From positions 1 to 36,062 of the forward strand of contig CAMFPD010000003.1 of NCBI GenBank assembly GCA_945971355.1: a DNA stretch of 36,062 nt, read 5' to 3'. Origin of the DNA: an uncultured Lachnobacterium sp. (GTDB taxonomy: Bacteria > Bacillota > Clostridia > Lachnospirales > Lachnospiraceae). This document shows, in pieces, positions 1 to 36,062 of this stretch; positions within the stretch are counted from its first letter, which is position 1; the number at the start of each line of letters is the position of its first letter. The notes under the pieces are model-generated. The model made no database searches, was not told the DNA's origin, and saw only the letters and a program-made list of their open reading frames with translations. The position numbers and the translations under genes were made by a program.

Positions 1-1
1 T

Positions 2-73
2 GCCGTTTCGGTATGTCCGATAGCTTTTGAAATATTTGAAAGATTAAAGGTGGAGTATGGTTTCAAAAAGTAA
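2..73 (+). CDS. C-terminal end of an unidentified protein, truncated by window start
   Basis: Frame 2 is open from the window edge to TAA at 71-73: ...AVSVCPIAFEIFERLKVEYGFKK*. Too short to identify. Confidence 0.3.
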   Translation, partial: AVSVCPIAFEIFERLKVEYGFKK

Positions 74-88
74 GCAAAAGAAAAATAA

Positions 89-205
89 GGAGTTGAATAT
101 TATGAGGACGGAGATGTTGTTGCTAGAGGTATTGCGGATTCATGGAAACAAAATTATAAACGCAGAAGTGCAATGATGGACGAATTGAAAAAAGCTGGAT
201 TTTAA
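89..205 (+). pseudogene. Possible 3' gene remnant of unknown family
   Basis: Open frame with protein-like composition, GVEYYEDGDVVARGIADSWKQNYKRRSAMMDELKKAGF*. It is preceded in frame by TAA (86-88) and has no plausible start codon at its 5' end. Confidence 0.3.
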
Positions 206-311
206 TTGAAAAATCTTGTAGTGTGATGGTTCGTTTTGTATGTTAAAATATATATTAGAACTATTTGAATAGTTTGTGGTAGCTATGTGAACGTGCAATA
301 GGAAAGGCATT

Positions 312-2219
312 ATGGGGATGAAAAAACTGGCAATTATTGCAGATGCATGGAAGCGTTATGTAAACTATGCATGGGTTTATGGATGTGAAAAGTATATAGT
401 AGAGCACAATTTGGATGTTGAAGTTGATGTGTTTCACTGCTTTGGTAATATGAGCAAGGACGAATCTAACAATATTGGGGAGTACAATATTATTAATCTT
501 CCAGATTTGACTGAGTATGATGGTATTGTGGTTGAGGTTGCCAATATTGAGATGGAGGATCAGTATAATAAAATTGTCCAGAAAATATTGGATTCTGGCG
601 TTCCTGCGGTATCACTTCTTGTCAAAATTCCAGGAATGTACAGGGCTGGTATTGATAATTACAAGTCAATGAGTCAGATTGTGGAGCATCTAATTTCGGA
701 GCATGGGTGTAAAACCCTCAATTATGTTGGTGGGCCAGTGGATAACAGCGAGAATAATTCTAGACAACGTGCATATGAGGATGTTCTAAGGAAACATGGA
801 ATTAAAGTGGAGCCTGAGAGGATATATCAGGTGAATTATGAAGTGGAAACCGGTATGAAGGCTTTTGATTATTATTACGAGAATAATTTGATTCCGGATG
901 CCTTCGTGTGTGCCAATGAGAATATTGCAGTAGGTCTTTGTCAAAAAGCAATAGACAAAGGGTACAAAATTCCAGAAGATTTCAAGATTACTGGCTTCGA
1001 TGATTTTGACAAAGCATCTTATTTCGAACCAAGAATTACAACTGTCGGTTATAGTAAAGAGAACATAGCATATGAAGCTATGAAGCTTTTGCACCGAATT
1101 TGGCAGGGACAAGAGGTTCCTGAAATCGTATATTCAAAGGCAAATCTCGTATTTCAGGATAGTTGTGGTTGCGTAAATTGCAATCATAAGAAACGAAGTG
1201 ATTTGATAAAGAGTAGAATCTTTTACGAGGTAAGGCAGATAGATTTGTACAATGAGACAACAGATATGAGCAGGAGTCTCATTAATTGTGATACCTATGA
1301 ACAGATGGCAGAGTATCTCTTAAAATGCTTGGTGGGGCTTCGCTGCCAGGAAATGTATCTGGTGATGAATCACGATATTATTGTGTCTCAGGGTAAGGAT
1401 GTTACAGAAGAAGTCCATGAGGAAAATATTGTGGATGGTTATGCAGAACGAATGGATGTTGTCTTAGCATATAAAAAGGGCGAAAAGCAGTACAATGTTC
1501 CTAAGAAAGCAAATGAATTGCTGCCAAAAATCTGGAAGCGACAGAAGGGTGATACCAGGGTGTTTGTGCCTTTACATATGAGAGACAGGGAAGTTGGCTA
1601 TTTTGTTTTGGTAAATTGCGATTATATGATGGAGAATCAGTTTATTTATGAGACGTTGACTTCTTTTTCAAAGGCATTTGAGTACTTGTATAGTAGGACA
1701 ATATTGCAGCGAGTTAATGATAAACTATCAATATTATATTTATTGGATTCGCTCACAGGATTATACAATAGAACTGCTTATAATCAGTTGATTATTCCAA
1801 TGTATGAAAAGTGTATGGCTGAAAAAGAACCGCTTGCTGTTGTATTTTTTGATGCAGATCATTTGAAAACTGTAAACGATAAATATGGTCATGATATGGG
1901 AAATGAGATAATTTTGGGGGTTGCGGATGCGATTAAGAAGTGTTTCCCATTTGATTCAGTGGCTATGAGATATGGTGGGGACGAGTTTGTAGTGCTTGTA
2001 CCTTCCTGTGTAGAGGCTGATGTTGAGGAAATGATAGACAGATTCAATCAGAAGATAAAGGATATTTCAGCAGAAAAAACCCTGCCATTTGCTATTGAGG
2101 CAAGCGCAGGATATGTGATTGCAAGAGACCACTCAAAGGGAATAGATGAATATATAAATGATGCTGATGATATGATGTATCAGGAGAAGAAGAAACGAAA
2201 GGCCGAGAGACTATCATAA
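312..2219 (+). CDS. Diguanylate cyclase with N-terminal LacI-type periplasmic-binding-like sensor domain and C-terminal GGDEF domain
   Basis: 635 aa. N-terminal half resembles LacI/peripla_BP_3 (VSLLVKIPGMYRAGIDNYKSMSQIVEHLISEHGCKTLNYVGGP; FDDFDKASYFEPRITTVGYSKENIAYEAMKLL). C-terminus has DSLTGLYNRTAYN and RYGGDEFVVL. No N-terminal HTH. Start could be 312 or 318. Confidence 0.88.
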   Translation: MGMKKLAIIADAWKRYVNYAWVYGCEKYIVEHNLDVEVDVFHCFGNMSKDESNNIGEYNIINLPDLTEYDGIVVEVANIEMEDQYNKIVQKILDSGVPAVSLLVKIPGMYRAGIDNYKSMSQIVEHLISEHGCKTLNYVGGPVDNSENNSRQRAYEDVLRKHGIKVEPERIYQVNYEVETGMKAFDYYYENNLIPDAFVCANENIAVGLCQKAIDKGYKIPEDFKITGFDDFDKASYFEPRITTVGYSKENIAYEAMKLLHRIWQGQEVPEIVYSKANLVFQDSCGCVNCNHKKRSDLIKSRIFYEVRQIDLYNETTDMSRSLINCDTYEQMAEYLLKCLVGLRCQEMYLVMNHDIIVSQGKDVTEEVHEENIVDGYAERMDVVLAYKKGEKQYNVPKKANELLPKIWKRQKGDTRVFVPLHMRDREVGYFVLVNCDYMMENQFIYETLTSFSKAFEYLYSRTILQRVNDKLSILYLLDSLTGLYNRTAYNQLIIPMYEKCMAEKEPLAVVFFDADHLKTVNDKYGHDMGNEIILGVADAIKKCFPFDSVAMRYGGDEFVVLVPSCVEADVEEMIDRFNQKIKDISAEKTLPFAIEASAGYVIARDHSKGIDEYINDADDMMYQEKKKRKAERLS

Positions 2220-2380
2220 TGAAAAAAAGACCAGTGAGCTTACTTCAAACTACTCAGAACACCAGAGATTTAGGTGGATATTTTAGGGAAAAATATGGTG
2301 ATACGAATAACTATTTCAAAGGTATGGGATTAAGTAGTATAGAAATAGAGAAACTTCGTAAAAAGTTATATGAATATTGA
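2219..2380 (+). pseudogene. Internally deleted protein-tyrosine/serine phosphatase (Y_phosphatase3-like) remnant
   Basis: 53-aa ORF overlapping the previous stop (TAATG): MKKRPVSLLQTTQNTRDLGGYFREKYGDTNNYFKGMGLSSIEIEKLRKKLYEY*. It carries the N-terminal NTRDLGGY motif and a C-terminal KYG..NYFKxxGLS..EIEKLR tail of this family, joined in frame. The catalytic HCxxGKDRTG core is absent. Confidence 0.65.
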
Positions 2381-2386
2381 CAAAGC

Positions 2387-2418
2387 AAATGCTCCGCATT
2401 TTGTAGTGCGGAGCATTT
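2387..2418. terminator. Perfect 12-bp hairpin between convergent genes, probable (bidirectional) terminator
   Basis: AAATGCTCCGCA-TTTTGTAG-TGCGGAGCATTT, located between the phosphatase remnant (+) and the MCP gene (-). Confidence 0.7.
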
Positions 2419-2455
2419 ATTAATCTATCAAGGATCTTCCTAATGTGTTTGGGTT

Positions 2456-4237
2456 TTATTCGACGATAAATACTGAAATCTCTTGGTTGAGACGTTTTGC
2501 TGTGGAGTCACATTTGTCAACCTCTTCGCTTACTATATCTGTTTGATATTTGACATCGGTAGTCTTGGATGCGATACTGGTTGTCCCTTGTGCCCCCTCA
2601 TATGTAGCATTTGCGATTTCGCTCATTGATTCAAGCACGCTTTCGATAGAAGCCAATAGTTCCTCAGAGGTTGCGCTGAAATCACTTATAAGTGAATCAA
2701 TCTTTTCAGCATCCTTATTATATGCATCTGCAACTCCATCAAACATATCATAACTTGCTACAACATCGGTAGCTACAAACTCTAATAATCGTTCTGCATC
2801 TTGTGATAGGTTGGTAACTGCTGCGGTCACTTCCTCTGTAACACCTTGGATTTTTGATACTGTTTGTTTGGATTGTTCTGCCAATCCACCAATCTCTGTA
2901 GCAACAACCGCAAAACCTCTACCAGCTTCTCCGGCGCGCGCAGCTTCAATAGAAGCATTTAATGCCAGTAAGTTGGTTTGCTCTGTAATTTCCATAATTG
3001 AGGAAGAAAGTACTTCAATTTCTTTTACTACCTTTGCGTCTTCCAATGCCTTTGCCAAGCTTTCTTGCAATTCATTATGTATCTGGTAGGCATGCGTTCT
3101 CTGATTTTTTGTATCTTCCTGTGCTTTACTTGCGCGTTCATGGATATCTACTGCTTGTTCTGCACCTTCTTGAGAACGGAAGGCAATATTTTTAGCAGCA
3201 ATTTCGATCTCGTGTGACATATTACTAATTGTTTCTGATGATGCAGCTGTTTCTTCCATTCCTGCAGCCAATTGCTGTGTTGTAGCAGATACATCTTCAA
3301 CATTACCACTCAATGAAGATACATTATCTTTCACTCTGTCTACAATTCCGTAAAGAAGATTTCCCTGATTTTTTACCTCGCGAATCAGATTGCTTACCTG
3401 ATGTTTCATATTTTCAAGACCTTCACTTAGAATTCCAAAATCATCTTTTCGATTTTGCAACAGTTCAGGTAATGGTTCTGAAAAATTACCCTTTGCCATA
3501 TTTCCGATATACTTCAAAGAAGCATTGAAAGATTTACTTAAGCTATTGCCTATATAAAGGCTCAAACATAGAGAGATAGCTAGTATTACTAATTCTGTTC
3601 CAAGAACCATAAGTATAGTAGTTTTTATTTTTTGACTTAAATTCTTTGTTTGTAGTGCAACTGTAGTGTCTATATAATCAGTGTAGTTGCCGGTTCCGAT
3701 TACCCAGCCAAACGGCTCGAATGCTTTACTATAAGAACGCTTTGGAGATGGTTCGGTTTCTCCTGCTTTTGGAAACATATAATCGACAAATCCCCCATCT
3801 GGTTCTTGTCCTACACGAATAATCTCACGAACCATTTCATATCCGTTGGCATCTTTCGTTTCCATACGATTTGTTCCCTCAGTCTCATTTCCGAGCAATA
3901 CTACGCAGTTTCCGTCATAAGTATCTGCCCAGAAATAACCTGCTTCACCATAACGCAGGTCACGCAATAGCGACGCTCCCATTTCTTTGGCTTCATCCAA
4001 AGAGCAATCACCATTTTCATATTGTGCATAAACACCATTTAACATAGAAAGAGCATTATCTACTTGCTCTTTTATGCTCTGATCATAATCGGCGCGAATA
4101 CTTTCCTCAAGTATTGCAGTAGCATTGGTGCGTAATGCTGTCAGCTGAATGATGGCTATGCCCCCTAATACCATCAGACCAATAAGTGTAATAAGTGCCA
4201 TGAGTCCCATTTTCATTTTTACACTAATGTTCCTCAT
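2456..4237 (-). CDS. Methyl-accepting chemotaxis protein with single Cache-type sensor domain
   Basis: 593 aa with two TM segments. sCache_2-like region ([20 protein letters not shown]...[15 protein letters not shown]). MCP hairpin motif [41 protein letters not shown]. Confidence 0.93.
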
Positions 4238-4525
4238 TTTTCATCCCTCCTATATGCAATATTAGTACTAGTGTACTGCACTGTTAGGTTTTTGTCCACT
4301 GCGAAATCTAACATTTTGATACTTTGTCCCACAAAAAACAAAAAATATATAAATACAACATAGAAGTATCTGACAATTTGTGGCAGAAATGATATTATAA
4401 TTAAAGAGAAAATGTGGCAGAGAAGAGCTAATAACACAGAGAATAGGTAATAACTTGAAAAAATCTGATTAAATGATAAAATGGTACTAGAAATATGCTG
4501 ATAAATTTTTAAGGGGTGATAAAAA

Positions 4526-5347
4526 ATGTTTAATTTTACAAAAGATTGTATGATTGGGATAGAGGAACTGGATAACGATCATAGAAGATTATTTGAGCTT
4601 ATAAATGAAGCCCTGTATTTGGTTAATAACGAATATATAGATGATAAATACGATCGGATAAAAAATATATTAGAGGAGCTTGATGACTACGCAGCACAGC
4701 ACTTTGCAAGAGAAGAAGCCTACATGACAAAAATTCGTGATCCAGAGCTTATAATGCAGCGAGTACAGCATGAGCATTTTCATCAGCAGGTTTGGGATCT
4801 GATATACAAAAAAATGGATACAGATGAAGAACAGCAGATTGTCCTTGATAAGATTTTATCATTTTTAACAAGGTGGCTATACCAGCATATTATCTCAAGC
4901 GATGCATTAATTGGAACACTTGAACCATTGGAAGAGTGGATGGTTCGGGAAAATCCTTGCGAGTTTCTTGATGAGTATAAGATAGGAAATGAATTAATTG
5001 ATGCAGAGCATAAAACACTGTTTGATATTACAGGTAAGGTTTATAGTATTTTGAAACGAGGAGCAACATCGGAAGATGCGGATGAAATAATAGGTATTTT
5101 GAAGGAACTCAGAGATTATACTGCTGAACATTTTTCGGATGAGGAGGAGTATATGAGGAGTATTAATTATCCTGGCCTTCCTCAGCAGGAACGTGCCCAC
5201 AAGTCATTTATTGGTGCTTTGGACGATATTAATGAGGACAAGATACACGAGGATCCTGCTGAGTATGTGAAGAGCCTTATAGAATTTCTGTTAGGCTGGC
5301 TAATTAACCATATTCTCAAGGTGGATGGGCTTATTACAAAATCATAA
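4526..5347 (+). CDS. Bacteriohemerythrin, two tandem hemerythrin domains
   Basis: 273 aa. Domain 1: DNDHRRLF...HFAREEAYM...HEHFH...HIISSD. Domain 2: DAEHKTLF...HFSDEEEYM...QERAHKSF...HILKVD. Confidence 0.9.
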   Translation: MFNFTKDCMIGIEELDNDHRRLFELINEALYLVNNEYIDDKYDRIKNILEELDDYAAQHFAREEAYMTKIRDPELIMQRVQHEHFHQQVWDLIYKKMDTDEEQQIVLDKILSFLTRWLYQHIISSDALIGTLEPLEEWMVRENPCEFLDEYKIGNELIDAEHKTLFDITGKVYSILKRGATSEDADEIIGILKELRDYTAEHFSDEEEYMRSINYPGLPQQERAHKSFIGALDDINEDKIHEDPAEYVKSLIEFLLGWLINHILKVDGLITKS

Positions 5348-6217
5348 GGTTTTCTGATTTAGTACATAATCACGTGGCGATTTACCATATTCCTTTTTAA
5401 AGGCGCGATAGAAGCTGGAATAGTCCTTAAAACCACAGAGCAGGTATGCCTCTGAGATGTCTGTTCCTGAGATGATGGCATTTATACAGAGAGTCAGACG
5501 TTTTTTAATAATATACTGATGAAGCGAGGTTCCAAAATTCTCGGTAAATACATGGGAAACGTGATATTTACTGATAAAGAATTCCTTGGAAATAGATTCC
5601 AGAGAGAGCTCCTCTGTGATGTGCTCATCAACATATATTAATATATTTTCGTACAAAGAATTGTCCTTACGCATCTGAGCCGGGTTGTCCAGTTCATAGA
5701 CGTTTCGGCTAATGGAGAACATGAAATCATGCACACTTAGGGAAATGCGAGTAGCTTTACCAAAACGGTTACCTCGCATTTCCCTGATTATTCTAAACAT
5801 TTTTGTTTTCAATTCATTAAAAGTAAAGAAGTCAAAATGATAAATATTTTTCTTGGTTACAGCAGCCTTTTGTAATGGGTACACTAAATCAGAGGAGGTC
5901 TGTAACATATGGTCGCAGAAATCCTGTGAAATCCAGAAAATACATCTCTGATAAGGGATACTTTTATCCAAAATATTCAGATGATGGTTTGTGCAAGGAG
6001 GAATAATAATCATATCTCCCTCGCGTAGAACAAATTCATCGTTTTCAATAAAAATCGAAACCTTGCCACCGAAGAAAAAATAAAATTCATAATAATTATG
6101 TGTGTGGTCTTTTACATTTTGCAATGCTGTATCACTGTAATAGTACAATTCGAAATCCTTTTCGCGCATATGCTGTCTTGAACTAAAGGTTGACAAAAGG
6201 TTTTCCCGCATTTTCAC
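5342..6217 (-). CDS. AraC-family transcriptional regulator with N-terminal cupin-like domain
   Basis: 291 aa. C-terminal AraC HTH pair (ESISKEFFISKYHVSHVFTENFGTSLHQYIIKKRL...CGFKDYSSFYRAFKKEYGKSPRDY). Divergent from the uxu operon. Confidence 0.92.
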   Translation of the reverse strand: MKMRENLLSTFSSRQHMREKDFELYYYSDTALQNVKDHTHNYYEFYFFFGGKVSIFIENDEFVLREGDMIIIPPCTNHHLNILDKSIPYQRCIFWISQDFCDHMLQTSSDLVYPLQKAAVTKKNIYHFDFFTFNELKTKMFRIIREMRGNRFGKATRISLSVHDFMFSISRNVYELDNPAQMRKDNSLYENILIYVDEHITEELSLESISKEFFISKYHVSHVFTENFGTSLHQYIIKKRLTLCINAIISGTDISEAYLLCGFKDYSSFYRAFKKEYGKSPRDYVLNQKTL

Positions 6218-6387
6218 TCCTTCTTTCTAACATTTTTAAAATAATTATAATCTTTCACAGCAAGATTTACAATGTATTTAACAATTTAGTCAATGTAATA
6301 ATTAAGTGAATGGTACTATGATATGAATTAACGAGAGATAATAATAAAGATAATTATAAACAAGCATTGAAAGGAAGGTATTTATCT

Positions 6388-7473
6388 ATGGAAATGACAC
6401 TCAGATGGTATGGATCAAAATTTGACACTGTAACATTAAAGCAAATCAGACAGATTCCTGGGGTGACAGGAGTAATTACAACTCTCTATGATACAGAGCC
6501 AGGGGAGGTTTGGACAAGAGAGCGAATTCGTGCACTTAAGGATGAGGTTGAGGCTTCAGGATTAAGAATTGCTGGAATAGAAAGTGTTAATGTACATGAT
6601 GCCATCAAGACTGGTGCAAGCGACAGAGACATGTATATTGACAACTACATTAAGTGTCTGGAAAATCTTGGAGAAGAGGATATACACTTAGTATGCTACA
6701 ATTTCATGCCAGTATTCGACTGGACAAGAACTGAGCTTGCAAGAATGCGTCCGGATGGATCAACAGTTCTTGCATACACACAGGAAGCAGTAGATGCACT
6801 TGACCCAGAGAAAATGTTTGAGTCAATTGCAGGTGATATGAATGGTACAGTAATGCCGGGCTGGGAGCCAGAGAGAATGGCTCATGTAAAAGAGCTTTTT
6901 GAGATGTACAAGGATATTGATGATGAGAAATTATTCGAGAATCTCAAATATTTCCTTGAGAGAATAATGCCTACATGTGATAAGTACGATATCAACATGG
7001 CAATTCATCCAGATGATCCAGCATGGAGTGTATTTGGACTTCCTAGAATTATAATTAACAAGAAGAACATTCTTAGAATGATGGAGATGGTGGACAACCC
7101 ACATAACGGTGTAACTTTCTGTTCTGGTTCATACGGAACAAACCTTGAGAATGACCTTCCAGACATGATTAGATCATTAAAGGGCAGAATTCACTTTGCG
7201 CACGTAAGAAACCTTAAGTTCAATACTCCAACAGATTTCGAGGAGGCTGCTCATCTGTCAAGTGATGGAACATTTGATATGTATGAGATTATGAAGGCTC
7301 TTTATGATATAGGATTCGATGGACCAATCAGACCAGACCATGGACGAATGATTTGGGATGAGGTTGCGATGCCAGGATATGGATTATATGACAGAGCACT
7401 TGGTGCAACATATCTTAATGGACTTTGGGAAGCAATTGAAAAGAGTCACACAAGAGGTGTGGAGAAAAGATAG
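6388..7473 (+). CDS. uxuA: D-mannonate dehydratase
   Basis: MEMTLRWYGSKFDTVTLKQIRQIPGVTGVITTLYDTEPGEVW and HPDDPAWSVFGLPRII are typical of UxuA. RBS AAGGAAGG precedes ATG 6388; the ORF track extends to 6367. Confidence 0.95.
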   Translation: MEMTLRWYGSKFDTVTLKQIRQIPGVTGVITTLYDTEPGEVWTRERIRALKDEVEASGLRIAGIESVNVHDAIKTGASDRDMYIDNYIKCLENLGEEDIHLVCYNFMPVFDWTRTELARMRPDGSTVLAYTQEAVDALDPEKMFESIAGDMNGTVMPGWEPERMAHVKELFEMYKDIDDEKLFENLKYFLERIMPTCDKYDINMAIHPDDPAWSVFGLPRIIINKKNILRMMEMVDNPHNGVTFCSGSYGTNLENDLPDMIRSLKGRIHFAHVRNLKFNTPTDFEEAAHLSSDGTFDMYEIMKALYDIGFDGPIRPDHGRMIWDEVAMPGYGLYDRALGATYLNGLWEAIEKSHTRGVEKR

Positions 7474-7503
7474 TAGATAATCATTAGGAGATGGGAGATA
7501 ATC

Positions 7504-9111
7504 ATGATTTTAAATGAGAACGGATTAAAGGATAAAGAACAGTGGAAGTCAAAGGGATATTCACTTCCAAAATATGACAGACAGGAAATGATTAAAAATA
7601 CAAAAGAGAATCCAACATGGGTTCACTTTGGAGCTGGAAATATTTTTAGGGCATTTCAGGCTAACGTAGCACAGAATCTGTTGAATGATGGTGTTTTAAG
7701 TTCTGGAATCACAGTTGTAGAGGGCTTTGATTATGAAATTATCGAGAAGAAATACCGCCCTAATGACAACTATTCAATTCTTGTGACGCTTAAGGCTGAT
7801 GGCAATATTGAGAAGACTGTTGTAGGTTCAATTGGAGAATCGTGTATTCTTGACTCTGAAAACGATGTAGAATTTGGAAGATTGAAAGAGATTTTTGCAA
7901 AGGATTCTCTTCAACTTGCCACATTTACAATCACAGAGAAGGGTTACAGTCTTGTAGATGGAAAAGGTGAGCTCTTAGGTCTTGTAAAAGCAGATTTTGA
8001 GGCTGGCCCAGAGAAGCCGGCAAGCTACATTGGAAAGGTAGCAGCCCTCTTATACCACAGATATGTAAATGGTAAGAAACCGATCGCTATGGTTAGTACA
8101 GATAACTGCTCACATAATGGAGACAAGCTTTATGCAGCTATGAATGGATTTGCAGAGAAGTGGGCAGAGAATGGACTTTGTGACAAGGGATTTGTAGATT
8201 ATATAAATGACAAGTCACTGGTTTCTTTCCCTTGGTCAATGATTGATAAGATTACGCCACGACCAGATGAGTCAGTAGAGGCTCTTCTTAAGGAGGATGG
8301 ATTAGAGGATTTAGAGCCTGTAATCACATCAAAGAACACATATGTGGCTCCTTTTGTTAACGCGGAGGAAACAGAGTATCTGGTTATCGAGGATGCATTC
8401 CCAAATGGAAGACCTGCTCTCGAGAAGGGTGGAATCATTTTTACAGATAAAGAGACAGTAGATAAGGTAGAGAGAATGAAGGTATGTACATGCCTTAATC
8501 CTCTTCACACAGCTCTTGCTGTATATGGATGTCTCCTTGGATATACAAAAATCTCAGATGAGATGAAGGATACTGAGCTTGTAAAGCTTGTAGAGACAAT
8601 AGGATATAAGGAAGGACTGCCAGTTGTTATAAACCCAGGAGTATTAGATCCAAAGGAATTTATCGACACTGTACTTAAGGTTAGAATTCCAAATCCATTT
8701 ATGCCAGATACACCACAGCGTATTGCAACAGATACATCCCAGAAGCTTGCTATCAGATATGGAGAGACTATCAAAAACTATATCAAGGAAGGCAAGAATC
8801 TTGAGGATTTGAAGCTTATTCCACTTGTATTTGCAGGATGGCTCAGATACCTTATGGCAGTTGATGATGAAGGCAACGAGTTTGAACTTAGCCCAGATCC
8901 ATTGCTCGAAACAGTTCGTCCGTTCGTTGAGGGAATTAAGATTGGAGAGGCTTGCGATGTTGAAGCTTCCTTAAAGGGAATTCTTGAGGATGCCAAGATA
9001 TTCGGGGTTAATCTCTATGAGGTAGGACTTGCAGACAAGGTATGTGGATACTTTAGCGAGATGATTGCAGGAAAAGGCGCAATCAGAGCGACTTTGAAGA
9101 AGTATGTATAA
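7504..9111 (+). CDS. uxuB: Fructuronate reductase / mannitol dehydrogenase family
   Basis: 535 aa. WVHFGAGNIFRAFQANVAQNLL; VSTDNCSHNGDKL; KVCTCLNPLHTALAVYGCLLGY. Operon context uxuA-uxuB-eda-kdgK-uxaC. Confidence 0.9.
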   Translation: MILNENGLKDKEQWKSKGYSLPKYDRQEMIKNTKENPTWVHFGAGNIFRAFQANVAQNLLNDGVLSSGITVVEGFDYEIIEKKYRPNDNYSILVTLKADGNIEKTVVGSIGESCILDSENDVEFGRLKEIFAKDSLQLATFTITEKGYSLVDGKGELLGLVKADFEAGPEKPASYIGKVAALLYHRYVNGKKPIAMVSTDNCSHNGDKLYAAMNGFAEKWAENGLCDKGFVDYINDKSLVSFPWSMIDKITPRPDESVEALLKEDGLEDLEPVITSKNTYVAPFVNAEETEYLVIEDAFPNGRPALEKGGIIFTDKETVDKVERMKVCTCLNPLHTALAVYGCLLGYTKISDEMKDTELVKLVETIGYKEGLPVVINPGVLDPKEFIDTVLKVRIPNPFMPDTPQRIATDTSQKLAIRYGETIKNYIKEGKNLEDLKLIPLVFAGWLRYLMAVDDEGNEFELSPDPLLETVRPFVEGIKIGEACDVEASLKGILEDAKIFGVNLYEVGLADKVCGYFSEMIAGKGAIRATLKKYV

Positions 9112-9192
9112 ATTCAACATATTGTTGGAGTATTTATGTAAAAAGAAATATAATTATACCTAAAAATAAATCAAAGTGAAGAGGTGCTGAAA

Positions 9193-9831
9193 ATGAATGA
9201 AGTTTTAGAGCAGTTTAAAAAGATAGGAATTATTCCAGTTGTTGTATTAGATGATGCAAAGGATGCAAAACCATTAGGACAAGCTCTGATGGAGGGAGGA
9301 CTTCCATGTGCTGAAGTTACATTCAGAACAGAGGCAGCAGAAGAGTCAATCAGAATCATGTCACAGGAATTTCCAGACATGCTTGTTGGAGCAGGAACAG
9401 TACTTACAACAGAGCAGGTAGACAGAGCTGTTGCAGCAGGTGCTAAGTTTATAGTCAGCCCTGGAATTAATCCAAAGGTCGTTGAGTATTGCGTAAAGAA
9501 AAATATTCCAATCACTCCAGGAACATGTAATCCAAGCAACGTAGAGACTGCGCTCGAGTTTGGTCTTGATGTTGTGAAGTTTTTCCCAGCTGAGCCAGCT
9601 GGCGGTCTCAACTATATCAAAGCTATTGCAGCACCATATACAGGTGTAAGCTTTATGCCAACAGGTGGAATTAACTCAGAGAATGTAAAGGAATACCTCA
9701 AGTATGACAGAATTATTGCCTGTGGTGGTAGCTGGATGGTTAAGGGAGACTTAATTAAGTCTGGTAACTTTGAGAAAATTAAAGAATTGACAGCTGAGGC
9801 TGCTACAATTGTAAAAGAGATTAGAGGATAG
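9193..9831 (+). CDS. eda: Bifunctional 4-hydroxy-2-oxoglutarate / KDPG aldolase
   Basis: IIPVVVLDDAKDAKPLGQALMEGGLPCAEVTFRTEAAEESI; VGAGTVLTTEQVDRAVAAGAKFIVSPG; KFFPAEPAGGLNYIKAIAAPY. Start at ATG 9193 preferred over GTG 9184. Confidence 0.95.
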   Translation: MNEVLEQFKKIGIIPVVVLDDAKDAKPLGQALMEGGLPCAEVTFRTEAAEESIRIMSQEFPDMLVGAGTVLTTEQVDRAVAAGAKFIVSPGINPKVVEYCVKKNIPITPGTCNPSNVETALEFGLDVVKFFPAEPAGGLNYIKAIAAPYTGVSFMPTGGINSENVKEYLKYDRIIACGGSWMVKGDLIKSGNFEKIKELTAEAATIVKEIRG

Positions 9832-9837
9832 GAGATA

Positions 9838-10941
9838 ATGGACATGGATTTAAATATGCGTGATGCTAAGGATTGTAAATTTGATGCTGTTTCACTTGGA
9901 GAGGTAATGCTCAGACTTGATCCAGGTGAGGGAAGAATTCGTACTGCAAGAAGCTTCAGAGCATGGGAAGGCGGCGGAGAGTACAATGTTGTAAGAGGTC
10001 TTCGCAGATGCTTTGGATTAAACACAGCTGTTATCACAGCATTTGCCCAGAATGAAGTGGGTCTTCTCATGGAGGATTTCATTTTACAGGGTGGTGTTGA
10101 TACATCTCTTATCAAATGGATGCCAACAGATGGAATCGGAAGAGTATGCAGAAATGGTCTTAACTTCACAGAGAGAGGATTTGGAATCAGAGGTGCAGTA
10201 GGATGTTCAGATAGAGCAAATACGGCAATCTCAAAGGCTACACCGGAAGACTTTGATTTCGAGTACATCTTTGGTGAGCTTGGCGTTAGATGGCTTCATA
10301 CAGGCGGAATCTATGCAGCACTTTCAGAGCAGTCATGTGAGACTGTACTTGCTGCAATTAAGACTGCAAAGAAATATGGAACAATTGTATCATATGACTT
10401 AAACTACAGACCTTCTATGTGGAGTGCAATCGGTGGACATGCAAAGGCACAGGAAGTTAACAAGGAAATTGCGAAGTATGTAGATGTAATGATTGGAAAC
10501 GAGGAAGATTTCACAGCATGTCTTGGCTTCGAAATAGAGGGAAATGATGAGAACTTAAAGGAACTCAACATCGACGGCTACAAGAAGATGATCAACGAGG
10601 CTGTTAAGGTATATCCTAACTTCAAGGCAGTTGCAACAACTCTTCGTACTGTTAAGACGGCTACTGTAAATGATTGGTCAGCATTATGTTGGGCAGGTGG
10701 TGAGATTTACAAGGCAAAGCAGTATGATGGACTTGAGATTATGGACAGAGTTGGTGGAGGAGATTCCTTCGCATCAGGACTTATCTATGGTCTTATGACA
10801 ACAGGAGATGCAGAGACAGCAGTTAATTATGGTGCTGCTCACGGAGCACTTGCAATGACAACACCTGGTGATACTACAATGGCTTCAAAGAAAGAGGTTG
10901 AAGCTCTCATGGGTGGAGCAGGAGCAAGAGTGCAGAGATAA
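9838..10941 (+). CDS. kdgK: PfkB-family sugar kinase, probable 2-dehydro-3-deoxygluconokinase
   Basis: SLGEVMLRLDPGEGR...WEGGGEYNVVRGLRRCFG and C-terminal DRVGGGDSFASGLIYGL (PfkB signature). Located between eda and uxaC. Confidence 0.85.
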   Translation: MDMDLNMRDAKDCKFDAVSLGEVMLRLDPGEGRIRTARSFRAWEGGGEYNVVRGLRRCFGLNTAVITAFAQNEVGLLMEDFILQGGVDTSLIKWMPTDGIGRVCRNGLNFTERGFGIRGAVGCSDRANTAISKATPEDFDFEYIFGELGVRWLHTGGIYAALSEQSCETVLAAIKTAKKYGTIVSYDLNYRPSMWSAIGGHAKAQEVNKEIAKYVDVMIGNEEDFTACLGFEIEGNDENLKELNIDGYKKMINEAVKVYPNFKAVATTLRTVKTATVNDWSALCWAGGEIYKAKQYDGLEIMDRVGGGDSFASGLIYGLMTTGDAETAVNYGAAHGALAMTTPGDTTMASKKEVEALMGGAGARVQR

Positions 10942-10962
10942 ATTATAGGAGGAGAAGGCAAG

Positions 10963-12360
10963 ATGAAAAAGTTTATGGACGATAACTTTTTATTGACAAC
11001 TGATACAGCCAGAGCGCTTTATCACAATTATGCCGAGAAGCTTCCGATAATTGATTATCATTGTCATCTGAATCCACAGGAGATATATGAGGATGTCAGG
11101 TATGACAACATAACTCAGGTATGGCTTGGGGCGGATCATTACAAATGGCGTCAGATGAGATCAAATGGAGTAGAAGAAAAGTATATAACAGGAGATGGAT
11201 CTGATAGAGAAAAATTCCAGAAATGGGCAGAAACTCTTGAAAAAGCCATTGGAAATCCCCTTTATCATTGGAGTCATCTGGAGCTTAAGAAGTACTTTGG
11301 ATACGAAGGTCACCTCTGTGGTGATACAGCTCAGGAGGTATGGGACTTAAGTGTAGAAAAGCTTAAGCAGGAAAATATGAGCGCAAGAGGATTAATTCTT
11401 CAGTCAAATGTAGATACTATATGTACAACAGATGATCCAGTGGATTCTCTTGAGTGGCATAAGAAGATTAAAGAAGATGGCTTTCAGGTGAAGGTTCTTC
11501 CAGCTTGGAGACCTGACAAGGCAATGAATATCGAGAAGTCTGATTTTTGTGAGTATATTGCAAAACTTTCACAGGTCAGCGGAGTTGATATTAAGGATTT
11601 TGATTCTTTGATAGAGGCATTGAAGAATCGAATGGATTTCTTTGAGAAGATGGGATGCACCGTTTCCGACCATGGACTTGAGTATGTAATGTACGAGCCA
11701 TATGAATTAGAAGAGGTAAACCATATTTTCGAGAACAGACTTGCAAATGGTGTTCTCTCAAAGATAGAGGAGAGAAAGTACAAGACAGCATTCATGGTTT
11801 CTCTTGGCAGGGAATATGCAAAGAAAAACTGGGTAATGCAGCTTCACTATGGAGTGCAGAGAGATTTGAACAAGAAGATTTTCAACGCACTTGGACCAGA
11901 TGCAGGAATAGATGCAATCAATACTTATAGCTCATCTATTGAGATGGGGCAGTATCTGAATGCATTGGCAATTGATGATAGTTTACCAAAGACAATAATC
12001 TATTCCCTCAACCCAGCAGATAATGCTGCAATTGGAACAGTTATTGGATGTTTCCAGGACAGCTCTGCAGTTGGTAAAATCCAGCACGGAGCGGCATGGT
12101 GGTTCAATGACCACAAGACAGGAATGATGGAGCAGATGACCTCACTTGCTAACTTGGGACTTCTTGGAAACTTTGTAGGAATGCTTACAGATTCACGAAG
12201 CTTCCTATCATATACACGTCATGAGTATTTCAGACGTATCATGTGTGAACTAATCGGAGGATGGGTAGAAAATGGTGAGTACCCTAACGACGAGAAGGCA
12301 CTAAAGCAGATTGTAGAAGGAATATCTTACTACAATTGTAAAAATTATTTTTGCTTCTAA
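10963..12360 (+). CDS. uxaC: Glucuronate isomerase
   Basis: 465 aa. FLLTTDTARALYHNYAEKLPIIDYHCHLNPQEIYED; RGLILQSNVDTICTTDDPVDSLEWH; GMLTDSRSFLSYTRHEYFRRIMCELIG. Confidence 0.96.
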   Translation: MKKFMDDNFLLTTDTARALYHNYAEKLPIIDYHCHLNPQEIYEDVRYDNITQVWLGADHYKWRQMRSNGVEEKYITGDGSDREKFQKWAETLEKAIGNPLYHWSHLELKKYFGYEGHLCGDTAQEVWDLSVEKLKQENMSARGLILQSNVDTICTTDDPVDSLEWHKKIKEDGFQVKVLPAWRPDKAMNIEKSDFCEYIAKLSQVSGVDIKDFDSLIEALKNRMDFFEKMGCTVSDHGLEYVMYEPYELEEVNHIFENRLANGVLSKIEERKYKTAFMVSLGREYAKKNWVMQLHYGVQRDLNKKIFNALGPDAGIDAINTYSSSIEMGQYLNALAIDDSLPKTIIYSLNPADNAAIGTVIGCFQDSSAVGKIQHGAAWWFNDHKTGMMEQMTSLANLGLLGNFVGMLTDSRSFLSYTRHEYFRRIMCELIGGWVENGEYPNDEKALKQIVEGISYYNCKNYFCF

Positions 12361-12401
12361 ATATATATTTATCAAACTTTGCGTTTGAAATTATTATTTC
12401 C

Positions 12402-12432
12402 TGCCGCCTGCAATTTTATATTGCAAGCGGCA
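12402..12432 (+). terminator. Hairpin downstream of uxaC, probable terminator
   Basis: TGCCGC-C-TGCAA-TTTTATA-TTGCA-A-GCGGCA stem followed by TTCTTAATAG (weak T tract). Confidence 0.55.
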
Positions 12433-12482
12433 TTCTTAATAGTTACATATTCGTTTTCTATTTTTGTATTGTATTAATTATA

Positions 12483-12511
12483 TTGACGTGGTAATAATAA
12501 CACTATATAAT
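12483..12511 (+). promoter_or_regulatory. Sigma70-type promoter for toxin-antitoxin module
   Basis: TTGACG (12483-12488), 17-nt spacer, TATAAT (12506-12511). Confidence 0.7.
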
Positions 12512-12515
12512 ATAA

Positions 12516-12532
12516 GTACGAAAAAACGTACG
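12516..12532. promoter_or_regulatory. Inverted repeat, putative YefM/YoeB operator
   Basis: GTACG-AAAAAA-CGTACG just downstream of the -10. Two GTAC cores are 12 bp apart. Confidence 0.5.
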
Positions 12533-12558
12533 AATATTAATGCAGAAAGGAGAGTAAC

Positions 12559-12813
12559 ATGTTAGCTGTAAAGAGTATGGATGTTAGAGATAATTTCAAG
12601 ACTTTATGCGATAAAGTTTTTAATGGAGAAACATTGATTATATCTAGGCCTAAAAATGAAAATATTGTTATGTTATCTGAACATGAATATAATGATATGT
12701 TGAAAGCAAAGAGAAATGCTGAATATCTTACAATGATAGATAAGTCTATGGCTGAAGCTGAAGCGGGTGGGTTTGTTACAAAGACCATTGCAGAATTGGA
12801 GGCAAATGAATAA
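12559..12813 (+). CDS. Type II antitoxin, Phd/YefM family
   Basis: 84 aa. MLAVKSMDVRDNFKTLCDKVFNGETLIISRPKNENIVMLSEHEYNDML is the typical YefM N-terminus. Confidence 0.88.
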   Translation: MLAVKSMDVRDNFKTLCDKVFNGETLIISRPKNENIVMLSEHEYNDMLKAKRNAEYLTMIDKSMAEAEAGGFVTKTIAELEANE

Positions 12814-13074
12814 ATGAATATTGTATTTACTCCTACTGCATGGGAACAGTATACCGATTGGCAGAGGGAAGATAAAAAGATGGTAAGGCGCATCAATGAA
12901 CTCATTAAAGATATTGATCGAAATGGGATGTTAAATGGTATTGGTAAGCCCGAGCCTTTAAAATACCGAAAAGCCATTAGTAGACGAATTACGGAAGAAC
13001 ATAGATTAGTTTATAATATGGATAGTAACCAGAATTTAATTATTTATTCATGTAAATACCACTACGAAGATTAG
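12814..13074 (+). CDS. Type II toxin, Txe/YoeB family mRNA interferase
   Basis: 86 aa. FTPTAWEQYTDWQREDKKMVRRINELIKDIDRNG...GKPEPLKY...RRITEEHRLVYNM...IIYSCKYHYED. Directly adjacent to the antitoxin. Confidence 0.9.
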   Translation: MNIVFTPTAWEQYTDWQREDKKMVRRINELIKDIDRNGMLNGIGKPEPLKYRKAISRRITEEHRLVYNMDSNQNLIIYSCKYHYED

Positions 13075-13109
13075 TAGAAAGAACGAATTAAACATAAAAA
13101 GCAGAGGTA

Positions 13110-14363
13110 ATGAAAATGGATTTTAACAAAAGAAGACAAGAAGTATTTGACAGAATGGTGGAGAATTCAATAGCCATTCTATATTCAGGAATTGAGCATC
13201 ATGTAAGTGCAGATGAGTATGACCTTTTTACAGCTCATGCAAATAGGAACTTCTTCTATCTCACAGGACTCAGAAGAGATAAGATGGCCCTAGTTTTGGA
13301 CAAGGCTGGTGAGGAACCTAAAACACTTCTTTTTATTGAGGAAGCGGATCCGACAATGGAACGTTGGTATGGCCGTAAAGTGACTGTGGACGAGGCAAAG
13401 GGAGTAACTGGCATTGATAAGGTATACTTTATCAGTGAAATCGACAGTGTGATTGATTCAATTATGACAAGGGAGGATGTGTATACAGCTTACTTTGATA
13501 CATATAGGCATCAGAAGGAAGATCTTCCTGACTATAATCTGGTGAAGGCAAATGAGTTTAAGGATTTGTATCCGGCAGTGGCAATCAAAAATCTTTTCCC
13601 ATTTGTGGCAGAGCAGAGAATGCAGAAGGATGAGGATGAAATTGAGGTCACAAAAGAGGCAATTCACCTTACAAATATTGCATTACAGAATGTGCTTACA
13701 AACTTAAAACCAGGTATGTTTGAGTATGAGGCTCAGGCAGATTTTGAGTACAGCATTAGAAGAAATGGGGCAGAACTGGCTGCGTTCCCTACAATTGCAG
13801 GAAGCGGAATTAATGGAACTATGCTTCATTATGATACAAATCAGGATTTGATGGAGGATGGAAGCCTTCTTCTGATGGATCTTGGAGCAAGAGTGAGAGG
13901 ATATAACTCAGATATTACAAGAACTTACCCTGTTAACGGCAAATTCTCAGAGCGTCAGAGAGAAGTGTATGATATTGTTTTAAAAGCAAACAGAACAGTG
14001 CTCAAGAAGGCAAAGCCTGGAATGACAACAGTTGAGCTTAATGACATCTGCAAAAAGGTATTGGCCGAGGGATGCATTAAATTGGGACTTATTGAGAAGG
14101 AAGAGGAAATCGGAAAGTATTATATGCATGGAGTTTCTCACCATCTTGGCATAGATGTTCACGATGTGACTGTTGACTCAAACAAAAAGCTTCGTCCAGG
14201 TGCAATTATTACAGACGAGCCAGGTCTGTATATAGATGAGTGGGAGATTGGAATTCGTATAGAGGACGACCTTCTTATTACAGAGGATGGTGCAATCTGC
14301 CTGTCAGAAGAGATTATGCGAGATGCAGACGAGATTGAGGCATTTATGGCTAAATCTAAATAA
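13110..14363 (+). CDS. Xaa-Pro aminopeptidase (M24 family)
   Basis: 417 aa. M24 metal-site context LLMDLGARVRGYNSDITRTYPVNGKFSERQREVYDIVL; HGVSHHLGIDVHDV; ITDEPGLYI. Start may be 13116. Confidence 0.92.
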   Translation: MKMDFNKRRQEVFDRMVENSIAILYSGIEHHVSADEYDLFTAHANRNFFYLTGLRRDKMALVLDKAGEEPKTLLFIEEADPTMERWYGRKVTVDEAKGVTGIDKVYFISEIDSVIDSIMTREDVYTAYFDTYRHQKEDLPDYNLVKANEFKDLYPAVAIKNLFPFVAEQRMQKDEDEIEVTKEAIHLTNIALQNVLTNLKPGMFEYEAQADFEYSIRRNGAELAAFPTIAGSGINGTMLHYDTNQDLMEDGSLLLMDLGARVRGYNSDITRTYPVNGKFSERQREVYDIVLKANRTVLKKAKPGMTTVELNDICKKVLAEGCIKLGLIEKEEEIGKYYMHGVSHHLGIDVHDVTVDSNKKLRPGAIITDEPGLYIDEWEIGIRIEDDLLITEDGAICLSEEIMRDADEIEAFMAKSK

Positions 14364-14462
14364 TGGCTAAAAAGAAAATACCTTAGCTTTATTGCGATGT
14401 AGAAACTTTCATTATTGGATAATAATGAAAAAGGAATAGATAAGAAAGATGTGGTAGTCACA

Positions 14463-15485
14463 ATGAGAGAAATAATACTTGGAAAAACTGGAATTAAAAC
14501 CTGTCAGAATGCATTTGGAGCACTTCCAATTCAGAGAGTGACAGATATTGAAGAATCTACAAGAATTTTGAGAAGAGCATATGAAGGTGGAATGCGTTTC
14601 TTTGATACAGCCAGAGCCTACAGTGACAGCGAGAAAAAGCTTGGAATAGCCTTTGAGGGAATGCGCGACAAAATATACATAGCTACAAAGACTATGGCTA
14701 AAACTCCAGAGGAATTCTGGAAGCAGCTGGAGGAGTCGCTTACAGCCCTAAAGACGGATTACATAGATATATATCAGTTCCATTGTGTAGGGCAGTGTTT
14801 TGCACCAGGAGATGGAACTGGAATGTATGAGTGTATGGAAGAGGCAAAACGTCAGGGTAAGATAAGACATATTGGTGCAACAGCCCACAATATTGAAGTT
14901 GCCATGGAATGTGCCAAGTCAGGGCTATATGAGACAATACAGTTCCCATTTAGTTATCTGTCGTCAGATAAGGAGCTTGAACTTGTGAAGGAGTGTGAGC
15001 GTCAGAATGTAGGCTATATCGCCATGAAGGGATTAGCAGGAGGTCTTATTCACGATTCAAAGGCTGCAATGGCATTTATGACCCAGTTCGACAATGTACT
15101 TCCAATCTGGGGAATTCAGAAGATGGAGGAGCTTGAGGAGTGGCTTGCATTTATGGATGAGACTCCTGAATATACAGATGATATTAGAGCATATGTGGAA
15201 AAGGAGCGTGTGGAATTAGCGGGAGAATTCTGCAGAGGCTGTGGATATTGTATGCCATGTCCTGCTGGTATCAAAATTAATAACTGTGCCAGAATGTCGC
15301 TTATGATTAGAAGAGCACCTACTGAGGCATGGTTATCTGAGGAATGGCAGGCGGAGATGGAAAAGATTGAAAACTGTCTCAATTGCGGAAAGTGTAAGAG
15401 TAAGTGCCCATATGAGCTTAATACTCCAGAGCTATTAAGAAAGAATCTGGAGGATTACAGGAGCTTTATAAAGGAAAACAAATAG
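14463..15485 (+). CDS. Aldo/keto reductase with C-terminal 4Fe-4S ferredoxin-like domain
   Basis: AKR core (FFDTARAYSDSEKKLG; DYIDIYQFHCVG) plus C-terminal CRGCGYCMPCPAGIKINNC and CLNCGKCKSKCPYELNTPELL. Start 14463 preferred over the ORF-track start 14415. Confidence 0.9.
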   Translation: MREIILGKTGIKTCQNAFGALPIQRVTDIEESTRILRRAYEGGMRFFDTARAYSDSEKKLGIAFEGMRDKIYIATKTMAKTPEEFWKQLEESLTALKTDYIDIYQFHCVGQCFAPGDGTGMYECMEEAKRQGKIRHIGATAHNIEVAMECAKSGLYETIQFPFSYLSSDKELELVKECERQNVGYIAMKGLAGGLIHDSKAAMAFMTQFDNVLPIWGIQKMEELEEWLAFMDETPEYTDDIRAYVEKERVELAGEFCRGCGYCMPCPAGIKINNCARMSLMIRRAPTEAWLSEEWQAEMEKIENCLNCGKCKSKCPYELNTPELLRKNLEDYRSFIKENK

Positions 15486-15504
15486 TTCTAGAAGAGGTGC
15501 ATAT

Positions 15505-16716
15505 TTGATACAGAAAAAGAAAATTAAAGTTGTAGGATTGATTACCCTGATAATTATGATTGTCGGTAACGTGACCGGCTGTGGCCTGGAAAAGGTTGCT
15601 GATTTCTTTGGTACAAGTGTAGAAAAGGCTGACGCAAATAGTGCAAATATTCCAGATAGTACAGAAAATATAAACAATACAGACAATACGAATTCTTCGG
15701 AAAAAGCAGGGGATAGCAATGTGGCAGAATCTGAGACAGAAACAGAACCAGAACAGTTAGTGCAGACTATCACTATCTCTGCTACAGGCGATTGTACGCT
15801 GGGAAAGACACAGCAGCATGATTATTATGGAAGCTTTTATTCATATTATGATAATTATGGTGAGGATTATTTTTTCTCAGGAGTAAAGGATATATTCGAG
15901 AAGGACACGTTTACACTTGTTAACCTTGAGTGTGTTCTGACAACTTCAACAGACAGGGTGGAAAAGACATACAACCTAAAGGGTGAGCCAGAGTATGCAG
16001 GTATATTAACATCAGGGGCAATAGAAGGCTGCAGTCTGGGAAATAATCATACCTACGATTACGGTGAGAGTAGTCATACTGATACGGAAAACGCATTGGA
16101 AGAGGAGGGCGTCATGTATGCCTTTCAAGACCATATCGGAACGTATACCACAGAGGATGGACTTGTGATAGGTGTAGTTTCCGCAAATCTTTTATCAATG
16201 AGCAGTACATATGAGGACTACCTCTACAATGGAATTTCATCCCTCAAGGAACAAGGGGCTGATGTTATTATAGCCAGCTGCCACTGGGGAATAGAGAGAG
16301 AATATTATCCGAATGATTACCAAAGAAATCTGGCTCATGGTCTGGTAGATGCAGGAGCAGACCTTGTAATCGGAAGTCATCCACATGTGTTGCAGGGGGT
16401 AGAAGTGTATAATGGAAAGGTTATCTGCTACAGTCTCGGAAATTTTTGTTTCGGAGCAAACAGAAATCCGAATGACAAAAACACTATGATATATCAGCAG
16501 ACCTTCACATTTGTGGACGGGCAGATGCAGACAGACATTAACGCAGGTATAATTCCATGTACCTTAAGTTCTACAGATTCCTGCAATGACTTTAAACCTA
16601 CTGTTGCTTCCGATGAAAGGAAACAGGCAATAATTGACAAGGTCAATGAATATTCTTCACCTTACAGTGAAATTTCTTTTGACAGTGAGGGGAAACTGAT
16701 TTATACTTTGCCTTAA
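15505..16716 (+). CDS. CapA-family (poly-gamma-glutamate capsule biosynthesis-like) lipoprotein
   Basis: 403 aa. Lipobox-like signal (IIMIVGNVTGCG), N/S/T/E-rich linker, then PGA_cap-like core: SATGDCTLGK...LVNLECVLT...SLGNNHTYDYG...IASCHWGIEREYYPN...VIGSHPHVLQGVEVYNGKVICYSLGNFCFG. TTG start. Confidence 0.88.
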   Translation: MIQKKKIKVVGLITLIIMIVGNVTGCGLEKVADFFGTSVEKADANSANIPDSTENINNTDNTNSSEKAGDSNVAESETETEPEQLVQTITISATGDCTLGKTQQHDYYGSFYSYYDNYGEDYFFSGVKDIFEKDTFTLVNLECVLTTSTDRVEKTYNLKGEPEYAGILTSGAIEGCSLGNNHTYDYGESSHTDTENALEEEGVMYAFQDHIGTYTTEDGLVIGVVSANLLSMSSTYEDYLYNGISSLKEQGADVIIASCHWGIEREYYPNDYQRNLAHGLVDAGADLVIGSHPHVLQGVEVYNGKVICYSLGNFCFGANRNPNDKNTMIYQQTFTFVDGQMQTDINAGIIPCTLSSTDSCNDFKPTVASDERKQAIIDKVNEYSSPYSEISFDSEGKLIYTLP

Positions 16717-16745
16717 TAAAGTGATAAAGACAAAGGAGATATGTT

Positions 16746-17345
16746 ATGAATATAGTATGTTTGGACTTAGAGGGCGTTCTTGTACCTGAAATATGGATTG
16801 CATTTGCAGAGGCAAGTGGAATTCCTGAATTGAAAAGAACAACAAGAGATGAGCCAGACTATGATAAGCTTATGAACTGGAGACTTGGAATATTAAAGGA
16901 GCGTGGACTTGGTTTGAAAGAAATCCAGGAGACAATTGCAAAAATTGATCCAATCCCAGGTGCTAAGGAATTCCTTGATGAACTTAGAAGTATGACTCAG
17001 GTGATTATTATCTCAGATACCTTCACCCAGTTTGCAAGTCCACTTATGGAGAAGCTGGGATGGCCAACAATTTTCTGCAACTCATTGGAGGTAGCAGAAG
17101 ATGGAGAAATCACAGGCTTTAAGATGAGATGTGAGCAGTCAAAGCTTACAACGGTAAAGGCACTTCAGTCTATTGGATATGAAACAATTGCAAGTGGAGA
17201 CAGCCACAATGACTTGGGAATGATTCGTGCCAGCAAGGCAGGCTTTTTATTCAAGAGTACAGACCAGATTAAGGCTGACAATCCTGACCTTGAGGCTTTT
17301 GAGACATATGATGAACTCATGGCTGCAATCAAAAAGGTTTTATAA
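16746..17345 (+). CDS. thrH: HAD phosphatase, ThrH-like phosphoserine phosphatase / homoserine phosphotransferase
   Basis: 199 aa. MNIVCLDLEGVLVPEIWIAFAEASGI; IIISDTFTQFASPLMEKLGWP; GDSHNDLGMIRASKAGFLFKS. Confidence 0.88.
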   Translation: MNIVCLDLEGVLVPEIWIAFAEASGIPELKRTTRDEPDYDKLMNWRLGILKERGLGLKEIQETIAKIDPIPGAKEFLDELRSMTQVIIISDTFTQFASPLMEKLGWPTIFCNSLEVAEDGEITGFKMRCEQSKLTTVKALQSIGYETIASGDSHNDLGMIRASKAGFLFKSTDQIKADNPDLEAFETYDELMAAIKKVL

Positions 17346-17357
17346 TTGAATTACATG

Positions 17358-17392
17358 GAGCTTTGTGCAGATGACTGCACAAGGCTCTTTTT
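17358..17392 (+). terminator. Rho-independent terminator after thrH
   Basis: GAGCtTTGTGCAG-ATGA-CTGCACAAgGCTC followed by TTTTT. Confidence 0.8.
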
Positions 17393-17471
17393 GTTGTTTG
17401 TTTCAAAACCCAAATACTTCGTGTAGTTATTTACCCAAAGTGGCAAAGATAACATCCGACTGAAAAAAGTC

Positions 17472-17499
17472 TTGACATTGTAGTGGGAGAATGTATAAT
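17472..17499 (+). promoter_or_regulatory. Sigma70-type promoter of metal-efflux operon
   Basis: TTGACA (17472-17477), 16-nt spacer, TATAAT (17494-17499). Confidence 0.75.
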
Positions 17500-17507
17500 A
17501 GAATTAA

Positions 17508-17531
17508 ACATATGAATAAATGTTCATATGT
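17508..17531. promoter_or_regulatory. ArsR/SmtB-type operator
   Basis: Perfect inverted repeat ACATATGAA-TAAATG-TTCATATGT, 8 nt downstream of the -10; resembles the ATATGAA..TTCATAT operators of SmtB/CzrA-type repressors. Confidence 0.75.
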
Positions 17532-17580
17532 AATTGCGATAAATATATGAATTAAGAATGCATTGAAGGGAGAACATATT

Positions 17581-17799
17581 ATGAAGAAAACTTACAAGAT
17601 TGAGGTTGATTGTGCAAACTGTGCTAACAAGATGGAGGAGGCAGCTAAGAAAACAGCTGGTGTAGCTGATGCAACAGTAAACTTTATGGCGCTCAAGATG
17701 ATTGTGGAATTTGATGAGGGACAGGATCCAAAAACAGTTATGAAAGAGGTATTAAAGAACTGTAAGAAGGTTGAGGACGACTGCGAGATTTTCTTCTAA
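17581..17799 (+). CDS. Stand-alone heavy-metal-associated (HMA) domain protein
   Basis: MKKTYKIEVDCANCANKMEEAAKKTAGVADATVNFMALKMIVEF: ferredoxin-like HMA fold with CxxC. ORF track extends to 17563. Confidence 0.88.
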   Translation: MKKTYKIEVDCANCANKMEEAAKKTAGVADATVNFMALKMIVEFDEGQDPKTVMKEVLKNCKKVEDDCEIFF

Positions 17800-17833
17800 G
17801 GTAACAAGGAACCTTTATATGGAGGCATGTAAT

Positions 17834-19717
17834 ATGACAAAAAAACAGAAAAAGATGCTGATAAGGATAATAATTGCCGCAGTTCTTATGGTTGGATTGC
17901 ATTTTGTGCCAGTGGACGGAATAATTAGATTTGTTTTGTACATGGTTCCATATCTGGTCATTGGCTATGATATTCTAAAGAAAGCATTTAAAGGAATCAT
18001 GAACAAGCAGGTGTTTGATGAAAACTTTCTTATGGCACTTGCAACAATAGGGGCTATAGCTGTTGCGCTATACGAAAACGGCGACTACACAGAAGCCATA
18101 GCAGTAATGCTTTTTTATCAGATAGGAGAGCTTTTCCAAAGCTATGCGGTTGGAAAGAGCAGGAGAAATATCAGCGAGCTTATGGATATCAGACCGGATT
18201 ATGCTAATGTGGAAGTGGATGGAAATTTGGAGCAGGTTGATCCAGATGAAGTTGAAATCGGAACAATAATTGTGGTTCAGCCAGGAGAGAAAATCCCAAT
18301 TGATGGAATCATAGAGGTTGGAAATTCAACACTTAATACAAGTGCTCTTACAGGTGAGAGTCTTCCAAGGGAAGCTGGTGTGGGCGATGAAGTAATAAGC
18401 GGATGTATTAATATGACAGGGCTGCTTAAAATCAGAACCACCAAGAATTTTGGGGAATCCACAGTATCAAAGATATTGGATCTTGTGGAGAATTCAAGCT
18501 CCAAGAAATCAAAATCGGAGAATTTTATCTCGAAGTTTGCTAAATACTATACGCCAGCAGTTTGTTACAGTGCCATGGCACTGGCAGTGATACCTCCAAT
18601 TATCAGAATGGTAATAATGGGTGCACCGGCAGAATGGGGAACATGGATTTACAGGGCACTCACTTTCCTTGTAATCAGTTGTCCATGTGCGCTTGTAATT
18701 AGTATTCCACTTAGCTTTTTTGCAGGAATAGGTGGTGCAAGCAACGCAGGAGTTCTTGTAAAAGGCTCAAACTATCTGGAAACTCTTTCACAGACTAAGT
18801 ATGTGGTATTTGACAAAACCGGAACAGTAACACAGGGTGTGTTTGAGGTTACTGGGGTACACCATAATACAATGGAAGAAGAAAAGCTTTTAGAGTATGC
18901 GGCACTGGCAGAGTGTTATTCTTCACATCCGATTAGTAAAAGCCTTCGCAAAGCATACGGTCAGGTTATAGATAATTCAAGGGTTTCTGATGTGGAGGAA
19001 GTTGGTGGTCACGGTGTGACAGCCACAATAGATGGAAAAATAGTAGCTGTTGGAAATGATAAGCTTATGGAAAAGCTTGGTATAGAGTACAAGTCTTGTC
19101 ATAAGGTTGGAACAATTGTTCATGTTGCGGTTGATGGAAAGTATGAAGGACACATTATCATCTCAGACGTTATTAAACCAACCGCAAAGGCTGCAATTAA
19201 GGCTCTTCACAGGGCAGGAGTGGCAAAGCTTGTAATGCTTACGGGAGATGCAAAGAATGTGGCAAAGCAGGTAGCAGATGAACTTGGAATTGATCAGGTT
19301 TACAGTGAACTGCTTCCAGGTGACAAAGTCGAGAAGGTAGAAGAGCTTTTGGCGAGCAAGGGAAAAAAGGAAAAGCTTGCATTTGTAGGAGATGGAATTA
19401 ATGATGCTCCTGTTCTGAGAAGAGCTGATATAGGAATCGCAATGGGAGCACTTGGGTCTGATGCTGCAATTGAGGCTGCTGATATAGTTCTTATGGATGA
19501 TGACCCGCTCAAGATAGCAAAAGCCATAAAGATATCACGCAAATGCCTGAGAATTGTATATGAAAACATGTATTTTGCAATAGGAATCAAGCTTATATGT
19601 TTAGCTCTTGGAGCTGTAGGAATTGCCAATATGTGGCTTGCAATATTCGCGGATGTAGGAGTTATGGTGATTGCGGTCCTCAATGCTATAAGAGCATTGT
19701 TTGTAAAGAACTTGTAA
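17834..19717 (+). CDS. P1B-type heavy-metal translocating ATPase (CadA/ZntA-like, Zn/Cd/Pb)
   Basis: 627 aa. ISCPCALVISIPLSFF (CPC), FDKTGTVTQG, SSHPIS (HP locus), LTGDAKN, FVGDGINDAPVLRRADIGIAMG. No N-terminal HMA domain. Start at ATG 17834. Confidence 0.93.
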   Translation: MTKKQKKMLIRIIIAAVLMVGLHFVPVDGIIRFVLYMVPYLVIGYDILKKAFKGIMNKQVFDENFLMALATIGAIAVALYENGDYTEAIAVMLFYQIGELFQSYAVGKSRRNISELMDIRPDYANVEVDGNLEQVDPDEVEIGTIIVVQPGEKIPIDGIIEVGNSTLNTSALTGESLPREAGVGDEVISGCINMTGLLKIRTTKNFGESTVSKILDLVENSSSKKSKSENFISKFAKYYTPAVCYSAMALAVIPPIIRMVIMGAPAEWGTWIYRALTFLVISCPCALVISIPLSFFAGIGGASNAGVLVKGSNYLETLSQTKYVVFDKTGTVTQGVFEVTGVHHNTMEEEKLLEYAALAECYSSHPISKSLRKAYGQVIDNSRVSDVEEVGGHGVTATIDGKIVAVGNDKLMEKLGIEYKSCHKVGTIVHVAVDGKYEGHIIISDVIKPTAKAAIKALHRAGVAKLVMLTGDAKNVAKQVADELGIDQVYSELLPGDKVEKVEELLASKGKKEKLAFVGDGINDAPVLRRADIGIAMGALGSDAAIEAADIVLMDDDPLKIAKAIKISRKCLRIVYENMYFAIGIKLICLALGAVGIANMWLAIFADVGVMVIAVLNAIRALFVKNL

Positions 19718-19731
19718 GGATGGTGTTCAGA

Positions 19732-20094
19732 ATGGCTGAAAAAGAAAAAATGTGTTGTGATTCCAAGGAGATTCATGAGGATTTACTCAAAATAGTAAAT
19801 GCAACAATGCCACCGGAAACAGAGCTTTATGATTTAGCAGAGTTATTCAAGGTTTTTGGTGATTCCACCAGAATCAGAATACTGTTTGTGTTATTTGAGG
19901 CGGAGGTATGCGTGTGTGATTTGGCTGAAGTACTGAATATGACACAGTCTGCAATATCACACCAGCTTAGAATATTAAAGCAGAATAAGCTTGTAAAAAG
20001 CAGAAGAGAAGGAAAATCTATATTCTATTCACTGGCAGATAGTCATGTCAGAAGTATTATTGCACAGGGAAGAGAGCACATAGAGGAAGATTAA
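19732..20094 (+). CDS. ArsR/SmtB-family metal-responsive repressor
   Basis: 120 aa. EVCVCDLAEVLNMTQSAISHQLRILKQNKLVKSRREGKSIFYSL; alpha-5-like DSHVRSIIAQGREHIEE. Start may be ATG 19720; ORF track extends upstream to 19597. Confidence 0.92.
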   Translation: MAEKEKMCCDSKEIHEDLLKIVNATMPPETELYDLAELFKVFGDSTRIRILFVLFEAEVCVCDLAEVLNMTQSAISHQLRILKQNKLVKSRREGKSIFYSLADSHVRSIIAQGREHIEED

Positions 20095-20126
20095 TAAAAT
20101 ACTTAACAATAAAGAGCGTGATAAGC

Positions 20127-20164
20127 AAAGAAGTTCTGTTATTTTGCAGGACTTCTTTTTTTTA
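20127..20164 (+). terminator. Rho-independent terminator after arsR-type gene
   Basis: AAAGAAGTTCTG-TTATTTT-GCAGGACTTCTTT followed by a T run. Confidence 0.8.
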
Positions 20165-20211
20165 TATTTTTATGCTATTATGAGCTATATATAGTCAAAT
20201 GAGGTATAGAA

Positions 20212-21813
20212 GTGAAGAAAAAGATTTACACTACCATTAAGTTAATATTGATTATATGTGTTGTTGCATTGATGAGTCTGGGCTGGTTTGTATGTGAGGA
20301 TAATGTTTTCAGTATGTACAAAACAGAGGCAAACAGTACTATTGAGCCGAATTATATAAGTGAGCTTCCTAACGGTACCAGATGTTATCATTTTAATATT
20401 AGAAATGTGACTCATACTACTCACAGTATGCTTTTCTATACGAATCATCAGGAAGTGTATGTGACTGTTGCAGGACGTCTTGTATATTCTGTGGAAAAAA
20501 GCGATTTGATATTTGGTCATACCACTGGTTCAGTGTGGAATAGAGTTGAAACCCCGGCATATTCGTCTCAAGTGGTTGTTATGATAAAACCGGTATATCC
20601 GAATATAACACCAAGTGAACCCCAATTTTATTTTGGCGATGGTGTAGCCATGTATGAGAACTTGATTTGTGGAAGCTTTATTGAGATGGCGGTTTGCCTT
20701 CTGATAATAGCAGTTGGATTATGTCTTGTTGTGTACTTTTTTATCGCTGCACGAGGAAGTAAGGAGATACTGTATCTCGGTTTATTTGCAAGTCTTTTAG
20801 GATTTTGGTCTCTGGGTGAGACTGCAGGAGTGACATTGCTTCTTCAGCAAAGGGTTATGGCCAGCTACTGTGCATTTACCTGTCTTATGATAGTGGGATG
20901 TCCTTTTGTAATGTTTGTGCGTTATTTTCTGCATCTTCATAATCAGAAAATATGTGCTGTTGTGATAGCGATAATTACATCCATTGCTGTATTTTGCCAG
21001 TTGATGCAATTTCTTAATATCAGAGATATAAAGCAAAATGCAGTTCTTATTCATTTTGGATTGCTTGCAGGCTGTCTATATATGTTTGGTGGAATAATTC
21101 ACAATATGATAATTAAAAAGCATAGGCGTAAATCAGCTATATGTCTTGTAGGTGCATCAGTTCTCGGAATCGCAGCAGTTTTAGATACTATTGCATATTA
21201 TGGAGACAGACTTAATGCTAACAGATATTCTAAGTTTGGCTTTCTTGTATTTATTGTAATAATAAGCTTGGAGACTGCAAGATACGCGAAGCTACAGCTT
21301 GAAAAGGAGCGGAAGCTGAGACTTTATCAGGAAATGGCCGTTAAGGATCTTTTGACTAACTGTTATAATCGAAATGCATATAATGAGGATATAGAAAACT
21401 TTGACAAAGATCAGGATACCTATATTATTACTTTCGATTTAAATAACTTGAAGCTCTGCAATGATACAATGGGACACAATGCTGGTGATCAGTATATAAT
21501 TGAGGCAGCTACAATTATCCAGGAAGTCTTTTCTCATGTTGGAAAAGTATATAGAATCGGAGGAGACGAATTTTGTGTTGTTGCAAAGGACACGACTGAT
21601 GAGAAATTGTCAGGCCTTGTGGAGAAGATGAGGAAAAATGAAAGGGATTTTAACATAGATTCACCTATTAAGCTTGCTATTGCATACGGTATGGCGAAAT
21701 ATAATCCGGAAACACATGAAAGCCTGGAAGATACCCGTTCAGAGGCAGATGAATTAATGTACGAAAATAAGAAAGAATTGAAAAAAAGTGACACATTTAG
21801 AAGAATACTATAA
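20212..21813 (+). CDS. Membrane-bound diguanylate cyclase, 7TM-DISM-like sensor + GGDEF
   Basis: 533 aa. Extracellular N-terminal domain, about 7 hydrophobic segments, then VKDLLTNCYNRNAYNEDI and YRIGGDEFCVVA. GTG start. Confidence 0.85.
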   Translation: MKKKIYTTIKLILIICVVALMSLGWFVCEDNVFSMYKTEANSTIEPNYISELPNGTRCYHFNIRNVTHTTHSMLFYTNHQEVYVTVAGRLVYSVEKSDLIFGHTTGSVWNRVETPAYSSQVVVMIKPVYPNITPSEPQFYFGDGVAMYENLICGSFIEMAVCLLIIAVGLCLVVYFFIAARGSKEILYLGLFASLLGFWSLGETAGVTLLLQQRVMASYCAFTCLMIVGCPFVMFVRYFLHLHNQKICAVVIAIITSIAVFCQLMQFLNIRDIKQNAVLIHFGLLAGCLYMFGGIIHNMIIKKHRRKSAICLVGASVLGIAAVLDTIAYYGDRLNANRYSKFGFLVFIVIISLETARYAKLQLEKERKLRLYQEMAVKDLLTNCYNRNAYNEDIENFDKDQDTYIITFDLNNLKLCNDTMGHNAGDQYIIEAATIIQEVFSHVGKVYRIGGDEFCVVAKDTTDEKLSGLVEKMRKNERDFNIDSPIKLAIAYGMAKYNPETHESLEDTRSEADELMYENKKELKKSDTFRRIL

Positions 21814-22588
21814 TAAATTCAACGAAGAAAAGAGATTGGACAGCCGGCATGGCAGGGTAGAGTTTATAACCTCTATGAAGTATATAAACATTTATCTGGA
21901 ACAGATTATGGCTGGAAAAAATGTAGATGATAAATCCCAAATTAAGATACTTGATATTGGGGCTGGAACAGGACGATATTCAGTTCCACTTGCAAATCAG
22001 GGCTTTGACGTCACGGCAGTAGAGCTTGTGAAACATAATTTGGGAAGGCTAAAACAAAAGGGAGCCAATGTAAAGGCATATCAGGGCAATGCACTCAAGC
22101 TAAAAAGATTTGAGGATGACAGCTTTGATTTGACCCTTTTATTTGGCCCCATGTACCACCTGCATACAAGGGAAGATAAGCTCAAGGCGTTGTCAGAGGC
22201 AAAGCGAGTTACAAAATCAGGTGGAATTATTTTAGTGGCCTACATAATGAATGAATTCTCAGTAATAACTTACGCTTTCAAGGAGAGGCATATCCTGGAA
22301 GCAATTGAAAATGGAATGTTGGATGAAACATACCACACAACTGCAAGTGCAAATGAATTGTACAGTATGGTACGACTTGAGGATATAGAAAGTCTGAATC
22401 AGGAGATTGGACTTACAAGGTTGAAAATAATAGCAGCAGATGGAGCTGCAAATTATATAAGACCATTTCTCAATGCACTTGATGAGAATGAATTTCAGTA
22501 TTTTGTGGAATATCATTTAAGAACTTGTGAAAGGCCTGATCTCATGGGAGCAAGTGGACATACTGTAGATATTTTGCAAAAAAATTAA
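21788..22588 (+). CDS. Class I SAM-dependent methyltransferase
   Basis: 266 aa. Motif I ILDIGAGTGRYSVPLANQGFDVTAVELV; DDSFDLTLLFGPMYHL; VTKSGGIILVAYI. GTG start overlapping the upstream gene by 26 nt. Confidence 0.85.
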   Translation: MTHLEEYYNKFNEEKRLDSRHGRVEFITSMKYINIYLEQIMAGKNVDDKSQIKILDIGAGTGRYSVPLANQGFDVTAVELVKHNLGRLKQKGANVKAYQGNALKLKRFEDDSFDLTLLFGPMYHLHTREDKLKALSEAKRVTKSGGIILVAYIMNEFSVITYAFKERHILEAIENGMLDETYHTTASANELYSMVRLEDIESLNQEIGLTRLKIIAADGAANYIRPFLNALDENEFQYFVEYHLRTCERPDLMGASGHTVDILQKN

Positions 22589-22604
22589 TTGTAGGGGGCG
22601 GACA

Positions 22605-24737
22605 ATGTATATTTGGAGAGAACGAATATCAGGAGATGCGACAGCAGATATTGTAAATACAGGGTTATTCCCATTGGATGTGCTGGATGGCTTTAAGATT
22701 CGGCCAGGCTTTTTTAGAATGAATGGTGCATATCAGACAGCAAATGGAGTCAGCTTTACGATAAGCTCTCATAATGCTACCTCATGTACCCTTCTGTTGT
22801 TTAAGCCACAGGAAACAGAGCCCTATGGAAGAATAAAAATACCGGACAGCTACAGGATTGGAGATACTTATTCAATATTGGTGTTTGATATTAAAATAGA
22901 TGAATTTGAATATGCATTCCAGATGGAAGGACCAAATGATCCATCAGCAGGACATTTATTTAATCCTTCCAATATTTTATTAGACCCATATGCAAAGGCT
23001 GTAACAGGTCAAAGAAAATGGGGAGAAAAGCCAGAGTCCGGCAAGGATTTTGTGTACAAAGCAAGGGTGGTAAAAAGCAATTTTGATTGGGGGAAAAACA
23101 AGCAGCTGGAGACACCTTTCGAGGATTTGGTTATATATGAAATGCACGTAAGGGGATTTACAAAGGATGTATCATCTAAGGTTAAGGCGCCAGGAACCTT
23201 TGAGGGCTTGAGGGAGAAAATTCCTTATCTCAAGGACCTTGGAATCAATGCGGTGGAGTTGATGCCAATTTTTGAATTTGATGAGATGGAGAGCGCAAGA
23301 GTTGTAGATGGAGTGCAGTTGTATAACTATTGGGGCTACAATACAGTATGTTTTTTTGCACCAAATACAAGTTATGCATACAAAACGGAGCATAATAGAG
23401 AGGGTGACGAACTCAAAAAATTAATAAGAGAACTTAAGGAAAATGGTATTGAAGTTATACTCGATGTAGTCTTCAACCATACAGCAGAGGGAAACGAGTT
23501 TGGACCGTGCTTTTCGTTCAAGGGAATAGACAATAATGTTTATTACATGCTAACACCTGATGGACATTACTATAATTTCAGTGGATGTGGAAATGTAATG
23601 AACTGTAATCATCCGGTGGTAAGAAGATTTATAACAGACTGTCTGAGACATTGGGCAATAGAATACAGAGTGGACGGATTTAGATTTGATTTGGCATCAA
23701 TTTTGGGAAGAGATCAAAATGGTGTGCCTATGCAGAATCCGCCTATATTAGAAGAGCTTGCATTTGATCCAATCCTTGGAAAGATGAAGCTTATAGCAGA
23801 AGCCTGGGATGCAGGCGGTTTGTATCAGGTGGGCAGCTTCCCGTCATGGAATAAATGGGCAGAGTGGAATGGCAGATATAGGGACGATATGCGTTGTTTC
23901 CTAAAGGGAGATGCAGGAAAAGCAGGAGATGCCATCACACGAATTACAGGCTCACAGGATTTGTATAATCCAAATAGTAGAGGACATCAGGCGTCCGTTA
24001 ATTTCTTAACATGCCATGATGGCTTCACATTATATGATCTATACAGCTATAATACTAAGCATAATGAGAAAAATGGCTGGAACAACACAGATGGAGATAA
24101 TAATGGTCATAGTTGGAACTGTGACTACGAAGGCGAGACAGATGATCCAAACGTTAACGGCCTTAGAATGAGACTGATAAAAAATGCATTTGCGGCATTA
24201 CTGTGCAGCCGTGGTCCTGCGATGTTCTTTGCAGGGGATGAGTTTTGTAACACGCAATTTGGAAACAATAATGCATACTGTCAGGACAATATAATTTCGT
24301 GGCTTGATTGGACCAGATTGGACAAATACAAGGAAATACATGACTTTGTAAGGTATATGATTGCATTCCGAAAAAAGCATGCTATCATCAGAAAGAGAAT
24401 GAAGCCTGTGAGTTGTCAGCTCCCAGAAATAAGCATTCACAATGGAACACCTTTTAATTCATATACAGAATATAATACACATATGATTGGTGTTATGTTC
24501 GCTGGCCGCGATGAGAAGGATTCCAAGGATGATATTATTTTTTACTGTGTTAATACGTACTGGGAGCCACTTATTATGCAGCTTCCGGTTCTTCCTAACG
24601 GCATGAAATGGGTTGTGGACGTGAACACCTACTGTGAATATGAGGATGGTAAAGACTTTGGGGCATACACCGAAATGCTTGGAGTCAACACACTAAGGGT
24701 TCCGGCGCGAACCACCATCATTTTAGTGGCAGAGTAA
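22605..24737 (+). CDS. glgX: Glycogen debranching enzyme / isoamylase-type GH13
   Basis: 710 aa. CBM48-like N-terminus; YEMHVRGFTKDVSS; VILDVVFNHTAEGNE; RVDGFRFDLASILGRD; LIAEAWDAGGLYQVG; NFLTCHDGFTLYDL; RGPAMFFAGDEFCNTQFGNNNAYCQDN. Confidence 0.92.
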   Translation: MYIWRERISGDATADIVNTGLFPLDVLDGFKIRPGFFRMNGAYQTANGVSFTISSHNATSCTLLLFKPQETEPYGRIKIPDSYRIGDTYSILVFDIKIDEFEYAFQMEGPNDPSAGHLFNPSNILLDPYAKAVTGQRKWGEKPESGKDFVYKARVVKSNFDWGKNKQLETPFEDLVIYEMHVRGFTKDVSSKVKAPGTFEGLREKIPYLKDLGINAVELMPIFEFDEMESARVVDGVQLYNYWGYNTVCFFAPNTSYAYKTEHNREGDELKKLIRELKENGIEVILDVVFNHTAEGNEFGPCFSFKGIDNNVYYMLTPDGHYYNFSGCGNVMNCNHPVVRRFITDCLRHWAIEYRVDGFRFDLASILGRDQNGVPMQNPPILEELAFDPILGKMKLIAEAWDAGGLYQVGSFPSWNKWAEWNGRYRDDMRCFLKGDAGKAGDAITRITGSQDLYNPNSRGHQASVNFLTCHDGFTLYDLYSYNTKHNEKNGWNNTDGDNNGHSWNCDYEGETDDPNVNGLRMRLIKNAFAALLCSRGPAMFFAGDEFCNTQFGNNNAYCQDNIISWLDWTRLDKYKEIHDFVRYMIAFRKKHAIIRKRMKPVSCQLPEISIHNGTPFNSYTEYNTHMIGVMFAGRDEKDSKDDIIFYCVNTYWEPLIMQLPVLPNGMKWVVDVNTYCEYEDGKDFGAYTEMLGVNTLRVPARTTIILVAE

Positions 24738-24752
24738 TTCTGCCGCTTTTTT
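24725..24752 (+). terminator. Rho-independent terminator whose stem contains the glgX stop codon
   Basis: AGTGGCAG-AGTAATT-CTGCCGCT followed by TTTTT; the TAA at 24735-24737 lies in the loop. Confidence 0.8.
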
Positions 24753-24822
24753 GTGTTGAAAATAGCCCCATCCCAATGCATCTGCACATTCACCCTTTGC
24801 CAGACCGTAGAGTAAATCTCTT

Positions 24823-25191
24823 AGATTTGTCAGATATTTACATTTTGCCTTCAGGGAAGGTGTACTTCAATGGCAAGACAACGCCGCCCGATTGTTCTCC
24901 CCACACGAACAACCAGCTGACCATTCTAGCCGGTCTAAGAGCCCTACTCAGGAAGTAGATATTAGGGGCGCTTCCGAACAACTCGAGCGCTTTTTTCGGA
25001 TAAAAAAGAGTAAAAAGCGCTCTCAAACAAAGTTCTCCCTGCGCCCCACTTTTCCTTCGTACGGGCTCTAAGGCCGGCACGAATGGCCCCTGAATCGTTG
25101 TCCGTGTGGGGAGAACAATTTGGGGCGCACTGTCAAACGTTTGAAGAACAACCTTCTATCGAAGAAGGCAAAAAGTGACATCGGCAAATCT
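24823..25191. repeat. Long imperfect inverted repeat (fold-back element), two ~170-nt arms around a ~15-nt loop
   Basis: Collinear nested pairs: AGATTTG 24823-24829/CAAATCT 25185-25191; TTTTGCCTTC 24843-24852/GAAGGCAAAA 25164-25173; ATTGTTCTCCCCACAC 24891-24906/GTGTGGGGAGAACAAT 25104-25119 (16 bp perfect); AGAGCCC 24938-24944/GGGCTCT 25063-25069; GGGGCGC 24965-24971/GCGCCCC 25041-25047; GAGCGCTTTTT 24985-24995/AAAAAGCGCTC 25012-25022. Confidence 0.85.
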
Positions 25192-25417
25192 TGGCTTTGC
25201 GGCTAGGTTTCTGAGAAGATGCATATATAGTTTTGTATGTATATAATACGTAAATAGGGTGCCATATCATATCAGATAAAAGCACAACAGAACTGCCCAT
25301 GCAGCGAGTAAGAAATGCTCCCATCCGCGTACCATAAAATTGCAGGAGGCAACGCATTACGGATATAAGAACAAAGTTTGAATAAGTGATATATAGCGTT
25401 AATGAGGACAGGAACAT

Positions 25418-26080
25418 ATGAATAAGGTGAATTATCAGTTAGTGATGGAAAACATAATTAAGGAGAACTGTTTGGAGAAGGGGCAGATAAAGGAAAAGCT
25501 TCCAACGTTGCTGCTTCACAGCTGCTGTGCACCATGCAGCAGCTATTGCCTGGCAGTGTTGTCACAGTATTTCAATGTCACAGTGTATTATTATAATCCC
25601 AACATATATCCCCCAGAGGAATATGAAATGAGAGCAAAAGAGCAGCAACGTTTCATAAATGAGTACCCAATGGCAAGTGAGGTAAGATTTGTGGAAGGAC
25701 CATATGATACAGAGAGCTTTTATAATATGGCGAAGGGACTTGAGAAGGTGCCAGAGGGCGGAGAGAGATGCTTTAAGTGCTATGAACTAAGACTCAGGGA
25801 GAGTGCAAAGTATGCTCTTGATAATGGATTTGATTTTTTTACAACAACATTATCAATAAGTCCCCTTAAGAATGCCAAGAAACTCAATGAGATAGGAAAG
25901 CAGCTGGAAGAAGAGTTTGGTGTCAAATACTTGTATTCTGATTTTAAGAAAAAGGAAGGCTATAAGAAGTCTACAGAAATATCTAATGAGTATGGCATGT
26001 ACAGACAATATTATTGTGGTTGTGTGTATTCAAAAAAACAGCGTGATGATGAAATCGCGCAAAAAAATGCCACAGAATAG
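25418..26080 (+). CDS. queH: Epoxyqueuosine reductase QueH (DUF208 family)
   Basis: 220 aa. LLLHSCCAPCSSYCLAVLSQYFNVTVYYYNPNIYPPEEYEMR; RCFKCYELRLRESA; FFTTTLSISPLKNAKKLNEIG; YRQYYCGCVYSK. Confidence 0.92.
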   Translation: MNKVNYQLVMENIIKENCLEKGQIKEKLPTLLLHSCCAPCSSYCLAVLSQYFNVTVYYYNPNIYPPEEYEMRAKEQQRFINEYPMASEVRFVEGPYDTESFYNMAKGLEKVPEGGERCFKCYELRLRESAKYALDNGFDFFTTTLSISPLKNAKKLNEIGKQLEEEFGVKYLYSDFKKKEGYKKSTEISNEYGMYRQYYCGCVYSKKQRDDEIAQKNATE

Positions 26081-26204
26081 TAGCTATGATTATTTGATAT
26101 GGATTAACAAAAATAGTTTGTTGAATCATGTCTTTTAGTAATATATAATTTAGAAATGTATAAATATGCAAGAATATAATTTGAAGTTATAGGAGGATAA
26201 AGAG

Positions 26205-27593
26205 ATGGCTCAGTTATGGGGCGGACGTTTCACAAAGGAAACTGACAAATTAGTTTATAATTTTAATGCTTCGATTTCTTTTGATCAGAAATTTTATAAG
26301 CAGGATATAGAGGGAAGTAAGGCTCATGTTAAAATGCTTGGAAAACAAGGGATTTTAACAGAACAGGAGATGAATGATATCTTAGACTGTCTTGACAATA
26401 TTCTTAGTGATGTTGAGTCAGGAGCACTTGCCATAACAGATGAATATGAGGATATTCACAGCTTTGTGGAAGCTAATCTTATTGATAGATTAGGTGATAC
26501 TGGTAAAAAGCTCCATACAGGAAGAAGCCGTAATGATCAGGTTGCACTTGATATGCGACTTTATACAAGAGACCAGGTGGTTGAGACAGATGAGCTTTTG
26601 AAGTCACTTTTACAGGTTATTCTACGTATAATGAAAGAGAATACCGAGACTATTATGCCAGGTTTTACACATTTGCAAAAAGCCCAGCCAATTACACTTG
26701 CTCATCACATGGGAGCATATTTTGAGATGTTCAAAAGAGATAGAAGTCGTCTCCATGACATATATGAGAGAATGAATTACTGTCCACTTGGTTCGGGTGC
26801 TCTGGCAGGAACTACATATCCACTGGACAGGGAATACACAGCAGAGCTTCTGGGTTTTTATGGTCCAACATTAAACAGTATGGATGGGGTATCTGACAGA
26901 GACTATCTCATTGAGTTTTTGTGTGCACTGTCAACAATTATGATGCATCTTTCCAGATTCTCTGAGGAGGTAATAATCTGGAACTCAAATGAGTATCAGT
27001 TTGTAGAGATTGATGATGCTTACAGTACTGGAAGCAGCATCATGCCTCAGAAGAAAAACCCAGATATTGCGGAACTCGTTCGTGGAAAAACAGGAAGAGT
27101 ATACGGCGCACTTAATTCAATTCTCACAACTATGAAGGGAATACCACTTGCTTATAATAAGGATATGCAGGAGGATAAGGAGTTAAGCTTTGATGCATTC
27201 GATACTGCAAAGGGATGTATAGCACTTTTTACAGGTATGCTTGACACAATGAAATTTAACAATGATGTGATGCGTAAGAGTGCTAATAATGGATTCACAA
27301 ATGCAACAGATGCTGCCGATTATCTTGTAAAACATGGTGTACCATTTAGAGATGCTCATGGTATCGTAGGACAGATTGTACTTTACTGTCTCCACAAGGG
27401 AATCGCTATTGATGATATGAAGCTTGAAGAGTTAAAAGCAATCAGCCCTGTGTTCGAAGAGGACATATATGATGCTATCTCTATGGAAACCTGTGTAAAC
27501 ACCAGATGCACAATCGGAGCACCTTCCAAGACATCAATGGAGGATGTTATAAAAATCAATGAAGAGTATTTGTGCAATACTAACAAGTTTTAA
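26205..27593 (+). CDS. argH: Argininosuccinate lyase
   Basis: 462 aa. LWGGRFTKETDKLVYNFNASISFDQKFYKQDIEGSKAHVKML; GRSRNDQVALDMRLY; GSSIMPQKKNPDIAELVRGKTGRVYG. Confidence 0.97.
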   Translation: MAQLWGGRFTKETDKLVYNFNASISFDQKFYKQDIEGSKAHVKMLGKQGILTEQEMNDILDCLDNILSDVESGALAITDEYEDIHSFVEANLIDRLGDTGKKLHTGRSRNDQVALDMRLYTRDQVVETDELLKSLLQVILRIMKENTETIMPGFTHLQKAQPITLAHHMGAYFEMFKRDRSRLHDIYERMNYCPLGSGALAGTTYPLDREYTAELLGFYGPTLNSMDGVSDRDYLIEFLCALSTIMMHLSRFSEEVIIWNSNEYQFVEIDDAYSTGSSIMPQKKNPDIAELVRGKTGRVYGALNSILTTMKGIPLAYNKDMQEDKELSFDAFDTAKGCIALFTGMLDTMKFNNDVMRKSANNGFTNATDAADYLVKHGVPFRDAHGIVGQIVLYCLHKGIAIDDMKLEELKAISPVFEEDIYDAISMETCVNTRCTIGAPSKTSMEDVIKINEEYLCNTNKF

Positions 27594-27724
27594 TTAAATA
27601 ATTTAGTAATTTAATTAAGTTTGTTAGTTGTATTTTTTAGATAAGTAAAGTAATATATTTACTACAAAGACAGTTGTTCGCGTGAGGCGGACAGGTAAAA
27701 AGAGGATTAGAGGAGAAATTTAGC

Positions 27725-28816
27725 ATGAGCGAAAAGTTAAAGGTAGGTATTCTTGGCGGAACAGGAATGGTAGGACAGAGATTTATCTCATTACTTGAGA
27801 ACCATCCATGGTTTGAGGTGACAACGATTGCTGCAAGTCCAAGAAGTGCTGGAAAGACATACGAGGAAGCTGTTGGAGATAGATGGAAAATGGACACTCC
27901 AATGCCAGAGGCTGTTAAGAAAATCGTGGTTATGAATGTAAACGAGGTAGAGAAGGTTGCAGCTGAAGTTGATTTTGTATTCTCAGCAGTAGACATGTCA
28001 AAGGACGAGATTAAGAAAATCGAAGAGGATTACGCTAAGACTGAGACTCCGGTTGTTTCTAATAACAGCGCTCATAGATGGACTCCAGATGTGCCAATGG
28101 TTGTTCCAGAAATCAACCCAGAGCATATGGAAGTAATCAAATATCAGAAGGAACGTCTTGGTACAACAAGAGGATTCGTAGCAGTTAAGCCTAACTGTTC
28201 AATTCAGTCATATGCCCCTGTTTTAACAGCATGGAAAGAGTTTGAGCCATATGAGGTTGTAGCTACAACATATCAGGCAATTTCAGGTGCAGGAAAGACA
28301 TTTAAGGATTGGCCAGAGATGGTTGGAAATATTATTCCATTTATCGGTGGAGAGGAAGAAAAATCTGAGAAAGAGCCACTTCGTCTCTGGGGACATGTGG
28401 ATGATGAGAAGAAGGAAATCGTTCCAGCAGAGTCACCAGTTATCACATGCCAGTGTATCCGTGTGCCAGTTCTCAATGGACATACAGCTGCTGTATTTGT
28501 TAAATTCAGAAAGAATCCAACAAAGGAACAGCTTATTGAGGCATTAAAGAACTTCAGAGGAGTTCCACAGGAGCTTGAGCTTCCAAGTGCTCCAAAGCAG
28601 TTTATCACATACCACGAGGAAGAGAATCGTCCACAGGTTACACTGGATGTAAATTACGAGAACGGAATGGGAATAAACGTAGGACGTCTCAGAGAGGATA
28701 CAGTCTACGATTGGAAGTTTGTAGGACTTTCACACAACACAGTTCGTGGTGCCGCAGGTGGTGCTGTACTTTGTGCAGAGCTTCTTAAAGCACAGGGATA
28801 TATAACAAAGAAATAA
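27725..28816 (+). CDS. asd: Aspartate-semialdehyde dehydrogenase
   Basis: 363 aa. KVGILGGTGMVGQRFISLLENHPWFEVTTIAASPRSAGKTY; PNCSIQSYAPVLTAW; YQAISGAGKTF; RVPVLNGHTAAVFVKF. Confidence 0.95.
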   Translation: MSEKLKVGILGGTGMVGQRFISLLENHPWFEVTTIAASPRSAGKTYEEAVGDRWKMDTPMPEAVKKIVVMNVNEVEKVAAEVDFVFSAVDMSKDEIKKIEEDYAKTETPVVSNNSAHRWTPDVPMVVPEINPEHMEVIKYQKERLGTTRGFVAVKPNCSIQSYAPVLTAWKEFEPYEVVATTYQAISGAGKTFKDWPEMVGNIIPFIGGEEEKSEKEPLRLWGHVDDEKKEIVPAESPVITCQCIRVPVLNGHTAAVFVKFRKNPTKEQLIEALKNFRGVPQELELPSAPKQFITYHEEENRPQVTLDVNYENGMGINVGRLREDTVYDWKFVGLSHNTVRGAAGGAVLCAELLKAQGYITKK

Positions 28817-28846
28817 TATGTTGATATAAGAAAATATTATCTATAT

Positions 28847-28896
28847 AAAATAGCATTGCTATTTGAGATTAACGCTCAGATGGTAATGCTATTTTT
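28847..28896 (+). terminator. Rho-independent terminator after asd
   Basis: AAAATAGCATT (28847-28857) pairs with AATGCTATTTT (from 28885), ending in TTTTT. Confidence 0.75.
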
Positions 28897-28956
28897 GTGT
28901 TGAGAAAAAGTTAAAAAATGATATAATTTATTTTATCTGAGTTTATGGAGGAGATT

Positions 28957-30297
28957 ATGAAAGCTAAAAAGAGTGATCTGGCCAGATTAGAGGAAAAATA
29001 CAATAAATCTGGCAATCAGCTGGTGGTTCTCTATGGTAGAAAGGGTTGTCAGAAGGAGCAGCTGATTAAGGAATTTATAGAGGGCAAAAAGTTTTTTTAT
29101 TATAGATGCAGGCAGGCTTCTGCTGATGAGCAGCGTAAAATGATGGGGGAAGAGATTGCCAATAAGTTCGATGTGAAATTTTCCCAAAACACTTATGATG
29201 AATTTTTCAACAGGATAAAATCCGGAGATCCAACCAAGCTTGTAGTTGTCATCGATGAGGCGCAATATGTGGTGAAAAAGGATGAGGAGTTTATCAGCAG
29301 TATTATTAAGCTCAAAGAAAAAAAGCTGTATCCAGGACCTGTAATGATAATACTTGCAAGTTCGTCAATAGTCTGGGCTGAGCAGGAAGCAAAGGAGTAT
29401 TTCAAGGACACAATGAAAATCGGAGAAATGAATTTCCTTGAGGTAGTCAGAGCTTTTGAGTCATTGTCTGTGAGAGAATCAATTATGATATATGGAGTGC
29501 TTGGCGGAGTACCTGAGTATCTGGATATGTGGGATCCTGCCAAGAGCTTTAAGAAAAATATATGCAGGCTTGTTCTGTCGAAGGATGGAGCTTTGTTTAA
29601 TGAGGCAGAGACAATTATCTCACAGGAACTTAGAGAATTGTCTGTGTATAATACCATATTAGCTACAATTGCAAAGGGAAAGGACAAGCTGAATGATTTG
29701 TTCCTTGAAACAGGATTTTCCAGAGCCAAGATAAGTGTATATATGAAAAACCTCAGCCATTTTGATATTGTTAATAAAGTAATATCTTTTGAAACAGGTG
29801 GATGGGATAATGCAAAAAAGGGTGTGTACCAGATAAGTGATACATTTGTTAATTTTTGGTTTAAGTTTGTATATCCTCATTTGTCAGATTTATATCTTAT
29901 GTCAGAGGAAGAATTTTATAACACATACATAGCCGGTTCTATCAACGGGTACATGAATCGTTACTTCAGGAATGTATGTATGGAATATTTATTGCTTTTA
30001 AATCAGATGGGAGAGCTTCCAATTAAGGTTACGAAGGTTGGAACATGGATTGGAAAAACAGGAAATATTGATATAATTGCTCAAAGTGATGACAGATGTA
30101 ATATTATTGGCTTCTGTAACTGGAATGAACCACAGATGACAATGGCAAGATGCGAGCAGATGGCAGTTGCAATGGAGAAAGCAAAGCTTTCGTCTGATAA
30201 TTATTATCTGTTTTCTGCAACAGCTTTTGAGCCGGCATTGCAGCATTATGTAAAAAGGGATCCTCGATTTAAGCTTATCAATATGAACGAATTGTAA
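28957..30297 (+). CDS. AAA-type ATPase with C-terminal DUF234 (PD-(D/E)XK-like) domain
   Basis: QLVVLYGRKGCQKEQLIKEFIEGKKFFYYRCRQ (P-loop variant); KLVVVIDEAQYV (Walker B); GVYQISDTFVNFWFKFVYPHLS; C-terminal KVGTWIGKTGNIDIIAQSDDRCNIIGFCNW. Confidence 0.8.
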   Translation: MKAKKSDLARLEEKYNKSGNQLVVLYGRKGCQKEQLIKEFIEGKKFFYYRCRQASADEQRKMMGEEIANKFDVKFSQNTYDEFFNRIKSGDPTKLVVVIDEAQYVVKKDEEFISSIIKLKEKKLYPGPVMIILASSSIVWAEQEAKEYFKDTMKIGEMNFLEVVRAFESLSVRESIMIYGVLGGVPEYLDMWDPAKSFKKNICRLVLSKDGALFNEAETIISQELRELSVYNTILATIAKGKDKLNDLFLETGFSRAKISVYMKNLSHFDIVNKVISFETGGWDNAKKGVYQISDTFVNFWFKFVYPHLSDLYLMSEEEFYNTYIAGSINGYMNRYFRNVCMEYLLLLNQMGELPIKVTKVGTWIGKTGNIDIIAQSDDRCNIIGFCNWNEPQMTMARCEQMAVAMEKAKLSSDNYYLFSATAFEPALQHYVKRDPRFKLINMNEL

Positions 30298-30312
30298 TTA
30301 TAAGAGGAGTAT

Positions 30313-33300
30313 ATGGGTAAATCGTTAATTATAACTGAGAAACCGTCTGTTGCTCAGGAATTTGCCAGAGTGCTTAAGGTGAGTGGCAGAAACGACGGAT
30401 ATATAGAGAATCAGGAATATGTTATATCCTGGTGTGTAGGTCATCTGGTTGGACTGGTATATCCAGAGGACTACGATATAAAGTACAAAAAATGGAGATT
30501 AGAGGATCTGCCATTTTTGCCAAAGGATTACAAGTATGATGTAATCAAGGATGTTAGAAAACAATATGACATAGTAAACAGACTTCTTCACAGAGAAGAT
30601 ATTGACCGCGTTTACTGGGCAGGTGATGCTGGAAAAGAAGGACAGACTATTGAAGAAAATATAAGAAACTTCGGCGGTGTCAGAGAGGGAATGGAGGAGC
30701 TTCGAGTATGGATTGATTCCCAGACCGAGGAGGAAATACTGCGAGGAATTAGAGAAGCAAAACCAATGTCTGACTATGCTAACCTTGGTAATTCTGGAAT
30801 AATGCGAACCATAGAGGATTATGCTATGGGAATTAATTTCTCCAGAGTTATGTCAGTTAAGTATGGAAATTTATTAAATAACGCTGCTGGAACAACCTCT
30901 TACACAGCGATTGCAGTAGGGCGTGTTATGACCTGTGTTCTAGGTATGGTTGTAATAAGAGAGCGTGAAATCAGAAACTTTAAGGAGACTGAGTTCTATA
31001 GAATTATAGGTAATTTTACAGATGCGAACGTGCAGGGAGAATGGAAGGCCATAGAGGGCTCAAAGTATTTTCAGTCACCGCTCTTGTACAAGGAAAATGG
31101 TTTTAAGGAAGAAAAGGATGCCTTGGAGTTAATTGAAAACCTTCAGGGTAAGTCTGGTGTTGTAAAACAGATTGAAAAGTCTGTCTCAAGGAAACGTGCG
31201 CCACTTTTATTCAATCTGGCTGAGCTTCAGGCCGAGTGTTCTAAACGGTTTAAAATTAGTCCTGACGAAACACTTCAGGTGGCACAGGACTTGTATGAGA
31301 AGAAGCTTACTACATATCCAAGAACTGATGCCAGAGTACTTTCAAGTTCTGTTGCCAAGGAAATTTATAAGAATGTAAGCAGACTTAAGGGATATGAACC
31401 GACAGCACAGTTTGTGGATGAGATAATGAGCAAAAAGCTGTATGCCAATATAGCTAAGACTTCATATACTGATGACAGTAAAGTGACAGACCACTATGCA
31501 ATAATTCCAACAGGACAGCTTACAGAATTGAATTCACTCAATTCCTTACAGCGTGCTGTTTTTGATGTGATTGTGAGAAGATTCCTTAGTATTTTTTATC
31601 CGGCAGCTGAATATGAGAATGTGAAGCTGACAGTAGAGGTTGAGAAAGAGAGCTTTTTCTCATCCTCAAAAGTTCTTAAATCAAAGGGATATCTGGAGGT
31701 GGCAACACCACCTAAGAAGAAATCCTTTGAGGAAGAAAATGCCAGAATTCTCGGAAATCAGGGTGCTGGTACAGATGGTTCTGAGGGTAATTCCGGAGGA
31801 GAAAATGGTGAGGATGAGATAGTTGTCAATCCAAAGGTAATGCTTGAGCTGGCTGACAGACTTAAGGCTGGTGATCAGGTTTCGGTGAATGGTTATCAGA
31901 TTAAGTTTGGTAAGACATCTCCGCCAAAGAGGTACAGCTCAGGTTCCATGGTACTTGCTATGGAAAATGCGGGACAGCTCATAGAGGATGAGGAACTTAG
32001 AGAGCAGATAAAGGGTTCAGGAATTGGAACCTCTGCAACGAGAGCTGAGATAATTAAAAAGCTTGTTAGAATTGGTTATCTGAATCTCAATAAGAAAACT
32101 CAGATATTGTCTCCGGAAAATCTCGGAGAGATGGTATTTGAGGTTGTAAGTATGACAGTTCCAGCACTATTAAATCCTCAAATGACGGCTTCATGGGAAA
32201 AAGGCCTCGAGGGAATAACTCAGGGAACGGTAGATTTCTGGGATTATAGAAATAAGCTTGAGGACTTTATTAGAAAAGAAACTGTCAAAATGATAGGTCA
32301 GGATATTCGTGAATCTCTTGCAGAAAGAATCAGTGAGTTTGCCGGCAAGAATGGACGAGGTGCAGGTGCCCGAAGAAAAATTGGAGTCAAATGTCCAGCT
32401 TGTGGTGGAGAGATTGTAACAACTCCATTCGGGTATGGCTGTGCTAATTACAAACGTGATGATGCCAATAGCTGTAAGTTTGTGCTGGGAGAAATAGCTG
32501 GAAATGTAATTCCAGAGGAACAGGTTATAAAACTTATATCAGATGGTAGAACTGATTTGATAAAAGGCTTTAAGTCGAAGGCAGGCAAGAGGTTTGATGC
32601 GATACTGACTTCGTCAATGGAGGATGGGAGATATAATATCAAATTCGAATTTCAGGATACGGAGCCTGAACCGGTAGAGGGGCTGATGTGTCCTGTCTGT
32701 GGAGGACAGATATTAAAGACAGCTTTTGGGTACAGATGCGAGCATTTTGACAGGGAAAATCCGTTTGGATGTGGAATTAGTATAGGTCAGATTGCAGGAA
32801 AAAAGCTTAGCCATGAGACTGTCGTACAGCTTTTAACAGAACGAAAGACTGATACAATACGTGGCTTCAAGTCAAAGACAGGCAAGAAGTTTGATGCCTG
32901 TCTTGTGATAAAAAAGGACGAGCACGATAAGGAAACAATCCAATTTGATTTTGAAAATGTGGAGGATGAAATCCTTAAGGATGTGGTATGTCCAGTATGC
33001 GGTGGAGGAATCAAGAAAACCTCCTTTGGATTTGGATGTGTCAATTACCGAAAGGATGATCCGGAAAGCTGTCGTTTCTCAGTAGGTCAGATAGCAGGCA
33101 AAACTATAAGTGAAGCAAATGTGAGACAGCTTCTCACAGAAGGTAGAACAGAAACAATCAGAGGCTTTAAGTCAAAGTCCGGCAGCAAGTTTGATGCATG
33201 TCTTAAGCTTGAGGAAAATAGAATTGTTTTTGATTTTGAGCAGGTGACAGATGACATTGTAAAGGATGTGGTATGTCCAGCCTGTGGAGGTGCAATCAAA

Positions 33301-34401
33301 AAGATCTCCTTTGGATTTGGATGTGTAAACTATAGAAAAGATGACCCGGAAAGCTGTAGATTTTCTATCGGTCAGGTGGGAGGAAAAAATCTCACAGCAG
33401 CTCATGTGAAACAGCTTTTAAATGATGGACAGACAGAGACAATCAGAGGCTTCAAGGGAAAAAATGGAAAGAAGTTTGATGCATGCCTTAAGCTTGAGGA
33501 AGTTAAGTCAAATTCAAGTGAAGAGATGTCTGAAAATACTGAAAATATATCTGGCGGAGAACTGAGTGAAATAAATATGGACAGTTCAATGGCGGCTATG
33601 GAAAATCAGAATTCTCAAAATAATATAGGGGCAGCTGGAGAAAAAAGATTCCGAATAGTCTATGATTTCGACCATGTGGAGGCAAAGACCATCAAGGATG
33701 TGAAATGTCCAAAATGTGGTGGCAGGATTCAGGTGGCACCATTTGGATTTGTATGTGAGAATAACAGGCAAAATGACCCTGAAAGCTGCAGCTTTATGGT
33801 TGGCAAAATAGCCAGTGTAAAAATCAAAGAGGCACAGCTCAAAGAACTTCTTATCAGAAAAAGAACGGATGTGATTTCGGGATTTGTAGCAAAGACGGGA
33901 ATGAAATTTGATGCGCCACTTAAGCTTACAGAGGATGGTGAGATAACCTTTGATTTCCCGGAAAAACCAAAGCCGGTTGAGTCAGGAGTTGATTGTCCAA
34001 AATGTGGCAAAAAGCTTATGAAGACACAATGGAAGTATGAGTGTGAATGTGGTTTTGAAACATGGCATACAATTGCAAAGGTGGAACTATCTGAGGATGT
34101 AATAAAAGAATTGCTGGAAACCGGTAAGACCAGAAACAAGGTACTTGGTTTTACATCAAAATCTGGAAATGTGTTTGATTCCTGCCTTAAATATGATTCA
34201 GAGACCAATCAGATAAGCTTTGATTTTGACAATCCGGGTGAAAATTCAGATAATACAAAAGCAGATGCTGGAATGATTGATTTTGCAGCACTTGATGCTT
34301 CTGAAACTGCCGACATTACTGCTGAGATAGAGGCTATGCATGAGTCTGGCGAGGTGTCTGAATTGGCAGAAAACGATACTGCAAATGATGAGAACGTCTG
34401 A
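30313..34401 (+). CDS. topB: DNA topoisomerase III (type IA) with expanded zinc-finger-like C-terminal repeats
   Basis: 1362 aa. MGKSLIITEKPSVAQEFARVL (Toprim); VYWAGDAGKEGQTIEENIR; LTTYPRTDARVLSS (active-site Tyr); IGTSATRAEIIKKL; six C-terminal CPxCG repeats. Confidence 0.93.
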   Translation: MGKSLIITEKPSVAQEFARVLKVSGRNDGYIENQEYVISWCVGHLVGLVYPEDYDIKYKKWRLEDLPFLPKDYKYDVIKDVRKQYDIVNRLLHREDIDRVYWAGDAGKEGQTIEENIRNFGGVREGMEELRVWIDSQTEEEILRGIREAKPMSDYANLGNSGIMRTIEDYAMGINFSRVMSVKYGNLLNNAAGTTSYTAIAVGRVMTCVLGMVVIREREIRNFKETEFYRIIGNFTDANVQGEWKAIEGSKYFQSPLLYKENGFKEEKDALELIENLQGKSGVVKQIEKSVSRKRAPLLFNLAELQAECSKRFKISPDETLQVAQDLYEKKLTTYPRTDARVLSSSVAKEIYKNVSRLKGYEPTAQFVDEIMSKKLYANIAKTSYTDDSKVTDHYAIIPTGQLTELNSLNSLQRAVFDVIVRRFLSIFYPAAEYENVKLTVEVEKESFFSSSKVLKSKGYLEVATPPKKKSFEEENARILGNQGAGTDGSEGNSGGENGEDEIVVNPKVMLELADRLKAGDQVSVNGYQIKFGKTSPPKRYSSGSMVLAMENAGQLIEDEELREQIKGSGIGTSATRAEIIKKLVRIGYLNLNKKTQILSPENLGEMVFEVVSMTVPALLNPQMTASWEKGLEGITQGTVDFWDYRNKLEDFIRKETVKMIGQDIRESLAERISEFAGKNGRGAGARRKIGVKCPACGGEIVTTPFGYGCANYKRDDANSCKFVLGEIAGNVIPEEQVIKLISDGRTDLIKGFKSKAGKRFDAILTSSMEDGRYNIKFEFQDTEPEPVEGLMCPVCGGQILKTAFGYRCEHFDRENPFGCGISIGQIAGKKLSHETVVQLLTERKTDTIRGFKSKTGKKFDACLVIKKDEHDKETIQFDFENVEDEILKDVVCPVCGGGIKKTSFGFGCVNYRKDDPESCRFSVGQIAGKTISEANVRQLLTEGRTETIRGFKSKSGSKFDACLKLEENRIVFDFEQVTDDIVKDVVCPACGGAIKKISFGFGCVNYRKDDPESCRFSIGQVGGKNLTAAHVKQLLNDGQTETIRGFKGKNGKKFDACLKLEEVKSNSSEEMSENTENISGGELSEINMDSSMAAMENQNSQNNIGAAGEKRFRIVYDFDHVEAKTIKDVKCPKCGGRIQVAPFGFVCENNRQNDPESCSFMVGKIASVKIKEAQLKELLIRKRTDVISGFVAKTGMKFDAPLKLTEDGEITFDFPEKPKPVESGVDCPKCGKKLMKTQWKYECECGFETWHTIAKVELSEDVIKELLETGKTRNKVLGFTSKSGNVFDSCLKYDSETNQISFDFDNPGENSDNTKADAGMIDFAALDASETADITAEIEAMHESGEVSELAENDTANDENV
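32392..34200 (+). repeat. Six tandem ~95-100-codon repeats encoding Cys4-like modules at the topoisomerase C-terminus
   Basis: First CPxCG Cys codons at 32392, 32689, 32989, 33274, 33706, 33994. Consensus CPxCGGxIxKTxFGFGCxNYRKDDPESCRFxxGQIAGK...VxQLLxxGRTxTIRGFKSKxGKKFDACLKL. The last unit is diverged; an S/N/G-rich linker separates units 4 and 5. Confidence 0.9.
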
Positions 34402-34435
34402 GAGAAAAGTGATTGAAATATGGAGGAAAAGTAAG

Positions 34436-35110
34436 ATGGAAAATGCTAAAATTAAAAATCTCTATAATTTAGAGGAGACAATTGCAGGAGAATATCTGTC
34501 CCAGTTTGAGTATCCATGGGAAGCCCTGGAGGGAATCGGTGATTATATAAAAAAAATTGGTCCAACACTTGATCCAAATAAATTTGAGATGCAGGGAGAG
34601 GATGTATGGGTAGCAAAGAGTGCCAAGGTATTCCCAAGTGCATATCTCAATGGACCACTTATTATAGATGAGGATGCAGAAGTTAGGCACTGTGCATTTA
34701 TCAGAGGAAACGCAATCGTTGGAAAAGGGGCTGTTGTTGGGAATTCAACAGAGCTTAAGAATGTAATTATTTTTAATTCTGTACAGGTGCCACATTACAA
34801 TTATGTGGGAGATTCTATTCTTGGATACAAATCTCACATGGGAGCAGGTTCAATTACATCAAATGTAAAGTCAGACAAAACTCTTGTTGTAGTTAAGGAC
34901 TGCTATGACTCAAAGGAGGAAATAGCAACGGGACGTAAAAAGTTTGGAGCAATGCTTGGAGATTATGTGGAGGTTGGATGCAATTCTGTATTAAATCCAG
35001 GAACTGTAATTGGAAGAAACTCCAATATTTACCCAGTATCAAGGGTTAGAGGTGTTGTTCCAGCTAATTCAATTTTCAAGGATAAAGATAATGTTATACA
35101 AAAACAGTAA
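34436..35110 (+). CDS. GlmU-like left-handed beta-helix (hexapeptide) acyltransferase-like protein
   Basis: 224 aa. IDEDAEVRHCAFIRGNAIVGKGAVVGNSTELKNVIIFNSVQVPHYNYVGDSILGYKSHMGAGSITSNVKSD; VEVGCNSVLNPGTVIGRNSNIYPVSRVRGVVP. No nucleotidyltransferase domain. Start 34436 preferred over 34340. Confidence 0.85.
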   Translation: MENAKIKNLYNLEETIAGEYLSQFEYPWEALEGIGDYIKKIGPTLDPNKFEMQGEDVWVAKSAKVFPSAYLNGPLIIDEDAEVRHCAFIRGNAIVGKGAVVGNSTELKNVIIFNSVQVPHYNYVGDSILGYKSHMGAGSITSNVKSDKTLVVVKDCYDSKEEIATGRKKFGAMLGDYVEVGCNSVLNPGTVIGRNSNIYPVSRVRGVVPANSIFKDKDNVIQKQ

Positions 35111-35235
35111 AAAAACTCGAAAATTGAATATAACCACTAGACTTATGGCGAAAAATATGTAAAAATGCAAAAGGAATGTTAAAGCAGTAACAATGTTTTA
35201 ATATAAGACAATTTATAAGTGAAAGGAGTCTTAAA

Positions 35236-35928
35236 ATGATTTACACTAAGGAAGTAGAAAACATGTGTCCTGTAGCTAAGGGCGCAAAACATGAGCCAGC
35301 TCCTATCCCAGAAGAAGGAAAATGGGTTCATTCCAAAAAAATTGAGGATATTTCAGGTTTTACTCATGGAGTAGGCTGGTGTGCACCACAGCAGGGTGCT
35401 TGTAAGCTTTCTCTCAACGTAAAGAATGGAATTATCGAAGAGGCACTCGTAGAGACAATCGGATGTTCTGGTATGACACATTCAGCAGCTATGGCAGCTG
35501 AAATCTTACAGGGAAAGACAATTCTCGAGGCTTTAAATACAGACTTAGTTTGTGATGCTATTAATACAGCTATGAGAGAGCTTTTCTTACAGATTGTTTA
35601 CGGACGTACACAGTCTGCATTCTCTGATGATGGACTTGCAATCGGTGCTGGTCTTGAGGATTTAGGAAAGGGACTTCGCTCTCAGGTTGGTACAATGTAC
35701 GCAACAAAAGAGAAGGGTGTTCGTTACCTTGAGATGGCAGAGGGATATGTAACAGGAATCGCTCTTGATGAGAACAATGAAGTAATCGGATATCAGTTCG
35801 TTTCTCTTGGAAAGATGACTGACTTTATCAAGAAGGGTGACGATCCTAACACAGCTTGGGAGAAAGCAAAGGGCCAGTATGGTCGTGTTGCTGACGCTGC
35901 TAAGATCATCGATCCTAGACAGGAATAG
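35236..35928 (+). CDS. NifU-like iron-sulfur cluster assembly scaffold family protein
   Basis: 230 aa. GWCAPQQGACKLSLNVKNGIIEEALVETIGCSGMTHSAAMAAEILQGKTILEALNTDLVCDAINTAMRELF; immediately upstream of a GGGtGRT-type gene. Confidence 0.75.
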   Translation: MIYTKEVENMCPVAKGAKHEPAPIPEEGKWVHSKKIEDISGFTHGVGWCAPQQGACKLSLNVKNGIIEEALVETIGCSGMTHSAAMAAEILQGKTILEALNTDLVCDAINTAMRELFLQIVYGRTQSAFSDDGLAIGAGLEDLGKGLRSQVGTMYATKEKGVRYLEMAEGYVTGIALDENNEVIGYQFVSLGKMTDFIKKGDDPNTAWEKAKGQYGRVADAAKIIDPRQE

Positions 35929-35962
35929 TCAGTAATATTTAGAGAAAGGAGAATAGATAAAA

Positions 35963-36062
35963 ATGGCTTTATTTGAATCATATGAAAGAAGAATTGACCA
36001 GATTAACGCTGTATTAAACAGCTATGGTATCAGCTCAATTGAAGAAGCTGAAAAAATTACAA
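35963..36062 (+). CDS. N-terminus of GGGtGRT-family protein, truncated by window end
   Basis: MALFESYERRIDQINAVLNSYGISSIEEAEKIT...; matches the recalled N-terminus of this family and its usual position after the NifU-like scaffold. RBS AAAGGAGAA at 35945-35953. Confidence 0.7.
   Translation, partial: MALFESYERRIDQINAVLNSYGISSIEEAEKIT

Follow-up and report, generated by a model that had tools for sequence, protein, structure and literature searches.

An apparently undescribed family of giant fold-back sequences with a conserved split tip motif, probably mobile DNA, in rumen Lachnospiraceae

The window (the whole stretch of 36,062 nucleotides analysed here) contains, between glgX and queH, one copy of a giant fold-back sequence that is repeated and dispersed within its own genome and in other bacteria, is conserved at its tip, and has arms that change in concert. 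The best reading of the whole, to which we assign a probability of roughly 0.6, is a non-coding, non-autonomous family of mobile DNA, each member of which forms a single giant fold-back, with arms re-templated by template switching and with mobilisation in trans. That the copies are dispersed mobile fold-back DNA is very probable, and that templating from arm to arm is the main cause of their covariation is rather likely; that the tip mediates their mobilisation in hairpin form is put forward tentatively. The family is sizeable and apparently undescribed: the open-access literature yielded no matching description of such hairpins, an earlier description elsewhere being possible.

The gap that harbours the window copy is 680 bp long, from the stop of glgX (24737) to the start of queH (25418), and no convincing gene is found inside it. 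All features of the copy are given on the forward strand. A first-pass annotation of this DNA had described a fold-back with a terminator-like hairpin of glgX just upstream, and that hairpin is indeed present as a neighbour outside the element (24725-24747); the element was rightly said to be more GC-rich than its surroundings (0.485 against 0.385-0.47 in neighbouring 200-bp windows). The left arm (24823-24954) and the right arm (25052-25191) are recovered as a reverse-orientation self-match with 72% identity and in the arm alignment. Their pairing starts at the base with AGATTTG (24823-24829) against CAAATCT (25185-25191), as annotated, and includes the perfect 16-bp block (ATTGTTCTCCCCACAC, 24891-24906, with GTGTGGGGAGAACAAT, 25104-25119), whose column pairs covary between copies. 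Below the tip, the strands GGGGCGC (24965-24971) and GCGCCCC (25041-25047) form a helix that is essentially invariant (helix 8 of the covariation analysis). It is followed by the two halves of the tip motif, AACTC (24980-24984) and TCAAACA (25023-25029; consensus TCRRACA), between which the apical helix with its loop is situated (24985-25022). This apical helix (helix 10), in which the annotated pairing of GAGCGCTTTTT (24985-24995) with AAAAAGCGCTC (25012-25022) is confirmed, covaries among copies and exists in GCGC, CAGT and CCAT versions. Folding of 24800-25210 gives -191.3 kcal/mol on the forward strand, compared to -114.2 +/- 5.6 for dinucleotide shuffles (z = -13.9), and -195.0 compared to -120.7 kcal/mol on the reverse strand (z = -13.4), with no shuffle folding as well on either strand.

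Concerning the extent of the element, the fold-back at 24823-25191 stands, but the true element is larger, as similarity to other copies runs from about 24804, where the left ends of the matches agree, to about 25387, the farthest reach of the right ends. The core fold-back common to other copies (arms and tip, around 420 bases) occupies 24804-25219. The adjoining 25220-25387 is outer right-arm sequence (query positions 469-648 match other copies; aligned with loci L020, L021 and L023) that stands unpaired, its left partner being missing in the window copy. Outside the core, pairing of the window copy is no better than in shuffles; most other copies keep pairing outward.

With the 678-bp gap sequence as query, about 50 matching places were found in the window genome (2.27 Mb in 273 contigs, 80% complete). 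Ten full-length copies are present, the window copy included, the nine others being 74-89% identical to it, and many partial copies are broken at contig ends. Because of these nine further fold-backs and the many fragments that stop at contig ends, the genome probably holds at least about 20 copies. In every full copy, the two arms and the tip recur together as a single unit and the bulges are conserved, such that the annotated option of a pair of inverted repeat copies is not supported. Far from being single-copy and non-conserved, the element is also found in other genomes. A covariance model built from the tip region detected it in two of 62 congeners; G013, a congener, has 13 copies, and in 60 further congeners the model detected none. 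Applied to 397 genomes of the same family, the model matched in six further genomes; the sister species G163, G520 and G521 of another genus contain 50-64 matches each, and none of the six remaining members of the genus shows a comparable set. Around seven copies are found in the isolate KH1P17, and the isolate [Eubacterium] cellulosolvens LD2006 has seven exact matches to the 3' motif (control matches: none). Both isolates are among the named rumen Lachnospiraceae matched by a degenerate tip pattern, which also matched two contigs of one Betaproteobacteria MAG. At one locus of this MAG (L264:2780-3361), two inverted copies appear to make one still larger palindrome. With a broader model, two more copies came to light outside the family but within its order (G1037), and one further copy in a Lachnospiraceae genome that consists of a single contig (G1153).

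The exact pattern of the window subfamily occurs in none of 85,462 named genomes. Plasmid and phage collections contained no match to the window copy or the betaproteobacterial copy, the plasmid collection none to a G163 copy, and viral contigs none to any of three patterns. Pattern matches in Hylemonella and Hydrogenophaga, being without the flanks of the family, are probably due to chance, and a phylum-level match (G878) does not resemble a family member. An artefact of metagenome assembly or binning might be suspected from the 80% completeness and 273 contigs of the window genome and from the many copies at contig ends; its probability is close to negligible, as these structures are also found in genomes of isolates and, among separately assembled species, at orthologous positions. 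The element could itself explain why carrier genomes assemble into many fragments.

The sole sequence common to all subfamilies is the split tip motif: its halves AACTC and TCRRACA lie opposite one another where the apical helix begins, and the sequence of the helix itself is free. The 5' half does not vary among 19 sequences, which come from several genera of Lachnospiraceae and from the Betaproteobacteria MAG. Copies from the same genome can be recognised by their stems and bulges as well as by their tip, whereas between genera the tip alone remains. Subfamilies have further internal-loop motifs in common; CTAG opposite CACGAA, for instance, is found in the window copy, in G013 and in the G448 group; in the KH1P17 group, CGCCGCCTA is situated opposite GCTATGCTCGCGC. 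A distinct hairpin subfamily with ATATATTCTGCGCAAACTAC arms lies in G521 (L254:1340-1560) next to a copy of the common type that has no tip, and the orthologous locus L202 retains a half-element scar only.

The consensus structure derived from ten copies comprises 142 pairs, with 94.9% of cells paired and two-sided changes in 49 of the pairs; such values are not attained in any of 500 shuffles, and shifting the partners by one column lets the pairing fall to about 45%. Strong base-pair covariation usually counts as proof of a functional RNA. The copies would in that case be transcribed, the hairpin with its conserved tip would be a regulatory or mobile RNA, and the covariation would reflect selected RNA pairing, for which the conservation of the loop motif across genera also speaks. 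An RNA helix, however, tolerates G-U but not A-C, and mismatches should consequently favour G·T on the transcribed strand. Mismatches between the arms number 57 G·T and 57 A·C in the window genome, 90 and 93 in G013, and 21 and 30 elsewhere; likewise, single changes between orthologous copies produced 22 G·T and 35 A·C (p 0.11). As G·T does not exceed A·C in any group or in the orthologue intermediates, the covariation is devoid of the signature of an RNA helix. Furthermore, Rfam at gathering as well as permissive thresholds gave nothing on the element (ROOL, GOLLD and HEARO included), no promoter excess was found at the copies, and the genes next to them include no recurrent neighbour. The shared neighbours pyrB-pyrI and pheA gave the impression of conserved positions; as the copies differ in orientation or in the side on which they lie, or the cases are isolated, they were set aside as coincidence. 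The uncharacterised structured RNA that the first-pass annotation had offered as one option is thus weakened and quite unlikely, though kept alive by the conservation of the tip motif. ROOL, GOLLD, OLE and HEARO are likewise large structured non-coding sequences, some of them from rumen bacteria, whereas the present element has no Rfam match, consists of one long hairpin rather than many helices and shows no wobble signature.

Concerted change of the arms is most evident among orthologous copies. In a clean set of 23 comparisons (2814 base pairs, 2.2% divergence), drawn from three species and, since species are shared, not fully independent, 12 double changes from one Watson-Crick pair to another were counted, compared to 0.47 expected if the arms mutated independently, i.e. 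about 25-fold above independence. A larger and noisier set gave 31 double changes against 2 expected. Single changes (90) outnumber the doubles (12) in the clean set, and correction between the arms is therefore slow or partial. In one copy (L066), a patch of the right arm carries left-arm sequence. The arms thus change together as if copied from each other, and matching letters alone do not show an RNA gene. At the same time, all copies retain their bulges and internal loops, which arm correction should erase, such that some structural selection is also needed.

These observations are best accommodated by mobile fold-back DNA with mutually templated arms, for which two steps may be envisaged. 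The replicating strand would fold into the hairpin and the polymerase would switch template between the arms, whereby a mutation in one arm would be copied into the opposite one and the palindrome would persist without selection at the RNA level. A putative trans-acting enzyme would recognise the tip and the internal loops, present as DNA in single-stranded or cruciform form, and spread the hairpin. Template switching that homogenises the arms of inverted repeats is an established mutational process (PMC8794818), with further support in the abstracts of PMC8604942 and PMC3820800. The known quasipalindrome events described in these sources, the latter two at abstract level, resemble the present case in the concerted multi-base changes that restore arm pairing, whereas here the process would act on a whole dispersed family with arms of 100-400 bp. 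If true, this would be a clear natural case of strong covariation whose better explanation is copying between the arms of a hairpin at the DNA level, and equal numbers of G·T and A·C mismatches would offer a simple check against mistaking such covariation for RNA. The family would, moreover, be a sizeable group of mobile elements with a testable recognition motif and a putative helper enzyme.

In the window genome and in G013, copies hardly resemble one another in their outer arms beyond the core, yet the two outer arms of a copy pair over 50-190 bp. In G013, all 13 copies surpass every one of 100 shuffles in outer pairing and contain perfect runs of 8-37 bp; perfect runs in the window genome reach 44 bp. 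At one locus (L005), the paired arms reach about 25 and 39 nt into the 3' ends of clpX and a galactanase-like gene convergent with it, and at another (L077) they take in 13 nt at the end of an ABC-F-like gene (these three gene names derive from reading of the sequence, not from profile searches). Such overlap fits a templating from arm to arm that reaches into flanking DNA. Since the C-terminal tails of ClpX vary naturally within the genus, copying at this locus could have run in either direction. A correlation between arm length and distance to the nearest gene was set aside, as gene distance contains arm length and the relation is partly built in. Because the outer arms are copy-specific yet paired and enter gene ends at the clpX locus, they might be extended outward by copying of flanking host DNA into the opposite arm. 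The elements could accordingly represent a distinct class of mobile DNA, giant hairpins recognised via a split tip motif, with mutually rewritten arms and a range from rumen Lachnospiraceae to Betaproteobacteria, a proposal that we regard as speculative.

The annotated idea of a mobile repeat like a MITE or BIME is supported in kind, the element being multi-copy, dispersed, intergenic, non-coding and sporadic in occurrence, with one empty site in sister genomes; the annotated interpretation as a whole is thus partly supported, and the likeness to known MITE or REP/BIME families is one of kind. A conventional MITE, i.e. a DDE insertion sequence reduced by deletion and moved via terminal inverted repeats, here with unusually long arms, would account for small, non-coding, intergenic, sporadically distributed copies with inverted arms, for the framing of the KH1P17 units by TGACGGAAGC/GCTTCCGTCA and for the TTCGGATTTGTGTTCCC common to one arm type of the G163 group. 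Outer-arm types are shared within the G163 group and KH1P17, whereas they are copy-specific in the two genomes examined in detail (window genome and G013). As, in addition, the tip and not the ends is conserved, no clean target duplication was found, and no transposase gene lies near the copies (the search covered the copy neighbourhoods, insertion sequences non-exhaustively), this explanation is unlikely. Bacterial MITEs and stem-loop repeats such as ERIC, RUP, BOX, Bcr1 and YPAL are also short, non-coding, intergenic, multi-copy, foldable and without a transposase of their own. Models of known stem-loop repeats, however, mostly span 31-200 bp (PMC2267715), compared to about 220 to more than 800 bp in the folded element, which differs further in being conserved at the tip rather than the ends and in having arms that vary between copies yet stay complementary.

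Movement of a REP/BIME/REPIN-type palindrome by a RAYT (Y1) transposase would agree with a palindromic, dispersed, intergenic element and with the Y1 transposases of some carriers (e.g., 11 matches in KH1P17), and REP, BIME and REPIN sequences are likewise thought to move as folded single strands. Yet the units are far larger than REPs of 20-40 bp, the carriers G163 (100% complete), G186 (98%), G310 (100%), G521, G231 and G518 gave no Y1_Tnp (PF01797) match, and several non-carriers do have the domain. A RAYT is thus ruled out as obligatory helper, and this explanation is very improbable.

At the L123 locus of KH1P17, a 537-bp insert consisting of the hairpin and a second hairpin unit is replaced by 15-22 bp in three sister genomes, the flanks being about 80% identical; as two units (A and B) are involved, insertion of the hairpin alone is not isolated by this site. 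A second hairpin unit of about 200 bp (TTGCTTTCCATAAGCATCCCG...GGAAACAACGC) follows downstream in four of seven KH1P17/G456 copies (L120, L122, L123 and L125), some of these units being framed by TGACGGAAG/CTTCCGTCA. The window locus offers no empty site for comparison, since the nearest congeners share only about 74% identity at glgX and have this gene and queH apart from one another. In G163, G520 and G521, several sites that look empty are deletion scars that keep stubs of the arms, not pre-insertion sites. Palindromes are known to be unstable, with which such scars are consistent. Small flank overlaps occur at some sites, several of which prove on inspection to be deletion scars, and the copies examined revealed no clean target duplication, conserved end sequence or helper enzyme. 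The orientation of copies relative to GC skew is weak and inconsistent.

In one orthologous pair (L249:17690-17820 against L234:9900-10200), one of the two orthologues keeps both outer arms while its whole tip region is gone, with the junction at ATATATAT, consistent with deletion of a hairpin between short repeats (or with assembly collapse). Several intergenic length differences of 100-200 bp between the sister species G163, G520 and G521, at loci that include L206, L219, L203 and L245, concern AT-rich or simple-repeat sequence without the element. In G163 (L210:14120-14390), tandem GC-rich short hairpins (CCCGGTATGCCCCGGGACTAATTATTTCC units), unrelated to the element, vary between sister species.
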